Of a DNA stretch of 64,000 bases, positions 1-64,000 are shown in pieces. Origin of the DNA: Halobaculum rubrum (GTDB lineage: Archaea; Halobacteriota; Halobacteria; Halobacteriales; Haloferacaceae). The DNA lies in contig NZ_CP082284.1 of assembly GCF_019880225.1 (NCBI RefSeq), forward strand, positions 124,001 to 188,000, written 5' to 3'. Position numbers and translations under genes: made by a program. The notes below the pieces were generated by a model. It did no database searches, was not told where the DNA came from, and saw only the letters and a list, made by a program, of their open reading frames with translations. Within the stretch, counting starts at the first letter, position 1, and every line of letters begins with the position of its first letter.

Positions 1-855
1 GGAGTTCTTCAGCCCCAACGTGTACGGGTTGGCGGTCTCCCCGAAGATCTCCGTCTTCGGCCCGGCCTCCATTACCTTCCCGCCGTACATGACGGCCATC
101 CGGTCGCAGATCTCCGCCATCACCGAGATGTCGTGGCTGATGACGAGGATCGAGACGTCGAACTCGTCCTGGAGCGCCTCCAGCTCCTCGAGGATTCGGT
201 CTTGAATGATCACGTCGAGCGCGGTGGTCGGCTCGTCGGCGATCAGCAGGTCGGGACTGCACGCCATCGCCATCGCGATGACCGCGCGCTGTTTCATGCC
301 GCCGGAGAACTGATGGGCGTAATCGTCCGCCCGCTCGGGTTCGATGCCGACCCGTTCGAGCAGATCGCGCGCCCGTTCGTGTGCCTCCTCGGCGGTCGTC
401 TCAGGCTCGTGCCGGAGGATCGCCTCGACGATCTGGTCGCCGACCTTGTACACCGGGTTCAGCGCGTTCATCGCCGACTGCGGGATGATGGCGATGTCGC
501 GCCACCGAACGTCGCGGATCTGTTTGTTGCTCAGCTCCGCCAGGTCGGTCATGCCGTCATCGCGGACAGGCTTGTCGGGGTCGTCGATGACCGACTGCTT
601 GGCGTCGCCGTTCTCGTCGGTCCACTGCGGGAGGGTGCTGTCGAACCAGATGTTCCCGCTCTCGATGTAGCCGTTGTCGTCGAGCAGGTGGACCAGGCTC
701 TTCGCCAGCGTCGTCTTTCCGCAGCCGGACTCGCCGACGAGCCCGTAGGTCTCGCCGGGGTCGACGGCGAAGCTCACCTCGTCGGCCGCGTGGACCGCCG
801 AGCCGTCGTCGACGGCGTATCGTACCGAGAGATCGTTTACTTCGAGTAGTGTCAT
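1..855 (-). CDS. Oligo/dipeptide ABC transporter ATPase (OppD/DppD type), C-terminus outside window
   Basis: ATP-binding subunit of a peptide-type ABC importer, acting at the inner face of the membrane. Visible in 285 residues: Walker A GESGCGKTT at about 41-49, a Q-loop (IIPQSAMNALNP), the ABC signature FSGGMKQRA, Walker B LLIADEPTTALD and the switch histidine in VISHD. The reading frame is still open at base 1, so the C-terminal oligopeptide-transporter extension lies outside. It starts 16 bases after the DppC-type permease stop. Last visible gene of the operon; a partner ATPase (OppF/DppF) would be expected next. The peptide substrate is inferred from family only. Confidence 0.93.
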   Translation of the reverse strand, partial: MTLLEVNDLSVRYAVDDGSAVHAADEVSFAVDPGETYGLVGESGCGKTTLAKSLVHLLDDNGYIESGNIWFDSTLPQWTDENGDAKQSVIDDPDKPVRDDGMTDLAELSNKQIRDVRWRDIAIIPQSAMNALNPVYKVGDQIVEAILRHEPETTAEEAHERARDLLERVGIEPERADDYAHQFSGGMKQRAVIAMAMACSPDLLIADEPTTALDVIIQDRILEELEALQDEFDVSILVISHDISVMAEICDRMAVMYGGKVMEAGPKTEIFGETANPYTLGLKNS

Positions 856-871
856 TTGATTTGTATGTTCG

Positions 872-1834
872 TCACCGTTGCGGGTTGGTCACGTCCTCCA
901 TCGAGAAGCCGATGAAGTAGAACGATGCGGCCATCAGCATCAGCGCGAGGCCCGGCGGCAGCAGCCACCACCAGGCGTCGAAGATGTAGCCGGAGGACTT
1001 GATGTTCTGCAGCATGATCCCCCAGGAGTTCGCCGTGAAGTCCGCCAGTCCGAGGTACGCCAGCGACGCCTGCGCGATCACCGCGCCCGCGGCGTCCTGC
1101 GCGAGGAACACGAACGAGATGGGGAGCACGTTCGGCATGATGTGCCGGAAGATGATCCGGGTGTCGGAGGCCCCGGCGACCTTCGCGGACTCGACGTACG
1201 ACCGCTCCTTCAGCGAGAGCGTCTCCCCGCGGATGGTGATGCAGTTGTTGAGCCACGAGGTGACCGCGATACCGATGATGATGTTGGTCGTCGTGATGCC
1301 GCGGATAGCGACCAGGACGATCAGGAACGGCAGGAACGGCAGGCCGTACATGATGTCGACGAACCGCTGGATCGCCTCGTCGATCCACGTGTCACCGTAG
1401 AACCCGGAGATGAGTCCCAGGGGAACCCCCACGAGGCTGGAGAGCAGGCCGGCAGCCAGCCCGATGTACATCGCGTTCTTCGCCGAGTAGATGACGAGAC
1501 TGAACACTCCGTAGCCGTTGGCGTTCGTCCCCAGCGGCGCGAAGAACGGGTCGCCGAACGCCGGCGGGTGCGGGAGCGACCGGATCTGCTCGCCGGTGAG
1601 GCGGCTCTCGAACGGCGGCTCGCCGAGGTAGGCGATCCAGTCCGTCGAATGGGGGGCGAACAGCCCCGGCGCGATCGCCCACAGCGAGTACACCACGAGG
1701 ATGATCAGCCCGATCACGCCGATTCGATGTTCGGTGTAGCGGTCCCAGCCGCGCCGCAGTCGTTCGAGCCGCGGCTCCCAGCGCCGCTTGAGCGATTCGC
1801 CGTCGGATCCGGAGGAGTCCTGTTGCGTAGCCAT
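872..1834 (-). CDS. ABC transporter permease, DppC/OppC family
   Basis: Second membrane subunit of the peptide-type importer, 320 residues. It has a charged N-terminal tail, a first membrane helix near 38-60, a long extracytoplasmic loop (about 61-105), then five hydrophobic segments. The conserved cytoplasmic EAA-type loop that contacts the ATPase is seen at about 215-235 (GASDTRIIFRHIMPN). Its ATG overlaps the stop of the upstream permease (TAATG), which implies translational coupling. DppC and OppC cannot be told apart by sequence alone. Confidence 0.92.
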   Translation of the reverse strand: MATQQDSSGSDGESLKRRWEPRLERLRRGWDRYTEHRIGVIGLIILVVYSLWAIAPGLFAPHSTDWIAYLGEPPFESRLTGEQIRSLPHPPAFGDPFFAPLGTNANGYGVFSLVIYSAKNAMYIGLAAGLLSSLVGVPLGLISGFYGDTWIDEAIQRFVDIMYGLPFLPFLIVLVAIRGITTTNIIIGIAVTSWLNNCITIRGETLSLKERSYVESAKVAGASDTRIIFRHIMPNVLPISFVFLAQDAAGAVIAQASLAYLGLADFTANSWGIMLQNIKSSGYIFDAWWWLLPPGLALMLMAASFYFIGFSMEDVTNPQR

Positions 1835-2823
1835 TATTCACCCTCCCCGAACTTGATCCGGGGGTCGAGGTACGTGTACACCACGTCGGTGAGCAGCCGC
1901 ATCAACACGATCAGCAACGCGAGCATGAAGAACACGGCCTGCGCGACCGGGAAGTCCCGGTTGAGCACCGCGCTCACGATGATCTGTCCCATCCCGGGCC
2001 AGTTGAACACGTTCTCGATGATCACCGACCCGTCGATGAGGAACGCGAGGCTGACGACCGCGCCGGTCGCGACCGGAATGAGCGCGTTGCGCGCGGCGTG
2101 TTTGACCATGACCGTCCGTTCGGACAGGCCCTTGGCCCGTGCGAGGAACACGTATCCCTCGTCGGTGACCTGGTTCATCGTCGGCCGCATGATGAGCATG
2201 GAGCCGACCCACCCGATGAAGGTGAGGCTGATGATCGGGAGCGCGATGTGGAACAGGACGTCCCGCATCACGGTGAACGCCGTCCACTGGAACTCCGGGA
2301 ACTGGGTGAACATGTACGCGCTGGGCAGCCACCCGAGCTCGTAGTTCAGCACCCAGATGAACAGCCAGGAGATCCAGAAGCTCGGCATCGAGTACAGCAG
2401 CAGCGACGTGCTGAAGATACTCTTGTCCTTTCTCGATCCGCGCCACCAGCCGAGGTACATCCCCACCAGCGGACCGATGATGAACCCGATGATGAACGTG
2501 GAGCCGAACAACACCAGGGTCCGGGGCATCCGGCGCACGATGAGGTCCCAGACCTGCGTGTTGTAGGTGGGCGACCGGCCGAAGTTCCCGGTCTGGTAGT
2601 TGATCATGAAGTTCAGATACTGCTTCCACAATGGTTCGTTCAGTCCCCACGTCTCCCGGATGCGCTGGATCTGTTCGCCTGTCATGCCTGAAGAGATCAT
2701 GCTCGTGATGAACGAGCCGGGCATGCTGCGGATGAGAACGAACAGCAGCGACATTATCACTAGGAGCGTCAGGTACGAAACGACGATCCGTTTGGCGAGG
2801 TACTTTCCACTGATTCTGGTCAT
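1834..2823 (-). CDS. ABC transporter permease, DppB/OppB family
   Basis: First membrane subunit of the peptide-type importer, 329 residues, usual length for the family. N-terminal helix at about 10-32, the family loop around GLNEPLWKQYLNF, five further helices, and the EAA loop (ARAKGLSERTVMVKHAARNAL) before the last two helices. It follows the binding-protein gene after about 170 bases, so it may be read through from that promoter or have its own weak element (ATACAAGAC near 2850, about 27 bases before the ATG). Confidence 0.92.
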   Translation of the reverse strand: MTRISGKYLAKRIVVSYLTLLVIMSLLFVLIRSMPGSFITSMISSGMTGEQIQRIRETWGLNEPLWKQYLNFMINYQTGNFGRSPTYNTQVWDLIVRRMPRTLVLFGSTFIIGFIIGPLVGMYLGWWRGSRKDKSIFSTSLLLYSMPSFWISWLFIWVLNYELGWLPSAYMFTQFPEFQWTAFTVMRDVLFHIALPIISLTFIGWVGSMLIMRPTMNQVTDEGYVFLARAKGLSERTVMVKHAARNALIPVATGAVVSLAFLIDGSVIIENVFNWPGMGQIIVSAVLNRDFPVAQAVFFMLALLIVLMRLLTDVVYTYLDPRIKFGEGE

Positions 2824-2993
2824 GCGTTGTGGGACCGCTCGGCGTAGTCTTGTATGGCGAAGGCGACGGTTTGAACCTGTTGCATCTTCCGTTTAGGACC
2901 CATCGACGCCGTATGAAACCCCGGCGGGGAACGAGGCTCCCGGCGCCGAAGGCGTCGTGAGGGTCGGAGGTCGACCCGACTCGGCGTCGGTCG

Positions 2994-5060
2994 TTACTCG
3001 GTCTGGTGGACCTGCAGGAACTGTGTCGCCAGGTACGTCGAGCCCGGTCCCGGGATGTTCCCCACGAAGCCGGCCCAGTCTGCGGTGTTGACCGGCCACT
3101 TCGTCACGTCGTAGGACGTGACCATCGTCGGGAAGTCGAGGTAGATGCGCTCGACGGCCTGACGGGCGATGTCGTTGCGCTGTTCGGTCTCCATCGTGCT
3201 GCGCGCCTCGGAGATGAGGTCGTCGGCGCCCGCGTCCTCGAACACGCCGTACGCCATCGGGTTGTTGAGCAGCGTGCTCGTGTTCTCCTCCTCGCCGGTG
3301 TCGACCACGGAGTGGTCGTCGGCGTTGTCGGAGTGGAACAGGCTGTACAGCGTGCTCGTCGCGAACGGCGAGAGGTTCACCCATCCCATCGGGAAGATGT
3401 CGAAGTCCTCCTCGCCGTACACCTTGCCGAGCATGGTGTTGAACGACATCACCTGGCGGTTGATCGGGATCCCGATCGACTGGAGCGCGGCGATGAAGTT
3501 CTCGACCATCTTGGCCGTCTGCGGGCTGTCGGCGGCCGGGTACACGTACATCGTGATCGGCCCGTCGTTGAGATCGGTGATCGTCTGACCGTTGACCCGG
3601 ATCTCCTGGTCGGGGTTCTGGTCGGACTCCTGGAGCACCTCGGACTCGACCGAGCCGAAGCTGTAGTCGTGCTTGGCCTCGGTCTGACCCGCGTTCACGC
3701 CGGTGAGGCTGCCGGGGTACTCCTGACCGATGTAGGTGCCGCCCTCGCCGCTGATGACCTTGCCGTCGGTGAGGAAGCTACGGATGTTCTCCACGTCCGC
3801 GACGCCCGGGCTGGACTGCCGGAAGTGGAACGCCTGCGTGGACGCCCCCGAGAGGAGTTCCTGATCGGTTCCGGTCTCGGGCCGCACGGCGGCGTAGCCC
3901 GGCGGCATGATGAAGTCGCCCTCCTGGGCGTAGCCGCGCTGGAGGCGGTCCGTCCAGTAGATGTCGTCGAACGCGAACCCGAGGACCTGCCGGAACGTCG
4001 TGTCGTCGAGCGGGGTCCGCCGGAGGTTGAACGAGTAGTGGCCGTACCCGGTGTCGAAGCCGTCGATCAGCTCCTTCCCCTCGGCATCCTGCACGTCCTC
4101 GATGCGGGAGGTCCGGATACCGCTGTACATCGAGTCGATGTCGCCCTCGAAGAACGCCTGCGTGAGCGCGGACGTGGACGAGTACACCGAGATACGGATC
4201 GCGTCGACGAACGGGCCGCCGGAGCGGATCCCGGGGACCTCGCTGCGCCACTCCAGATCCGAGAGGTTGTACTCGCCCTCGCGCTCGGCGTAGGAGATCT
4301 CGATGGACGTGTCGGGCTCGTAGCGGGTGACGACACCCGGGCCGAGGCCGACGGGACCGCCGTTCTCGTACGGCTGGTACGTGTTGAAGTCGTCCACGCC
4401 CTCCCACTTGTGCTTCGGGAGGATCGGCAGCGCGAGCTGGCTGGACGCGTACGTCCCGATCGGCTTGTTCAGGATCATCTCGCAGTCCCAGTCGGAGCTG
4501 TCGGACAGCTCCACAGACATGATCGGGGCGATGACCGAAATGAAGCCGCCGGGCTCCTGATCCATCAGGTAGTTGTACGACCAGACGACGTCCTCGGCGG
4601 TGAACTCCTCGCCGTCGTTCCACGTCAGGCCGTCGGTCCGGACGTTGAAGCGGATCCGGACGTTCGGCTGGTCGTTGTCGCCCGTTTCGTCGAGTTCCTC
4701 GAAGTCCCAGTCGGTGAAGACGTTCGGGTGAACCTCGAAGTTGACCGGGTCGGTCGACGTTCCGAGCTCGTAGATCTGGTCGGTGATCACGCCGGAGTAC
4801 GCCGAGGACGTCGCGAGGACGTTGATCCCCTTCGGGGCGGTTCCCATCCCGAAGTTGAACTTGCCGCCGGTCGGGACGTCGGCGCTCTCGTCGACTTCGG
4901 TCGGAGTGCTCTCCTCCGTCGGAGTCGCGGTCGATTCGTCGGTATCGGTCTCCTCACCGCCGCCGTTGCCCGAGCAACCGGCGAGGCTGGCCGAGACCGC
5001 TGCGACGCCGGTTCCCTGGAGGAACCGACGTCGGCTGGATCCGGACTGGTTGTCTGACAT
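2994..5060 (-). CDS. ABC transporter substrate-binding lipoprotein, family 5 (peptide type)
   Basis: Extracytoplasmic solute receptor of the importer, 688 residues, somewhat longer than typical DppA/OppA. The N-terminus carries a Tat signal (SRRRFLQ at 9-15) followed by a lipobox LAGC, with the lipidated cysteine at residue 29. A Glu/Thr/Ser-rich linker follows, typical of haloarchaeal lipoproteins. The family-5 core includes the repeated DGLTWNDGEEFTAEDVVWSY stretch. An upstream ATG at 5072 is possible. The start at 5060 is preferred because a TATA-like element (CTTAAG) lies about 28 bases ahead of it, matching a nearly leaderless transcript. The ligand is inferred as peptide-like, not shown. 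Confidence 0.92.
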   Translation of the reverse strand: MSDNQSGSSRRRFLQGTGVAAVSASLAGCSGNGGGEETDTDESTATPTEESTPTEVDESADVPTGGKFNFGMGTAPKGINVLATSSAYSGVITDQIYELGTSTDPVNFEVHPNVFTDWDFEELDETGDNDQPNVRIRFNVRTDGLTWNDGEEFTAEDVVWSYNYLMDQEPGGFISVIAPIMSVELSDSSDWDCEMILNKPIGTYASSQLALPILPKHKWEGVDDFNTYQPYENGGPVGLGPGVVTRYEPDTSIEISYAEREGEYNLSDLEWRSEVPGIRSGGPFVDAIRISVYSSTSALTQAFFEGDIDSMYSGIRTSRIEDVQDAEGKELIDGFDTGYGHYSFNLRRTPLDDTTFRQVLGFAFDDIYWTDRLQRGYAQEGDFIMPPGYAAVRPETGTDQELLSGASTQAFHFRQSSPGVADVENIRSFLTDGKVISGEGGTYIGQEYPGSLTGVNAGQTEAKHDYSFGSVESEVLQESDQNPDQEIRVNGQTITDLNDGPITMYVYPAADSPQTAKMVENFIAALQSIGIPINRQVMSFNTMLGKVYGEEDFDIFPMGWVNLSPFATSTLYSLFHSDNADDHSVVDTGEEENTSTLLNNPMAYGVFEDAGADDLISEARSTMETEQRNDIARQAVERIYLDFPTMVTSYDVTKWPVNTADWAGFVGNIPGPGSTYLATQFLQVHQTE

Positions 5061-5084
5061 ACGGACGGTCATTATGGAATACCG

Positions 5085-5093
5085 AACTTAAGC
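5085..5093 (-). promoter_or_regulatory. TATA element of the ABC transporter operon
   Basis: On the minus strand the sequence reads GCTTAAGTT, centred about 28 bases before the ATG at 5060. This is the usual haloarchaeal spacing for a leaderless or nearly leaderless message, and it decides between the two possible starts of the binding protein. Confidence 0.6.
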
Positions 5094-5124
5094 ATGTGGG
5101 ATCCTCTCATATCGGAACGGTTCA

Positions 5125-5142
5125 CTGAAATCAGTATTTCAG
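5125..5142. promoter_or_regulatory. Perfect inverted repeat upstream of the ABC operon TATA box
   Basis: The sequence CTGAAAT-CAGT-ATTTCAG has two exact 7-base arms around a 4-base spacer. It lies about 33 bases upstream of the TATA element of the transporter operon. Position and symmetry suggest an operator for a dimeric regulator. A second overlapping palindrome (ACTGA-AA-TCAGT) shares bases with it. No regulator can be assigned. Confidence 0.45.
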
Positions 5143-5230
5143 CTATTCGCCTCGTTGTTCTCCCATGGTAGTCGTCTAGAATTGACGATTCTCGAACAGT
5201 GTGGCAGATAGTTCGACGTTCGCGATCTGG

Positions 5231-5260
5231 CGAAAACAGCCGAAAACAAAAGACGAATTT
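5231..5260 (-). terminator. T-rich candidate terminator after the small membrane protein
   Basis: Read on the minus strand, about 50 bases after the stop at 5311, there are three successive T tracts (TCTTTTG, TTTTC, TTTTC) in otherwise GC-rich DNA. Archaeal RNA polymerase terminates at oligo-U stretches without needing a hairpin, so this is a reasonable terminator before the ABC operon promoter. Confidence 0.4.
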
Positions 5261-5310
5261 ATTGTAGAGATATCGACGACCACGTCGGGTGTCGGATCGC
5301 GTGAGACCGC

Positions 5311-5574
5311 TCACTCGCCTCGCGCGCGCATCCCGAAGTACATTGCGAGGGTGACGGCGGCCATCCCCCCCGAGAGATACGTCGTCTCGGGGATCGAAGC
5401 TTGCCCCATGCTCGCCAGTTCCATGCCGAGAAACGCCCAGCCGGCGGCGGTCGCGAACCCCAGCGCCATCACCGCGTAGCCGGCGCTTTCTCGCTCGGTC
5501 GCGTGGAGGTACACACCCACCGTCAGCACGACGCCGCCGAGGAGGGCCAACACCGTCCGGGTACCCACTGCCAT
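5311..5574 (-). CDS. Small membrane protein, function unknown
   Basis: Protein of 87 residues with three probable membrane helices (about 5-24, 31-51 and 62-80) separated by short charged loops, and a short basic C-terminus. I do not recognise a family. A TATA-like CGCTTATCC sits about 30 bases before the ATG, supporting a real leaderless gene. It stands alone, upstream of and co-directional with the ABC operon but separated by T tracts. It diverges from the DJ-1-like gene. Confidence 0.7.
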   Translation of the reverse strand: MAVGTRTVLALLGGVVLTVGVYLHATERESAGYAVMALGFATAAGWAFLGMELASMGQASIPETTYLSGGMAAVTLAMYFGMRARGE

Positions 5575-5742
5575 TGGTCTCCGTTGTCGGGGGGCCGGGA
5601 TAAGCGGCCCGGAGGCGGTCGCTCACGGTACCGCGGCCGGTCGGATCGCCGCGGCCGGTCGTGCTGGGGAGGACAGTTCGCTCACCGGCCCCCAGTTCCG
5701 CCGGCGACACGTTTTCCGGCGCCCGGCCCCCAGTTCGAGCGC

Positions 5743-6438
5743 ATGAGCGACACCACGGCGTTGTTCGTCGTCAGCGAAGAAGGGTACTGGGCCGAGGAGT
5801 GTATCGAGCCGCTCACGACGCTCGACGCCGCCGGCGTCGACGTGACCGTGGCGACACCGTCCGGATCGCCGCCGGTGGTCGACGAGCGGTCGCTCGACCC
5901 CGAAGACATCGGCGAGGAGACGGTCGAGGAGTACCGCGAGGTCCACGAGACCGACGACCGCCTGCGTGACCCCGAGCCGATCACGACGGTCGAGGCCGCC
6001 GACTACGACGCCGTCGTGTTCCCCGGCGGCCACGGCACCGTCTGGGACGTGAACCAGGACCGACACGCCCGAACCGCGCTCCGGGAGGCCGTCGCCGGCG
6101 ACGACGGCGTCGCGCTGGTCGTCTGTCACGCCGTCGGGATCCTCGCGTTCACACGGACCGACGACGGCGGGTTCCTCGTCGACGGCCGCGACGTGACCGG
6201 CTTCCCGAACGAGTGGGAGGAGGGGATCGTCGACGAGTTCGATCGGCTCGAGGGGCGCAAGCTCCCCTATTGGGTCGAGGACGAGGTCGTCGCCGCCGGC
6301 GGGAACTTCGACGCCGAGCTCGAGGCCGACACCAGCGTCACCGTCGACGGCGACCTGATCACGGCCCGCGGGCCCGGGTCGTCGAGCGAGGCGGCGGAGA
6401 CGCTGCTCGCGGAACTGGGCGTCGAGGCGACCGCGTAG
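5743..6438 (+). CDS. DJ-1/PfpI family protein
   Basis: Member of the class I glutamine-amidotransferase-like DJ-1/PfpI superfamily, 231 residues. The nucleophile elbow is clear: cysteine 128 in LVVCHAVG followed by His129, plus an acidic residue near 18 and the FPGGHGTVWD segment at 93-102. The layout resembles the Hsp31/YhbO-like branch (glyoxalase III or protein deglycase). The exact activity cannot be set from sequence. The start is at MSDTTALF; longer in-frame extensions upstream run through GC-rich noncoding sequence. Confidence 0.85.
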   Translation: MSDTTALFVVSEEGYWAEECIEPLTTLDAAGVDVTVATPSGSPPVVDERSLDPEDIGEETVEEYREVHETDDRLRDPEPITTVEAADYDAVVFPGGHGTVWDVNQDRHARTALREAVAGDDGVALVVCHAVGILAFTRTDDGGFLVDGRDVTGFPNEWEEGIVDEFDRLEGRKLPYWVEDEVVAAGGNFDAELEADTSVTVDGDLITARGPGSSSEAAETLLAELGVEATA

Positions 6439-6460
6439 GCGTCGCTGGGTCCGCTCGTCG

Positions 6461-6748
6461 TCAGGCGGACTCGATCACGAACTGTGGCTCCTCGACGCTT
6501 TCCCCCTTACACGATGGACACCGCGACGGGGAGTTCATCGGGTCGTCGAAGTCGTCGAACCCGCAGTCGCGACACGTCGGCGGCGCCACCAGGAACTGCT
6601 CGCGGTCGGGCAGCGACTGCGCGACGTGATCCAGGTGGTCGTACACCACGGAGCGAGGTACGTCGAACTCGGCCGCGAGCGCGCTGCCGGAACACGCCCG
6701 CTCGCGCAGCGTCTCGGCGATCCGCTCTCGGGTCGTCCGCTCGGGCAT
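6461..6748 (-). CDS. HTH and zinc-ribbon transcriptional regulator
   Basis: Protein of 95 residues. An N-terminal helix-turn-helix (about 5-42, RERIAETLRER...PRSVVYDHLDHV) is followed by a two-knuckle zinc ribbon with CRDC at 59-62 and CPSC at 77-80. This combination is common in small archaeal predicted DNA-binding regulators. It is convergent with the DJ-1-like gene, which ends 22 bases away. Target genes are unknown. No obvious TATA box was seen before the ATG. Confidence 0.82.
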   Translation of the reverse strand: MPERTTRERIAETLRERACSGSALAAEFDVPRSVVYDHLDHVAQSLPDREQFLVAPPTCRDCGFDDFDDPMNSPSRCPSCKGESVEEPQFVIESA

Positions 6749-6877
6749 ACCCGCCGTAGGTCGCCGGCGCGGGAATCGGTTTCGGGCGACCGGCGCCCGG
6801 CCCGCCCCGTCGAGATCTGTCGAACTAGTGAGACAAAAGAGGAAAAGCCCTTGTCGGTCCGGCGTAACCGTGGTCGC

Positions 6878-7846
6878 ATGAAGGCAGTTGTGCTCGCAGG
6901 CGGATACGCGACGAGGCTCTGGCCGATAACGCGCAATCGGCCGAAGATGCTGCTTCCGGTCGGTGACGGGACCGTCATCGACGAGATATTCGGCGATCTG
7001 GAGGCCGACGACCGGATCGACGAGGTGTTCGTCTCCACGAACGAGCGCTTCGCCGGGGAGTTCGAGACGTATCTCGCCGACGCCGACTTCGAGAAGCCGA
7101 CCGTCTCGGTCGAGGACACCAGCGCCGAGGACGAGAAGTTCGGCGTCGTCGGCGCGCTCGCGCAGCTGATCGACCGCGAGAACGTGGACGACGATCTCGT
7201 CGTCGTCGCCGGCGACAACCTCATCTCCTTCGACGTCGCCGAGTTCGTCGACTTCTTCGCCGAGAAGGGGACGCCGACGCTGGCGGCCTACGACGTCGGC
7301 TCGCGCGAGCGCGCCAAGAGCTACGGGCTGGTCCAACTCGACGGCGACCGCGTCGTCGACTTCCAGGAGAAGCCCGACGACCCCAAGAGCACGCTCGTGT
7401 CCATCGCCTGCTACGCGTTCCCCCAGGAGACGCTCCCGGACTTCGAGGCGTACCTCTCGGACGGCAACAACCCGGACGAGCCCGGCTGGTTCATCCAGTG
7501 GCTTCAGTCGCGCCAGCCCGTCCACGCGTTCACCTTCGAGGAGGCGTGGTTCGACATCGGCACGCCCGAGAGCTACCTCGACGCCGTCTCGTGGTACCTC
7601 AACGGCGAGTCGGTCGTCCACCCGGACGCGACCGTCGAGAACTCCGAGATCGGCGACAACGTGTACGTCCTCGCGGGCACGGAGATCGTCGACTCATCGC
7701 TCGAGGAGTCGGTCGTCTTCGGCAACGCGACCATCAGGGACGCCGACGTACGCGGCAGCATCATCGACGAGGAGACCGTCGTCGACGGCCTCGACCTCTC
7801 GGGCGCGCTCATCGGCGCCCACTCCCGGCTCACGAACGACAGCTGA
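6878..7846 (+). CDS. Sugar-phosphate nucleotidyltransferase
   Basis: Enzyme of the NTP_transferase family (glucose-1-phosphate thymidylyl/uridylyltransferase-like), 322 residues. It would form an NDP-sugar from NTP and sugar-1-phosphate in the cytoplasm. Signature LAGGYATRLWPIT at about 6-18 followed by PKMLLPVGD; sugar-binding residues in VVAGDNL; VVDFQEKP; and a C-terminal short left-handed beta-helix (repeated V-x-x-N/A-S-x-I units from about 245). No glycosylation genes adjoin it, so the sugar is unknown. It ends one base before the convergent Dph6-like gene. Confidence 0.88.
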   Translation: MKAVVLAGGYATRLWPITRNRPKMLLPVGDGTVIDEIFGDLEADDRIDEVFVSTNERFAGEFETYLADADFEKPTVSVEDTSAEDEKFGVVGALAQLIDRENVDDDLVVVAGDNLISFDVAEFVDFFAEKGTPTLAAYDVGSRERAKSYGLVQLDGDRVVDFQEKPDDPKSTLVSIACYAFPQETLPDFEAYLSDGNNPDEPGWFIQWLQSRQPVHAFTFEEAWFDIGTPESYLDAVSWYLNGESVVHPDATVENSEIGDNVYVLAGTEIVDSSLEESVVFGNATIRDADVRGSIIDEETVVDGLDLSGALIGAHSRLTNDS

Positions 7847-7847
7847 T

Positions 7848-8603
7848 CTATTCGGCCAATCGCGCGTCAGTTACCCGGATCCGCCCGCGCGTCCCGTTCC
7901 ACTCCGTGTCGTACTCCAGTTCGATCCGGCGGTCCATGTGTGGCCCGTCGGTGACGAACGTCTCGAACTCGCCGCCCTCTCCGAGGATGTGGACGCCGTA
8001 CTCGTCGTTGAGCTCCTCCAGCTCCGCGAGCGCCTCGCGATCGAGCGTCCGTCCGAGCCACGACTCGTCCAGCCCCGCGGCCGCGACCTGGAGGATCCGG
8101 ATCTCGAACCCCGCGTCGAGCATCTCCTCGGCGAGCGCCCGGGGGTCGCGCTGCCACAGCGGCGCGAACAGCTCGATCCCCAGCCGATCGCACATCGCCT
8201 CGATCCGGCTCGTCTGGAACTCCGACTCGACGGCGCCGGCGGTGACGCCCGCGAGCGGCAGGCTCTCGGCGAGGTCTGCGATGGCAGCCTCCATCGGCTC
8301 CAGTTCGCTGTCGCCCTGCGCGCCCGAATCGGTCGCCTCGTCGGCGCCGAAGGCCTCGGGCTCTACCTCGACGAGCGGGATCCCGATACTCTCGGCCGCC
8401 AGCGCGGCCAGCCGGGTCTCGGGGACGTGGTACATGTACGAGTCGCCCGCGGGGTGGACCGTCAGGAGGCGCTCGACCGGAAGTCCGCGCTCCAGCGCCC
8501 GATACACCGCCCACGAGGAGTCCTTCCCGCCGGAGAACAGCCCGACGTAGGCCTCCCCGTCCGGAGCGGCCGTGTCGGCGTCGCCGGCGGCGTCGTCGCT
8601 CAT
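7848..8603 (-). CDS. Diphthine-ammonia ligase-like ATP-PPase (Dph6 family)
   Basis: PP-loop ATP pyrophosphatase of the Dph6/MJ0570 family, 251 residues. Dph6 amidates diphthine on elongation factor 2, the last step of diphthamide synthesis. The PP-loop SGGKDS is at 24-29. The family motifs GVTAGAVESEFQTSRIE and LFAPLWQRDP are present, as is the C-terminal GEGGEFETFVTDGP block. The N-terminal acidic tail and a Glu/Asp-rich insert near 85-100 look like halophilic decoration. A TATA-like GGGTAAGG lies about 27 bases before the ATG. Confidence 0.88.
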   Translation of the reverse strand: MSDDAAGDADTAAPDGEAYVGLFSGGKDSSWAVYRALERGLPVERLLTVHPAGDSYMYHVPETRLAALAAESIGIPLVEVEPEAFGADEATDSGAQGDSELEPMEAAIADLAESLPLAGVTAGAVESEFQTSRIEAMCDRLGIELFAPLWQRDPRALAEEMLDAGFEIRILQVAAAGLDESWLGRTLDREALAELEELNDEYGVHILGEGGEFETFVTDGPHMDRRIELEYDTEWNGTRGRIRVTDARLAE

Positions 8604-8685
8604 ACCGTGGGTACGGGGGAAGGCGACCTTACCCGTGACGGTTCTGTCCTCCCTCGTCGCGCGGCGGGGCGGTCACCGCCCGTCG

Positions 8686-9666
8686 TTACATGTAGCCGAG
8701 GTCGCGCAGGCGCTCCATCAGGTCCTCCTTGTCCTGGGCGCGGCCGGCGCGCTCGGTCGTGTTCTCCATGTCCTGCAGCCAGGCGGGCTCCTCGGCGGAC
8801 TTGTCCGTCGAGATCTGCGAGCCCAGCGATCGGAACCCCGCGAAGTACTTCGGCGAGACGGGGATGTCCTCGATCTCGATGCCCTCCGGCAGGTCGTCGA
8901 ACCCCTGCGGGACGTAGCCGTCCTCGGGGTAGCCATCGACCGTCTCCGGCACGACGAAGTACCAGAAGGCGTCCCACACGTCGGCCTCCTCGAACTGCAG
9001 GATCGGCTGAATACGGTCGTGGGGCGGGTAGATGTCCGGGTCGTGGCGCGGCGAGAAGAACGTCTCGTCGGCGCGCGCCTCCTGCTCGTCCCAGCGGATG
9101 CCCGAGATGATGCCGTCGATGTCCTCGGACTCCAGCGTGTCGTTGAGCGCGACCGTCTTCAGCAGGTGGTTGCCGACGTACGTGTCGAGCAGGAACGGGA
9201 ACGTCTCGTCCTCGTACTCGAGGATGTTGCGGATGTGATGCTGGTTGTGCTCGGAGAGGGCGTCGACGGGGATGTCGTCGCCCGGCTCCAGGCCGTTCTC
9301 GTCGACGTAGTCGCCCACGTCCGTGTTACGGGCCCAGACGACCTCCAGGTCCCACTCGTCGGCCCAGTGGCGGACGAACTCCATCAGCTCGTCGAAGTGC
9401 TGGAAGTGGTCGATGAACACTGTCACCGGCAGCTCCAGCTCGTCGTGCTGCTCGACGACCTCCTTCACGAAGTACAGCGTCAGCGTCGAGTCCTTCCCGC
9501 CGGTCCACATCACCGCGGGGTTGTCGTACTCGCGCAGGCCCGCCTCGACGACCTCTAGCGCCTTCTCGAGCTTGTGCTCGATGCTCGGGTAGTCGCCGGG
9601 CTGCTCGCCCTCGCCGTCGGTGTAGTCCACGTCCAGATAGTCCGGGAACTCCTGTGACTCGGCCAT
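8686..9666 (-). CDS. Phosphoadenosine phosphosulfate reductase / CysD-like PP-loop protein
   Basis: Adenine-nucleotide alpha-hydrolase fold protein, 326 residues, with the PP-loop WTGGKDST at 54-61. The sequence resembles the PAPS reductase/CysD group: SIEHKLEKALEVVEAGL before the loop, then GIRWDEQEARADETFFSPRHDP and an R-x-Q-PILQFEE-DVW segment. No CysN GTPase or sulfite reductase adjoins, so sulfate assimilation is only a family inference. The start is supported by a weak TATA-like CTTTGAA about 28 bases upstream. Confidence 0.8.
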   Translation of the reverse strand: MAESQEFPDYLDVDYTDGEGEQPGDYPSIEHKLEKALEVVEAGLREYDNPAVMWTGGKDSTLTLYFVKEVVEQHDELELPVTVFIDHFQHFDELMEFVRHWADEWDLEVVWARNTDVGDYVDENGLEPGDDIPVDALSEHNQHHIRNILEYEDETFPFLLDTYVGNHLLKTVALNDTLESEDIDGIISGIRWDEQEARADETFFSPRHDPDIYPPHDRIQPILQFEEADVWDAFWYFVVPETVDGYPEDGYVPQGFDDLPEGIEIEDIPVSPKYFAGFRSLGSQISTDKSAEEPAWLQDMENTTERAGRAQDKEDLMERLRDLGYM

Positions 9667-9870
9667 GTGTGGTAATGAGATGTAATTACAGGTTCAAAGG
9701 TTTTGTGTCCCTAACTCCGTGACAGATTCTCACCCACGGAGGGGGACGGCGGCGGATACCGAGCTTGCGGCGACCCGTCCGTTGGTATCGGCGCACACGT
9801 GGCTGCAGAACTCGACCGGCGTGTGAAAACTGCCGACGCTCGACCGGCGTCCGTCGCGGGGACGCTCGTC

Positions 9871-10431
9871 TTACGAGATGAACTTGTTGTCCCGCCACTC
9901 GACGCCGCCCTTCTCCCCCTCGCGGTTGGGAGTCTCGACGACCTCGACGCTGGCGGGGCGTTCCTCGCCCTCGACGATGCGGTGGGCGTGAAGTTCGTCG
10001 TCGGCCTCGGTGATCGCCGTCAGCGTCCCCTTCTCCGAGAGCAGCGCGATCTCACGGAGCACGAGGAACATCGGGTACTGGAGCGCGGTGTTCTGTAACA
10101 CCGTCTCGCGATCGCCTTTGAAGCAGGCGAACTCGACGAGTTCGGAGGGGATCTCCTCTTCTTCCTCCTGCATCCAGCCGCCGCCGGTGCGCGGCGGCTC
10201 CTCCTCGTACACGCGCGTCTCGGAGACGCTCGCTTTCAGCTGCGCCGTCGGGGTGTACTTCCCGATCGATTCGTCGCTCGACACCGCCTTCAGGATCAGC
10301 GTGTTGTTCCGGCGTGTGATGTCGACGTCGTCGACGTCCCCCGGGAGCTCCGGGTCGGACGCGAAGTGGTCCTGCAGGTCTTCCAGTGGCAGTTCGAGCG
10401 TCGAGTGAAGTCTGTATACGCGACCTGACAT
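9871..10431 (-). CDS. Conserved haloarchaeal protein, function unknown
   Basis: Acidic soluble protein of 186 residues; I do not recognise a named function. The N-terminal half is rich in short beta-like segments (VYRLHSTLELPLEDLQDHF, DDVDITRRNNTLILKAV). A flexible Glu-rich patch (EEEEEIP) follows near 95, then a helical stretch (FACFKGDRETVLQNTALQYPMFLVLREIALLSEKGTLT). A TATA-like GTTTTACG around 10527-10534 lies about 100 bases upstream and suggests a leader of about 70 bases. Confidence 0.75.
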   Translation of the reverse strand: MSGRVYRLHSTLELPLEDLQDHFASDPELPGDVDDVDITRRNNTLILKAVSSDESIGKYTPTAQLKASVSETRVYEEEPPRTGGGWMQEEEEEIPSELVEFACFKGDRETVLQNTALQYPMFLVLREIALLSEKGTLTAITEADDELHAHRIVEGEERPASVEVVETPNREGEKGGVEWRDNKFIS

Positions 10432-10592
10432 ATGTGGGGATGGGGGTGGGTGCGACGAGGAAGCGCCGCGGCGTCCCGCGGGCGCCGTCCGAACGACCCG
10501 ACTCGTCGGTATCTACGAACCCGACGCGTAAAACACCTGTCCCCGGCTGCCGCAACGCCGCATCGTCCGGGCCGCTCGCCGGTTCACGGCGT

Positions 10593-10940
10593 CTACGCGT
10601 CGATTTCGAGGGTCTCGGCCAGCTCCCCGCGCTCGTCCAACTCCGCGAGGATGTCGCTGCCGCCGACGAACTCGCCGTCGACGTACGTCTGCGGGATGGT
10701 CTCCCACCCGCCCACCTCCTCCAACGCCGCTCGGTACTCCGGCAGCGCCGGGAGCACGTCGATGGTCTCGAACTCCTCGACGTGCTGGGAAATGAGCCCG
10801 AGCGCGCGCTTCGAGTAGCCGCACTGGGGCATGAGCCGGTTCCCCTTCATGAACAGCACCACGTCGTTCTCCGCGAGCGCCTCCTCGACGCGCTCGGCGG
10901 CCTCCTCGGCCGTCAGCTCGCTTTCGGGTTGGAATGCCAT
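10593..10940 (-). CDS. Monothiol glutaredoxin, CGFS-like
   Basis: Glutaredoxin-fold protein of 115 residues. The motif MKGN-x3-PQCGYS at 31-43 is the CGFS-type active site with Tyr for Phe (single cysteine at 40). It is followed by the TIPQ-TYVDGEF segment and the GGSDIL glutathione-contact loop. In this family the proteins carry or deliver Fe-S clusters with glutathione-like thiols; haloarchaea use gamma-glutamylcysteine. It stands alone, downstream of and co-directional with the membrane protein that follows gfcR. Confidence 0.88.
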   Translation of the reverse strand: MAFQPESELTAEEAAERVEEALAENDVVLFMKGNRLMPQCGYSKRALGLISQHVEEFETIDVLPALPEYRAALEEVGGWETIPQTYVDGEFVGGSDILAELDERGELAETLEIDA

Positions 10941-11028
10941 GCGCGGTCGTAGGCGACTCCGGTTGATAGACGTTGTGACGGGGGCGGGTTGGGCGGACCG
11001 TTCGGCCGTTGCACGGCCCGATCGACTC

Positions 11029-11868
11029 CTACCCGGCGTACGCGTACCACCCGAGCACCACGGTAGCGGGGAGAGTTAACAGTGCGAGCATCACGACGAG
11101 CGGTCGGGCGTCCGGGGGCGCGATCACGTAGACGCCGCCGGTGAGCACGAGCGATCCAGCACACATCGTCGCGGCAGCCGCCTTGACCGCGGCCGGCGCG
11201 CCGTCACGGTCCCCACCCGTGGGCGGAGTGCTCGGCGCTAGCAGTGGTTCGGCGGCGACGAACGCGTCCCGGGAAAACGTCGGCAGCCGGTGTGCCCCCG
11301 CGTGTCCGGCGTAGTACCGGACGAACACGACCACGCGGTCGCCGATCTCGATCGAGCGGATCGACCTGATCGAACCGAGCGGGAGCTCGCTGCCGACGTA
11401 CTTGATCGTCCCCGTACTGGGGTCGACCGTACCCCTCCCGGAGACGATAGCCACGACGACGAGCAACGCGAGCCCGACGGCGACCAGCACACCCGAGAAC
11501 CACAGTCCGTCGAGAACGAGAACCCCCGAGACGTGGAGGAGTCCGCCCCAGATCAGCGCGACGGCGACGCCGCCACGTCCGAATCGGGAGCCGACTCCGG
11601 TGTCGGGGAGCGCACGGATCGCGGCGAACAGCGCGCGGTTCACCGCGATCGCGACGATGACCGCCGCCGCGGCGACAACGAGGAGAACCATGTCGCCGCC
11701 GATCGCCGCGCCGGCGACGGTCACGACGCTTCCGAGCAGTGGGCCGACGAGGACGCCCGCGATCAGCCCGAGCGCAGCAACCGCGAGTCCGCCGGTGACG
11801 CGGTCCTCACCCGCCGAGAGATCCCACGTGATGGTCGGGTCGGCGTCCGAACCGGGGATGGAGGGCAC
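11029..11868 (-). CDS. Multi-pass membrane protein next to gfcR
   Basis: Protein of 279 residues with a short soluble N-terminus and about seven hydrophobic segments: two pairs before residue 145, a soluble loop of about 75 residues, and two C-terminal helices. The loop contains a PH-like stretch (GTVDPSTGTIKYVGSELPLGSIRSIRSIEIGDRVVVFVRYY) that resembles bacterial-PH/YdbT-like domains; that is an inference. The start is GTG, 9 bases after the gfcR stop, so it probably shares the gdh-gfcR transcript. Function unknown. Confidence 0.72.
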   Translation of the reverse strand: MPSIPGSDADPTITWDLSAGEDRVTGGLAVAALGLIAGVLVGPLLGSVVTVAGAAIGGDMVLLVVAAAAVIVAIAVNRALFAAIRALPDTGVGSRFGRGGVAVALIWGGLLHVSGVLVLDGLWFSGVLVAVGLALLVVVAIVSGRGTVDPSTGTIKYVGSELPLGSIRSIRSIEIGDRVVVFVRYYAGHAGAHRLPTFSRDAFVAAEPLLAPSTPPTGGDRDGAPAAVKAAAATMCAGSLVLTGGVYVIAPPDARPLVVMLALLTLPATVVLGWYAYAG

Positions 11869-11877
11869 CGACCCGGA

Positions 11878-12522
11878 TCACTCGCGGCCGACGCCGACGA
11901 CGTTGATCAGCGAGTGGACCGGAACCCCGTTGACCTCGTCGAGCCCCTGCTTGTCGACGATGACGACGCAGGCCTTGGGCTGGCCCCCCTCGGCCTGCAC
12001 GGCCTCGACGGTCTCCGTGAGCGTCGTCCCGGAGGTGACGGTGTCGTCGACGACGAAACACTCCCGGCCGCGGATCGTCGCGAAGTTGCGCGAGAAGCCC
12101 CCGCCCACGTCGTCGATGTCGCCCTCGTCCCACTGGTGTTTCGCCGGCGCGTACGCCGCGAGATCCGTGTCGAGCTCCCGTGCGATCGTCGTCGCCAGCG
12201 GCGTCCCCGCCTTCTCGATGCCGACGGTGAGGTCGACCTCCTCGCCCTGCTTGACGAGCAGGTCCGCCATCGCGCGGCCGACGTGGGTGAGGCGCGTGGA
12301 GTCGCGGCCGACCGCGGACCAGTCGACGTGGATGTCCTGCGGGCCGGACGGACCGCCGGTGCCGCCGTCGTCGCCCGCGTCCGCGGGCGTGGCGCCCGAC
12401 CGGTTCACGAGCCAGGAGGCCGTCTCGCGGGAGACGTTCAGCTCGTCGGCGATCTCGCCCTTCGAGAGCCCGCGCTCGGCCAGCTCCGCCGCGTCGTCGA
12501 TGAGGTCGTCGACGTTCTTCAT
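11878..12522 (-). CDS. gfcR: PRTase-like transcriptional regulator GfcR
   Basis: Protein of 214 residues joining an N-terminal helix-turn-helix (about 6-42, LSKGEIADELNVSRETASWLV) to an orotate-PRTase-like domain. The PRPP loop is clear (FVVDDTVTSGTTL). In Haloferax the orthologue GfcR activates sugar catabolism genes, presumably sensing a phosphorylated intermediate through the PRTase fold. Its ATG overlaps the gdh stop by 4 bases (ATGA), the same pairing I recall in Haloferax, so glucose dehydrogenase and its likely regulator are made together. True orotate PRTase activity is unlikely because of the fused HTH. Confidence 0.88.
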   Translation of the reverse strand: MKNVDDLIDDAAELAERGLSKGEIADELNVSRETASWLVNRSGATPADAGDDGGTGGPSGPQDIHVDWSAVGRDSTRLTHVGRAMADLLVKQGEEVDLTVGIEKAGTPLATTIARELDTDLAAYAPAKHQWDEGDIDDVGGGFSRNFATIRGRECFVVDDTVTSGTTLTETVEAVQAEGGQPKACVVIVDKQGLDEVNGVPVHSLINVVGVGRE

Positions 12523-13580
12523 CGTGACCCGAATTCCACGGCCGTCTTGATAGTGGTGTCGTCGTCGTCGAACGCTCGCTCGAACTCGTCGAGTCCGTAC
12601 ACCCCGGTCACCAGGTCCTCGGTGAACCACTCGGGCAGCGCAGCGACCGATTCGACGGCGCGCCCGAAGTGACGGACGTTCGAGTTCACCGAGCCCACGA
12701 GCGCCTTGTTGTGGAGGACGAGCTCGCGGTGGAGCGTGCCGCCGTCGATCTCGAACTGCCAGTCGCCGGGCACGCCCAGCAGCGCGCCGACGCCGTTTGG
12801 CGCCAGCGCCTCGACCGTCTCGAAGGCGTGTTTCGCGTGGCCGGTCGCCTCGTACACGAGGTCCATCGGCTCGTACACCCCGGCTACCGCATCGACCGGC
12901 GTCTCCCGGGAGTCGACGTACGTCGCGCCCAGCTCGTCGATGATGTCGATCGTCGGATCCGGGCGGTCACGTCGACCCAGACAGTAGAGGCGGTCGAACG
13001 ACTCCTGTAGCATCGCGACCGTGAGCAGCCCGAGGCTGCCGTTGCCGAGCACGAGCGCCGACTCCGGCGACCACTCGAACGCCGACCGGCTGGCGCGGGC
13101 GTGTTCGATCGCCTTCTCGGTGATCGACGCGGGCTCCACGAGGAAGCCGAGCTCCGCGAGCTCGGGCGGACAGTGCACGAGGTGCTCGGCGGGACTGGCG
13201 AAGTACTCGGACATGAACCCGTGGGCGCCGTCGATGCCGCGCTCGTGGTACTCCCCGGCCGGCGCCATGTCCGGCTCCCCGCGCGCGAAGTAGTCGTTCG
13301 AGCCGTTCGGCCGCCGACGAACGGTGGGCACGACGACGTCGCCCTCGGACAGCCCCGTCCCGTTCGTGTCGACGACGACGCCGACCGCCTCGTGGCCCAG
13401 AACCATGTGGTCCTCGCCCTCGGGGTAGCCGCCGTGGCTTCCCGCGATGACCTCGTGGTCGGTCCCGTCGACCCCGACGCGCAGCGTCCGGACGAGCGCC
13501 TCACCCTCGGCGGGGTCCGGTCTCGGTTTCTCGAGTACCGTCGGGGTTTCCTCCCCGCGGCGAACGGCGATGGCTTTCAT
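12519..13580 (-). CDS. gdh: Glucose 1-dehydrogenase
   Basis: Zinc-dependent medium-chain dehydrogenase that oxidises glucose to gluconolactone with NAD(P), the first step of the semi-phosphorylative Entner-Doudoroff pathway. 353 residues. The catalytic-zinc ligands match the halophilic enzyme: Asp38 (in place of Cys), His63 and Glu64 (GHEAVG), and Glu149 (LVEP). The dinucleotide-binding GNGSLG follows at about 172-177. A 22-codon extension upstream would run through the promoter, so the ATG at 13580 is chosen. Followed by gfcR with a 4-base overlap. Confidence 0.93.
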   Translation of the reverse strand: MKAIAVRRGEETPTVLEKPRPDPAEGEALVRTLRVGVDGTDHEVIAGSHGGYPEGEDHMVLGHEAVGVVVDTNGTGLSEGDVVVPTVRRRPNGSNDYFARGEPDMAPAGEYHERGIDGAHGFMSEYFASPAEHLVHCPPELAELGFLVEPASITEKAIEHARASRSAFEWSPESALVLGNGSLGLLTVAMLQESFDRLYCLGRRDRPDPTIDIIDELGATYVDSRETPVDAVAGVYEPMDLVYEATGHAKHAFETVEALAPNGVGALLGVPGDWQFEIDGGTLHRELVLHNKALVGSVNSNVRHFGRAVESVAALPEWFTEDLVTGVYGLDEFERAFDDDDTTIKTAVEFGSR

Positions 13581-13603
13581 GACCGGGCGTACCACGCGCG
13601 CGG

Positions 13604-13629
13604 TCAAAAGGGTTATTCTATCACGAGTA
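13604..13629 (-). promoter_or_regulatory. gdh promoter: palindrome plus weak TATA
   Basis: On the minus strand a near-palindrome TACTC-GTGATA-GAATA (13629 to 13614) is followed after 3 bases by a weak TATA-like CTTTTGA (13610-13604). That element lies 24-30 bases before the gdh ATG. The palindrome differs by one base from the perfect TACTC-N6-GAGTA at the ppsA promoter. Placement just upstream of a poor TATA box is typical of an activator site. GfcR or a TrmB-type regulator is the natural candidate; this is inference. Confidence 0.5.
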
Positions 13630-13831
13630 AATAGTTGTGAGAGCACGGCGACCCGCGGAGCCGACGCGTCACGGGGAGATATCGAAGTCCGCGATGAGGA
13701 GTTCTCGAAGGATGGCTCTCAACTGTCATCGCCTCCACTCGCGAGTGAACGGTGTCGGTGAAGCGTGAGCCGCCGCCGTGCGTCGGAGACGGGCGGTCCG
13801 AGGCCGGTTCGGGACCGTCGCCCGAAGCCCG

Positions 13832-14611
13832 TTACTCCTCAGTCGCGTCGTCGTCCTCGTCCGATGCCGCCTCCTCGTCGTCGAGGTAGCCGAACTCGTC
13901 GAGGTAGCCCTCGACCGAGGCGGCGTCGTGATCGACGTACCGCGGGTCGTCGACGTGTATCGTCCCGAGGCCGACGCCGTCGGGTTCGAGCCCCTCGTCG
14001 TCGCCGGACTCCGCCAGCGCGGCGAGCGCGAGCTCGATCCCCTCCTCCATCGTGAGGTCGTCGCTGTACCCCTCCTCGAGGTGCTCGCGCACGTCGGCGC
14101 GGTTCGCACCGATCGAGAGCGCCTTCCACTCGTAGGGCGTCCCCGACGGGTCCGTCTCGAACAGGCGGGGCTCGCCGTTCTCGATGCCGCCGACGATGAG
14201 CGCGACGCCGAACGGACGTGCACCGCCGATCTGTGTGTACTGCTGGATGTGGTCGGTGACGGTCTTCGTCAGCGTCTCGATACCCATCTCCTCGCCGTAG
14301 CGCAGCCGGTTCACCTGCGCCTGCCGGCGGGCGAAGTCGATGAGCTGTCGCGCGTCGGCGACGTGACCGGCGCTGGCGATGGCGACGTGGTCGTCGATCT
14401 TGTGGAGCTTCTCGACGGATTCCGGCTCCATCAGCTCCGACCGCGAGCGCTTGTCCGCGGCGAGCACGACGCCCGCCGCCGTGCGCACGCCGACGCTCGT
14501 CGTGCCTCGTTTGACCGCCTCTCGCGCGTACTCGACCTGGTAGAGGCGACCGTCCGGGGAGAAGATGGTGATCCCCCGGTCGTACGCCTGCTGTTGTGAT
14601 TGTCCCTGCAT
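13832..14611 (-). CDS. psmA: Proteasome subunit alpha
   Basis: Alpha subunit of the archaeal 20S proteasome, 259 residues. It forms the outer rings that gate the chamber. The N-terminal gate and H0 helix region (AYDRGITIFSPDGRLYQVEYAREAV) is intact, followed by the proteasome core with GTTSVGVRTAAGVVLAADKR and the GGARPFGVALIVGG block. The C-terminus has the usual haloarchaeal acidic tail. Last gene of the folCP-rnp3-methyltransferase-rnp2-psmA run, 12 bases after rnp2. Confidence 0.95.
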   Translation of the reverse strand: MQGQSQQQAYDRGITIFSPDGRLYQVEYAREAVKRGTTSVGVRTAAGVVLAADKRSRSELMEPESVEKLHKIDDHVAIASAGHVADARQLIDFARRQAQVNRLRYGEEMGIETLTKTVTDHIQQYTQIGGARPFGVALIVGGIENGEPRLFETDPSGTPYEWKALSIGANRADVREHLEEGYSDDLTMEEGIELALAALAESGDDEGLEPDGVGLGTIHVDDPRYVDHDAASVEGYLDEFGYLDDEEAASDEDDDATEE

Positions 14612-14623
14612 CGTGTCTGAGTC

Positions 14624-15160
14624 TCAGTGTCCGTCCGAGGCCGCGTCGTCGTCCGGGTCGGACCGCCCCGGGCGGGAGGTGTCTCGGTCGGTCGCGCCCA
14701 CGTATCCCGACGGCGTCGAGACGTCGACCGCGCCGTCGCGGCGACGGTAACCGGGTCCGCTCGCGCCGTCGACGGTGAGCTCGACCGTACTCTCGTCTTC
14801 GAATCCGCCCGCGTCGCCTAAATAGCTTTCCTCACCGGCCCGTATCGTCCCCGAGACGCCGCGAACGCGCACGCCGACCGGCTGCCCGTCGACGGCGTCG
14901 ACGCACGCCAGCGCCGCCCGGCCGCGTTCGAGGTCCCCGCGGCGAACGCGAACGATCGCCGCGCCGGTTCCCGCGTCGAACCGGAAGCGAACGACCGTCA
15001 GGTCGGCGTCGGCGCTCCCGGGGTCGCCGAGGAGGTTCTGGGCGGCGTACCACACCTCGCGCTGGAACGGTCCCCGCGAGAGGTCGGCGTCGGGCCACGA
15101 CTCCAGCCCGACGACGAGGTAGCGCCACCGCGGGCGGAGGTGTTTGGGCAGATGCTTCAC
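14624..15160 (-). CDS. rnp2: Ribonuclease P protein component 2 (Pop5)
   Basis: Pop5/Rpp14-family protein component of archaeal RNase P, which trims tRNA 5' leaders. 178 residues, starting with the characteristic MKHLPKHLRPRWRYL. The alpha-beta core contains VVRFRFDAGTGAAIVRVRR and GVRVRGVSGTIR near 60-120. The final 60 or so residues form an acidic, low-complexity tail beyond the family core. It pairs functionally with Rnp3 encoded two genes upstream. Confidence 0.93.
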   Translation of the reverse strand: MKHLPKHLRPRWRYLVVGLESWPDADLSRGPFQREVWYAAQNLLGDPGSADADLTVVRFRFDAGTGAAIVRVRRGDLERGRAALACVDAVDGQPVGVRVRGVSGTIRAGEESYLGDAGGFEDESTVELTVDGASGPGYRRRDGAVDVSTPSGYVGATDRDTSRPGRSDPDDDAASDGH

Positions 15161-15188
15161 GGGTGCTCGGGAACCGCGTTCGACTCGG

Positions 15189-15851
15189 TCACGACTCGCG
15201 GCCGCCGGAGACGACGCGCTCGGCGGTGATCACGCCGACCTGGTCGTGGACGCGGTCGACCTGCGTCACGGCGTAGCCGGCGTCGGTGACGTAGTCCACG
15301 AGCGTGCCGACGGTCGCCGGATCGTCGACCTCGGGGCTGTAGAACGGCTCCTCGGGGTCCGGCTCGCCGAAGAACATCACGTCGCCGAGGACGATCCGTC
15401 GCGGGCCGACGGTGTCGGTCCGGCTGGGCGTCGTCCCGCCGTCGAGGCCGGCCCACGTCTCGATCGCCTCGCGCTTCTCCTCGTCCGCGAGGTGATGCAG
15501 CGCGAAGTTCGAGGTGACGATCTGCGCCGCGCCGTCGTACTCGGGCGCGCGGAACTCGCCGTAGCCGAACTCGACGGTCTCGACCCCTCGCTCGCCGGCT
15601 TTCTCCCTCGCCTGCTCCAGCATCCCCTCGCTCACGTCGCGGCCGACGACGCGGCCGGCGTCCTCGGCAAGCGCCAGCGCGATGGCGCCGGTTCCGGTGC
15701 CGAGATCCAGCACCGTGTCGGTCTCGGCGGGCGCCGCGCGGCGGATAACCAGCCCGGCGCACGCCTCGTACTCCTCGCTGTTCTGGTCGTCGTCGTAGTC
15801 GGCGGCGGCCTCCGAGAACCGCGCCGCGTGGTCAGCGATCGGCTTCTTCAC
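15189..15851 (-). CDS. Class I SAM-dependent methyltransferase in the RNase P operon
   Basis: Rossmann-fold methyltransferase of 220 residues with motif I VLDLGTGTGAIAL at about 47-59, an acidic post-motif GRDVSEGML, and motif IV-like IVTSNFALHHL. It lies between rnp3 (20-base overlap, GTG start) and rnp2, so it is co-translated with RNase P proteins. The substrate is unknown. The setting makes a tRNA or RNase P-related target attractive but unproven. The fold alone is also compatible with small-molecule methylation. Confidence 0.85.
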   Translation of the reverse strand: MKKPIADHAARFSEAAADYDDDQNSEEYEACAGLVIRRAAPAETDTVLDLGTGTGAIALALAEDAGRVVGRDVSEGMLEQAREKAGERGVETVEFGYGEFRAPEYDGAAQIVTSNFALHHLADEEKREAIETWAGLDGGTTPSRTDTVGPRRIVLGDVMFFGEPDPEEPFYSPEVDDPATVGTLVDYVTDAGYAVTQVDRVHDQVGVITAERVVSGGRES

Positions 15852-16545
15852 ACCGGTCCACTCGGACCCCCGGGGAAATGAACTCCGCGGACAGACGCTC
15901 GCGGTTTCGCGCCGCGAGTCGTCCCCACTCCGCGAGCCCGGAACGCAGCCACGACTCGTCGAACCCGAGCTCCGACCCCACCGCGACCAGCTCCCGCGGC
16001 GACCGCAGTTCGAGGTGGGAGGTCGGTCGCGCGCTCACCACGTACGGCGCGTCGTAGTGGTCGACGATCTCCCGGAGCTTCCGGAGCCCCTTCAGCCCGC
16101 GCACTCGCGTGCCGCCGGACTCGCGCAGCGCCGGCCCGAGATCGAACTCCACGCGCGTGCCGTGAGTCGCGGCGGCCTTCGCGAGCACGTGGTTGAAGCT
16201 CCCCTCGCCCGACAGCGGCGCCGCGAGCACGTCGACGCGGTCCTGCTCGACGGCGAAGCGGTTGAGCGCGTCCGTCCCGCCCCGCACGAGCACCAGCGGG
16301 AAGTCGGGGCGGAAGTTCCCGACCGCCCCGCTGGCGGAGGAGGGCTCGTCGGCGACGACCTCGACGGCCGGCACGACGTCCACGTCGTAGCGCTCGCGGA
16401 GCGCATCCGGGTCGAAGTCTGCCTCACGCGTTCGGATCACGAGCCCGTCGTAGCCGTATCGGCGGGCGGTCTGCGCGAGCCGGGCCGCCGTCGCGTCGCC
16501 GTCGGGATGGGCGTACGCGGCCTCGTACGGTCCCGGATCGCTCAC
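15832..16545 (-). CDS. rnp3: Ribonuclease P protein component 3 (Rpp30)
   Basis: Rpp30/p30 subunit of archaeal RNase P with a PHP-like TIM-barrel fold, 237 residues. Visible family features: YEAAYAHPDG at the start, a radical of short strands (LVIRTREAD, VVPAVEVVAD, PLVLVRGG), FNHVLAKAAATHGTRVEFDL and APYVVSARPTSHLELRSPREL. The start is GTG, overlapping the folCP stop by 4 bases (GTGA). Its partner Rnp2 is encoded two genes downstream. Confidence 0.92.
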   Translation of the reverse strand: MSDPGPYEAAYAHPDGDATAARLAQTARRYGYDGLVIRTREADFDPDALRERYDVDVVPAVEVVADEPSSASGAVGNFRPDFPLVLVRGGTDALNRFAVEQDRVDVLAAPLSGEGSFNHVLAKAAATHGTRVEFDLGPALRESGGTRVRGLKGLRKLREIVDHYDAPYVVSARPTSHLELRSPRELVAVGSELGFDESWLRSGLAEWGRLAARNRERLSAEFISPGVRVDRCEEADR

Positions 16546-19094
16546 GCGTCCTCCCCGTCATCGACGCCGTCCTCGCGGCTCGCGGCGCCCGTCGTTCCCT
16601 CGGGGGGTTCGGTTCGCTCGGCCTCGACGTCAAACCCCGCCGGGTCGGCCGCCGCCGCGGCGACCCGGACCGCCGCGACGTTCTCGGCGGCGTCGTGAAC
16701 GCGGACGATATCGGCGCCGTTGGCGGCCGCAAGCGCGGTCGCCGCGATCGTCCCGTTCGGCGCGTCCCCGGCGACCTCGCCGGTCAGCTCGAACATCGAC
16801 TTGTGGGAGTGGCCGAACAGCACGGGACAGCCGAGCGCGTCGAACTCGCCGAGGCGGCCCAGCAGCTCGAAGTTCTCTCGCTTCGATTTCCCGAAGCCGA
16901 TCCCGGGGTCGACGATGACGTTCTCGCGCGGTATCCCCGCCTTCTCCGCGAGCAGGACGCGCTCGCCCAGCTCGGCGATGACGTCCTCGACCACGTCGTC
17001 GTACTCGGGGTCGCGATCGGGATCGACCGGCGCCTCGATGCTGTGCATCACGATCACCGGGACGTCGCGCTCGGCGGCGAGAAACCGCATCTCGGGGTCC
17101 TCCAGGCCCGTAACGTCGTTGAGAACGTCCGCGCCCGCGTCGAGCGCCGCCGCCGCGACGGCCGCCTTCCGCGTGTCCACCGATATCAGCGCGTCGACGT
17201 CGGCGATCGCCTCGATCACCGGCTCGATGCGCGCGATCTCCTCGTCGGCCGGCACCGGATCGGCGCCCGGTCGGGTCGACTCCCCGCCCACGTCGATGAC
17301 GTCGACGCCGGCGTCGACGAGCGCCTCCGCCCGCGCGAGCGCGTCCGCCTCGTCGAAGAACTTCCCGCCGTCGTGGAACGAGTCCGGCGTCACGTTCAAC
17401 ACGCCCATCACCGCGGTGCCCTCGGTCCACGGGTACTCGCGTGTGTTCGGAGGCGCCGCGTCCGCGATCCCGAGCGCCTCTCGCAGGTCCGCCGCCACGC
17501 CGGAGAGGCCGTGATCGAGGTCGTCCAGCGCCCCGGCCAACTCGGCGAGCTCGGCGCGCGATCCCGAACAGACGACCTCCGCGAGCTCGCCGCCACCGAC
17601 GCCGCTGACGCCGCAGGCGGCGCCCGAGCGCGCGGCCTCCCGGCGCAGGTGCGTCGCCTGCGTCTCCGAGAGGCGCGTCGTCACCGTCTCGTGGACGCTC
17701 TCGCCCGCGGTCTCGCCGATCTCCGCGCCCGGGACGTTCGCCGCCGCGAGCGTCTCCCGGGCGGCTGATTCCCCGTCGACGTCCTTCGGAATGAACTGTC
17801 GGGTCCACGTCGTCCGCGCCTCCGCGACACAGAACAGCGAGCCCGTGAGGAGCACGCAGTCGTTCGGACCTGCCGCCCCGCGCGCCGCCGTGAGCGCGTC
17901 GGCGACCGATCTCCCGGAGGTGACTGCCGCGTCGGTCTCCCGCCCGAACACCCGCGCGAGCACCTCCGGGTCCTCCGCGCGGTCGAGCGACGGCGCGCAG
18001 GTGTGGACCGTCGCCGGCGCGGGCAGGGCGGCGGCCATCTCGCCGTGGTCCTTGTCGTGCATCGCCCCGAACACGAGGTGGAGGTCGTCGTACGCCAACT
18101 CCGCGAGCGTCTCCCCGAGCGTCTCGCAGGCGGCTGGGTTGTGTGCCCCGTCGAGCACCACGAGCGGGTCCGACTCCATCACCTCGAAGCGCCCCGGCCA
18201 GTGGGCGTTCCGGAGGCCGCGCGCGAGGGTCGCCCCGTCGTCGACGCCCAGGGCTCGCACGAGCGCGGCGGCGACGCCGGCGTTCGTCGCCTGGTAGGCG
18301 CCCAACAGCGGGATACGCGTCTCGACGCCCCAGCCGTCGCCGGCGAGCGCGACGCGGGATTCCTGCGGGCTCACCGCGCCCTCGTACGTCGCTGTCAGAT
18401 CCGCCTCGACCGGGCCGGGACCGCCGGTCGGTCCGGCGACGGAGATCACCTCCGCGTCGGCGTCCTCGGCGACCGCCCGAACCGTCGCGAGCGCGTCGCC
18501 GTCGGTCGCCGTGACCAGCGGGCCGCCGTCGGGAGCGACCTTCGCCTTCGTGCGCGCGATCTCCTCGACGGTGTCGCCGAGGACAGCCGTGTGCTCCAGC
18601 GAGACGTTCGTCACCGCGGCGGCGACGGGGTCGACGACGCTCGTGGCGTCGAACTCGCCGCCCATTCCGACCTCCAGCACCGCCACGTCCACGTCCGCGC
18701 GGTCGAACCGCCACAGCGCCAGCGCGGTGACGACCTCGAAGAACGTGAGCGGCTCGCCGCCGGCGGCGCGGTCGACCAGCCACGGCTTCGCCGCCTCCAC
18801 GAACGCGGCGACCTCGGCCTTCGGGACGGATCGGCCGTCAACGCGCACGCGCTCGCGAACGTTCTCGAAGTGGGGAGAGGTGTAGAGACCGACGCGGCGG
18901 CCGTCCTCGCGGAGGACCGACTCGACCATCCGAGCGACGCTCCCCTTCCCGTTCGTCCCCGCGACCTGGACGAAGTCGATCCCCTCGTGGGGGTCGCCCA
19001 GGTGGGCCAACAGGTCACGCACCGACTCGGTGCCCGGCTTGACCTGGAAGCGCCGGAGGTCGAAGAGGAAGTTCGCCGCCTCGTAGTAGCGCAT
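16542..19094 (-). CDS. folCP: Bifunctional folylpolyglutamate synthase / dihydropteroate synthase
   Basis: Fusion of two folate-pathway enzymes, 850 residues. Residues 1 to about 435 are FolC/Mur-ligase-like, with P-loop VAGTNGKGSV and a C-terminal domain containing VVLDGAHNPAA. Residues from about 563 are dihydropteroate synthase: GVLNVTPDSFHDGG, then GGESTRPGA, then DVLNDVTG, then VIVDPGIGFGKS. Between them lie about 120 residues with no family I recognise. The fusion is a known haloarchaeal arrangement. The ATG at 19094 has a TATA-like CCATAAGC about 29 bases upstream; an 83-codon extension would cross that promoter. Head of the RNase P/proteasome operon. Confidence 0.92.
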   Translation of the reverse strand: MRYYEAANFLFDLRRFQVKPGTESVRDLLAHLGDPHEGIDFVQVAGTNGKGSVARMVESVLREDGRRVGLYTSPHFENVRERVRVDGRSVPKAEVAAFVEAAKPWLVDRAAGGEPLTFFEVVTALALWRFDRADVDVAVLEVGMGGEFDATSVVDPVAAAVTNVSLEHTAVLGDTVEEIARTKAKVAPDGGPLVTATDGDALATVRAVAEDADAEVISVAGPTGGPGPVEADLTATYEGAVSPQESRVALAGDGWGVETRIPLLGAYQATNAGVAAALVRALGVDDGATLARGLRNAHWPGRFEVMESDPLVVLDGAHNPAACETLGETLAELAYDDLHLVFGAMHDKDHGEMAAALPAPATVHTCAPSLDRAEDPEVLARVFGRETDAAVTSGRSVADALTAARGAAGPNDCVLLTGSLFCVAEARTTWTRQFIPKDVDGESAARETLAAANVPGAEIGETAGESVHETVTTRLSETQATHLRREAARSGAACGVSGVGGGELAEVVCSGSRAELAELAGALDDLDHGLSGVAADLREALGIADAAPPNTREYPWTEGTAVMGVLNVTPDSFHDGGKFFDEADALARAEALVDAGVDVIDVGGESTRPGADPVPADEEIARIEPVIEAIADVDALISVDTRKAAVAAAALDAGADVLNDVTGLEDPEMRFLAAERDVPVIVMHSIEAPVDPDRDPEYDDVVEDVIAELGERVLLAEKAGIPRENVIVDPGIGFGKSKRENFELLGRLGEFDALGCPVLFGHSHKSMFELTGEVAGDAPNGTIAATALAAANGADIVRVHDAAENVAAVRVAAAAADPAGFDVEAERTEPPEGTTGAASREDGVDDGEDA

Positions 19095-19181
19095 ACGCGG
19101 ACCGATTCGCGGCGCGCGCTTATGGCTAACGGAGCGGCCGGGTCGCCGTCGCGTACGGCGAGCGTACCCGCCGCATGGTAC

Positions 19182-19189
19182 AGTATAAC
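19182..19189 (+). promoter_or_regulatory. TATA element of the DUF1059 gene
   Basis: AGTATAAC sits 44 bases before the ATG at 19230, implying a start site near 19213 and a short leader of about 17 bases. A purine-rich GGTGGAT just before the ATG could serve as a weak ribosome-binding site. Confidence 0.45.
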
Positions 19190-19229
19190 AAGGTCCGATC
19201 GACGAGAATCGGCGGACGGTGGATACACT

Positions 19230-19394
19230 ATGGTACACCAGATCGTCTGTGAGGACGCCGGGATGGACTGCGCGTTCGTCGTCCAGTCGGAGTCGGACGA
19301 CGAACTCGTCGAGATGGCGAAACGACACGGCGAACGGGAACACAACGTGGAGATGGAGGACGGCGACGTCCGCGACCTGATCAAGCCGGCCTGA
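19230..19394 (+). CDS. DUF1059 family small protein
   Basis: 54-residue protein with the DUF1059 pattern: CEDAGMDCAFVVQSESDDELVEMAKRHGEREH. The two cysteines (7 and 14) and the C-terminal histidines are conserved in this family, whose role is unknown; metal binding is conceivable. It is divergent from folCP with about 135 bases between them, and convergent with the purN/H gene. Confidence 0.8.
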   Translation: MVHQIVCEDAGMDCAFVVQSESDDELVEMAKRHGEREHNVEMEDGDVRDLIKPA

Positions 19395-19461
19395 TCCGGT
19401 CCGAGTTGGCCCGAGTCGGCCGAAACGGCAGGGCCGACCGTGGCGGCCACGCAGGCGCGGC

Positions 19462-21051
19462 TCAGTCGTGCCGGAACGCGCGGTCGCCGGTGAACACCAT
19501 CGCCATGTCGTGCTCGTTCGCCGCCGCGATCACGTCGTCGTCGTTGACGGATCCGCCGGGCTGGATCACCGCCTCGATGCCCGCGTCGGCGGCCTCCTCG
19601 ATGGCGTCCGGGAACGGGAAGAACGCGTCCGAGGCCATCACGGCGCCCTCTGCGGACTTCCCCTCGGCGTCCTTCTCCGCCTTCATCGCCGCCAGCGTGA
19701 CGGCGTCGACGCGGCTCACCTGGCCCATGCCGACGCCGACCGTCTCGGTGCCGGTGGCGAACAGGATTCCGTTGGACTTCACGTGCTTCATCACGCACCA
19801 CGCGAACAGCATCGTCTCCACCTCCTCGTCGGTGGGCGCGCGCTCGGTGACGACCTCCAGGTCGTCGCGCTCGGGCGCCTGTAGGTCGCGCTCCTGCACG
19901 AGTCGGCCGCCGACAATGGGCTTCTCGGTGAGCATCTCGGACCGCTCGCCGAACGTCTCCTCGTCGCCGACATCGAGCACGCGGAGGTTGTCCTTCTCGA
20001 ACAGCACCTCCAGCGCGTCGTCGGCGTAGCCGGGAGCGACGACGACCTCCTTGAACGAGTCCACGATCAGTTCGGCCGTCTCGGCGTCGCACTCGCGGTT
20101 GAGCGCGACGATGCCGCCGAAGGCGGACTTCGCGTCCGTCGACAGCGCATCGGCGTACGCGTCCGCGAGCGTGTCCGCCGTCGCACAGCCGGCGGGGTTG
20201 GTGTGTTTGATCACGGCCGCGGCGGGCTCGTCGAACTCCTTCACGAGGTTGAGCGCGCCGTCGGCGTCGTTGTAGTTGTTGTACGAGAGCCGCTTGGCGC
20301 CCTCGTTCAACTGATCCGCGGCGACGACGTTCGCCTCCTCGCAGGTGGTGTCGGCGTACAACGCGGCGTCCTGATGGGGGTTCTCGCCGTAGCGAAGCTC
20401 CCGGACGCGGTCCTCGCTGGTCGTCCGCCGGGCGGGGAACCGGCCGTCGCCGTCGCCGTCGACGTGCACCTCGTGGGCGTCCACGTCGACCGTCACGCGG
20501 TCCTCGGCGAACCACTTCACCGCCCGCGGGTACGCCGCGAACTCCGCCTCGTACAGCACGCGCTCCGTCAGGTCGGCCACGTCGTCGCCCTCGTAGACCG
20601 GCACCGCTTCCTGAGTGACGATGGGACCGCCGTCGACCTCCTCGGTGACCACGTGGACGGTGCAACCGGTCTGGCGCACGCCCGCGTCGAGGACGCGCTC
20701 GTGGGCGTTGGTGCCCGCGAACGACGGAAGCAGCGACGGATGGACGTTCAGCGTCGTGGGCGCGGCGTCGAGGAAGGTGTCCGTCAGGACCCGCATGTAC
20801 CCGTCCAGACACACCAGGTCGAAGTCGTAGCCGGCGAGCGCGTCGAGGACCCGCTCCTCGTGGCTCGCGCGCTCCTCCCCGTTGTCGCGCTCGACGACCT
20901 CGGTCGCCACGCCGCGCTTGGCCATCGCGTCCAGCACCGGCGCGTCGGCGTCGTTCGCCACGACGACCGACAGCTCGGCGCCGCCCGGCGCCCGATCCGC
21001 GATGGTCCGAAGGTTGCGCCCGCGATTGCTCGCCATGCCCGCGATCTTCAT
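19462..21051 (-). CDS. purH: Fused GAR formyltransferase / AICAR formyltransferase (PurN-PurH type)
   Basis: Bifunctional purine-biosynthesis enzyme, 529 residues. Residues 1 to about 185 are PurN-like glycinamide ribonucleotide formyltransferase: N-V-HPSLLPSFAG and EVDGGPIV carry the catalytic Asn, His and Asp. From about 195 the AICAR transformylase half of PurH begins (RYGENPHQDAALY) and includes the catalytic Lys-His pair in VIKHTNPAG. The IMP cyclohydrolase domain of bacterial PurH is absent; haloarchaea are known to use the separate PurO for that step. The start at MKIAGMAS begins the PurN domain exactly. Divergent from purB. Confidence 0.92.
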   Translation of the reverse strand: MKIAGMASNRGRNLRTIADRAPGGAELSVVVANDADAPVLDAMAKRGVATEVVERDNGEERASHEERVLDALAGYDFDLVCLDGYMRVLTDTFLDAAPTTLNVHPSLLPSFAGTNAHERVLDAGVRQTGCTVHVVTEEVDGGPIVTQEAVPVYEGDDVADLTERVLYEAEFAAYPRAVKWFAEDRVTVDVDAHEVHVDGDGDGRFPARRTTSEDRVRELRYGENPHQDAALYADTTCEEANVVAADQLNEGAKRLSYNNYNDADGALNLVKEFDEPAAAVIKHTNPAGCATADTLADAYADALSTDAKSAFGGIVALNRECDAETAELIVDSFKEVVVAPGYADDALEVLFEKDNLRVLDVGDEETFGERSEMLTEKPIVGGRLVQERDLQAPERDDLEVVTERAPTDEEVETMLFAWCVMKHVKSNGILFATGTETVGVGMGQVSRVDAVTLAAMKAEKDAEGKSAEGAVMASDAFFPFPDAIEEAADAGIEAVIQPGGSVNDDDVIAAANEHDMAMVFTGDRAFRHD

Positions 21052-21228
21052 GGTGGAACGCTCCCCCGCCGCCGGAAAGAGCGTTGCGGTCTTGTGGGAG
21101 TGCGTATCCACGAACTCGCATCGAAATAGCGGTTGATTCCCGTCCGATCGCCAGTCGTATGCACGGACGTGGGGGTCGAGGTGCCTCCCGACCGAAACCG
21201 CTTTGCCGCCGGCGTCGGGAGCGCGGGT

Positions 21229-22623
21229 ATGGACATCCCACGCGAGGACCCCCTCGCCGCCGTCTCGCCGTTGGACGGCCGATACGCCGGCCGGACCGCG
21301 CCGCTCGTCCCGTACGCCGGCGAGGCCGGACTGATCCGCGCCCGGGTCCGCGTCGAGGTCGAGTACCTGCTCGCGCTCGCCGACCAGCCGGGCGTCGACC
21401 TCGACCTCTCGGAGGAGGAGCGCGCCGACCTGCGCGCAGTCGTCGACGACTTCTCAGCTGAGGACGCTCGGCTCGTCAAGCGTCTCGAAACGGAGGGCGC
21501 CGAGGGCTACGCCGCGACGAATCACGACGTGAAGGCCGTCGAGTACTTCCTGCGCACGGAGACGCCAGAGCGTCTGCATCCGTGGATCCACTTCGGCCTC
21601 ACCAGCGAGGACGTGAACAACCTCGCCCAGCGGCTGCTCGTCAAGCCCGCGGTGGAGTCGGTGCTGGTGCCGGAACTGCGCGGGATCCGCGACACGCTCG
21701 CCGAGGAGGCGCGCGAGCACCGCGACGTGCCGATGCTCGCGCGGACGCACGGCCAACCGGCGACCCCGACGACGTGGGGGAAGGAACTCGCGGTCTACGC
21801 CGCCCGACTGGGAACAGCGATCGGCCGCGTCGAGGGCGCTGCCGACGGCCTCTCCGGAAAGCTCGCGGGCGCCTCGGGGACCTACGCGGCCCATCGCGCG
21901 GCCTACCCCGACGTGGACTGGCGGACGTTCTCCCGCGAGTTCGTCGCGTCGCTCGGGCTGGAACACACCGCGCTCGCGACGCAGGTGAACCCCTGCGACG
22001 ACCTCGCGGCGCTGTTCGACGCCCTCCGCGGCGTCAACAACGTCCTGCTCGATCTGGATCGGGACGTGTGGCTGTACGTCTCGGATCGCTACCTCGGGCA
22101 GGAGGCAGCCGCCGGCGAGACGGGCTCCTCGACGATGCCGCACAAGGTGAACCCGATCGACTTCGAGAACAGCGAGGGGAACCTCTCGAAGGCGAACGCC
22201 GATCTCACGTTCCTCGCGGACTACATCACCACCTCGCGGCTCCAGCGCGACCTCTCGGACTCGACGGTCAAGCGCAACGTCGGCGCCGCGCTCGCACACT
22301 GTCTCATCGGGTACTCGAAGACGGCTGCAGGCCTCGCGAAGGTCGTTCCGAACGAGCAGGTGATGCGCGAGGAACTGGAGACCACCCCCGAGATCATCGG
22401 GGAGGCCGTCCAGACGATCCTCCGACGCGAGGGCGACACCGCCGCCTACGAGCGCGTGAAGGAGCTGACCCGCGGCGAGCGCGTCACGATCGAGGACTTC
22501 CGCGATCTGTTCGACGACCTCGACGTGGACGAACCGGTCCGCGAAGAACTACACGCGCTGACGCCCGCCGGCTACGTCGGCTACGGCGGCGACCTCGTGG
22601 ACGAACTGGACGGCGACGACTGA
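21229..22623 (+). CDS. purB: Adenylosuccinate lyase
   Basis: Fumarase/aspartase-superfamily lyase, 464 residues, acting twice in purine synthesis (SAICAR to AICAR, adenylosuccinate to AMP). The N-terminus has AVSPLDGRYAGRT. Catalytic-region motifs include the SEDVNN segment and the signature GSSTMPHKVNPIDFEN. Divergent from the purN/H fusion, whose AICAR transformylase half uses PurB's product, so the two are consecutive pathway steps. A weak CTTTGC lies about 27 bases before the ATG at 21229. Confidence 0.94.
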   Translation: MDIPREDPLAAVSPLDGRYAGRTAPLVPYAGEAGLIRARVRVEVEYLLALADQPGVDLDLSEEERADLRAVVDDFSAEDARLVKRLETEGAEGYAATNHDVKAVEYFLRTETPERLHPWIHFGLTSEDVNNLAQRLLVKPAVESVLVPELRGIRDTLAEEAREHRDVPMLARTHGQPATPTTWGKELAVYAARLGTAIGRVEGAADGLSGKLAGASGTYAAHRAAYPDVDWRTFSREFVASLGLEHTALATQVNPCDDLAALFDALRGVNNVLLDLDRDVWLYVSDRYLGQEAAAGETGSSTMPHKVNPIDFENSEGNLSKANADLTFLADYITTSRLQRDLSDSTVKRNVGAALAHCLIGYSKTAAGLAKVVPNEQVMREELETTPEIIGEAVQTILRREGDTAAYERVKELTRGERVTIEDFRDLFDDLDVDEPVREELHALTPAGYVGYGGDLVDELDGDD

Positions 22624-22735
22624 TCCCCGCGGGACGCCCAGCCTCAGGGTCGGTCCGGTCGGTCGAAGCGTCGCTGCCCGTTGGGAACGATCCGGATCGA
22701 GAACTCGGGGAGCTTGCGCGGGACCCGGTTCGGTG

Positions 22736-23089
22736 TCAGTACTCTTCGTACGCGAGGTTCATCAGCCACTGCGTGAACGCGTCGGAGTTCGGGTCGATCT
22801 CCTCCTCGCCGATGAACGGCGAGAGCATGTCGCCGGCCATCATCAGCGAGAAGTTCAGGTCCTTCGCCGTCGGCGCGAGGAAGTACGTGTTGTGACCGTT
22901 GTAGACGGCGTCCTCGCGCTGGATGAGGCCGAGTCCCTGCAGCTTCTCCGCGATGCGGCTCCCCTTGCGCGAGGAGACGTCCAGCTCCTTCCAGAAGTCC
23001 GATTGGTGGATGCCGCCGGTCTCGCGGACGAGTTCGAGGCCGGCGAGCTCGTCCTCGGAGAGGCTCGCTTCGGCGTCGGAGGCGCTCAT
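22736..23089 (-). CDS. Winged-helix transcriptional regulator
   Basis: 117-residue protein with a MarR/Lrp-like winged helix at about 15-75 (HQSDFWKELDVSSRKGSRIAEKLQGLGLIQREDAVYNGHNTYFL). A short C-terminal helical part (DLNFSLMMAGDMLSPFIGEEE) follows. Targets are unknown. The leaderless start is supported by a TATA-like GGGTAAACGG about 28 bases upstream. Convergent with purB. Confidence 0.82.
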   Translation of the reverse strand: MSASDAEASLSEDELAGLELVRETGGIHQSDFWKELDVSSRKGSRIAEKLQGLGLIQREDAVYNGHNTYFLAPTAKDLNFSLMMAGDMLSPFIGEEEIDPNSDAFTQWLMNLAYEEY

Positions 23090-23113
23090 ACACGCTCCAA
23101 TGACGGCGTCCCC

Positions 23114-23120
23114 GTTTACC
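23114..23120 (-). promoter_or_regulatory. TATA element of the winged-helix regulator
   Basis: GGTAAAC on the minus strand, centred about 28 bases before the ATG at 23089. It is preceded by a purine-rich AAAGGGAAA that fits a BRE. Confidence 0.5.
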
Positions 23121-23220
23121 CTTTCCCTTTTATTTCGTCCGACGGGAGCGCCGAGAGCTCTCGGTTCCGGCGCCCCGCCGCCCCGACGGAGAGCGTTCCG
23201 GCGGCGAGATCGGGTCCTCG

Positions 23221-23961
23221 TCACCCGTCGAACTCGACCGGCTCGTACGCCGCCTCGCAGGGCGGTCCGTCCGCGTGATCGTACCGGATCGCGCCATCGG
23301 TCCCCGCCCCGATGAGCGTCGACGAGACCGTGCCGAACCCGTGTGTCTCGTCGTGGATGCAGACGCCGAACTCGTGATCGCCGAGCGCCGCGCCCGCACG
23401 GTCGAGCCACGCGTCGGCGGACTCCCCCCGCTCCGGGGCGAGTTCGCGACGGAGCCGCGTCGCGTTGTGTGCCTCCTCGGGACCCGCTTCCGGCCGCGCG
23501 GGCGGTTGGAAGTAGGTGCCGTCGTAGCCGGTGTTGCCGACGACGTGGACCCCGGCCTCCAGGTCAGTCACCTGCAGATGGCCGTCCCACTCCAGCAGAA
23601 CCGCCGCCGCCGCGTCCGCGATCACGAGATTGAACCCGTCGTACTCGTGGTCGCGACACGACTCTCCGACGTGACCGGCCGCGGCCTCCGCGGACGCCGC
23701 GTGCAGGCAGTCGTCGACGAGCAGTCCCCGCGAGCGCTCCCCGGCGAGCCCGTCGACCCAGCGATTGGTGATCCCGACGAACAGGCCGTCCCGGGTGACG
23801 CCCACCCACGTCCCGCCCGCCTCGGCGTCCCGCGGCGCGATGACCCCGTCGCCGCGGGCGGCGGGCGGTTCGGAGGGTCGACCGTAGGACTCGTCGCGGT
23901 TGGCCGCCACGACGACCGGAGCCTCGTCGAACACCCGCCAGGCCAGCGTCAGGGTACACAT
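23221..23961 (-). CDS. NRDE family protein (TANGO2-like)
   Basis: Protein of 246 residues whose N-terminus MCTLTLAWR...VVAANRDESYGRPS carries the NRDE motif that names the family. Cys2 could act as an N-terminal nucleophile, as in Ntn hydrolases. Later blocks GGTWVGVTRDGLFVGITNRW and SSTLIGAG are also typical. Cellular role in archaea is unknown; eukaryotic TANGO2 is linked to heme and Golgi homeostasis. Start at MCTLT puts Cys second, as the family requires. Confidence 0.85.
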   Translation of the reverse strand: MCTLTLAWRVFDEAPVVVAANRDESYGRPSEPPAARGDGVIAPRDAEAGGTWVGVTRDGLFVGITNRWVDGLAGERSRGLLVDDCLHAASAEAAAGHVGESCRDHEYDGFNLVIADAAAAVLLEWDGHLQVTDLEAGVHVVGNTGYDGTYFQPPARPEAGPEEAHNATRLRRELAPERGESADAWLDRAGAALGDHEFGVCIHDETHGFGTVSSTLIGAGTDGAIRYDHADGPPCEAAYEPVEFDG

Positions 23962-24028
23962 ATCCCGTAGTACCGTCCCGGCGACCAAAGCGGCGGCGGT
24001 CAAGCGATCGAGGCGTCGTCCGCCCGCG

Positions 24029-25225
24029 CTACCCGAGCAGGGAATCGAGCGCGCGCCGAACCGTCCCGGCGGCGTCGCGGACGCGGTCGACGCGGACGTA
24101 CTCGCGTTCGCCGTGAGCGACCGCGCCGTCCGCGTCGGCGAGATGGCCCGGCCCGAACACGACCGTCGGCGCGGGCGCGAAGTACGACGCCTCCGTCGCC
24201 GCGCCGAAGGGCCGAACCTCGCCGTCCGTCTCTCCGCCGACCGCGCGCGCCGCGTCGCTGATTGCCGACACCAACGCGTGGTCCGGATCGGTGTCGAACG
24301 CCTCCAGGAACGGCGTCGAGCGCTCCGTCAGGTCGAACTCGACCCCGACGGCGTCGTCGACGGCCGCGCGGACCGCGGCCTCGAGATCCGCTCGGAACCC
24401 TTCGGCCGTCTCCGGCGGCACCGACCGTCGGTCGAGGGTGATCGTCGCCTCGGCTGGCACCTGATTGGTCGCCTCGCCGCCGGTCACGCCCGTGGCAACG
24501 AGCGTCGGCGCGCCGAGCATCGGGTGTGCTTCGGCGTCGTCGTCGAACCGGCGGATCGCCGCCAGCGCGTCCTCCAGCGCGGCGACCGCGTTGACCCCCG
24601 AGACGGGCTCGGCGGCGTGGGCGGCGGAGCCGGAGAGCGTCAGCGTCCCCTCGAACCGGCCGCAAGCGGCGACACAGACGTCACAGTCGGTCGGCTCTCC
24701 GACGAGGAACAGGTCGCCGTCGACGGGATCGACCGGGCCGTCGGGGTGGTCGGCGTCGCGACCACGCACGAGCGCGTCCGCGCCGGTCGACAGCGTCTCC
24801 TCGTCGGGCGACACCGCGAGCGTGACCGCGCCGCGTGCGGGCTCGACGGCGAGAAAGCCCGCGAGCAGCGCCGCGAGCGGTCCCTTCGCGTCGCAGGAGC
24901 CGCGGCCCCGGATCACCTCGTTCCCCTCCTCGTCGGTGTCGCGCTCGAAGGGTACGTGCGGCCGGACGGTGTCGATGTGCGTGTTGCACACGAGGTGCGG
25001 TCCCTCCGCCGCGGCGTCCGCGTCCGACGCGCGCCGCGTCGCCCGGACGTTCCCCGCGTTGTCGACCCACGGGTCCACGCCGTGGGCAGCGAGCGTTTCC
25101 ACGAGGAACTCCCGCATCTCGTCGACGGACTCGTGGGACGCGATCGGAACCGCTTCGACGAGGAACGCGACCGGATCGAACTCGGTCGCCGACGCCGGCT
25201 CGTCGCCGGGTTCGGCGTCGCTCAT
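24029..25225 (-). CDS. dapE: Succinyl-diaminopimelate desuccinylase (M20 family)
   Basis: M20 metallopeptidase-family hydrolase, 398 residues, that would remove succinate from N-succinyl-L,L-diaminopimelate. Di-metal ligands are visible: HID in CNTHIDTV, Asp in GRGSCDAKGP, the Glu pair in DEETLS, and the terminal HGERE. The dimerisation domain starts near SGSAAHAAEP. Overlaps dapF by 4 bases (ATGA) and closes the lysine operon. The family also contains other deacylases, but context makes DapE the best call. Confidence 0.9.
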   Translation of the reverse strand: MSDAEPGDEPASATEFDPVAFLVEAVPIASHESVDEMREFLVETLAAHGVDPWVDNAGNVRATRRASDADAAAEGPHLVCNTHIDTVRPHVPFERDTDEEGNEVIRGRGSCDAKGPLAALLAGFLAVEPARGAVTLAVSPDEETLSTGADALVRGRDADHPDGPVDPVDGDLFLVGEPTDCDVCVAACGRFEGTLTLSGSAAHAAEPVSGVNAVAALEDALAAIRRFDDDAEAHPMLGAPTLVATGVTGGEATNQVPAEATITLDRRSVPPETAEGFRADLEAAVRAAVDDAVGVEFDLTERSTPFLEAFDTDPDHALVSAISDAARAVGGETDGEVRPFGAATEASYFAPAPTVVFGPGHLADADGAVAHGEREYVRVDRVRDAAGTVRRALDSLLG

Positions 25226-26241
25226 TCCTCCTCCTCCTGACTCGACTCCGGAACGGGGAGATCCACGTCGAACTCCCGCGCGGCCGGCCCGGTCAGCGTC
25301 GCCGGCGCGTCGTCCGGAACCGTGATCCGCAGGGTGCCGCCCGGCGGCGACACGGCGAGGTCCGTGTGATCCGTCAATCCGAGGTCGCGCGCGACAGCCC
25401 CGACGGCGACGGCGCCGGTGCCGCACGCGAGCGTCTCGCCCTCGACGCCGCGCTCGTAGGTGCGCTGATCGAAGGTCCCGTCGCCGGTTCGGGCGGCGAG
25501 CGTCACGTTCGCGCCCTCGGGGAAGACGTCGGCGTGGCGGACGGGCGGCGCGACCGCGTCCAGATCGACCGCGTCCACGCCGCCGGCGTCGCCGGGGTCA
25601 CCGCCGCGGTCGACGAACGCGACCGCGTGGGGGACGCCGGTGTCGACGGCGGTGACGGTCAGCCCCTCCACGTCCTCCTCGATCAGGGCTTCGTCGCGGC
25701 CGTCGGCCAACGGAACGTCCGCGGGATCGAACGACGGGCGGCCCATCGCCACCTCGACGGAGACCTCGTCGCCGGCGGCGGCCCCGTCGGTCCCGTCGGC
25801 GTCGCTTCCGTTCGCGTCGCTTCCGTCATCGTTTCCGCCGGTGACGACCGCCCGACGGGTCCCCGCGGGCGTCTCCAGGTCGACCACGTCCGCGCCGGTG
25901 CGTTCGCGCACCCACGCGGCCGCACAGCGCGCGCCGTTGCCGCACATCTCCGCGATCGAGGCGTCCGGCTGGACGAGCGTCATGGTGGCGGTGACCGGAC
26001 TGTCGCCGCGGACTGTCGCCTCATCGACGTGCATGAAGAGGACGCCGTCGGCGCCGGTCCGCTCGGCCCCCTCGACGCCGGTCTCGCGGTCGCAGTGGTG
26101 GACGGCGAACGCGCCGCGGTCGGGCACGTCCTCGGCGTCCGCGGCGTCGACGACGAGGAAGTCGTTGCCCGTCCCGTGGTACTTCACGGCCGGCACCGTC
26201 AACTGTCCAGCGGATCCGGTCGGCCCCGTCGACTCGCTCAT
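25222..26241 (-). CDS. dapF: Diaminopimelate epimerase
   Basis: Cofactor-independent epimerase converting L,L- to meso-diaminopimelate, 339 residues. The two active-site cysteines are in EMCGNGARC and LACGTGAVAVG. HGTGNDFLVVDA marks the N-terminus. A Gly/Ser/Asp-rich insert near 140-165 (a run of short DG/GSDA repeats) lengthens the protein over the usual 270-290 residues. Overlaps lysA and dapE by 4 bases on either side. Confidence 0.93.
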   Translation of the reverse strand: MSESTGPTGSAGQLTVPAVKYHGTGNDFLVVDAADAEDVPDRGAFAVHHCDRETGVEGAERTGADGVLFMHVDEATVRGDSPVTATMTLVQPDASIAEMCGNGARCAAAWVRERTGADVVDLETPAGTRRAVVTGGNDDGSDANGSDADGTDGAAAGDEVSVEVAMGRPSFDPADVPLADGRDEALIEEDVEGLTVTAVDTGVPHAVAFVDRGGDPGDAGGVDAVDLDAVAPPVRHADVFPEGANVTLAARTGDGTFDQRTYERGVEGETLACGTGAVAVGAVARDLGLTDHTDLAVSPPGGTLRITVPDDAPATLTGPAAREFDVDLPVPESSQEEEE

Positions 26242-27521
26242 TCGTCCGCCCCTCCGCGCTCCAGCAGGGTAACTTCCGCGAGCGTCTCGCGCTCTCGGAG
26301 CACGTCGCCCGCGAGGCTCACCTCCGCGGGCCGCGGCCGGGAGTTGTACGTCGAGGCCATCTCGTAGCCGTAGGCGCCGGCGTTGCCGACCGCGAGCAGG
26401 TCGCCCCGATCGGGGATCGGGAGGTCGCGCCCGTCGCAGAACGTGTCTCCAGTCTCGCAGATCGGGCCGGCGACGGTGACGGGCCCCCCGGCGCTCCCCT
26501 CGGACGCGTCGAGGTTCCGGATCGCGTGGTAAGCGTCGTACATCGCCGGGCGCAGCAGGTCCGTCATTCCGGCGTCGACGCCCGCGACCGTGGTGTCGGG
26601 CGTCGACTTCACCGTGTTCACCGTCGTCAGGAGGACGCCGGCGTCGGCGACGACGTAGCGCCCGGGCTCGACCGCGAGCGTCGCGTCCACGTCGCCGAGC
26701 GCCTCGCGGGTCGCGTCGGCGACGGCGGTCAGATCGAGGGCGGGATCCTCCTCGCGGTACGGGACGCCGAAGCCGCCGCCCACGTCGACGAACTCCAGTG
26801 CTTCGTCCCCGACCTCGCGCGCCAACTCGCCCATCCGGGCGACGAGGTCGCGGTGGGCCGCCAGGTCCTCCTCGCCGTGGATACCCGACCCGGCGTGGGC
26901 GTGGATCCCGACCACCTCGAACCGGTCGCGAGCCTCCTCGACGACCTCCGCGGCGCGATCGTACGGGACACCGAACTTCGGCGCGGCGCCCGTCCGAACC
27001 TTCTCGTGGTGGCCCGCGCCGACGCCGGGGTTGACGCGGACGCAGACGCGGCCGTCGTAGCCGCGCTCCGCGAGGCGGTCGAGGGTGTCGCGCGCGCCGA
27101 CCGTGATCGTGAGTTCGGGATGCCCCTCCCACCACTCGACCACGCTGTCGAGGTCGCGGGCGGGGGGATTGACCGCCGTGTAGTCGACGCGCTCGCTCGG
27201 GAAGCCGGCGTCGAGCGCTCGACGTACCTCGCCGGCGGACGCGCATTCGGCGTCGAGTCCGGATTCGCGGACCGTCTCCAACACCGCCCGGCCCGTGTGC
27301 GCCTTCACCGCGTACTTCACGTCCGCGTCCGGGAACGCGCCGCGCAGCCGTGCGCAGTTCTCCGCGACGCGGTTGAGGTCCGTGACGTACAGCGGGGTGT
27401 CGTGGTCGGCCGCCAGTTCGTGCAGGCGGTCGGCGTCCCAGTCAGCGAGCCGGCGGATCGCCGGACCGCCGCCGGCGACCGCACCCCCTGGATCCGGCTC
27501 GGACGACTGTTCGCCGCTCAT
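26238..27521 (-). CDS. lysA: Diaminopimelate decarboxylase
   Basis: PLP-dependent decarboxylase producing lysine from meso-diaminopimelate, 427 residues. The PLP lysine is in DVKYAVKAHTG (Lys73). The alanine-racemase-like barrel contains GIHAHAGSGI. The C-terminal half carries the intersubunit Cys motif CETGDTFCDGRDLP. Encoded before dapF and dapE although it acts last. 4-base overlaps on both sides imply coupled translation. Confidence 0.94.
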   Translation of the reverse strand: MSGEQSSEPDPGGAVAGGGPAIRRLADWDADRLHELAADHDTPLYVTDLNRVAENCARLRGAFPDADVKYAVKAHTGRAVLETVRESGLDAECASAGEVRRALDAGFPSERVDYTAVNPPARDLDSVVEWWEGHPELTITVGARDTLDRLAERGYDGRVCVRVNPGVGAGHHEKVRTGAAPKFGVPYDRAAEVVEEARDRFEVVGIHAHAGSGIHGEEDLAAHRDLVARMGELAREVGDEALEFVDVGGGFGVPYREEDPALDLTAVADATREALGDVDATLAVEPGRYVVADAGVLLTTVNTVKSTPDTTVAGVDAGMTDLLRPAMYDAYHAIRNLDASEGSAGGPVTVAGPICETGDTFCDGRDLPIPDRGDLLAVGNAGAYGYEMASTYNSRPRPAEVSLAGDVLRERETLAEVTLLERGGADE

Positions 27522-28357
27522 TCGCGGAGCGCGTCCTCGCGCCGCGTCGCCTCCAGGGTCTCGGTCTCCACGTCGGTGGCGACGACCGCGGGCTTGTACG
27601 CGCCGCCCTCGAACAGGTCGTGGTCGCTCACGCTGGACTCGACGAACCGGGTGAACGCGCGGCGGTTCTCGGGGAGGTGGCCGTAGACGACCTCCTCCTC
27701 GACGAGGTCGTACACCGGGATTCGCGGCGTGAGCAGCGTGTTCTCGCCGACGATCGAGTTCTCGCCGACGCGGAACCCCGAGGTGACGCGACAGCCCGCG
27801 CCCAGCGAGACGCCGTCCTCGACTATCACGGGCGCGTCCTCGACCGGCTCCAACACGCCGCCGATCAGCGTGTTCGCGCCGAGCTTCACGCTCTCGCCGA
27901 GCTGGGCGCAGGAGCCGACGGTGTCGCAGGAGTCGACGAGCGTTCCCGCGCCCACGTGGGCGCCGATATTGACGAACGACGGGCTCATCATGATCGTGTC
28001 GTCGCCGAGGTGGGCGCCCCGGCGGAGCACGGTGCCGTCGGGGGTGTTTCGCGCCCCGCGGGCTTCGAGGTCGTCAGTCTCGCGCAGCGGGAGCACGTCG
28101 TAGTAGCCGACGCCGCCGTACTCGCGGCGCTCGGTCCCGCGCAGGCCGAAGTTGAGCAGAACCCCCCGCTTGACCCACTCGTTGGCCTCCCAGGAATCGA
28201 CGCCGTCGCCGGTCTTGCGTGCCGCCCGGATCTCTCCCGCCTCAAGCGCGTCGAGGAACTCGTCGAGGGATCGGCGGACGGAGTCGTCGGCGTCGGCCGC
28301 GGTCAGTCCGTCGTCGTAGCGGTGCCACAGGTCGTCGATATCGGATTCGAGCGTCAT
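27518..28357 (-). CDS. dapD: Tetrahydrodipicolinate N-succinyltransferase
   Basis: Acyltransferase with a left-handed beta-helix, 279 residues, that succinylates tetrahydrodipicolinate and so commits the pathway to the succinylase variant. Hexapeptide-repeat segments are clear from about 125 (NIGAHVGAGTLVDSCDTVGSCAQLGESVKLGANTLIGG begins there). RGAHLGDDTIMMSPSFVN and AGCRVTSG are also characteristic. Overlaps dapB and lysA by 4 bases each. Confidence 0.93.
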   Translation of the reverse strand: MTLESDIDDLWHRYDDGLTAADADDSVRRSLDEFLDALEAGEIRAARKTGDGVDSWEANEWVKRGVLLNFGLRGTERREYGGVGYYDVLPLRETDDLEARGARNTPDGTVLRRGAHLGDDTIMMSPSFVNIGAHVGAGTLVDSCDTVGSCAQLGESVKLGANTLIGGVLEPVEDAPVIVEDGVSLGAGCRVTSGFRVGENSIVGENTLLTPRIPVYDLVEEEVVYGHLPENRRAFTRFVESSVSDHDLFEGGAYKPAVVATDVETETLEATRREDALRE

Positions 28358-29136
28358 GGTGAGTCGAGTACCTCCGTGAAGTCGTAGGCGCCGGCGTCGC
28401 GGCCGGCGAGCCACGCGGCGGCGTCGAGCGCGCCGGCGGCGAACACACGCCGGGAACCGGCGCGATGGGTCAGTTCGAGGACGTTCTCGTCGCCGGCCAT
28501 GAGCACCTCGTGCTCGCCGGCGATGTCGCCCGCGCGGCGGGCGTGAACCCCGATCTCGCCGTCCGTTCGCGGGGCGTCCCCCTCGCGGCCGTGGACGCGC
28601 TCGTCCAGCTCGGGACGGGCGTCCTCGACGTCGTCGAGGAGGGTCAGGGCCGTCCCGCTGGGCGCGTCAGCCTTCCCGTTGTGGTGGGTCTCGGTGACCT
28701 CCACGTCGTAGCCGGGGAGCGCTCCGGCGGCCGCCCGGACCGCCCGGCGCAGCGCGGCGATCCCGCGGGAGAAGTTCGATGCGCGCAACATCGGCACCGC
28801 CTCGGCTGCGTCGACGAGGGCGGCCTCCTGTTCGTCGTCGAAGCCGGTGGTGCCGACGACGCAGGCGACGCCGGCCTCGGCCGCGGCGGCGACGTACTCG
28901 ACGCTGGAGTCGGGACCGGTGAAGTCCACGAGCACGTCGACCGCGGGGTCGGCGCCCGCGAGCAGGTCCGGAAGGTCGCCCGCGTCCGCGACCTCGACGC
29001 CGCCGACCGGGTCGACGGGCGATCGGTTCACCGCGAGGGCGACCTCGCAGTCGTCGCGGTGACTCGCGGCCTCGATCACCTCCCGGCCCATTCTGCCGCC
29101 GGCGCCGGTGACGGCGAGTCGAACGCGGTCGGCCAC
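28354..29136 (-). CDS. dapB: 4-hydroxy-tetrahydrodipicolinate reductase
   Basis: NAD(P)H-dependent reductase, 260 residues. The Rossmann motif GAGGRMGREV is at the N-terminus. The signature ETHHNGKADAPSGTAL carries the catalytic His pair and Lys. VVGTTGFDDEQ matches the family. The start is GTG, one base after the dapA stop. It converts the DapA product to tetrahydrodipicolinate. Confidence 0.94.
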   Translation of the reverse strand: MADRVRLAVTGAGGRMGREVIEAASHRDDCEVALAVNRSPVDPVGGVEVADAGDLPDLLAGADPAVDVLVDFTGPDSSVEYVAAAAEAGVACVVGTTGFDDEQEAALVDAAEAVPMLRASNFSRGIAALRRAVRAAAGALPGYDVEVTETHHNGKADAPSGTALTLLDDVEDARPELDERVHGREGDAPRTDGEIGVHARRAGDIAGEHEVLMAGDENVLELTHRAGSRRVFAAGALDAAAWLAGRDAGAYDFTEVLDSP

Positions 29137-29137
29137 G

Positions 29138-30052
29138 TCAGGCCTCCGCAGGCGGCGAGTCGGCGTCCTCGAGCTCCGCGAGCAGCTCCGTCAGCACACG
29201 CAGCGTCTCGTCGCTGCCGCGAGTGAGCGGCGGGCGCATCTCGGCGGGCCCGTATCCGCGGATCGCCATCGCCTCCTTCACCGGGATCGGGTTCGTCTCG
29301 CGGAACAGCGCGCGCATCAGCGGGCCGAGCTCGTGGTGGATCTCCCGGGCGCGCTGAAAATCGCCGTCGAGGGCCGCGCCGACCATCGCGCCGGTCCGTT
29401 CGGGCTCGACGTTGGCGACGACCGAGATGGTGCCCGTCGCGCCCATCGACATGAGCGGGAGCGTCATTCCGTCGTCGCCCGAGAGCACGTCGAACGTCTC
29501 CCCGCGCGTGCGCTCGATGATCTCGGAGATCCGGTTCGCGTCGCCGGAGGCGGCCTTGTACCCCTGCACGTGCTCGTGTGCCGCGAGGTCGACGACGGTG
29601 TCGACGTCGAGGTTCAGCCCCGTCCGGCTCGGGACGTTGTACACGACCTGCGGGAGGTCGACGGCGTCGGCGATCGTCGCGAAGTGCTCGTACTGGCCCG
29701 CCGGCTCGGGCTTGTTGTAGTACGGCGAGATGAGCAGGAGCGCGTCCGCGCCGGCGTCGGCCGCGCGCTCGGAGAGCTCCAGCGCCTCCCGCGTCGAGTT
29801 CGAGCCGGTGCCGGCGATCACCGGCACGTCGGCGGCCTCGACGACGGTCTCGACGACTTCGGCGTGTTCGTCGTGGGTGAGCGTCGCGGCCTCGCCGGTC
29901 GAGCCGACCGGGACGAGGCCGTCGACGCCCGCGTCGGCGAGTCGGCGGGCATCGGCCGCGAGCTGTTCGTGGTCGACCTCGTCGGTGCCGTCGGTGAACG
30001 GCGTCGTCATGGCCGGGTAGACCCCGGCGAAGGTGTCGTGGTGGGTCGTCAT
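29138..30052 (-). CDS. dapA: 4-hydroxy-tetrahydrodipicolinate synthase
   Basis: Schiff-base aldolase condensing pyruvate with aspartate semialdehyde, 304 residues. GVYPAMTTPF and PVGSTGEAATLTHDEH give the pyruvate-binding loop; YNVPSRTG carries the catalytic tyrosine; GYKAASGD carries the Schiff-base lysine. First gene of the dapA-B-D-lysA-F-E operon. The 75 bases before its ATG are GC-rich with no TATA box. The nearest promoter-like element is about 225 bases upstream, so the message probably has a long leader. Confidence 0.95.
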   Translation of the reverse strand: MTTHHDTFAGVYPAMTTPFTDGTDEVDHEQLAADARRLADAGVDGLVPVGSTGEAATLTHDEHAEVVETVVEAADVPVIAGTGSNSTREALELSERAADAGADALLLISPYYNKPEPAGQYEHFATIADAVDLPQVVYNVPSRTGLNLDVDTVVDLAAHEHVQGYKAASGDANRISEIIERTRGETFDVLSGDDGMTLPLMSMGATGTISVVANVEPERTGAMVGAALDGDFQRAREIHHELGPLMRALFRETNPIPVKEAMAIRGYGPAEMRPPLTRGSDETLRVLTELLAELEDADSPPAEA

Positions 30053-30165
30053 GGTTCGGGTGTGGATGTCGGTGGGTTCGGCGGTGTCGGGTGTGGTTCG
30101 GCGGACGAGCGAATGCGGACCGGAACTCACCCCCGACCGGACGCTACGCCACGCCGGGGACGATC

Positions 30166-30252
30166 TCACACACGTTTCGGTTTCGCGGAGAAGACGGGGC
30201 GGACATCCGACTCGACGGCGGTGGGACGCGTCGAGGACGGCGTCTCGCTCAT
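30166..30252 (-). CDS. Possible 28-residue leader peptide upstream of dapA
   Basis: A 28-codon ORF (MSETPSSTRP start, AKPKRV end) whose ATG lies 29 bases after a TATA-like TTTACT, the exact spacing of a leaderless haloarchaeal gene. It ends 113 bases before dapA, and no closer promoter for dapA is visible. It contains two lysine codons near the end. It could be a leader peptide, an independent small protein, or chance. Function is not claimed. Confidence 0.3.
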   Translation of the reverse strand: MSETPSSTRPTAVESDVRPVFSAKPKRV

Positions 30253-30275
30253 TACCGATACACAGGTCGGACACG

Positions 30276-30281
30276 AGTAAA
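30276..30281 (-). promoter_or_regulatory. Candidate TATA element for the lysine operon leader
   Basis: TTTACT on the minus strand, preceded by a purine-rich AAACGCC that could be a BRE. It is the only AT-rich promoter-like element in the 250 bases upstream of dapA. Confidence 0.4.
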
Positions 30282-30698
30282 GGCGTTTCCCTGTGGGCCG
30301 AATTTGTGATCCGACAACGTCGCGTGCCGGCGGATCGTAGGCACGACGAGCGACGCCGGCTGGTGGCTCCCTCCGGATTGATCTCGCAGCCCGAACTGTC
30401 TACAGCGGTGTCATACGACACTTCACGACGATACCTCAGTCAGATCTGTCGTGATAGCTCGGGTGCACGTGGGGCTCGATTGGTACCGGTGATCGAGTGT
30501 TCTTTCTCGGGGACAGTGATCGGTCCGGTGCCGTCGAGATCCGAGGCGGGAACGGCGTTGCGGTCGAGGCTCGTGCCGCCGCCAGACTCGCGTTACCCAC
30601 GGCGGACTCCTTGCGGTTCGGCGCGGGAAGGGAGCCGATCCTCGGACATGTTACGGGGTGGACAGTGGATCCCCAGCAAAACTGTTTCTTCCATCATA

Positions 30699-30706
30699 TT
30701 TAAATA
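30699..30706 (+). promoter_or_regulatory. TATA element of the 117-residue membrane protein
   Basis: TTTAAATA within ATATTTAAATAA, centred 28 bases before the ATG at 30730. A strong consensus match that sets the start and implies a leaderless message. Confidence 0.65.
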
Positions 30707-30729
30707 AACAGTTAAGTATCGTACAGTTG

Positions 30730-31083
30730 ATGGCATCAATTGTCGGTCCGCTGGGTGGTATCACGTATGGCGTCAAATTATACGGCTACTTCCTGATCAT
30801 CGGACTCATCGGGGCCGCTATCACGCTGGTCGGTGTTGGAATGGCTGTCCTCGGTCTCGGACTGCCGGCTATGGGAACAAGCGTCGTTGCAGGTAGTCCA
30901 GAGGGGCTCTCCCCGAACCTGGCACAAGTGCTGTTCGGTTCGGTGATCGCGTTAGTTGGGTTCGGTATAACGCAGGCGGGATTTCTGGGTGCAATATACA
31001 AGATCATTACTGACGCGGTGTACACCGCTAACAGAGAATCGAAAAAGACTGCTTTGTCGGATGAGGCACTATCCAACGACTGA
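30730..31083 (+). CDS. Small membrane protein, function unknown
   Basis: 117-residue protein with three probable membrane helices (about 15-40, 42-62 and 72-97) rich in Gly, Ile and Val, and a short polar C-terminus. I recognise no family. The start at MASIVG is fixed by the TATA element 28 bases upstream; the 24-codon extension would cross that promoter. Codon use is less G+C-rich than in the neighbours (for example aaa, tta, ata), so it may be a recent arrival or simply a weakly constrained gene. It stands alone. Confidence 0.7.
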   Translation: MASIVGPLGGITYGVKLYGYFLIIGLIGAAITLVGVGMAVLGLGLPAMGTSVVAGSPEGLSPNLAQVLFGSVIALVGFGITQAGFLGAIYKIITDAVYTANRESKKTALSDEALSND

Positions 31084-31304
31084 ACGGTCGGACGTTCGAT
31101 ACGCAGGCGCGTTCGATCCGCCGGTCCGGGATTCGTTTCGGAGAGATTATCGCGCTCCCGCGCCGACTACATCCGCTGTATCTCGCTCCCATTTCGCTGC
31201 ATAGTATGTGGGGAGGATGGCGTTTGTACGTCGGTACGTGCGTCATCCGTATGCACCGTTCCAAGGTAGCTATGCTGATAATTCCATGACGCTCTCTGTA
31301 AACC

Positions 31305-31310
31305 CTTATA
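31305..31310 (+). promoter_or_regulatory. TATA element of the phosphoribosyltransferase gene
   Basis: CTTATA (within CCCTTATACG), centred 29 bases before the ATG at 31336; consistent with a leaderless message. Confidence 0.55.
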
Positions 31311-31335
31311 CGAACACCGGCACGAGAACCCGATA

Positions 31336-32058
31336 ATGAGCGACCTCCCGGACGACTTCGACTGTACGGTCACCAATTGGGAGTACATCTACGGGCTGTG
31401 TCGGGACGTCTCGAATCAGGTGAAGGCCGCGAACTTCGAGCCAGACGTGGTCGTCGCGCTCGCGCGGGGCGGCTGGTTCGCGGGGCGGTGCATCTGTGAC
31501 TTCCTCGGGCTGAACGACCTCACGAGCCTGAAGATGGAACACTACGTCGGCACCGCCGAGAAGTCCGGCGAGCCGACCGTTCGGTACCCGATGCCGGAGG
31601 GCAGCGTCACGGACAAGGACGTGCTCATCATCGACGACATCGCCGACACCGGCGGGTCGATCAAGCGCGCTCACGAGTACGTCGCCGACCGCGACTGCGG
31701 CGAGGTGCGCACGGCGACGCTGCAGCTGCTGCAGACCTCGGAGTTCGAGCCCGACTTCGTCGGCGAGCAGCTCGAGGAGTGGACGTGGATGGTGTATCCG
31801 TGGAACTTCATCGAGGACATGATCGACCTGACCACGGGCGCGATGGAACAGGCCGACGCCGAGACGTTCACGCTCGAGGACGTCCGCAGGCTCCTCGCGG
31901 AGTTCCACGGCATCGACCGCATCGAGATGGAGATCGCCCAGCCGGACCGCGTCGGGGAGGTGCTCGGGGAGATGGCGCGCCGCGACGTGGTGCGCGAGAC
32001 GACCGACGGCTATCGCCTGCTCGACAACGGCGCCGGCGGCGACGCCGGCGAGGCGTGA
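31336..32058 (+). CDS. Phosphoribosyltransferase family protein (purine type)
   Basis: 240-residue protein with a type I PRTase fold. The PRPP-binding signature VLIIDDIADTGGS is at about 96-108, preceded by VVVALARGGWFAGR. This fits xanthine/guanine or hypoxanthine PRTases of archaea, which salvage purine bases with PRPP. After the PRTase domain (about 160 residues) there is a C-terminal helical region (EDVRRLLAEFHGIDRIEMEIAQPDRVGEVLGEMARRDVV) that looks like a small winged-helix or binding domain. The AEC transporter follows after 12 bases. Confidence 0.82.
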   Translation: MSDLPDDFDCTVTNWEYIYGLCRDVSNQVKAANFEPDVVVALARGGWFAGRCICDFLGLNDLTSLKMEHYVGTAEKSGEPTVRYPMPEGSVTDKDVLIIDDIADTGGSIKRAHEYVADRDCGEVRTATLQLLQTSEFEPDFVGEQLEEWTWMVYPWNFIEDMIDLTTGAMEQADAETFTLEDVRRLLAEFHGIDRIEMEIAQPDRVGEVLGEMARRDVVRETTDGYRLLDNGAGGDAGEA

Positions 32059-32070
32059 TCGGTCGACCGC

Positions 32071-33027
32071 GTGGCGCTTCTCGACATCTTCGCCGGTGCC
32101 GTCCTCCCCATCGTCGCCGTCGCGGCGGTCGGGTTCGCGCTGGGGCGCGCGAGCGACATCGACGCCGACCCGCTCAACACCGTCGTCGTGTACGTGCTCG
32201 CGCCCGCGCTCGTCCTCCATAGTCTCGCGACCGCCGCCTTCTCCGGCGCCACGATCGCCCGGATGACGGTCGCGGTCACGGCGTACATCCTCGGAATGAT
32301 CGTCATCGCCGAAGGAGTCGGGCGACTCCTGGGCGAGTCCGAGCCCAGACTGTCGGCGCTCGTGCTCGCTGCGACGTTCCCCAACTCGGGGAACTACGGC
32401 ATCCCGCTGTCGGACTTCGCGTTCCCGGAGGGAGGACGTGCGGCGGCGGTGCTGTATCTCGCGATCCAGTCGGTACTCATCTACACCGTCGGCGTATACG
32501 TCGCCTCCCGCGCCGGCGGCGGTGGCGGCCTCCAGGGGATCCGCCGCGTGGTCAAGATCCCCCTGGTGTGGGCCGTTCCTGTGGCGCTCGGCGCCCGCGC
32601 CCTCGGCGTCGTGCCCCCCGCCGACGGGACCGCGATGGCGACGTTGCAGCTGGTCGGCGACTCGTCGATCCCGGTGATGCTACTCATCCTCGGGATCCAG
32701 CTCTCCCGAACGGACTACGGCGCCGCGCTCTCGCAGGCGGCCACGCCCTCGGTGCTGAAGATGGTCGTCGCGCCCGCGGTCGCGGTCGCCATCGCGGCCC
32801 TCGTCGGCTTCCAGGACGAGACCGTCGCGCGCGTGTTCGTCCTGGAATCCGCGACGCCCGCGGCCGTGACCCCGCTCATCCTCGTGGGCGCGTTCGCCGA
32901 CGACCTCGAAGTCGGCGGCGTCTCGGTCCCGGAGTACGTGAGCACCGTGATCCTCGTGACGACGCTCGCGTCGATCCCGATACTGACCGGCCTGATCGCG
33001 CTGTTGGAGGGCGGATTCCTGCTGTGA
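32071..33027 (+). CDS. AEC (auxin efflux carrier) family transporter
   Basis: Polytopic membrane protein, 318 residues, with about ten helices arranged as two repeats. Family features: the N-terminal LPIVAVAAVGFALGR and the middle FPNSGNYGIPL motif (N-S-G-N-Y-G), plus SIPVMLLILGIQL. GTG start 12 bases after the PRTase stop, so probably co-transcribed. Substrate not predictable; in archaea members may export organic acids. Confidence 0.85.
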   Translation: MALLDIFAGAVLPIVAVAAVGFALGRASDIDADPLNTVVVYVLAPALVLHSLATAAFSGATIARMTVAVTAYILGMIVIAEGVGRLLGESEPRLSALVLAATFPNSGNYGIPLSDFAFPEGGRAAAVLYLAIQSVLIYTVGVYVASRAGGGGGLQGIRRVVKIPLVWAVPVALGARALGVVPPADGTAMATLQLVGDSSIPVMLLILGIQLSRTDYGAALSQAATPSVLKMVVAPAVAVAIAALVGFQDETVARVFVLESATPAAVTPLILVGAFADDLEVGGVSVPEYVSTVILVTTLASIPILTGLIALLEGGFLL

Positions 33028-33133
33028 TCGTCGCGTTCGGCGGACAGCGATCCGGCACCCGGGGCGTCGCGAGAGACCCGGACCGTCACGAGAGACCCGG
33101 AAGCAGCGGTCGTCGCCGACTCCGATCCGGGGC

Positions 33134-34573
33134 CTAGTCGTCGGCGGGACCCGCCGACGGTGGGTCGATCACCGAACTCGTCCACGAGCCGCGTGCGAGC
33201 CACGCGAGCGCGACGAGCGCCCCGACGACGTCGCCGGCGACGACGGCCCACCAGATCCCCGTGGTGCCGAAGTCGTACACGAACACCGCCGCGTACGTCA
33301 CCGGCACCCGAACGAGCCACACCGCCACCAGCGACAGCGCGAGCGCGGTCGTCGTCCGGCCGGCCCCGCGGAACGTCCCGCGCGAGACCTCGAAGATCCC
33401 CGTGAAGACGAACATCACCGACGCGACCCGGAGGTACGTCGACGCGTACGCGATCGTCTCGCTCGCCCCCGCGGAGCCGGGCGGGAGGAACACCTGCACG
33501 ATCGGCGTCGGGACCGCCGCCGCAAGCGCCGCGACCGGGATCATCACCGCGGTCACGACGATCAACGCGGCCCGGACGGCCCGCCGCGCACGGTCGGGTT
33601 TCTCCGCGCCGAGGTTCTGCCCGACGACGGTGTTCACGGCCTGCGCCAGCCCCATCGCCGGCAGGAACACCAGCGAGATGAGCCGGTTCCCGAGCCCGTA
33701 CGCCGCCACGATCGCCGGCGGGAACGTCGCCACCAGCGCCGTGAGCACGACGAACGCGAGGGCGACGCCGGACTGCTCCAGCGCGGAGGGGACGCCGAGC
33801 CTGAGGACCTTCTTGACGATGGCCGGCTTCGGGACGAGGTCGCCGGGACGGATCGACGGCCCGGCGGGCGTCCCGAACAGGACGTACCAGCCGACGACGG
33901 TCGCGATCGCCCGGGAGATCAGCGTCGCCCACGCGGCGCCCTCGATCCCGTAGGCGGGCACCGGCCCCCACCCGAAGATGAGCACCGGGTCGATGACGAC
34001 GTTCACCGCGACGGAGACGACCATCACGCGGAGCGGGGCACGCGTGTCGCCGTACCCCCGCATCAGCGAGACGAACGTGAAGAAGCCGAACAGGAACGGG
34101 GTCGCGAGGAAGAACACCCGCATGTACGCCGCCGCCAGCGGGACGATGTCCGTGGCCGTCTGCTCGTCGGCGGGAATGAGCGCCAGCGCCGGCTCGACGG
34201 CGAGGTAGCCGAGCGCGCCCAACACCAACGCCACGAGCATCACGAACCCGAGCGCCGTCCCCGCGACCTTGCCCGCCTCGCGAGAGCTCCCGGTACTTGC
34301 GGCGCTCGCGCCGGTGTGCTGGGCCACGAGGATCGCGCCCGCGGCGGTGAACCCGCCGCCGACGCTGATGAACAGGAACACGATCGGGAACGCCAGCGAG
34401 AGCGCGCCGACCGCGTCCGCCGAGAGCCGCCCGAGCCAGAACGTGTCTGCGACGTTGTACATCACCTGCAGCAGCTGGATCAGCACCAGCGGCCACGCGA
34501 CGCGCAACATCGGCCGGAGGAGGTCCCCCTCGACGAGATCCGACGCGTGCGCTGGCGAGGAGGATTCGCTCAT
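33134..34573 (-). CDS. MATE family efflux transporter
   Basis: 479-residue membrane protein with twelve predicted helices in two homologous halves. The N-terminal half contains PLVLIQLLQVMYNVADTFWLGRLS and GGGFTAAGAILVAQHTGA; the second half repeats with LGVPSALEQSGVALAFVVL and NTVVGQNLGAEKPDRARRA. Family members expel cationic drugs or metabolites by Na+ or H+ antiport. Convergent with the AEC gene. Confidence 0.9.
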   Translation of the reverse strand: MSESSSPAHASDLVEGDLLRPMLRVAWPLVLIQLLQVMYNVADTFWLGRLSADAVGALSLAFPIVFLFISVGGGFTAAGAILVAQHTGASAASTGSSREAGKVAGTALGFVMLVALVLGALGYLAVEPALALIPADEQTATDIVPLAAAYMRVFFLATPFLFGFFTFVSLMRGYGDTRAPLRVMVVSVAVNVVIDPVLIFGWGPVPAYGIEGAAWATLISRAIATVVGWYVLFGTPAGPSIRPGDLVPKPAIVKKVLRLGVPSALEQSGVALAFVVLTALVATFPPAIVAAYGLGNRLISLVFLPAMGLAQAVNTVVGQNLGAEKPDRARRAVRAALIVVTAVMIPVAALAAAVPTPIVQVFLPPGSAGASETIAYASTYLRVASVMFVFTGIFEVSRGTFRGAGRTTTALALSLVAVWLVRVPVTYAAVFVYDFGTTGIWWAVVAGDVVGALVALAWLARGSWTSSVIDPPSAGPADD

Positions 34574-34682
34574 GACGCCTACGAAGCGAAGGTGGGACTT
34601 GAACGCTTCTCACGCGCGGTACCACAGCACACCGGCGGCAGCCCTGTGCGGGCGGCGTCCGTCGTACCGCGGTCGGCGTGTG

Positions 34683-35990
34683 TCAGGCGTCGACGCCGGG
34701 CACGTCGAACGCGTTCGCCTCCCGTCGGATCCGCTCGGCGTCGAGGGTCAGGTGGCCGCCGCGCGCCTCGTCGTACAGCACCTCGCCGTCGACCATCGTG
34801 AAGCGGACGTCGTCGCCGTGGGCGGCGAACACGAGGTGGCTCACGGGGTCGTGCAGCGGCGTCGCCCGGGTTATGTCAGTATCGATGCCCAGCACGTCCG
34901 CCGTCCACCCCTCACGGAGCGCACCCACCCGTTCGAACCCCGCCGCCCGTGCGCCGTTGCGCGTCGCCATCCGGAGCGCGGTCTGGGCATCGACCGCCGT
35001 GGGGTCGCACCCCTCGACCTTCGCGAGGAGGCTCGCCTGCTTCACCTCGGTGAACGGGTCGAGCGTGTTGTTGCACGGCGGGCCGTCGTTGCCGAGGGCG
35101 ACGGTGACGTCGCGCGCGAGGTAGTCCTCGACGGGCGCGATCCCGGAGGCGAGCTTCATGTTCGAGGACGGGCAGTGCGTGACGTGGGTGCCGGTCTGGG
35201 CGATGATCTCGCGTTCCGTCTCGTCGGTGTGGACGCAGTGGGCGAGGATCACGTCCTCGCCCGTCAGCCCGACCTCGTGGAGGTACTCGACGTTGCGCTC
35301 GCCGGTTCGCTCCTCGACGACGGCGATCTCGTCGGTGTTCTCCGAGGCGTGGGTGTGGATCCGAACGCCCTCGTATTCGTCGGCGAGTTCGCGACAGCCG
35401 CGGAGACACTCGTCGGTGCAGGTGACGGCAAAGCGCGGCGTGACCGCATAGCGGACCCGCCCGTCGTCGGCGCCGTGGTAGTTCCAGATGAGCACCTCCG
35501 ACTCCGCGAGCGCCCGCTCGGTGTCCTGTCGGAGCCCCTCGGGGGCGTTCGTGTCCATCAGCACCTTGCCGGCGCGGGCGCGGATGCCCGACTCGACGGC
35601 CGCCTCCAGCGCCTGGTCGGCGTGGTGAACCGACAGGTGGTCGATCACCGTGGTGACGCCCGACTCGATGCACTCCAGGTAGCCCAGTTCCGCCGCGAGT
35701 CGCATTCCCTCCGCGTTGAGGCCGGCCTCCATCGGGAGGACGTGATCCTCCAGCCAGTCCAGGAGCGCCACGTCGTCGGCGATCCCCCGCCCGAGCGACT
35801 GCACCGAGTGGACGTGCGCGCCGACGGTGCCGGGCGCGACGATCCCGAACTCCCGGCGCTGGTGGTCGGGGTAGCGGTCGCGGAGGGCAGCCTCGTCGCC
35901 GACGGCGACGATCGTGTCGTCCTCGACGACGACCGCGCCGTCCGCGATGACCGTCTCCGGGTCGACGACGACGGTTCCGGCGAGTAGCAT
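34683..35990 (-). CDS. Amidohydrolase, S-adenosylhomocysteine/methylthioadenosine deaminase type
   Basis: Metal-dependent amidohydrolase of the ATZ/TRZ/MTA-SAH deaminase group, 435 residues. Metal ligands: H-x-H at 59-61 (GAHVHSV), His in IHTHASEN, His in AHCVHTD, and the Asp in LGNDGPP. Two departures from the usual NAHTH motif are visible (GAHVH). It could deaminate 5'-deoxyadenosine, MTA or SAH. Head-to-head with MTA phosphorylase (119 bases between), which fits a methionine-salvage role. Confidence 0.82.
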   Translation of the reverse strand: MLLAGTVVVDPETVIADGAVVVEDDTIVAVGDEAALRDRYPDHQRREFGIVAPGTVGAHVHSVQSLGRGIADDVALLDWLEDHVLPMEAGLNAEGMRLAAELGYLECIESGVTTVIDHLSVHHADQALEAAVESGIRARAGKVLMDTNAPEGLRQDTERALAESEVLIWNYHGADDGRVRYAVTPRFAVTCTDECLRGCRELADEYEGVRIHTHASENTDEIAVVEERTGERNVEYLHEVGLTGEDVILAHCVHTDETEREIIAQTGTHVTHCPSSNMKLASGIAPVEDYLARDVTVALGNDGPPCNNTLDPFTEVKQASLLAKVEGCDPTAVDAQTALRMATRNGARAAGFERVGALREGWTADVLGIDTDITRATPLHDPVSHLVFAAHGDDVRFTMVDGEVLYDEARGGHLTLDAERIRREANAFDVPGVDA

Positions 35991-36075
35991 GATCCGACTG
36001 TTCTCCCGCGTCGTCGTACAAAGACGTGTGGATCGACGGCGACGGGGGAGGGGTCGCGCCGACCGATCCGCATTC

Positions 36076-36081
36076 CTTTAG
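36076..36081 (+). promoter_or_regulatory. TATA-like element of mtnP
   Basis: CTTTAG about 31 bases before the ATG at 36110, giving an almost leaderless message. Confidence 0.45.
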
Positions 36082-36109
36082 CCCGAACCGCCTGAACCGT
36101 CTCCCACGC

Positions 36110-36988
36110 ATGACCATCGGCTTCATCGGCGGCAGCGGCATCTACGAGGCGCTCCCGTTGCGGAACACCCGTACCGAATCCGTCACCACTCCCTTCGGCG
36201 AGCCCTCCGCGGACCTCGAGATCGGTGAGTTCGGCGACACCGGCCGCGAGGTCGTGTTCCTCCCTCGCCACGGCCCCGACCACCAGCGCTCGCCCACGGA
36301 CCTGCCGTACAAGGCGAACATCTACGCGCTGAAGCAGGCCGGCGTCGAGTACGTCATCGCCAGCAACGCCGTCGGGTCGCTGAAGGAGGATCTGTCGCCG
36401 CAGACGCTCGTGATCCCCGACCAGATCTACGACCGGACGAAACACCGCGATCTCTCCTTTTTCGGCGACGGGATCGTCGTCCACCAGCCGTTCACGCGCC
36501 CGTACTCGCCGAAGTTGGCCGACCACCTCGCCGACGCGGCCGAGCGCGCGCTCGACGACATCGGCTCCGACTCCGCCGTCGTCGACGAGGGGACCTACGT
36601 CTGCATCGAGGGGCCGCAGTACTCCACGAAAGCCGAGTCGGAGTTCTACAAGCGCCAGGGCTGGGACCTCGTGGGGATGACCGCGATCCCGGAGGCCAAA
36701 CTCGCCCGCGAGGCCGAGATGGCGTACGCGACGATCGCCGGCGTCACCGACTACGACGTGTGGAAGCAGGACGCCGAGGTGACGCTGGAGGAGGTGCTGG
36801 AGAACGCCGCCGCCAACGAGGAGGCGATCAAGGAGACCGTCGAGGCGGCCGTCCGGACGTTCCCCGACGGCATGGACTGCGAGGCCCACGGCTCGCTCGA
36901 GGGGACCATCAACACGCCCGCCGAGGCCGTACCCGAGGAGACGCGCGAGCGTGTCGGGATCTTCGTGGACGAGTACCTCGACGAGTAG
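36110..36988 (+). CDS. mtnP: S-methyl-5'-thioadenosine phosphorylase
   Basis: Purine nucleoside phosphorylase family, 292 residues, cleaving methylthioadenosine to adenine and methylthioribose-1-phosphate. IGGSGIYE at the N-terminus binds phosphate. LPRHGPDHQRSPTDLPYKANI and IEGPQYSTKAESEFY are the family signatures. The start MTIGFIGG is preceded by a TATA-like CTTTAG. Ends in a hairpin-bearing spacer before the convergent scpA. Confidence 0.93.
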   Translation: MTIGFIGGSGIYEALPLRNTRTESVTTPFGEPSADLEIGEFGDTGREVVFLPRHGPDHQRSPTDLPYKANIYALKQAGVEYVIASNAVGSLKEDLSPQTLVIPDQIYDRTKHRDLSFFGDGIVVHQPFTRPYSPKLADHLADAAERALDDIGSDSAVVDEGTYVCIEGPQYSTKAESEFYKRQGWDLVGMTAIPEAKLAREAEMAYATIAGVTDYDVWKQDAEVTLEEVLENAAANEEAIKETVEAAVRTFPDGMDCEAHGSLEGTINTPAEAVPEETRERVGIFVDEYLDE

Positions 36989-37021
36989 CGAGGCGGAGCG
37001 AACGGAGTGAGCGGCGCCTCG
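36989..37021 (+). terminator. Hairpin after mtnP
   Basis: Exact 7-base arms CGAGGCG and CGCCTCG separated by 19 bases, starting right after the mtnP stop. No strong T tract follows, so it may stabilise the 3' end rather than terminate by itself. Confidence 0.4.
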
Positions 37022-37075
37022 GGGAACGGTGGCGAGGTCTTCCGGCCGAGCCACCCAGAACGACCCTACAATGAG

Positions 37076-37092
37076 GTACGTCTCCGACGTAC
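37076..37092. terminator. Short perfect inverted repeat between mtnP and scpA
   Basis: GTACGTC-TCC-GACGTAC, perfect 7-base arms and 3-base loop, 17 bases before the scpA stop in the convergent spacer. Plausible bidirectional 3'-end structure. Confidence 0.35.
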
Positions 37093-37109
37093 TGCGATAG
37101 GATCCGTCC

Positions 37110-37967
37110 TTAGTCCGCGATCGCCTCGTCGCCCGCGGCGGCGACCCCCGCGTCGCGCACCCAGAGATCGCCGAACAGGTCGTCCTGCTCAAGCGTGATC
37201 TCCCCGCGGTGCGCCAGAAACAGCAGCGCGAGATACGTCGTCACCGCGGTGCTCCCGGTGTCGGCGATCTCCCCGAACAGCACCTCGTTGCGCCCGCGTT
37301 CGTACTGCGGGCGCAGTCGTGCGCGGACGTCCTCGATGACCGTCTCGATGTCCTCCTCGTGTGCCGTCCCCGTCACGTCGTCCTCGCCGGGCTCGCCTTC
37401 GCGGCGGAGGTCATCGTCGCCGCGGTACTCCAGCGTCTGCGTCCCCCGGGAGAACCCCCGCGGCGACTCGCTGGTGTCGTACTCGCGCGACTCCTTCCAC
37501 CAGGTGCCCCGTTCGGCCTCCCGAAGCTCGCGGACGAGTTCGTCCAGCGTCTCGGGCGACCCGCGGGTGCTCTTGCGCTCCAGTCGGCGGTCCATCTCGT
37601 CTTCCAGCGCGTCCACGGGGTCGAATCCGTCGTCGATCGGCGCGTCGTCGACCATCGCGGCGTCGCCCTCGAAGGCCCGCTCCCACGGTTCGAGGTCGTC
37701 CTCGGGGTCGTCCTCATCGTCGGCGAGCATGTCGTCTGACTTCATCCGCAGGAGGACGCTCGCGTAGAACAGCGCCCGCCCCCCGGTTCGGAGGTCGGCC
37801 TCGTCGAGGCGGTCGAGGAACGCGTCGGTCACCTCGACCACGTCGATGTCCCACGGGTCGATCTCGCCCTCCTCCGCGAGGTTGACCAGCACCTCCACCG
37901 GCTCGACCTCGTCGTCGTCGGTCTCGTCGGGCGGGGCGATCTCCGCGTCGCCGGGCGCCTCAATCAT
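37110..37967 (-). CDS. scpA: Segregation and condensation protein A (kleisin)
   Basis: Kleisin partner of SMC, 285 residues. N-terminal ScpA segment (PVEVLVNLAEEGEIDPWDIDVVEVTDAFLDRL), then GGRALFYASVLLRMKSDDML. The middle is acidic and low-complexity (about 85-205). The C-terminal winged helix (STAVTTYLALLFLAHRGEITLEQDDLFGDLWVR) binds the SMC head. Its start overlaps the smc stop by 8 bases, a classic smc-scpA unit. Confidence 0.93.
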   Translation of the reverse strand: MIEAPGDAEIAPPDETDDDEVEPVEVLVNLAEEGEIDPWDIDVVEVTDAFLDRLDEADLRTGGRALFYASVLLRMKSDDMLADDEDDPEDDLEPWERAFEGDAAMVDDAPIDDGFDPVDALEDEMDRRLERKSTRGSPETLDELVRELREAERGTWWKESREYDTSESPRGFSRGTQTLEYRGDDDLRREGEPGEDDVTGTAHEEDIETVIEDVRARLRPQYERGRNEVLFGEIADTGSTAVTTYLALLFLAHRGEITLEQDDLFGDLWVRDAGVAAAGDEAIAD

Positions 37968-40900
37968 CCGCCTGCACCTCCGGCACCGGCTCGCCGTTGT
38001 CGCCGAGTTGGATCCCCGTCACCGCCGAGACGTTGTCCGACTGCATCGTCACGCCGATGGCGCGCTCGGAGCGCTCCAACAGCGCCGAGCGGTGGCTGAC
38101 AACGACGAACTGCGCCTCGCCCGCGAGGTCGTGGACCATCTCGCCGACGCGCTCGGCGTTGACCGCGTCGAGGAACGCGTCGACCTCGTCGAGCGCGTAG
38201 AAGGGCGCGGGGTTGTGCCGCTGGATTGCGAAGATGAACGCCAGCGCCGTCAGCGACTTCTCGCCGCCGGACATCGCGTCGAGGCGCTGGACCGGCTTGT
38301 CCGCCGGCTGCGCCTTCATCGTCAGGCCGCCCTCGAAGGGATCTTCGGGGTCCTCCAGCACCAACTCGCCGGTCCCGGCCGAGAGCCGCTGAAAGATCTC
38401 GGTGAACTGCTCGTCGATGGCCTCGAAGGCGTCCATGAACGTCGCCCGCTTCTGGGACTCGAACTGGTCGATCCGCTCCGCGATCGCCTCGCGCTCCTCG
38501 ACGAGTACGTCGCGGCGCTCCTGCAGGTCGTCTAAGTCCGCCTGCACGTCGTCGTACTCGTCGATCGCGAGCATGTTCACCGGCTCCAACTCCTCCATCT
38601 CTGCCTGGAGCCGGTCGATCTCGGACTCGACGGTGTCGTGGTCCGGGATCGCCTCGGGGTCGTAGCTGCCGACCTGCTCCTCCAACGAGTCGATCTCCCA
38701 CTCCAGCCGCTCCGCGGTCTCGCGCAGCGACTCAAGCTTCGAGACGACGCGCTCGACCTTCGACTCCTGTTCGTCGCGGGCGGACTTCGCCTCGCGGAAC
38801 GATTCTTTGACGGCCTCGCGCTCCTCCTTGAGGTCCGCGAGTTCGTCCTCCAGCTCGGCGATGGCGTCGCGCTTCTGTTCCAGCGTCGCCTCCTTCTCGA
38901 CGATCCGCTCCTCGAACTCGTCGATCCGTTCCTCGGCGTCCGCCTTCTTCGACTGCGCCTCCTCGACGGTGTCGTGGAGGTCGTCGACGGCGTCCTCCGC
39001 GTACTGCTTCTCCAGTTGGAGCTGGTTCAACTCGCCGTCGAGGTCGTCCATCCGGTCCTCGAGGTCGTCGATCTCCGCCCGGATCTCGTCGGCTCGCGCC
39101 GACAGCTCCGGGATCTTGGAGTCGGCAAGCTCCGATTCCAGCTCCTCGATGTCGGCCTCGATCGTCTCGATCTCCTCGTCGGCCGCGTCGATCTCCTCGT
39201 CGAGGCCCGTCATCTTCGCGTCGACGGACTCGCGCTCCTCGCGCAGTTCCTCGAGGCGCTCCTCCAACTCGCCGATCCGGCCCTCTTTCTCCTCGAGTGT
39301 CTCCTCGGCGCGCTCGATGTCGGACTCGATGTCCCGGACCTTCTCGGCGGCGTCGGCGGCGCGCGAGCGGGCGTCGTCGAGGTCGTCGTCGATGTCGGCG
39401 ATCTCGGCTTTGATCCGCTGGCGCTCGTCCTCCAGCTCGTGGATCTCCTCGGCGACGCGCTCCAGCTTCCCCTTCCCGGACTTCGAGAAGGAGTATCGGG
39501 AGCCGCCGCCGGAGCCGCCGGTCATCGCGCCGGACTTCTCCACGAGGTCGCCGTCCAGCGTCACCATCCGGTAGTTGCCCATCAGGTGCCGGGCGGTGTC
39601 CATGTCCTCGACGACGAGCGTCGACCCGAGCACGTACGAGAAGATCCCCTCGTACTCGGGGTCGTAGTCGACGAGGTTGCGCGCGAAGTCGACGACGCCG
39701 GGGTCGTTCGGCAGCGACGGGAGTCCGCGCTCGTCCATCTCCGTGATCGGGAGGAACGTCGCGCGCCCCGCGTTGCGCTGCTTCAGGTAGTCGATGCAGT
39801 CGGAGCCGACGCCGTCGTCGTCGACGACGACGTTCGCGAGCCGTCCGCCCGCTGCGGTCTCACACGCCGTCGCATACTCGCCGGGCACCGACGCGAGTTC
39901 GCCCACGGGGCCGTGGACGCCGCCGAAGTCGGCGTTCGTGACGGTCGTGACCGCCCGCGGCCACGAGGTGTCGCCGGAGTCGCCGGCGCGGGCCTCCAGC
40001 TTGGAGTACTGCTGTTGCTTCTCGCGGATCTCCTCCTCGACCCCGTCGAGTTCCTCCTGATACTCGGCCTTCTCGGCGCGGAGGTCCTCGATGACGCCGT
40101 CGATGTTGGCCTTGTTCTTCTCGGCCTTGTCGAGTTCGGAGTGGAGGTTCGAGACGCGCTCGTTCAACCGCGGGATCGCCTCCCGCGTCTCCTGCAGCTC
40201 GTCCTCGACGTCGCCGATCTCGTTCGAGCGCCGGCGCGCGTCGTCGAGCAGGCGGTCCTTCTCGCGCTGGAGCTCGTTCTTCTCGGCGCGCAGCTCCTCC
40301 AGCGACTCCTTCCGGTCGGCCAGCTCGGCCTTCAGCTCGTCGAACTCGGTGTCGACGCTGTCGATCTCGGCCTGAACGTCCGCCAGCTCGGTCTGCTTCG
40401 ATTTGAGCGTCGACTTCAGGTTCGCCGTCTCGACTTTCGTCTCGCGGATCTCCGCGTCGAACTCGTCGATCTCCTCGCTCTTCTTGTCGATGGCGACGAA
40501 CGCGTCGCGGCGCTCGGTCTCGGCCTCCTCGACGCGCTCGCGCTGGTTCTCGATCTTCCCCTCGAGTCGGGAGACGTCGCCCTTGATCTCCTCGATCTCG
40601 GCTTTGATCGCGATCTGCTCGTCCTCGCCCTTGCGCTCGATCTCGCGGTTGATCTCGTCGAGGTCCTCCTCGAGGTCGTCGACGCGAGCCTGTCGGTCGT
40701 CGAGTTCCGCGCGGAGGTCCTCGAGTTCCCCCTCCCGGGACGCCATCGACTCGCGGGTGCCGGCGAGGTCCTCGCGTTTGTCCTCCAGCTCGGCGGCCGT
40801 CAGGTAGCCCTCGTACTCCTCCTTCTCGTCGCGAAGGTCCTGATACTGGAGGGCCGTCTCGCGCTCGTCGGCCAACTGGTCGAGCCGGTCCTCCTTCTCC

Positions 40901-41547
40901 CCGATTCGGAGGTCGGCCTCGTCGATGCGCTCCTCGACCGTCTCCAGTTCCTCGAAGGCGTCCTCCTTCTTAGCGTCGAACTCGGCGACGCCCGCGATCT
41001 CGTCGATGATCCCCCGACGCTCGTGGGGGGTCATGTTGATGATGTCGGTCACGTCGCCCTGCATGACAACGTTGTACCCCTCCGGGGTGACGCCGGCCTG
41101 CGCGAGCAGGTCCTGGATGTCCGAGAGGTTGACCGAGCGGCCGTTGAGGTAGTAGTACGAGTAGTAGTTGTCGTCGGTCTCCTTCACCCGACGCTTGATC
41201 GTTATCTGGTCGGTGTCGCCGACGTCGTCGCTGCCGGCGGCGCTGACGACCTGTGAGCGGTCGAGCGTCCCCTCGGAGTTGTCGAGGACGACCTCGACGC
41301 TCGCCTCTCGGTCGCCGGCGGGCCCCTCGCCCTCCTCGTAGCCGGGGTTGTAGATGAGATCGGTGAGTTTCTCCGCGCGGATACCGCGCGTGCGCGCGAG
41401 TCCGAGCGCGAACAACACCCCGTCGATGATGTTCGACTTTCCCGAGCCGTTCGGTCCGGTGATGACTGTGAAGTCCTCGTAGAAGGGGATCCGCGTCGGT
41501 CGCCCGAAGCTCTTGAAGTTGTCCAGTACGAGTTCCGTGATGTGCAT
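37960..41547 (-). CDS. smc: Chromosome segregation protein SMC
   Basis: 1195-residue SMC ATPase that with ScpA organises the chromosome. Walker A GPNGSGKSN at 31-39; coiled coil to about 510; hinge at about 520-690 containing GGRLANVVVDDDGVGSD and TGGSGGGSRYSFSKSGKGK; second coiled coil; signature SGGEKS at 1093-1098 and Walker B YALDEVDAFLD at about 1117-1127. Length is normal for SMC. Preceded by a small coiled-coil gene and followed by scpA. Confidence 0.96.
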   Translation of the reverse strand: MHITELVLDNFKSFGRPTRIPFYEDFTVITGPNGSGKSNIIDGVLFALGLARTRGIRAEKLTDLIYNPGYEEGEGPAGDREASVEVVLDNSEGTLDRSQVVSAAGSDDVGDTDQITIKRRVKETDDNYYSYYYLNGRSVNLSDIQDLLAQAGVTPEGYNVVMQGDVTDIINMTPHERRGIIDEIAGVAEFDAKKEDAFEELETVEERIDEADLRIGEKEDRLDQLADERETALQYQDLRDEKEEYEGYLTAAELEDKREDLAGTRESMASREGELEDLRAELDDRQARVDDLEEDLDEINREIERKGEDEQIAIKAEIEEIKGDVSRLEGKIENQRERVEEAETERRDAFVAIDKKSEEIDEFDAEIRETKVETANLKSTLKSKQTELADVQAEIDSVDTEFDELKAELADRKESLEELRAEKNELQREKDRLLDDARRRSNEIGDVEDELQETREAIPRLNERVSNLHSELDKAEKNKANIDGVIEDLRAEKAEYQEELDGVEEEIREKQQQYSKLEARAGDSGDTSWPRAVTTVTNADFGGVHGPVGELASVPGEYATACETAAGGRLANVVVDDDGVGSDCIDYLKQRNAGRATFLPITEMDERGLPSLPNDPGVVDFARNLVDYDPEYEGIFSYVLGSTLVVEDMDTARHLMGNYRMVTLDGDLVEKSGAMTGGSGGGSRYSFSKSGKGKLERVAEEIHELEDERQRIKAEIADIDDDLDDARSRAADAAEKVRDIESDIERAEETLEEKEGRIGELEERLEELREERESVDAKMTGLDEEIDAADEEIETIEADIEELESELADSKIPELSARADEIRAEIDDLEDRMDDLDGELNQLQLEKQYAEDAVDDLHDTVEEAQSKKADAEERIDEFEERIVEKEATLEQKRDAIAELEDELADLKEEREAVKESFREAKSARDEQESKVERVVSKLESLRETAERLEWEIDSLEEQVGSYDPEAIPDHDTVESEIDRLQAEMEELEPVNMLAIDEYDDVQADLDDLQERRDVLVEEREAIAERIDQFESQKRATFMDAFEAIDEQFTEIFQRLSAGTGELVLEDPEDPFEGGLTMKAQPADKPVQRLDAMSGGEKSLTALAFIFAIQRHNPAPFYALDEVDAFLDAVNAERVGEMVHDLAGEAQFVVVSHRSALLERSERAIGVTMQSDNVSAVTGIQLGDNGEPVPEVQADD

Positions 41548-41626
41548 GCGTGAGGTGGAACGTGGTGTGGTACCCGTCGCGCCGTCGTGACGACGGCGCC
41601 GCGGGCTCGATTACGTGTCGGTGGAC

Positions 41627-41950
41627 TTACGCGACGATGATGTCGTCGGAGTCGTCGTCCGAGGAGTCGGACTCCTCGGTCGTCCCCTCATCGGTGCCGC
41701 GGGCCGCTTTCTGGGCCGAGCCCTCCTCGTCGGCGATCACGCGGTCGTCGCCGGCGCCGTTCGTCGCCGACTCGTTCGGGACGAACTCGGCGTTCGGATT
41801 GCGGTCGGGTGTCGACTCCTCGTCGACCTCCGTCGCGCGCTCCAGCTGCGAGATGCGCTCTTTCGCTTCCACCAGTTCCTCCGTCAGTCCGTCCACGGCC
41901 GCCTGCAGCTCGGCGACCTGTGCCTCGAGATCCTCAACCCGATTTCCCAT
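41627..41950 (-). CDS. Small coiled-coil protein upstream of smc
   Basis: 107-residue protein. Residues 2-42 form a heptad-patterned coiled coil (VEDLEAQVAELQAAVDGLTEEL). The rest is an acidic disordered tail ending in a run of Ser/Asp and a hydrophobic IIVA. Such proteins are sometimes auto-annotated as bZIP factors, but there is no basic region, so that is not supported. Leaderless: TATA element 27 bases upstream. It lies 79 bases before smc on the same strand, so a shared transcript is likely. Function unknown. Confidence 0.75.
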   Translation of the reverse strand: MGNRVEDLEAQVAELQAAVDGLTEELVEAKERISQLERATEVDEESTPDRNPNAEFVPNESATNGAGDDRVIADEEGSAQKAARGTDEGTTEESDSSDDDSDDIIVA

Positions 41951-41973
41951 ACACCGTCAGGGCCTCCCATCCG

Positions 41974-41980
41974 TATAAAT
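41974..41980 (-). promoter_or_regulatory. TATA element upstream of the coiled-coil/smc/scpA genes
   Basis: ATTTATA on the minus strand, centred 27 bases before the ATG at 41950. A consensus-quality box for the coiled-coil gene and perhaps the whole smc-scpA unit. Confidence 0.6.
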
Positions 41981-42220
41981 CCGCGTCAGACAGAGGGATA
42001 CCCCGATACACGCCCCGATACCGGACATAACGGGCGTTTCAGGCTCTATCACAGGAGATCTCTATACGGCCGCTATACACGCTATTACGATATATCGAAC
42101 AGTGTCGACGACGTCACGCGGTACGTCCTTCCTACTCCTAGTAGCGACCTCGTAACATAGTGGCCAACACGGGATCCTGCGCACGAATGTGGAACCTTAG
42201 CCCGGTGAGCAACGATACCT

Positions 42221-43867
42221 ATGGAGGCCGATAGAGCGATGATCGACGCGGAGACCCCGCCCGCGTTCGTTCTCGGGTTCGACGGCGTCCCCTGGAACCT
42301 GATCGAGCGCTGGGTCGACGAGGGTGAGCTCCCGGCGTTCGCTCGGCTGTTCGAGTCCGGGACGACGGGACCGTTGAAGAGCACCACGCCGGCATCGACC
42401 CCGCTGGCGTGGCCCTCGATCGCGACCGGACGACGACCGGACGGGCACGGATCGTACTGGTTCCGGACGATCGGCTCGGATTACTCGCACTCGGTGACGA
42501 TGAGTCACGATATCGGCGGTCCCTTCGCGTGGGACCTGCTCGCGCCGGCGTCCGTCGCGAACGTCCCGATGACGTATCCCGCACGGCCGATGGACGGTTA
42601 CATGGTCACCGGGATGATGACCCCGCACAAGCGCGAGGGGTTCACACATCCGCCCGAGCTGGCGGAGACACTCGCCGAGCGTGTTCCGGACTATCGGATC
42701 GGACTCGACTGGGAGTCGTACGACGGCGACAAGCGAGAGTTCGCCGCCGAGATCGACGACGTTGTCGACGGACGCGAGCGCTTGCTCGAGTACCTGCTCG
42801 CGGAGACGGAGTTCAGGCTGGGGTTCGTCGTGTTCACCGCGCCCGACCGCCTCCAGCACCTCGTGTGGGACGAGGACGTGCTCCTCGAACACTACCGGCG
42901 GCTCGACGAGGTGCTCGCGACCGTCCGGTCGTACGTCGAGGCGCGCGACGGGACGCTGTTCGTCGTCTCGGACCACGGGTTCGGCCCGGCCGAGCGGATC
43001 GTCTCCGCCAACCGCGCGCTCGAGCGCGAGGGGCTGCTCTCCCGCCGCACCGACGAGGGAACGCGGGGCGTCCTCGGCCGACTGGGCGTGACCAAATCGA
43101 CGGTTCGGGGGTGGCTCGACCGCGTCGGCATCGACGACGCCACCATCGTCGAGTCCGTTCCACAGGGGCTCGTCGACATGGTCGCGATGCAGGTCCCCGG
43201 CACCAACGCGGTGTACGACATCGAGTACGGGGAGTCCCTGGCGTTCGTCCGCGGTGCCGGCTCGGTGTATCTCAACCGGAGCGATCGGTTCGAGGACGGT
43301 ACCGTCGACCCCGACGAGGTCCCGGAGTTAAAATCGCGGGTGCGCGCCTGCCTCGAGTCGGTGGCGGACCCGGAGACCGGCGAGCGTGTCCTCGAGGTGT
43401 TCGACGGCGACGAGCTGTTCCCGACCGACGACTCCTCGCCCGAGCTCGTCGTGGAAGCCGAGCCGGGGTATCTCGTGCAGACGCCCCTCGCCGACGAGGT
43501 GGTCGTCGATGCACAGTCCACGGCGGCCGGACACCGCCCGGAGGGGATCTTCCTCGCGACCGGGCCGGACGTCGCTGCGGGACGACGGATCGACGGGGCC
43601 ACGGTCTTCGACGTGCTCCCGACGCTTCTGCACGCGCTCGGCGAACCCGTTCCGACGACCGTCGACGGCGAGGTGATCGACTCGGTGTTCGCCGACGGGA
43701 GCGAACCGGCCGTCACCGAGCCGACCGTTCGTCCGTACGAGGGCGCCGACCGGGAGCGCCGGGCGCCGCCGGGTGAACGCGCTGCGACGAACGGGGCGGA
43801 AGCGGACGACAAGACCCCCGACGCCGTGGAGGAACGCCTCCGCGGGCTGGGGTATATCGACGACTGA
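42221..43867 (+). CDS. Alkaline phosphatase superfamily protein (type I phosphodiesterase)
   Basis: Phosphodiesterase/nucleotide-pyrophosphatase-like protein, 548 residues. N-terminal GFDGVPWNLIERWV (metal Asp), then TTPASTPLAWPSIATGRRPDGHG around the nucleophile, a middle Asp-His (VVSDHGFG) and a late ATGPDVAAG. No signal peptide, so probably cytoplasmic. Substrate unknown; family members act on nucleotides, phospholipids or phosphosugars. A CCTTAG element lies only 21-26 bases before the ATG at 42221. The in-frame ATG at 42239 (after GGAGG) is an alternative start. Confidence 0.85.
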   Translation: MEADRAMIDAETPPAFVLGFDGVPWNLIERWVDEGELPAFARLFESGTTGPLKSTTPASTPLAWPSIATGRRPDGHGSYWFRTIGSDYSHSVTMSHDIGGPFAWDLLAPASVANVPMTYPARPMDGYMVTGMMTPHKREGFTHPPELAETLAERVPDYRIGLDWESYDGDKREFAAEIDDVVDGRERLLEYLLAETEFRLGFVVFTAPDRLQHLVWDEDVLLEHYRRLDEVLATVRSYVEARDGTLFVVSDHGFGPAERIVSANRALEREGLLSRRTDEGTRGVLGRLGVTKSTVRGWLDRVGIDDATIVESVPQGLVDMVAMQVPGTNAVYDIEYGESLAFVRGAGSVYLNRSDRFEDGTVDPDEVPELKSRVRACLESVADPETGERVLEVFDGDELFPTDDSSPELVVEAEPGYLVQTPLADEVVVDAQSTAAGHRPEGIFLATGPDVAAGRRIDGATVFDVLPTLLHALGEPVPTTVDGEVIDSVFADGSEPAVTEPTVRPYEGADRERRAPPGERAATNGAEADDKTPDAVEERLRGLGYIDD

Positions 43868-43976
43868 TCGACGCTCGGAGCCGTCTCGACGCCGAGGGGT
43901 GTCGACACCGGCGGACACGTGTCGCGCGCGGTCGCAACCACAACCACCAAACGCGGGCCACCCCTACCGGCGGGCA

Positions 43977-44900
43977 ATGAAGGCTCGCGCAGTCCGCGGC
44001 GTCCTCCTCGCGGGGCTGTTGTTCCTCGTCGTCCACGTCGGCGCCGTCTCGCTGGCGCCCACCTTCGAGGCGGCCGGCTACCAGACGGTCGAGGACCCGC
44101 AGAACCCGACCAACTCCGCGCTGTATCTCGGCGCCATCCTCGTCGTCACCGCGCTGATGCTCGCGGCGTTCAAGTACGACTTCGACTGGGCGGTCCGGCT
44201 CGTCATCGTCGCCTCCTCGGGGATGCTCTCGTGGTACGTCTTCTCGGTGTTTCTCCCCGGGATAGCTGCCATCGCCGCCGCCGGGCTCGTCGCCGTCGCC
44301 CTGCTCGCGTACCCCGAGTGGTACGTGATCGACGCCGCCGGCGCGCTGATGGGTGCCGGCGCCGCCGGACTCTTCGGCATCTCCTTCGGGCTCCTGCCGG
44401 CGATCGTCCTCCTGTCGGTGCTCGCGGTGTACGACGCCATCTCGGTGTACGGCACCGAACACATGCTCGACCTCGCGGAGGGCGTGCTCGACCTCAACAT
44501 CCCCGTCGTGCTCGTCATCCCGCTGGAGTGGTCGTACTCGCTGCTCGAGGAGGGGTCGACCGAGGGCGCCACCGAGGGAACCGACGAGGACGAGCGCGAC
44601 GTGTTCTTCATCGGCCTCGGCGACGCGGTGATGCCCGCGGTGATGGCCGCCTCGGCGGCGTTCTGGTCGCCTGCACCGGCGTTCGGGCTCCCGATCGTCC
44701 CCGCGATGGGGCTGCCGACGCTGTCGGCCATCGTCGGGACGTTCGTCGGCCTCGGAATCCTCCTGCGGATGGTGCTGAAGGGTCGCCCGCACGCCGGCCT
44801 CCCGCTGTTGAACGGCGGCGCCATCGGCGGCTACCTGCTCGGCTCGGTCCTCGCCGGCGTCCCGCTCGTACAGGCGCTGGGTCTGGCACAGTATCTGTGA
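43977..44900 (+). CDS. Presenilin-type intramembrane aspartyl protease (first copy)
   Basis: Archaeal presenilin/signal-peptide-peptidase homologue (PSH), 307 residues with about nine membrane helices. Both catalytic aspartates are present: YD at 152-153 (AVYDAISVYG) and GLGD at 213-216. The PAL-like motif is GLPLLNG at 274-280. Cleaves transmembrane segments of substrates in this family. Start MKARAVRG begins with a short basic stretch before helix 1. The second copy overlaps its stop by 4 bases, so the two are coupled. Confidence 0.88.
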   Translation: MKARAVRGVLLAGLLFLVVHVGAVSLAPTFEAAGYQTVEDPQNPTNSALYLGAILVVTALMLAAFKYDFDWAVRLVIVASSGMLSWYVFSVFLPGIAAIAAAGLVAVALLAYPEWYVIDAAGALMGAGAAGLFGISFGLLPAIVLLSVLAVYDAISVYGTEHMLDLAEGVLDLNIPVVLVIPLEWSYSLLEEGSTEGATEGTDEDERDVFFIGLGDAVMPAVMAASAAFWSPAPAFGLPIVPAMGLPTLSAIVGTFVGLGILLRMVLKGRPHAGLPLLNGGAIGGYLLGSVLAGVPLVQALGLAQYL

Positions 44901-45772
44901 CTGATCGTCCCGTGGCCGGCCGTCCCGTCGTCGGGGAGCTGGCCCGGAGACTTCGGGATCCCCGCGTCCGCGGCGCCGTCGGGATCGGCGCCCTGTTTCT
45001 CGCTGTTCAGCTGGTCGCGCTCGCGGCGGCCCCGCGGCTCGCCGGCTCCGGCGTCAGCTACGGGAGCGGGGGCGACGCGCTCGTCCCGCTCGTCCTGGGG
45101 CTCGCAGTCGGCACCGCCCTCTCGCTGGCGGTGATCCGGTACGGCGCCAGTCGCCGGCTCGTGCGCGGGGTGATGCTCGTGTCGCTCGGCGCCGCCCAGT
45201 GGTTCGCCCTCTCCGCGTTTCTGGGGTCCGTCGTGGGCGCCGTCGCGGCGGCCGCGGGGACCGCCCTCGCGTGGCGCGTCCCCCGGCCCGCAGTCCGCAA
45301 CGCAGTCGCGGTCGTCGGCGTCGCGGGCGGGGCCGCGCTGTTCGGCGCGAGCCTCGCCCCCGCGTACGCCGCCGCCGGGCTGGTCCTCGCGGCCGGCTAC
45401 GACGCCTACGCCGTGTACGGCTCGGGCCACATGCTCGAGATGGCCGACGCGAGCGCGGACCTTCGGGTTCCGTCGATGTTCGTCGTCCCCACCGACGACG
45501 GGGACGCCGACGCGAACGCGACCGTCTCCGGCGAGGGGACGCCCGCGGCGACGCTGCTGGGCGCCGGCGACGCGCTGTTCCCCGCCATGTTGACCGCGAG
45601 CGTCGGGATCGGGGCGCCGGGGACGCTCGCCGCGGCCGCGCCGCTGCTCGGATCGCTCGTCGGCCTCGCCGCCCTCCAGGTGCTCGTCCACCGCGTCCGC
45701 GGCGTCCACGCGGGGCTGCCGTTCGTCAACGGCGGCGCGCTCGCCGGCTGGCTGGCACTGCTGCTCGTGTGA
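44897..45772 (+). CDS. Presenilin-type intramembrane aspartyl protease (second, diverged copy)
   Basis: Paralogue of the preceding gene, 291 residues. It retains the same catalytic skeleton: YD at 168-169 (AGYDAYAVYGSGHMLEMAD), GAGD at 222-225, and the PAL-like GLPFVNGG at 273-280. The N-terminal cytoplasmic tail is longer and basic. The GTG start overlaps the upstream TGA (GTGA), so a separate start is unlikely. Both Asp residues survive, so it is probably active. Function of the pair is unknown. Confidence 0.82.
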   Translation: MTDRPVAGRPVVGELARRLRDPRVRGAVGIGALFLAVQLVALAAAPRLAGSGVSYGSGGDALVPLVLGLAVGTALSLAVIRYGASRRLVRGVMLVSLGAAQWFALSAFLGSVVGAVAAAAGTALAWRVPRPAVRNAVAVVGVAGGAALFGASLAPAYAAAGLVLAAGYDAYAVYGSGHMLEMADASADLRVPSMFVVPTDDGDADANATVSGEGTPAATLLGAGDALFPAMLTASVGIGAPGTLAAAAPLLGSLVGLAALQVLVHRVRGVHAGLPFVNGGALAGWLALLLV

Positions 45773-45839
45773 CCTAGGCGATGCCGACTGGCCGCCACGC
45801 CATCCGGGTGTCCCCGAGAACGTGCCCGTGGGTCGCCTG

Positions 45840-46313
45840 TCACTCCGACTCGGCGCCCGATCGCACCTTCACCGCCATCCCCGACGAGAAGTCGCGCATC
45901 TCCGCCGCGGCCAGTTCCGCCCGGCCGACGCCGAGCACGGTGTCGTCCTCGTGGACGACGACGACCTCGTCGCGCGGGCGCACGGACTCGCCCACGTCCC
46001 CGACGAACTTCGCGAACACGTTCTTCCCGTCGCGGACGAACGGCGCCGACTCGTCGCCGACGACGACGCTGTACTCGGGATGCGGCAGCGCCGATCGGAG
46101 CCGTCGGCCGCCCTCGACGCCGAGGGTGAACCGACCGTCCGTCAGGTACGAGACGATCCGCCCGGCGTCGCAGGTGACCTGCCGGGGGCGCCCGCTCGTC
46201 GAACGCCGGACCGTCACGTCCTCGTCGGTCGGGAACAGCGCGTCGCCCGCGCCCGCGCCGAACTGGTAGTCCGCGACCGTTCGGAGGTCCTCCAGGGTCG
46301 CGTCGCCGCTCAT
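45840..46313 (-). CDS. PUA-domain RNA-binding protein
   Basis: 157-residue protein. The N-terminal half (DLRTVADYQFGAGAGDALFPTDEDVTVRRSTSGRPRQV) resembles the pre-PUA part of archaeosine transglycosylases. The C-terminal PUA domain is at about 78-150 (HPEYSVVVGDESAPFVRDGKNVFAKFVGDVGESVRPRDEVVVV). PUA domains bind structured RNA, often tRNA. Its start overlaps the NYN-domain gene by 4 bases. Catalytic residues of transglycosylases are absent, so it is best seen as an RNA-binding partner. Confidence 0.82.
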   Translation of the reverse strand: MSGDATLEDLRTVADYQFGAGAGDALFPTDEDVTVRRSTSGRPRQVTCDAGRIVSYLTDGRFTLGVEGGRRLRSALPHPEYSVVVGDESAPFVRDGKNVFAKFVGDVGESVRPRDEVVVVHEDDTVLGVGRAELAAAEMRDFSSGMAVKVRSGAESE

Positions 46314-46807
46314 AGCAGGAACGTCTCCTCGCGCTCGCTCATGTCGACGAACGAGTCGGCGGCCGCCTTCAGGTCCGCCGCCGCGGACTCCTCGAAGGCG
46401 ACCACCTCGACGCGGACGCCCTCGTGGCGGAGATGCGAGCACAGGCGCGAGAAGTCGGCGTCGCCGGTGCAGAGCACGACCGTGTCCACGTGGTCCGCCA
46501 GCGTCACCGCGTCGAGACTGATCCCCACGTCCCAGTCGGCCTTCTTCGAGCCGTCGCCGAACGTCTTGATCTCTTTGATCTTCGTCTCGAACCCGATGTC
46601 GCGCAGCGCCTGGAAGAACGTCTCCTCGTCGGGCGAGTCCGCGCGGATCACGTACGCGATCGCTCGGGTCAGCTGCCGCCCCATCACGGCCTTCTCCAGC
46701 ATCTTCGAGTAGTCGACGTTGCGGGAGTAAACGCTCTGTGCGGAGTGATACAGGTTCTGCGAGTCGGCCAACACGGCCACCCGCTGTCCCTCGTGTATCT
46801 CGGTCAT
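46310..46807 (-). CDS. NYN-domain (PIN-like) putative nuclease
   Basis: 165-residue protein of the NYN/LabA-like PIN fold. Acidic residues typical of PIN nucleases are visible: Asp in VAVLADSQNLYHS, Asp in KKADWDVGISLDAV and Asp in TVVLCTGDADFSRLC. These proteins usually cut RNA. Upstream of and coupled with the PUA-domain gene, suggesting a two-part RNA-processing or decay unit. Target unknown. Confidence 0.85.
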   Translation of the reverse strand: MTEIHEGQRVAVLADSQNLYHSAQSVYSRNVDYSKMLEKAVMGRQLTRAIAYVIRADSPDEETFFQALRDIGFETKIKEIKTFGDGSKKADWDVGISLDAVTLADHVDTVVLCTGDADFSRLCSHLRHEGVRVEVVAFEESAAADLKAAADSFVDMSEREETFLL

Positions 46808-46890
46808 ATCTGTGGGTGTCGGACCGGGCGTTTAGTCGTGTCGGGGCGCGTCGCCGACAGCTACACCATCCTCGGCGACGATAACGCGAT

Positions 46891-47400
46891 ATGGCATCTT
46901 CGCTCGAAGCCCTGCCGGACCGCTTCGCCGGCCTCAGCCACGAGGACCACGTCCGCGAGGCGATCGAACTGGCCCGGGGCGCCGCGGAGCGCGGCGACGA
47001 CCCGTACGGCTCCGTGCTCGTGCGCGCCGCGGACGACGAGATCGCGATGACCGAGCGCAACGCCGTCACCACCGAAAACGACGTGCGCCGACATCCGGAG
47101 CTGACGCTCGCCCACCGCGCTGCCCGGGAGTTCTCGCCCGAACAGCGCGCCGACCTGATCATGTACACCAGCACCGAGCCGTGTCCGATGTGCGCGGGCG
47201 GGATCGCCCACGTCGGCCTCGGCGCGGTCGTCCACGCCACCTCGTCCGAGCGCGGCGCCGAACTGTACGGCTCGGACTCGTGTCTCCCGTCCGCGGAGGT
47301 GTACGAGCGCCTCGGCAGCGACGTTGTCGCCGCGGGGCCGGTGCTGCCCGAGGTGGGCGACGCGGTTCACCGCGACTACGGCGGCATCGCCGGCAAGTAA
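46891..47400 (+). CDS. Nucleoside/cytidine deaminase superfamily protein
   Basis: 169-residue zinc deaminase of the CMP/dCMP or guanine-deaminase-like group. Zinc motif PCPMCAGG with two cysteines; the H-x-E element reads HPE within RRHPELTLAHRA. The family usually has HAE. Residues before it (GDDPYGSVLV) match the substrate loop. Substrate could be guanine or a nucleoside. Divergent from the NYN gene. Confidence 0.85.
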   Translation: MASSLEALPDRFAGLSHEDHVREAIELARGAAERGDDPYGSVLVRAADDEIAMTERNAVTTENDVRRHPELTLAHRAAREFSPEQRADLIMYTSTEPCPMCAGGIAHVGLGAVVHATSSERGAELYGSDSCLPSAEVYERLGSDVVAAGPVLPEVGDAVHRDYGGIAGK

Positions 47401-47496
47401 ACGGCGCGCAGTCGTCCGGGCCACGCCGTCGACCGGGCCGGAACTCGAACCCCGGAACCACTGGGTGTTTTGTCGCGGCCGACCGGAGGCGAGTAC

Positions 47497-48507
47497 ATGA
47501 CCGACTCCGACGCCACCTCCGACGGGGACCGCCGCGACGCCGCGCTCGTCGACGCGTTCACGACCGAACCGCTCGCGGGCAACGTCGCGGGCGTCGTCCC
47601 CGACGCCGACGGCCTCGACGACGGACAGATGCGGGCGATCGCGAACGAACTGGGCGCCAGCGAGACGGCGTTCCTTCACCCGTCGAGCGGGGCCGACCGC
47701 CGGGTGCGCTACTTCTCGCCGACAGCGGAGGTCGACCTCTGCGGCCACGCGACCGTCGCCGCCCACGCCCGCCTGTTCGAGACGGGCGCGATCGACGCGG
47801 GGACGCACTCGCTGGAGACGAACGTCGGCGTCATCGAGATCGAGGTGACCGACGAGGGGCGGGTGTGGATGACGCAGAACCCGCCGACGGTGTACGAGGT
47901 CGAGGTCGACTACGACCGCCTCGGCGACGTGCTCGGCGTCTCCAGCGAGGCCTTCCGCGACGTGGGCGCGGAACTGCCCGTCGCGTACGCCTCGTCGGGG
48001 CTGCCGTTCCTTGTCGTCCCGGTGAACTTCCTCGAACACCTCGGCGACATGACGCCGGACTTCGACGCCGTCGCGGCGCTGGCGGACGAGCACGACGCCG
48101 CCGGCGTGTACGCGTTCACCTTTGACGCGCTCGGCCCCGACTCCACGGCCCACGGCCGGTGTTTCGTCCCCGGCAGCGGCATCGACGAGGACCCCGTGAC
48201 CGGAACCGCGAGCGGCGCCTGCGGCGCATACCTCGACCACTTCGGCGCGTTCAGCGGCGGCGACACCGGCGGCGTTCCCGGATCGGATGCCGGCACCGCG
48301 GGCGACGGAGGCGACGGCGTCGACGCCGGGACGCCCGAGGAACTGGTGTTCGAACAGGGCCACTACGTCGACCGCCCGGGGCGGGTTCGGGTGCGCCCCG
48401 GTGCCGGCGACGGCGGCGCGCCGGTCGTCGGCGGCGACACGGTGACCGCGTTCGAGGGCGAGATCCGCGTCCCCGAGAGCGACGACGACGAGATCATCGA
48501 AGTCTGA
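47497..48507 (+). CDS. PhzF family isomerase/epimerase-like protein
   Basis: PhzF/DapF-fold protein of 336 residues. DAFTTEPLAGNVAGVV with the catalytic-region acidic residues, ASETAFL and RYFSPTAEVDLCGHATVA mark the first half; the second half has EDPVTGTASGACGAYL. A Gly/Asp-rich insert sits near 255-290. Substrate unknown. The ATG at 47497 is preceded by a good ribosome-binding-like GGAGG at 47485-47489 and a TATA-like GTGTTTTG about 28 bases upstream; a TTG extension at 47470 is less likely. Confidence 0.87.
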   Translation: MTDSDATSDGDRRDAALVDAFTTEPLAGNVAGVVPDADGLDDGQMRAIANELGASETAFLHPSSGADRRVRYFSPTAEVDLCGHATVAAHARLFETGAIDAGTHSLETNVGVIEIEVTDEGRVWMTQNPPTVYEVEVDYDRLGDVLGVSSEAFRDVGAELPVAYASSGLPFLVVPVNFLEHLGDMTPDFDAVAALADEHDAAGVYAFTFDALGPDSTAHGRCFVPGSGIDEDPVTGTASGACGAYLDHFGAFSGGDTGGVPGSDAGTAGDGGDGVDAGTPEELVFEQGHYVDRPGRVRVRPGAGDGGAPVVGGDTVTAFEGEIRVPESDDDEIIEV

Positions 48508-48599
48508 GTTCTCGCTCCGATCCCGACCGCTGTCCTGCGGTTATTACGTCGGAGGAGGTCTTCGAGAGGACGGAAAGACGCGACGGCGATCCGGAGGAA

Positions 48600-49121
48600 C
48601 TACCGCCCCTGAGCCGCGTCCAGCGCCTCCTCTGGTGAGCGGTCGGGCGCCTCGTCGGGGTTCTCGTCGAGGTACGCCTCCGCGTCCGCGATCGTCGCCT
48701 CGTTCTCCAGCCCGTACGCCCGCGCCGTCGCCGCGTCCGCGCTGGCGTCGACGACCTCGGGTACGTCGGTCCGCTCGTCGTCGTCCTCGCCGACGTGGCG
48801 GCGAACGATCACCGCGGCCGTGACGACCGCGAGAACGGCGCCGACCGCGAGCCCGAGCGCGCCCGCGAGCAGCCAGCCCGCGGCTGGGAGGCCGACCGCT
48901 GCGATCGGGACGAGCGCGAGCACGAGGCGACGACGGGAGCGCGCCCGGCGTTCGTACGTCGTCACCACGTCGGATCCGGCGCCGGCGGGGACGACGCGGT
49001 GGACCGGCTCCGGGTCCTCCTCGTACCGGAGCACGTCCCAGCGGTCGGCGGCCGCCGCCGCGAGATACGGCTCCTCCGGCGACCCCTCGCCGGACGCATC
49101 GGGCTCGGTGGTGTCGCTCAC
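48600..49121 (-). CDS. Hypothetical membrane protein with acidic tails
   Basis: 173-residue protein with an acidic N-terminus, a basic patch (ERRARSRRR) and two hydrophobic helices back to back (LVLALVPIAAVGLPAAGWLLAG and LGLAVGAVLAVVTAAVIV) at about 63-105, then an acidic C-terminal helix-rich tail. Two-helix hairpin topology is likely. GTG start inferred from the MSDTTEPD-like N-terminus. Divergent from ppsA. Function unknown. Confidence 0.7.
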   Translation of the reverse strand: MSDTTEPDASGEGSPEEPYLAAAAADRWDVLRYEEDPEPVHRVVPAGAGSDVVTTYERRARSRRRLVLALVPIAAVGLPAAGWLLAGALGLAVGAVLAVVTAAVIVRRHVGEDDDERTDVPEVVDASADAATARAYGLENEATIADAEAYLDENPDEAPDRSPEEALDAAQGR

Positions 49122-49157
49122 ACCTCGTCTCGGGAGCGGGCCGTCGAAAACCCCGCG

Positions 49158-49219
49158 GTTCGTGAGCACCCTCCCAGGCTGTGCCGCAGTTCGTGAATTC
49201 CCTCCCAGGCTGTGCGGTG
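49158..49219. repeat. Tandem direct repeat of 31 bases upstream of ppsA
   Basis: Two adjacent copies of a 31-base unit (49158-49188 and 49189-49219) match at 25 of 31 positions; the shared core is CCCTCCCAGGCTGTGC. It lies between the divergent membrane-protein gene and ppsA, about 170 bases before the ppsA ATG. It may be a duplicated control element. Confidence 0.6.
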
Positions 49220-49304
49220 TCGGCCGCATCCGTACGGGGGCGACAGCGACGGAGACAGCGACGAGATCGACCGTTCGCGAAACCCCACGAGACCCGACGA
49301 GAAG

Positions 49305-49320
49305 TACTCAGAACCGAGTA
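49305..49320 (+). promoter_or_regulatory. Perfect palindrome in the ppsA promoter (TrmB-like site)
   Basis: TACTC-AGAACC-GAGTA, an exact inverted repeat with 6-base spacer. I recall TACT-N7/8-GAGTA as the binding consensus of the sugar-responsive regulator TrmB in Halobacterium, and this fits it. It is followed after 3 bases by a weak TATA-like TCTTCAA, about 60 bases before the ppsA ATG, implying a leader of about 35 bases. Confidence 0.6.
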
Positions 49321-49387
49321 TAGTCTTCAATTCCGTTGCGTCGGTCGATACCTTCTTGGTTCAGTCCTCGGTTCCTCCAGGTACGAA

Positions 49388-51712
49388 ATGGCTGTACTTT
49401 GGCTGGACGACGTCTCCGCCGATGACCTGGACACCGTCGGCGGAAAAGGGGCCTCGTTGGGGGAGCTGACCGGCGCCGGCCTGCCGGTCCCACCGGGGTT
49501 CGTGGTGACCGCGGGCACGTACCGAACGTTCATCGAGGAGGCGGGCATCGACGAGGAGCTGTTCGCAGCCATGGAGATCGACCCCGAGGACTCCGCGGCG
49601 TTGCGGGCGGCCGAGCAGACCGCCAGGGACCTCATTCTCGGGACGGAACTGCCCGAGTCCGTGCGCGAGGAGATCCTCGATGCCTACCGGACGATGGGCG
49701 ACGACGGCGAGGCGTTCGTCGCGGTGCGCTCGTCGGCGACCGCGGAGGACCTCCCGGACGCCTCCTTCGCGGGCCAACAGGAGACGTTCCTCAACGTCCG
49801 CGAGGAGGCGCTGCTGGAGCGCGTGAAGGAGTGCTGGGCGTCGCTGTTCTCCCAGCGCGCCATCTACTACCGACAGCGGCAGGGGTTCCCACACTCGGAG
49901 GTCGACATCGCGGTCGTCGTCCAACGGATGGTCGACGCCGAGAAGTCCGGCGTGATGTTCACCTCCCATCCCTCGACGGGGGAGCCTGAGATCATCATCG
50001 AGGCCGCGTGGGGACTCGGCGAGGCGGTCGTCTCCGGCTCGGTTTCGCCCGACAACTACGTCGTCAACCGCGAGACGGCGGCCGTCGACGAGGTGACCGT
50101 CGCCGACAAGAAGCTCCTCATGGAGAAGGACATGGAGACCGGCGAGACGGTCACGCGCGACGTGCCCGACGAGAAGCGCGAGGCACGGGTGCTCACCGAC
50201 GAGGAGATCGAGCGGCTCGTCGAGCTCGGGCGACGGGTCGAGGACCACTACGGCGAGCCGCAGGACGTGGAGTGGGCCGTCTACGACGGCGACGTGTACA
50301 TGCTCCAGTCGCGTCCGATCACGACGATCACGGACGCCTCGGGGTCGACCGAGTCGACCCCGTCGGGCCAGGAGCGCGAGGCCGTCACGAACGGCGGCGC
50401 GGCCGCCGGAACCGCCGGGGCGAGCGGCGACGACGACGACGACGTGCTCTTCCGCGGACTCGGTGCCTCGCCGGGGATCGTCTCCGGAGAGGTGCGGATC
50501 GTCACGAAGCTCGATCACCTCGACCAGGTCGCCGAGGGCGACATCATCGTCACCGAGATGACGATGCCGGACATGGTGCCCGCGATGAAGCGCGCCGTCG
50601 GCATCGTCACCGACGAGGGCGGCATGACCAGCCACGCCGCCATCGTCTCCCGCGAGCTCGGCGTCCCGGCGGTCGTCGGCACCGGCTCGGCCACGAGCGC
50701 GCTCTCGGACGGCCAGGTCGTCACCATCGACGGCGACAAGGGAACGATCCGACAGGGTCGCGCGACGAAAGAGGAGGAGGAGTACGAGCCGGTCGAGGCG
50801 GTCCGCCCGGAGACGCCGGTCAAGCCGATGACCGCGACGGAGGTGAAGGTGAACGTCTCCATCCCCGAGGCCGCGGAGCGAGCGGCCGCGACGGGCGCCG
50901 ACGGCGTCGGCCTGCTGCGCATCGAGCACATGGTGCTGTCGCTCGGGGTCACCCCCGAGAAGTACATCGCCGACAACGGCGCCGACGCGTACGTCGAGGA
51001 ACTCGTCGACGGCATCCGGGAGGTCGCCGAGGAGTTCTACCCGCGGCCCGTGCGCGCGCGAACGCTCGACGCCCCCACCGACGAGTTCCGCGAGCTGGAG
51101 GGCGGCGAGAGCGAGCCCGACGAACACAACCCGATGATGGGATGGCGCGGGATCCGCCGTTCGCTCGACAAGACGGACGTGTTCCGCCAGGAACTGACGG
51201 CGTTCAAGCGCCTCTACGAGATGGGGTACGACAACGTCGAGCTGATGCTCCCGCTGGTGAACGACGCGGCGGACGTGGAGGCGGCCAAGCGCCACATGGA
51301 GGCCGTCGGCATCGACCCCGTGAAGCGTCGCTGGGGCGTGATGATCGAGACGCCCGCCAGCGCGCTCGCCATCGAGGAGCTGGCCGAGTGCGGCATCGAC
51401 TTCGCCTCGTTCGGGACGAACGACCTCACGCAGTACACGCTCGCGGTCGACCGCAACAACAGCAACGTCGCCGATCGATTCGACGAGCTCCACCCGACGG
51501 TGCTCACACTCATCGGCGACGTGATCGAGTCGTGCCGCGAGCTCGACGTGGACACCAGCATCTGCGGGCAGGCGGGGTCGAAGCCGGAGATGGTCGACTT
51601 CCTCGTCGAGGAGGGGGTTACGAGCATCTCCGCGAACATCGACGCCGTCCGCGACGTGCAACACGAGGTCAAGCGCACCGAGCAGAAGCTGATCCTCGAC
51701 GACGTGCGCTGA
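49388..51712 (+). CDS. ppsA: Phosphoenolpyruvate synthase
   Basis: Converts pyruvate to PEP with ATP, the entry to gluconeogenesis. 774 residues. N-terminal ATP-grasp-like domain begins VGGKGASLGELTGAGLPVPPGFVV. The swivelling domain carries the phosphohistidine in GGMTSHAAIV (His416). The C-terminal PEP-binding barrel has GTNDLTQYTLAVDRN and the CGQAG cysteine. A Gly/Asp linker (about 330-360) separates the first two domains. Start MAVLWLDDV chosen because it begins the conserved domain. Confidence 0.95.
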   Translation: MAVLWLDDVSADDLDTVGGKGASLGELTGAGLPVPPGFVVTAGTYRTFIEEAGIDEELFAAMEIDPEDSAALRAAEQTARDLILGTELPESVREEILDAYRTMGDDGEAFVAVRSSATAEDLPDASFAGQQETFLNVREEALLERVKECWASLFSQRAIYYRQRQGFPHSEVDIAVVVQRMVDAEKSGVMFTSHPSTGEPEIIIEAAWGLGEAVVSGSVSPDNYVVNRETAAVDEVTVADKKLLMEKDMETGETVTRDVPDEKREARVLTDEEIERLVELGRRVEDHYGEPQDVEWAVYDGDVYMLQSRPITTITDASGSTESTPSGQEREAVTNGGAAAGTAGASGDDDDDVLFRGLGASPGIVSGEVRIVTKLDHLDQVAEGDIIVTEMTMPDMVPAMKRAVGIVTDEGGMTSHAAIVSRELGVPAVVGTGSATSALSDGQVVTIDGDKGTIRQGRATKEEEEYEPVEAVRPETPVKPMTATEVKVNVSIPEAAERAAATGADGVGLLRIEHMVLSLGVTPEKYIADNGADAYVEELVDGIREVAEEFYPRPVRARTLDAPTDEFRELEGGESEPDEHNPMMGWRGIRRSLDKTDVFRQELTAFKRLYEMGYDNVELMLPLVNDAADVEAAKRHMEAVGIDPVKRRWGVMIETPASALAIEELAECGIDFASFGTNDLTQYTLAVDRNNSNVADRFDELHPTVLTLIGDVIESCRELDVDTSICGQAGSKPEMVDFLVEEGVTSISANIDAVRDVQHEVKRTEQKLILDDVR

Positions 51713-51787
51713 CCGGCACCCGGACACCGCGACACCGGGTCCCCGAAATCGCAATCCCTAATTCCCGCTCCCGTCGTTCTTCCGGCA

Positions 51788-52882
51788 ATGCAGCCGTCCG
51801 CCGCCGAGCGCCGTCCCCGGTCGTTCGACCGTGTGCTCTCCTCGATGTGCACGGAGCCGCACCCGGCGGCCCGGCGGGCGGCCGAACGCTTCCTCGCGTC
51901 CAATCCCGGCGACCCGGCGACCTACGGGACGATCGCCGAACTGGAGCGCGAGGCCGTCGCCGCGCTCGCGGAGATAACCGGACTCGCCCACACGCTCGGG
52001 GGCGACGCCGCCGACGTCTCGTCACACGGCTACGTCACCGCCGGCGGCACCGAGTCGAACATCCAAGCCGTGCGCTCGGCGCGCGAGCGCGCCGACGTCG
52101 TCGACCCGGTCGTCGTCGCGCCCGACTCCGCCCACTTCAGCTTCCACAAGGCGGCGTCGGTGCTCGGCGTGGAGCTTCGGACCGTCCCCACCGACGGGGA
52201 CGGCCGCGTCGACGTGGACGCCGTCGCCGCCGCGATCGACGACGCGGCGCTGGTCGTCGCCGTCGCGGGCTCGACGGAGTACGGTCGCGTCGACCCGATC
52301 CCCGCGCTCGCGGACCTGGCGGTCGACGCCGACGTTCCGCTTCACGTCGACGCCGCGTGGGGCGGGTTTCATCTCCCCTTCTCGGGGCACGACTGGGGAT
52401 TCGCCGTCGACGGCGTCGAGACGGTGACGATCGACCCCCACAAGGTCGGCCGCGCGGCGGTGCCCGCCGGTGGACTGCTCGCGCGCGACCCCGCGACGCT
52501 GGACGCGCTCGCGGTCGACACGCCCTACCTCGAAACCGCCTCGCAGGCGAGCCTTACGGGCACCCGCTCGGGTGCGGGCGTCGCCAGCGCGGTCGCGGCG
52601 ACGGACGCGCTGTGGCCCGACGGCTACCGCCGCGAGCACGAGCGCGCGATGGAACTTGCGACGTGGTTCGCGGACGAACTGCGCGGCCGCGGGCTCGGCG
52701 TCGTCGACCCGGAGCTCCCGCTCGTCGCGTTCGACCTCCCGCGAGCGACGTTCGAGGGACTCCGCGAGCGCGGCTGGCGCCTCTCCCGGACCGGCGCCGA
52801 CGAGGCCCGCGTCGTCGTCATGCCCCACGTCACCCGGGAGTCGCTGTCGGCGTTTCTCGACGACCTCGACGAGTTGCGGTAG
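51788..52882 (+). CDS. mfnA: PLP-dependent decarboxylase (tyrosine/aspartate type, MfnA)
   Basis: Group II PLP decarboxylase, 364 residues. The PLP lysine is in [36 protein letters not shown] and HVDAAWGGF are family motifs. In methanogens MfnA decarboxylates tyrosine for methanofuran. In haloarchaea, which lack methanofuran, the homologue is thought to make beta-alanine from aspartate for CoA; both statements are family knowledge, and the activity here is inferred. Lies 75 bases after ppsA. Confidence 0.87.
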
Positions 52883-52925
52883 TTCGATCCGACCCGCCGG
52901 TCGATCCTCGCCGGGAACCACCGAA

Positions 52926-52931
52926 CTTATT
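52926..52931 (+). promoter_or_regulatory. TATA element of the VTT-domain gene
   Basis: CTTATT about 28 bases before the GTG at 52956, supporting that non-ATG start and a leaderless message. Confidence 0.45.
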
Positions 52932-52955
52932 CTCCGGTATCCCCCCGGTTCGAAC

Positions 52956-53630
52956 GTGCTTCCGGTCCCCGCCTCCGCCACGCTGACGGCACCGACGGCG
53001 GTCGACGCCGTCACCACGGCGGCGTCCGTCGGACTCATCCCCCTCGGCGACGCGGTCGCTCAGCTCGGCACCGCGGTCCCGCTGGCGAGCGAGCCGTCCT
53101 GGTGGCCCGACTTCGGCTGGCTCACTCGCCTCGTCGAGACCGCGACCGGCTGGACCGGCCTGGGGATCATCTTCGTCTACTCGTTTCTCATCGCGTTCGC
53201 GCTCCCGGGCGTGAGCGAGGTCGTCCTGCTCGCCCCCTTGGATCTGGGGCTCCCCACGTGGGCGAAACTCTCCGTGATCATGTTCGTCTCCGGGCTCGGG
53301 AAGGCCGCAGGCTCCGTGTTCGCGTTCCACATCGGGCAGGAGGCGAAGCAGTCCGGCCCGATAATCAGGTGGCTCCGACGCTCTCGGTTCGACGTGATCG
53401 AGTGGTCCGAGAGCACCACCGCGGAGCTGGCGCGTCGGTACGGGTACGCGGGGCTCGCGCTCGCGCTGTGTGTCCCGTTCTTTCCGGACACGATCTCCAT
53501 CTACGCGTTCGCCGTGCTGGAGCGCGACTACTGGCGGTTCGCGCTCGCGACGTTCGTCGGCAGCGTCGGCCGGCTGATCGTCACGCTCGCCCTGTTCGGC
53601 GCCGGATCGCTGACGCTCGGCCTGTTCTAA
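52956..53630 (+). CDS. VTT/SNARE-associated-like (DedA-type) membrane protein
   Basis: 224-residue membrane protein. After a hydrophobic N-terminal segment come helices at about 68-90 (IIFVYSFLIAFALPGVSEVVLL), 97-118, 160-180 and 195-220. The pattern of GYAGLALALCVPFFPDTISIYAFAVLERDYWRFALATFVGSVGR matches the VTT/DedA half. Role unclear; family members act as lipid scramblases or in membrane homeostasis. GTG start supported by a TATA element. Confidence 0.78.
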   Translation: MLPVPASATLTAPTAVDAVTTAASVGLIPLGDAVAQLGTAVPLASEPSWWPDFGWLTRLVETATGWTGLGIIFVYSFLIAFALPGVSEVVLLAPLDLGLPTWAKLSVIMFVSGLGKAAGSVFAFHIGQEAKQSGPIIRWLRRSRFDVIEWSESTTAELARRYGYAGLALALCVPFFPDTISIYAFAVLERDYWRFALATFVGSVGRLIVTLALFGAGSLTLGLF

Positions 53631-53688
53631 GGCGTCCGTCTCCGGTCCTGTCGACGAGGCACCAGCCGTGACCCCCTCCGTCCTCAAC

Positions 53689-54852
53689 TCACTCCGTCGT
53701 CGACGGGGGCTCGTCCGACGACTCGATCGGTTCGTGTCTCACACGATAGCCGCCGGCCGTCGACTCGACCGCGGTCGCCTCGTACAGTCGGATGTCGCGT
53801 TCGGCCTTCGTCACCACCGGAAACTCGTAGTGGCTCGCGTCGTAGCCCGGCCGCTCGTCGCGCTCTGTCACGAACGCCCGGTGTTCGCGGAGCCTGCGTC
53901 GCCCCCGCTCGCGCGAGAGTGCGGGCGCCCGTCGAGCGTCGGCGTCGAACGACGCGACCAGGTCCGGGTCGCGCTCGACCCCGACGGATCCGCGGCCGGC
54001 GGCCATCGCCGCCAGCGTCGTCGTTCCCGTCCCCCAGAACGGGTCGAGCACGCGGTCGCCGTACGTCGAGTACATGTTGAGCAGCCGGTAGGGGAGTTCG
54101 AACGGGAACGCCGCCGACCGGTCGCGGGCGTCGCCCCCCTCGAGCGCCTGGTCGACCCCGCGGAGGTCGGTCCAGGCGTCCGAGAACCAGCGGTTGCGCT
54201 CCTCCCAGAAGAACGCCGACGCGTAGCGCGCGGGGTCGCCGGCGTCGAACGAGCGGCGCGACCCCTTCCGGAACACGAGCACGTGCTCGTGTTCGAGCGT
54301 GACGTAGGCGTTCGGCGGGAGCGTCCCGCTCCCCATGAACTTCGTCGGCGCGTTCGTCGGCTTGCGCCACAGTACGCCCGGCAGGCGGTCCAGTCCCGCC
54401 GCGCCGAGTGCGTCCGCGACCCGGGTCGCGTTGTCCCACAGCCGGAACCGCCCGCCGACCGAGCGGGTCGCGTCGCCGACGTTGACGCAGGCGACGCCCC
54501 CGGGCGCCAGCACCCGCGCGATCTCGTCCCACGCCGGGGCGAGCGCCTCGTGCATCGCGTCGAACGCGCGCTCGGCGGCCGCCGCGGCGTCGGCATCGCC
54601 GGACCGTGCCGCCTCGAGCGCCTCGCTGACCGCGGGGTCGAGGCGCGCGAAGAGGTCGTCCCACTGCTCGACCATCGGATACGGCGGCGACGTGACGACG
54701 AGATCGATAGACTCGTCGGGGATCGCGAGCGCACGCGCGTCGCCGCCGACGACCACGTGTTCCGTCTCGAACACCGGGCCGACGCCGGGTGTGGCGGCGT
54801 CAGCGTCGGCGTCGTCGACTCCGGTCGCGTTCGGTTCGTCGTCGCCGCTCAT
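53689..54852 (-). CDS. DNA methyltransferase, amino-type (candidate CTAG methylase)
   Basis: 387-residue adenine-N6/cytosine-N4-type DNA methyltransferase. Catalytic motif IV TSPPYP near 53-58 precedes the SAM-binding motif I DPFWGTGTT, the beta-class order. SPPY favours N4-cytosine methylation. No restriction enzyme gene adjoins, so it is an orphan. Haloarchaea carry an orphan CTAG methylase (Zim); this is a candidate, given the general layout and the scarcity of CTAG here. Specificity is inferred. Confidence 0.85.
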   Translation of the reverse strand: MSGDDEPNATGVDDADADAATPGVGPVFETEHVVVGGDARALAIPDESIDLVVTSPPYPMVEQWDDLFARLDPAVSEALEAARSGDADAAAAAERAFDAMHEALAPAWDEIARVLAPGGVACVNVGDATRSVGGRFRLWDNATRVADALGAAGLDRLPGVLWRKPTNAPTKFMGSGTLPPNAYVTLEHEHVLVFRKGSRRSFDAGDPARYASAFFWEERNRWFSDAWTDLRGVDQALEGGDARDRSAAFPFELPYRLLNMYSTYGDRVLDPFWGTGTTTLAAMAAGRGSVGVERDPDLVASFDADARRAPALSRERGRRRLREHRAFVTERDERPGYDASHYEFPVVTKAERDIRLYEATAVESTAGGYRVRHEPIESSDEPPSTTE

Positions 54853-54933
54853 CGCGTCATCGGATCGGTCCCCGTGGACCGAGCGAATAAACCCCGGCGG
54901 TTCGGTCGAACGACGGGAACGCAGGACGGAGAG

Positions 54934-55290
54934 CTACTCGGTACAGGCGTCGAGCCACTCGCCTGCCCACGACTCCACCTCGTCGAAGACGACCGAGAGG
55001 GACTCCCCCTTCGCGGTCAGCGAGTAGTACGTCGCAACGGGTGCGTCCGGCTCCATGCGCTTGTGGACGAAGTCCATCTCCCGGAGGTCGTCGAGCACCC
55101 GCGAGAGCGTCCGCGCGCTCGCGTCCGTGGAGCGCTTCAGCTCGTTGAATCGCTTCTCCCCGTCCAGGAGGTCGTGTAGCACCACGAGCCGCCACTTCGA
55201 TCCCACCTGTTCGAGCGCGTCGACGACGGGACACGGCCCGGCGTCGAGCGACTCCACGGACTCCGCCGTCTGCGGCTCTTCGACTGCCAT
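54934..55290 (-). CDS. HxlR-like winged-helix transcriptional regulator
   Basis: 118-residue protein with the HxlR pattern: a conserved Cys near the N-terminus (AGPCPVVDALEQVGSKWRLVVLHDL), a recognition segment KRFNELKRSTDASARTLSRVLDDL and a wing ending in YSLTAKGESL. Such regulators often respond to redox or electrophiles through the cysteine. Standalone, just upstream (on the minus strand) of the DNA methyltransferase. Confidence 0.88.
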   Translation of the reverse strand: MAVEEPQTAESVESLDAGPCPVVDALEQVGSKWRLVVLHDLLDGEKRFNELKRSTDASARTLSRVLDDLREMDFVHKRMEPDAPVATYYSLTAKGESLSVVFDEVESWAGEWLDACTE

Positions 55291-55407
55291 GGAATCTCGT
55301 ACACGTCCGAGGGGTATAGCAGTTCGGATCCGAACCGGGTAACGGACGGCAATCGCAAGTCACGATGTCAGCGGTACGAACGGGGTCGATCAGTTCGCCT
55401 GTGTGCC

Positions 55408-55698
55408 TTACTCCTCGGCGTCGACAGCCGCGCGCTCCGCTTCCCAACTCTTCAGCGAGTCGCGTACCGCCGCCAGATCCTCCGGGTCGCCGGCCTCGCG
55501 GCTGTCGACCACCGTCCAGCCCGTGTCGGGATCGTACCCGAGGCCGTGGATCGTCTCGCCAGCCTGCACCGCGAGCGCGCGAATGTCGTCGTCGTCTACT
55601 CCCAAGGGCGCGGCCTCGGTGACGCTGTCGGCGTCGCGGAGTGCCTCCAGTTCGGCCGAACGGAGCGGTCGCGGCGGGAGCGAATCGAGGACGGACAT
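55408..55698 (-). CDS. Hypothetical haloarchaeal protein
   Basis: 96-residue acidic protein; no family recognised. A mostly helical N-terminus (LRSAELEALRDADSV) is followed by a beta-like GETIHGLGYDPDTGWTVVDS and a C-terminal helix. The ATG at 55698 is chosen over a 15-codon extension. Divergent from the Bat-like regulator with a hairpin-bearing spacer. Confidence 0.65.
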   Translation of the reverse strand: MSVLDSLPPRPLRSAELEALRDADSVTEAAPLGVDDDDIRALAVQAGETIHGLGYDPDTGWTVVDSREAGDPEDLAAVRDSLKSWEAERAAVDAEE

Positions 55699-55877
55699 GG
55701 AGAGAGAACAGAGCGGATGCGGGTTCAACGATCCGACTCGCAATCGGATCGCCCAACGATCGATAGCTGCCGTAACGCTCGTGGGTCCGACGGTGTTGAC
55801 CGTCTGGTCGGCGGCGCCTGGCGGTCAGTCCGCCGGCGCCGGAAGCGCGACCGAAGGCGACGGTGTCGTCGCCGAAG

Positions 55878-55914
55878 GGGCGCCCGATGTCGGCCGAGAG
55901 CGTGTCGGGCGCCC
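55878..55914. promoter_or_regulatory. Perfect 10-base inverted repeat upstream of the Bat-like regulator
   Basis: Arms GGGCGCCCGA and TCGGGCGCCC, perfectly complementary, separated by 17 bases, ending 40 bases before the regulator's ATG. Both arms are themselves nearly palindromic (GGGCGCCC), so this could be two binding sites about 27 bases apart rather than a hairpin. Confidence 0.45.
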
Positions 55915-55953
55915 AAAGATTCATCGAGCCAGGTTGGAACCGGTGAACTGCAC

Positions 55954-56649
55954 ATGTCAGGGGGGACCACCGACGGCGACGGCGACGACGTGCTCGAAGT
56001 CGAGTTCCGATTCCAGCGATCGGCGTATCCGTTCGTCCGGGTGTCCGCGGTCGCCGACTGTACGCTCGAACTCGCCGAGTTTCTGCCGCGAGCGGACGGC
56101 GAGTATGCCGAGTTTTTCACCGTGACGGACGCCGACCCCGAACGGATCACGGCGCTTGCGGCCGAACACGAGGGAACAGAGGCCTCGCTGGTCGAGACGT
56201 ACCGCGACGGCGGCCTGTTCGAGTTCTTGGTGTCCGACGACTGCCCGGCTCGCCGGCTGGCCGAACTCGGCGCGCTCCCGCGGACGGTTCGGGGAGCCGC
56301 CGGTCGGGGCAGCATCGTCGCCGAGATCCCGACGGAAGCCGACGCCGCGGGGATCGTCGGGACGTTCCTCGAGGAAACGCCCGAGGCGACGCTAGCCTCG
56401 AAGCGGTCGAAGCCGTCGATGACGCCGCTGCTCTCGCGGGCGACGCTGCACCGAACGCTGGAAGCGGAACTGACAGACCGACAGCGCGAGGTCCTACAGA
56501 CTGCCTTCGAGGCCGGCTACTACGACTGGCCTCGCGAGTGTACTGGCGAGGAGGTCGCGTCCAAACTCGGTATCTCGTCGGCGACGTTCTCGGAGCACGT
56601 CCACGCCGCCGAGCGGACGCTCATCGCGACGCTGTTCGATGAACGCTGA
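55954..56649 (+). CDS. Bacterio-opsin activator-like HTH regulator
   Basis: 231-residue protein of the haloarchaeal Bat/HTH_10 group. The N-terminal 150 residues form an alpha-beta sensor-like domain (EVEFRFQRSAYPFVRVSAVADCTLELAEFL). The C-terminal HTH_10 domain is at about 172-228 (LTDRQREVLQTAFEAGYYDWPRECTGEEVASKLGISSATFSEHVHAAERTL). No PAS or GAF sensor module is attached. Target genes unknown. Confidence 0.87.
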   Translation: MSGGTTDGDGDDVLEVEFRFQRSAYPFVRVSAVADCTLELAEFLPRADGEYAEFFTVTDADPERITALAAEHEGTEASLVETYRDGGLFEFLVSDDCPARRLAELGALPRTVRGAAGRGSIVAEIPTEADAAGIVGTFLEETPEATLASKRSKPSMTPLLSRATLHRTLEAELTDRQREVLQTAFEAGYYDWPRECTGEEVASKLGISSATFSEHVHAAERTLIATLFDER

Positions 56650-56683
56650 AGCGGGACGCTACCGATACCGGGATTCGAACGGG

Positions 56684-56965
56684 CTAGGTATCCCCTCCAG
56701 TCGGTTCGACTGTCGTCCCACCGCTCGCGTGGATCGTAACGTCGCATCCGTGATAGCGGAACGTGACGTGGCCGTCCGTCGCCCGCGTTCCGGATCCGAT
56801 CTCTCTCGTGAACAGACGGTCCAGCGCTTCGGGGTCGACCACGTCGTGGAGCGGTGGAAGACGGATCGGGTCAGTGGCGGTCGCCTCGGCGACGGACTCG
56901 ATCACGAGGCGCGACGGCTGCCGTCCCTCGCCAGTGTCGTCCCGGCTGGTCAGTTGATCTGTCAT
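56684..56965 (-). CDS. HalOD1 output-domain protein
   Basis: 93-residue stand-alone Halobacterial output domain 1: VIESVAEATATDPIRLPPLHDVVDPEALDRLF followed by HVTFRYHGCDVTIHASG. In haloarchaea the domain is usually the output end of two-component proteins; lone copies are common and of unknown role. Convergent with the Bat-like regulator. Confidence 0.82.
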   Translation of the reverse strand: MTDQLTSRDDTGEGRQPSRLVIESVAEATATDPIRLPPLHDVVDPEALDRLFTREIGSGTRATDGHVTFRYHGCDVTIHASGGTTVEPTGGDT

Positions 56966-57150
56966 TCAATGGACTCCCATACCCTCCGTCGACCGACTAC
57001 GCCATAGTTCGGTTCCCTACAGTTCGAGGGTTTCGTTCGCTCACCGTCGGTACGTCCTTCACCTCTTGTCCGAGCACGGTCGGTCGTGGTGCCCCCGCAC
57101 TCGGGAGAGCCGGTGGTTCGGCGATTGTATATCGCGCTATATGATTTACG

Positions 57151-57621
57151 CTACTCGAACGCGCTCGTCGTCACTGGATCCGCGATCGCCTGTAACTCCT
57201 CGGGAGCGAGTGCGAACACCGCATCCGGCGTCCCCGCGGCCGCCCAGATCCGATCGTGGGCGAGCAGCGACTCGTCGAGATACGTCGGAACCGCCGACTC
57301 GTGGCCGAACGGGGGAACGCCGCCGATGCTCCATCCCGTCGCCTCCTTCACCTCGTCGGGATTGGCGGTCCGGACGGAGTCGGCGCCGAGTTCGGTCGCG
57401 AGCGCGTCCGTATCGACGCGGTTGTCGCCGGCGGTGAGCACGACGATCGCCTCGTCGTCGGCGACGAGGACGATGCTCTTGACGATCTGTGCGACCGAGC
57501 AGCCGACGGCGTCGGCGGCATCTGCCGCGGTTTTCGTTCCCTCGGGGAACTCCTCGATCTCGGGCTCGAACCCGTACTCGTCGCCGACGCGTCGTGCAAA
57601 CCGTGCCGCGCTGTCGTGCAT
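57151..57621 (-). CDS. YbaK/EbsC family Cys-tRNA(Pro)-type deacylase
   Basis: 156-residue protein of the YbaK/ProX editing family that hydrolyses mischarged aminoacyl-tRNA. TAADAADAVGCSVAQIVKSIVLV carries the conserved lysine. VLTAGDNRVD and ATGWSIGGVPPFGHE (with the GxxPF/FG loop) are family motifs. Divergent from metG, another tRNA-charging gene. Confidence 0.87.
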   Translation of the reverse strand: MHDSAARFARRVGDEYGFEPEIEEFPEGTKTAADAADAVGCSVAQIVKSIVLVADDEAIVVLTAGDNRVDTDALATELGADSVRTANPDEVKEATGWSIGGVPPFGHESAVPTYLDESLLAHDRIWAAAGTPDAVFALAPEELQAIADPVTTSAFE

Positions 57622-57822
57622 ATCGGTGCGGACCGCGCCGACAGCCAAGTAGCCACGGGAGGCGACACCGACGTGTGTGCGGCGGTCCGTTCGCCTCGGG
57701 TAGATCGTTCGCGGCCGTCGCGGTCCGTAGCGGAGCGGCACCGACGGCGACGTGAATGCCGGACGCACGGTCGGAGGACCGACGACGCCCACGGACGGAG
57801 ATCGTTCGCCCGATTCGGCGGG

Positions 57823-57828
57823 CTTTAG
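57823..57828 (+). promoter_or_regulatory. TATA-like element of metG
   Basis: CTTTAG centred about 27 bases before the ATG at 57853, consistent with a leaderless message. Confidence 0.5.
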
Positions 57829-57852
57829 GTCCGCATCCACGACACGTCACCC

Positions 57853-59961
57853 ATGAGCAGCAAGGACACTCTCACGCGCGACCCGTTTCCCGCGGACGCG
57901 CCGGCGGTGGTGACGTGCGGGTTGCCGTACGCCAACGGCGACCTCCACATCGGCCACCTCCGGACGTACGTCGGCGGCGACGTGTACGCGCGCGCGCTGG
58001 AATCGCTCGGCCAAGAGACCGCGTTCGTCTGCGGGTCGGACATGCACGGCACGCCCGTCGCGGTCAATGCGGAGAAGGAGGGTACCTCACCGGAGGAGTT
58101 CGCGCTCGCGTGGCACGAGCAGTACGAGGAGACGTTCCCGCGGTTCGACGTCGACTTCGACAACTACGGCCACACGCACGACGCGACGAACACCGAGACG
58201 ACTCAGGAGTTCGTCCGCACGCTGGAGGAGAACGGCCACGTCTACGAGAAGGAGATCAAGGTCGCGTACGACCCCGAGGCCGAACAGTCGCTCCCGGACC
58301 GGTACGTCGAGGGGACGTGCCCGTACTGCGGGGAACTCGCCCGCGGCGACGAGTGCGACGAAGGGTGCGGCCGCCACCTCGAACCCGGCGAGATCGAGGA
58401 CCCCCGCTCGACGGTCACCGGCAACCCCGCGGAGTACCGCGATCAGACACACAAGTTCTTCCGCGTCTCGGAGTTCGAGGAGTACCTCTCGGGCTTTCTC
58501 GACCGCCTGGAGGGCACCTCGAACGCCCGAAACCAGCCGCGCGGGTGGCTCGAGGACGGCCTCCGCGACTGGTGTATCACCCGCGACATGGACTGGGGGA
58601 TCGACTACCCCGATATCGACGGGGAGGATCCCACCGATCTCGTCTTGTACGTCTGGGTCGACGCGCCCATCGAGTACGTCTCCTCGACGAAACAGTACAC
58701 CGAGCGCGTCGGAGCCGACGAGTACGACTGGCAGCGGGCGTGGCAGGAGGACGGGGAGATCGTCCACGTCATCGGGCGCGACATCATCCAGCACCACACC
58801 GTCTTCTGGCCCGCGATGCTGCACGGCGTCGACTACAGCGAGCCACGCGCGGTGATGGCAAGCGGCTTCATGACGCTCGACGGGGACGGCTTCTCCACCT
58901 CCCGTAACCGCGCGGTGTGGGCACGCGAGTACCTCGAGGAGGGGTTCCACCCGGACCTGCTGCGATACTACCTCGCCACCAACGGCGGGTTCCAGCAGGA
59001 CGTCGACTTCTCGTGGGAGAAGTTCCGCGACCGCGTCAACAACGAGCTCGTCGGGACAGTCGGCAACTTCCTCTACCGCTCGCTTTTGTTCGCCCACCGC
59101 AACTTCGAGGGGACGCCCGAGGCGGAAGTCAGCGACGAGGTCGAGGCTCGGATCGAGGAGGCGATCGCGGAGTTCGAGGCCGGCGTCAACGACTACTCCG
59201 TCCGCGCGATCGGCGACGCGACCGTCGAACTGGCCCGCTTCGGCAACGAGTACATTCAGCACGAGGAGCCGTGGAACCTCGTCGGCGAGGACGACGAGGC
59301 GGCTGCGCAGGTGATCCGCGACTGCGTCCAGATCGCGAGGGCCGTCGCCGTCCTCTTCGAGCCGGTCGCGCCCGGCACGAGCGAGGAGCTGTGGAGCCAG
59401 CTCGGCGAGGATGGCTCCGTCCACGACGTGACCACGGACGCCGCGCTGGCGGCGCCCCCGCGCGACTTCGGCGCGCCCGAGGAGCTGTACGAGAAGATCG
59501 AGGACGAGCGCGTCGAGGAACTCAACGAGAAGCTCGAATCGCGCGTCGCCGCGGCGGCGACCGACGACGCGGACGAAACCAAAACCGACGAGGCCGAGGC
59601 GGACGCCGAGTCGACCATGAGCGACATCGAACCCGTCGCCGACGACCGCATCAGCTTCGACGAGTTCCAGGATCTCGACCTCCGCGTGGGCGAGATCCTG
59701 GCGGCCGAACCGATCGAGGACTCCGACAAGCTCGTGAAGCTCACCGTCGACATCGGCGTCGAAAAGCGTCAGATCGTCGCGGGGATCAAGCAGCTTCACG
59801 ACGTGGACGACCTCCCGGAGACGAAGGTCGTCGTCGTCGCGAACCTCGAGAAGGCCGAGCTGTTCGGTCACGAGTCCAACGGCATGCTGCTGGCCGCCGG
59901 CGAGGACGCGGACCTGTTGACGACCCACGGCGACTCGCCGATCGGAACGAAGATCCGATAG
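57853..59961 (+). CDS. metG: Methionyl-tRNA synthetase
   Basis: Class I synthetase, 702 residues, charging tRNA-Met. HIGH box at 32-35 (LHIGHLRTY). Zinc-knuckle insert near 156-176 with CPYCGELARGDECDEGC. The KMSKS position reads FSTSR at 347-351 (GDGFSTSRNRAV). Anticodon-binding helices follow. An acidic linker near 570-590 leads to a C-terminal EMAPII/OB-fold tRNA-binding domain (about 600-702, DLRVGEILAAEPIEDSDKL). The fused EMAPII domain matches longer archaeal forms. Confidence 0.95.
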   Translation: MSSKDTLTRDPFPADAPAVVTCGLPYANGDLHIGHLRTYVGGDVYARALESLGQETAFVCGSDMHGTPVAVNAEKEGTSPEEFALAWHEQYEETFPRFDVDFDNYGHTHDATNTETTQEFVRTLEENGHVYEKEIKVAYDPEAEQSLPDRYVEGTCPYCGELARGDECDEGCGRHLEPGEIEDPRSTVTGNPAEYRDQTHKFFRVSEFEEYLSGFLDRLEGTSNARNQPRGWLEDGLRDWCITRDMDWGIDYPDIDGEDPTDLVLYVWVDAPIEYVSSTKQYTERVGADEYDWQRAWQEDGEIVHVIGRDIIQHHTVFWPAMLHGVDYSEPRAVMASGFMTLDGDGFSTSRNRAVWAREYLEEGFHPDLLRYYLATNGGFQQDVDFSWEKFRDRVNNELVGTVGNFLYRSLLFAHRNFEGTPEAEVSDEVEARIEEAIAEFEAGVNDYSVRAIGDATVELARFGNEYIQHEEPWNLVGEDDEAAAQVIRDCVQIARAVAVLFEPVAPGTSEELWSQLGEDGSVHDVTTDAALAAPPRDFGAPEELYEKIEDERVEELNEKLESRVAAAATDDADETKTDEAEADAESTMSDIEPVADDRISFDEFQDLDLRVGEILAAEPIEDSDKLVKLTVDIGVEKRQIVAGIKQLHDVDDLPETKVVVVANLEKAELFGHESNGMLLAAGEDADLLTTHGDSPIGTKIR

Positions 59962-60185
59962 TCCGCTCGTTGCGACGGCGGCTCGTTTCATTTTCACGGT
60001 GACTGTGGGCCGCTGAGCCCGTCGTACGGAAGATTTTCGATGTCCGGCGGAATTCCCGGCAGTCCGGATATATGCTTGTATAAATTCCATAACGCGATAC
60101 AAAATATACTCTCCTGCAGCAGAGTTTCGGAGGATGGGTGGGGGCGGCGACATTTCTTCCAGAGGTCATCGGAAGCGTATGCGAT

Positions 60186-60311
60186 GAGACCGCTCCAGAA
60201 GCGCGTGAAATCGCGAACGGCGTTGCGTCGGTAGTTCCCACCACCGCCACCCCGGCTTTTCCCTTTGTCCTGCTGATAGCGCTGGAAGGAACTCGTGAAT
60301 GACTGATCGGC
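60186..60311 (-). pseudogene. Tyrosine-integrase N-terminal remnant
   Basis: One minus-strand frame reads about 40 codons as a coherent protein segment containing FQRYQQDKGKSRGG and GNYRRNAVRDFTRF. This resembles the N-terminal core-binding (SAM-like) region of haloarchaeal XerC/D-type integrases. There is no start codon in place, and the match stops after the segment; no catalytic domain follows. I read it as the leftover of an integrated element. The family call rests on recall of the pattern, not a search. Confidence 0.42.
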
Positions 60312-60363
60312 ACGTTCTCGGGATATTTTTATCGGGAATCATGATCCAGTAGAAAGTACCGGC

Positions 60364-60375
60364 ATTATTCATATT
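60364..60375 (+). promoter_or_regulatory. TATA region of the CNNM-type gene
   Basis: The AT-rich ATTATTCATATT lies about 20-31 bases before the ATG at 60395, fitting a leaderless start. Confidence 0.45.
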
Positions 60376-60394
60376 CCGGCGGAAACAACTCCGC

Positions 60395-61477
60395 ATGAAC
60401 AGTTTGGAACTAACACTTCGCCTGAGTGCCGGCCTCTTACTCATCCTTGCAAACGGGTTTTTCGTTGCAATCGAGTTTGCGCTGACCCGTGTCCGGCAGT
60501 ATCCACAATCCGAGTTCGATGTCCCGGGCCTCAGGCGGGCTTGGAAGATGACACAGGATCTCGAAATCTATCTCACGAGCTGTCAGGTCGGTATCTCCGC
60601 AACCAGTATTGCTGTCGGCATCGTCGCAGAACCAGCGCTGGCTTCGTTGATCGACCCAGTGTTCGAGAATACGCTCCTCACGTCGATCGGCGCGGGTGGC
60701 ATCCTCGCGTTCGTCATCATCAATCTGCTCCACCTGACTCACGGCGAACAGACACCCACGTATCTCGGGGTCGAACGGACGAAATTCGTCGCTCGATACG
60801 GTGCGACCCCTCTCTACTGGTTTGCGAAACTACTCTACCCGGTTATCGTGCTCGGCGATGGCGTCGCCAAATGGACGCTCCGGCGCTTCGGAGTCGAAAT
60901 GACCGGTGCCTGGCTCGAAACCGAAACCGATCGCGTCGAATCGCGGGCGGACCTCCGCCATCGACTCGGGTCCTTGCTTGATCGAGGGAACCTCTCCGAG
61001 GAGCGCAAAGATGAGATCATCAACGCCTTCACTGTCGGCGAAAAGCCGGTCAGCGATGTTATGACCGATCGTGAGGATATTATTTTTCTCTCGACAACAG
61101 TCTCTGTACAGGAAAACCTCCATCGGATCGGAACGAGCCCTCACACACGATTTCCGCTCATAGGTGACGATCCCACCGATTATATAGGCATTGTCTATGT
61201 TCCCGCAGTTGTCGATCGAATCGACGAACTCCAACGTGGCGAGATTGCGTTTGAAGATATCGCTGCCCCACCAATGACGCTTCGAGCAGACACCCTCATT
61301 AGCGATGCTGTCGATCAGTTTCAGAACGAACATCAGGAACTCGCACTCGTGGCTACTGAGAGCGAAGAGAACGTCGTTGGACTGATCACTGCGACGGACG
61401 CCCTCGAAGCGGTGATGGGTGAAATCGAAGACCCTCTCGATATCAAACTTCAGGAACGAACGAGTGATTCGCGGTGA
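60395..61477 (+). CDS. CNNM/DUF21 and CBS-domain membrane protein
   Basis: 360-residue protein of the CorC/CNNM (hemolysin C-like) family. The DUF21 transmembrane domain is at about 1-165 (LLLILANGFFVAIEFALTRVR ... TSCQVGISATSIAVGIVAEP ... HGEQTPTYLG), then a CBS pair at about 220-345 (VSDVMTDREDIIFLSTTVSV; ENVVGLITATDALEAVMGEIEDP). Members transport or sense Mg2+/other cations. The usual C-terminal CorC_HlyC domain is missing. Codons such as att, tta and aat are far more frequent than in its neighbours, a sign of transfer. Confidence 0.85.
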   Translation: MNSLELTLRLSAGLLLILANGFFVAIEFALTRVRQYPQSEFDVPGLRRAWKMTQDLEIYLTSCQVGISATSIAVGIVAEPALASLIDPVFENTLLTSIGAGGILAFVIINLLHLTHGEQTPTYLGVERTKFVARYGATPLYWFAKLLYPVIVLGDGVAKWTLRRFGVEMTGAWLETETDRVESRADLRHRLGSLLDRGNLSEERKDEIINAFTVGEKPVSDVMTDREDIIFLSTTVSVQENLHRIGTSPHTRFPLIGDDPTDYIGIVYVPAVVDRIDELQRGEIAFEDIAAPPMTLRADTLISDAVDQFQNEHQELALVATESEENVVGLITATDALEAVMGEIEDPLDIKLQERTSDSR

Positions 61478-61701
61478 CACGTCATCCATCTTTCAGATAT
61501 AATATCGGAACTGAATTTTGCCACGTGGTGACTACACGCTCTGTATCTCGCGCCCGATTTCTGAAACCATGTCGGTAGGTTGGCCCTCTGGGCGGCAAGT
61601 GAGCCATCTGTAGGTAGCAACTGTTCCGTACTACCCGTTCAGATCTCAGCAGATCTCCTCGACGTATCTCCGAACGGTCCGGCGAACCCTTTTGTCCCGT
61701 G

Positions 61702-61902
61702 ATGTCGTTGTTCACGGAACTCATGGGGATCTTCAACGAGCTCGGGCGACGGGTCGAGGAATTCAAGCAGACTGCGAAGAACGCGGCCGACGAGAACGAG
61801 GCGTCCGAGTGTCCCGCGTGTGGTGAGCGGTTCGACAGCAGCCGCGAGCGGTGCCCGGACTGCGGGGAGCGGCCGGTCACATCGACGGGAACGACGGAGT
61901 AG
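61702..61902 (+). CDS. Small zinc-ribbon protein
   Basis: 66-residue protein. An amphipathic N-terminal helix (LFTELMGIFNELGRRVEEFKQTAKNAA) is followed by a double-CxxC zinc ribbon, CPACGERF at about 37-44 and CPDCGER at about 51-57. Function unknown; such short ribbons are frequent in haloarchaea. ATG at 61702 is taken rather than the adjacent GTG at 61699. Confidence 0.75.
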   Translation: MSLFTELMGIFNELGRRVEEFKQTAKNAADENEASECPACGERFDSSRERCPDCGERPVTSTGTTE

Positions 61903-61968
61903 TGCGTCCGCCGTCGTTCCCGATCGGCGACGGAGCGACCCAGACGGACTCCACCACGATCCCGACAG

Positions 61969-62865
61969 TTACGCGACCGCGAATCGAACGCGTATCTCGT
62001 CAGGATCGACCGCAACGAGCCCGTTGCCGCCGTTTTCCGTCACGCCGAATCCCGCGTCAGTGAGCGACTCGCGGATCGCTTCGAGCGCGTCGCCGTCGGA
62101 AACGAGCATCTCGAACTCGGCGAGCCCGGTTCCCGAGGCGGGCTCGCTTCGTCGGTTCCAGGTGTTGAGGCCGACGTGGTGGTGATAACCGTCGGCGGCG
62201 AGGAACAGGGCGTCGCCCCCCAAGCGCTGGCGCACGTCGAACCCGGCGGCGTCGACGTAGAACGCCTCGGCAGCATCGAGGCTAGTCGCCTCCAGATGAA
62301 CGTGGCCGACAGTCGTGCCGGCGGGTGCGGGGTCGCCGGCGGCGTCCGCGTCGCCCGCGCGGTCCGCGAGAAGCGCGTCCACGTCGAGCGGCAGCGTGTC
62401 CATCTGCACCTCGCCGTCCGCTTCCGGCCACTCCTCGCGCGGTCGATCGCGGTACAGTTCGACGCCGTTTCCCTCCGGATCTCGCAGGTACAGCGCCTCG
62501 CTGACGCGGTGGTCTGAAGCGCCGGTGAGCCGTGCGCCAGCGTCGCGGATCCGTGCGAGCGCGTCGCCCAGCGCTCCCCGGGACGGAAACAGGAAGGCCG
62601 TGTGAAACAGCCCCGCGGCGTTCGACGGCCGAGGGTCGGCGTCGGAGTCCTCCTCGAGAACGAGCAGATCGGCGGGAGCGTCGCCGGCGGAGTCGTCGTC
62701 AGCGACGGCGTCGGCGGCGCTTCCGAGAACTGTCCGGCCGTCGCCCCGATCGCGAACGCGGAGGCCGACGACGTCGCGGTAGAACGGGAGGACGGTTTCG
62801 AGATCGGAGACGGCGAGCGTGACGCGACCGAGCCGCGTCTCCGCGGGAAGCGAACGGGTTGGCAC
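61969..62865 (-). CDS. VOC family protein, catechol-2,3-dioxygenase-like
   Basis: 298-residue two-domain vicinal-oxygen-chelate protein. The first VOC unit starts LGRVTLAVSDLETVLPFYRDVVGLRVRDRG; the second has GHVHLEATSLDAAEAFYVDAAGFDVRQRLGG and HHHVGLNTWNRR. Metal ligands His and Glu are placed as in extradiol dioxygenases (HTAFLFP, NGVELYRDRP). Substrate not predictable. GTG start inferred from the VPTRSLPAETRLG N-terminus. Confidence 0.83.
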   Translation of the reverse strand: MPTRSLPAETRLGRVTLAVSDLETVLPFYRDVVGLRVRDRGDGRTVLGSAADAVADDDSAGDAPADLLVLEEDSDADPRPSNAAGLFHTAFLFPSRGALGDALARIRDAGARLTGASDHRVSEALYLRDPEGNGVELYRDRPREEWPEADGEVQMDTLPLDVDALLADRAGDADAAGDPAPAGTTVGHVHLEATSLDAAEAFYVDAAGFDVRQRLGGDALFLAADGYHHHVGLNTWNRRSEPASGTGLAEFEMLVSDGDALEAIRESLTDAGFGVTENGGNGLVAVDPDEIRVRFAVA

Positions 62866-62972
62866 GGCGGATCTACTCGACAGGCGACCATAGTCGTGGC
62901 GTCGGGGGCGGTTCGATCCGGCGTCACGATCGGTGCGGCGATTCACCCCGCCGGGAGTCGCTCCGGCCTCGG

Positions 62973-64000
62973 TCACTCCGGCAGCCACGACGCCCGCTGT
63001 GCCAGCACCAGTCCGACCAGCAGCACCACGAGGCCGACCGCGGCGGCGCCGAAGACGGCGTCGTACGCGAAGCCGGCGCCACGGAGCGACCCGACGACCG
63101 AGGAGCCGGTCGCCTGAACGACCATCATCGACGCGGAGTAGACGGCGTACGCCGACCCGCGTGTCGCGTCGGGCAGCGTGTCGAGCAGGTAGGTGTCCAT
63201 CGCCGGGAACAGCGAGTGGATAACGTAGCCCGTGACCGCCGACACGACGAGCAGCGGCACGAGCCCGGAGACGGACACCAGCGCGAACAGGCACACGATG
63301 AACGCCGCGAGAACGCTCAACAGATACGGGACGTGCGGGAACCGGTCGGCGAGCCGCCCGGAGATCAGGAACGCCGGGACGCCGGCCCCGAAGACGACGG
63401 TGAGCGCGTTGCGGGCGACGTTCGGCGCGAGCCCCTTGTCGAGCATGTACAGTTCATAGAAGTTGAACACGCCCTGCCAGACGAAGCCCGCGATCCCGAG
63501 GATGAGCACGCCGGTGAGGATGGTCCGCCACTCGGTTCGGGCGGCGCCGAGCAGGTCTCGGTCCTCCGCGCCGAGCTCGGGGAGGTCGGCGCCACGGGCG
63601 GCGACGAACACCGCGCCGGTGACGGTCGCCGCCGCGACGGCCAGCAGCGCGAAGACGGCGCGCCACCCGGCGAACGACTCGATTCCGAGACCGAGCGCGA
63701 CCGTCGCGAACGGCGCGGCGGAGACGGCGGCCAGTTGACTCGCGGTGCCGTGGATGCCCATGACCCGACCAACCGTTTCGGGGAACAGTTCCGAGACGAG
63801 CGGATTGCCAGCGATGAAGTAGACGCCGGAGGCCAGCCCCATACCGACCGCGGCGATCATCAGCACGTCGATTCCGGGGGCGAACGCCGCGAACGTCGAC
63901 GCCAACGTGAGGACGACCCCGGCGCCGAGGACGACGTAGTGGCGGGGGACTCGGGTGAGCAGCCACCCGGTCGGGAGCCGAGGGGCGGCGCTACCGACCC
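62973..64000 (-). CDS. MFS transporter, N-terminus outside window
   Basis: Major-facilitator transporter; the frame is open at base 64000 and 342 codons are seen. The visible part starts in the first half (PTGWLLTRVPRHYVVLGAGVVLT) and shows GMGLASGVYFIAGNPLVSELFPETVGRVMGIHGTASQL, a soluble linker (ARGADLPELGAEDRDLLGAARTEW), then the second six helices. Substrate unknown. Its TTG at 63905 is internal, not the real start. Confidence 0.87.
   Translation of the reverse strand, partial: VGSAAPRLPTGWLLTRVPRHYVVLGAGVVLTLASTFAAFAPGIDVLMIAAVGMGLASGVYFIAGNPLVSELFPETVGRVMGIHGTASQLAAVSAAPFATVALGLGIESFAGWRAVFALLAVAAATVTGAVFVAARGADLPELGAEDRDLLGAARTEWRTILTGVLILGIAGFVWQGVFNFYELYMLDKGLAPNVARNALTVVFGAGVPAFLISGRLADRFPHVPYLLSVLAAFIVCLFALVSVSGLVPLLVVSAVTGYVIHSLFPAMDTYLLDTLPDATRGSAYAVYSASMMVVQATGSSVVGSLRGAGFAYDAVFGAAAVGLVVLLVGLVLAQRASWLPE

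Follow-up and report, generated by a model that had tools for sequence, protein, structure and literature searches.

Overlapping genes for two presenilin-type proteases as a putative module in Halobaculum and related haloarchaea

Introduction

The archaeal presenilin homologue (PSH) serves as a model of presenilin and gamma-secretase chemistry. In Halobaculum rubrum, two genes of this family overlap by four nucleotides, and the locus raises the questions of whether the second gene encodes a genuine protease, how it came to lie beside the first, and whether the two products act apart or together. The sequence-only reading of the locus had proposed a translationally coupled pair that forms a heteromeric protease or covers two substrate ranges, and this interpretation as a whole is partly supported by the present analysis. 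For HVO_1107, the PSH of Haloferax volcanii, the role is listed as unknown (PMC9263693).

Results

The overlapping gene pair

The window, i.e., the whole stretch of 64,000 nucleotides that was analyzed, comprises positions 124,001 to 188,000 of contig NZ_CP082284.1. It contains the following features of the pair.

43977..44900, + strand: PSH-A, main presenilin-family intramembrane aspartyl protease (ATG start, TGA stop, 307 aa)
44430..44435, + strand: YD of PSH-A, catalytic aspartate 1 (D153)
44613..44624, + strand: GLGD of PSH-A, catalytic aspartate 2 (D216)
44790..44804, + strand: HAGLP of PSH-A, equivalent of the PAL motif
44897..44900, + strand: GTGA, overlap of the PSH-A stop and the PSH-B start (-4 register in 18/19 genomes)
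44897..45772, + strand: PSH-B, divergent second presenilin-family intramembrane aspartyl protease (GTG start, TGA stop, 291 aa)
45398..45403, + strand: YD of PSH-B, catalytic aspartate 1 (D169; invariant in 15/15 aligned Bs)
45560..45571, + strand: GAGD of PSH-B, catalytic aspartate 2 (D225; invariant in 15/15 aligned Bs)
45707..45721, + strand: HAGLP of PSH-B (AGLP invariant in 15/15 aligned Bs)

The tandem of presenilin-like genes with a GTGA overlap is confirmed by the coordinates of the open reading frames, by profile scores, and by matches to the solved PSH 4hyc. The two proteins share about 32% identity and are the only PF06550 matches in their own genome (E value of 1 or better). PSH-A and PSH-B score 276.3 and 83.8 bits, respectively, with the Pfam SPP profile PF06550 (cut-off of 23.9) and 368.1 and 125.4 bits with the NCBIfam "PSH" profile NF041679 (cut-off of 125, barely exceeded by PSH-B); their sequence matches with 4hyc have E values of 3.5e-50 and 1.2e-19. 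The NF041679 cut-off is passed by 13 of the 15 B proteins in our alignment A1, and since two fall below it and the B of the window clears it by 0.4 bits, automated pipelines may annotate B inconsistently.

The YD and GxGD aspartates are invariant in the 15 Bs and 17 As aligned and are also kept in the four further carriers G028, G187, G188, and G189, in the last as GTGD (G, g, and L numbers are our handles for genomes, genera, and loci). Of the motifs that had been claimed for both copies, these two are intact, while the PAL-like one reads HAGLP in each and a literal PAL is absent; the archaeal PSH MCMJR1 is itself described as lacking an obvious PAL (PMC2947513). Conservation of B, as judged from hand-set segments, is highest in loop 1, TM2, TM5, TM6, and the strand-TM7 part with GAGD and lowest in the N-terminus and the TM6-TM7 and TM7-TM8 loops. 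The conserved stretches specific to B (loop 1 and LGAGDALFPA), together with the loss of the YPEWYVID motif and the C-terminal tail of PSH-A, suggest a different handling of substrates.

Two further traits that had been ascribed to PSH-B are, as far as the aligned sequences tell, non-diagnostic. Its longer basic N-terminus is real in the window but is the least conserved segment of the protein, and with 0 of 21 positions invariant among 15 Bs it does not represent a conserved feature; an R-x-RG motif, matched in 16 of 19 junctions, follows the start codon at a distance of 4 to 25 residues. The loop between YD and GxGD is indeed shorter in PSH-B (distance of 56, versus 63 in PSH-A) but not unusual, since the 12 non-haloarchaeal PSHs used span 54 to 64; haloarchaeal As reach up to 128.

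A presenilin-type fold is predicted for PSH-B by a structural model based on 15 sequences (pLDDT of 85.3, pTM of 0.84), which shows nine long membrane helices and two short active-site strands (residues 194 to 198 and 218 to 222); in human SPP, substrates pair with such active-site strand elements (PMC13252537). VIA-align superimposed the model on PSH chain 4hyg_B with a Z score of 21.2 (228 residues, 3.1 Å) and on SPPL2a (9k93) with a Z score of 22.3, the first unrelated row having a Z score of 5.2, and the best 25 PDB matches obtained with Foldseek were all PSH, SPPL2a, or gamma-secretase chains. The model of PSH-A is too weak for a detailed structural comparison of the two proteins (pLDDT of 59.9), but Foldseek still ranked 4hyg_B first (E value of 3.8e-9).

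Distribution of PSH-B

PF06550 is present in 390 of the 391 genomes drawn from the class Halobacteria and mostly occurs once per genome, which bears out the view that the arrangement is unlike the usual single-copy PSH. A profile built from alignment A1 (15 Bs) detected B orthologues in 17 of these 391 genomes (E value of 1.7e-74 or better); the next-best match (E value of 1.2e-38) lies in a genome with one PSH. Within the Haloferacaceae, 19 of 170 genomes from four genera carry B, i.e., all 11 of Halobaculum (g1), all 3 of g16, all 4 of g9, and the sole genome of g19, and no B-less genome was encountered among the 19 searched in these genera. The carriers include Halobaculum gomorrense (G002), H. 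saliterrae (G005), H. litoreum (G008), and "Candidatus Halobonum tyrrellensis" (G028). The phylogenetic check on conservation of the pair as a unit, which had been suggested beforehand, is positive within this one group (19/19 carriers) but not across the class, where B is rare. Judged from these genome comparisons, A and B are inherited together as a unit within a small set of related haloarchaea.

Two PF06550 matches per genome are not equivalent to such a pair. They reflect a single gene interrupted by a long loop in G020 and G054, a contig break or frameshift in G168 and G060, similar full-length copies on two contigs in G026, and distant copies elsewhere; the remaining two-match genomes of the class with a weaker best match were taken as split genes collectively rather than one by one. 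Six two-match genomes of the Haloferacaceae are without a listed second place (G118, G120, G127, G129, G173, and G191). The B profile found no B match in G127, and G118, G120, and G173, which belong to the class draw, are not among the 42 genomes that match it; the count of 19/170 was made apart from G129 and G191.

Several unusual PSH genes were seen in the course of this survey. The two full-length copies of G026 (C5:118708-119664 and C10:515394-516350) have nearly equal scores and represent either a duplication or an assembly effect. A contig of an uncultured euryarchaeote MAG (L063:6450-8639) contains a 730-aa open frame holding a PSH whose N-terminal part is split from the PEWYV-YD-GLGD part by an apparently soluble insert of ~380 residues. 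Moreover, an identical 299-aa frame, which suggests recent transfer, is present in two genera (L090, G151:C37:181914-182522; L091, G086:C31:245030-245638); its product is a divergent SPP-like protein with YD and GIGD, in which no GLP motif was found.

The junction and its surroundings

B lies directly 3' of A in 19/19 carriers, once across a contig break, as the B of G028 is cut by contig ends, with its first 83 codons ending one contig and its last 187 beginning another. In 18 of the 19 carriers, B is read in register with the GTG that arises from the last leucine codon and the stop of A (-4 overlap), and the exception is G005, where B starts at a GTG after a gap of +10 nt. Since A ends in CTG-TGA in the carriers, the letters GTGA come free, and the informative part is their use by the B frame. 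Between this GTG and the conserved start of TM1, 12 of the 19 carriers have no alternative in-frame start, whereas one or two exist in G000, G002, G134, and G187, and two or three in the scanned stretch of G188 and G189, which were judged from the translation as the motif was unmatched by the pattern; G005 stands outside this reading because the overlap GTG is unused there.

A GTGA or ATGA overlap alone is ordinary: in Haloferax volcanii, where distances of -8 to +10 nt are regarded as a sign of termination-reinitiation, -4 nt is the most frequent one, with 354 gene pairs (PMC10666635). The A-B spacings (-4 nt in 18 carriers, +10 nt in G005) all fit this range.

The pair is flanked by the genes for ScpA and SMC on one side and by PUA, NYN, deaminase, and PhzF genes on the other. 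In 7 of 14 single-copy loci of the Haloferacaceae (L005, L008, L015, L020, L023, L028, and L029), the PUA gene lies at most ~75 nt from A, so that B fills the slot between A and PUA. The gap between SMC and PSH-A varies in length from ~0.7 to 5.7 kb. In the window (41547-43977) it holds a type I phosphodiesterase gene (42221-43867), for which tblastn yielded no match in the other fetched Halobaculum loci.

Selection on PSH-B

For 15 genome pairs, dN/dS amounts to 0.19 to 0.37 in B and 0.07 to 0.23 in A, and the dN of B is 1.3 to 4.4 times that of A, so that weaker constraint could explain part of the divergence of B. No internal stop was detected in the B genes of 18 carriers (17 read whole, G187 to the contig end) or in either B fragment of the 19th, G028. 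The "TGA inside" flags of G003 and G009 were interpreted as matches running into the normal stop codon, since both frames are open. Decay of B is rejected on the basis of the dN/dS values, the motifs invariant in 15/15 Bs, and the open frames. The two objections that the sequence-only reading had raised against itself, namely a decaying second copy and genes lying far apart, thus both fail within the carrier group that contains Halobaculum, where B is intact and adjoins A.

Origin of PSH-B

In a tree of 62 proteins, all As used form one clade (support of 99/93) and all Bs another (100/100). B joins the second copies of Halosimplex, QS_5_68_33, G320, G400, G358, and G053 (97/94), and in a second tree built from an altered set of rows that includes G037, the grouping of B with this second subfamily has a support of 98/94. 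The 62-protein tree drops 26 of 88 rows, namely long branches (L063, L083, L117, and L021 among them), the divergent L090, and near neighbours; for the second tree, L044_G053_A was also dropped and L121 was added. A preceding quick tree had been calculated after removal of both copies of five Halobaculum genomes, the 83-aa fragment of G028, the L050/L051 rows of G033 and G012, for which L005 and L011 stand in, and 14 of the 26 rows from outside the haloarchaea; its join of B with L083 was flagged by a warning.

Most second-subfamily copies share YDAY[AS]VYxSGHM and LGxGDA with B, the counterparts in A typically being YDAISVYGTEHM and F(F/I)IGLGDAV. PEWY is kept in 9 of 10 rows of clade C (Halosimplex, G281, G358, G320, G400, and QS_5_68_33, with G037 and G053) and in no B. 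In the AU test, joining B to the As of B-carrying genera gave a p value of 0.077, joining it to all Haloferacaceae As in the data set 0.0195, and joining it to all As in the data set 0.041; a union of A and C that leaves out B gave 0.06. The stem of B is very long (~3 changes per column), so that long-branch effects are possible. According to the trees, B would belong with a rare, separate haloarchaeal PSH subfamily rather than with A, for which the AU test is not decisive. A recent tandem duplication of A is disfavored by the trees but not firmly rejected (p value of 0.077). B may be a member of an old second subfamily that was kept or moved beside A, or a very fast-changing tandem duplicate.

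In the 62-protein tree, a single clade (97/82) unites the As of the B-carrying genera, and B would most simply have been gained once and then inherited. Two observations argue against so tidy a gain: the quick tree did not separate these As from the single-copy G012, and the order of genera differs between the two proteins, as g9 groups with Halobaculum in B (91/78) but lies outside it in A.

A separate tandem of a main-type PSH followed at once by a second-subfamily PSH was observed in G053, which belongs to another family (L044, G053:C36:85487-87555), and none of the window's neighbor genes was found around it. This tandem hints that the pair arrangement is older or arose twice. Other second-subfamily copies are dispersed (G281, G358, G320, G400, G188, and the Halosimplex loci L058, L059, L061, and L062; L080 to L084) and are separated from the main PSH by 56 kb to 1.5 Mb where both are on one contig; G188 carries A, B, and a third PSH copy.

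Discussion

The gene structure, the conserved junction, the purifying selection, the intact motifs, and the predicted presenilin fold of PSH-B point to an apparently intact gene of a known enzyme family. PSH-B is very likely a genuine PSH-type protease in design, and it is likely produced together with PSH-A. In the preferred explanation, PSH-A is the near-universal haloarchaeal PSH and probably clears what is left of signal peptides and other material in the membrane. PSH-B, as a second protease of a divergent type whose catalytic motifs are intact, would be made by termination-reinitiation on the shared message in amounts that follow those of PSH-A, and would act independently on a substrate spectrum of its own that changes faster, resulting in a division of labor. 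We give roughly even chances to this two-gene PSH module, in which the second protease is produced along with A and has separate substrates.

It is preferred to its nearest competitor, a plausible if somewhat less probable union of A and B in a single hetero-oligomeric intramembrane protease, for which coupling fixes the ratio of the two subunits and allows assembly during synthesis. The spacing of the genes favors a complex over separate enzymes, as 45.2% of the H. volcanii pairs at -8 to +10 nt putatively specify the subunits of a heteromer versus 5.6% of those more than 20 nt apart (PMC10666635). Oligomers are also documented in this family: human SPP is a constitutive homodimer (PMC13252537), and PSH is a tetramer in the crystal and runs on native gels as both monomer and dimer (PMC9282858). 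Furthermore, B was encountered only with A present and adjacent (19/19), and in nine Halobaculum genomes the A-B distances correlate beyond controls (partial r of 0.64; 4/500 permutations). The latter test is unspecific, however, since A and ScpA reach a partial r of 0.53 in the Halobaculum set and the unrelated pair PUA-SMC a value of 0.75 in the 14-genome set, compared with 0.46 for A-B, and the correlation, though suggestive, was set aside as proof of A-B co-evolution. In addition, the second-subfamily copies of G281, G358, and G320 and the A genes of these genomes are 56 kb to 1.1 Mb apart, and this subfamily can therefore do without tight coupling. The stricter version, an obligate or preferred A-B hetero-oligomer of two catalytic subunits with differing active-site specificities, co-translational assembly, and a fixed ratio, is regarded as tentative.

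Two other roles of PSH-B are much less probable. The loss of the YPEWYVID motif and the shortened C-terminus could mean that B regulates or chaperones A and retains the fold without being proteolytic, but one or both aspartates should be missing from a pseudoenzyme, and the retention of YD, GxGD, and AGLP in 15/15 aligned Bs makes this role improbable. Least probable and largely refuted is a redundant duplicate under relaxed selection and heading for loss, with which the faster evolution of B (dN ratio of 1.3 to 4.4) and the two Bs below the NCBIfam cut-off would agree, but not its low dN/dS, invariant motifs, uninterrupted frames, and presence in all 19 genomes searched of four genera.

A group of organisms with two co-inherited PSHs provides a genetic handle, because single deletions of A and B could separate a housekeeping from a second role, and A/B deletions in one host would test whether such proteases mix subunits. 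In the portions consulted of the literature on archaeal presenilin homologues and GxGD proteases, an overlapping conserved pair of two PSH types was not found, although an earlier description is possible.

Among known systems, PSH/MCMJR1 of Methanoculleus marisnigri (PDB 4hyc, 4hyg, and 4y6k; NF041679) has the fold and the YD and GxGD aspartates in common with the pair, as well as an AGLP-containing motif before the last helix, and PSH-A is an ordinary member of this type. The difference lies in the presence of two divergent, overlapping copies, of which B is devoid of YPEWYVID and the C-terminal tail. The dispersed second copies of clade C differ in location, being on another contig from A in G400, and among these non-B copies only that of G053 adjoins A, whereas B does so in all 19 carriers. 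Human SPP/SPPL and presenilin have the same GxGD fold, with VIA-align Z scores of ~19 to 22 for SPPL2a and most gamma-secretase presenilin chains, at no more than 11 to 17% identity. They differ further in that human SPP is a homodimer, which has been observed with two bound signal peptides (PMC13252537), and that presenilin requires three further subunits (PMC4326451).
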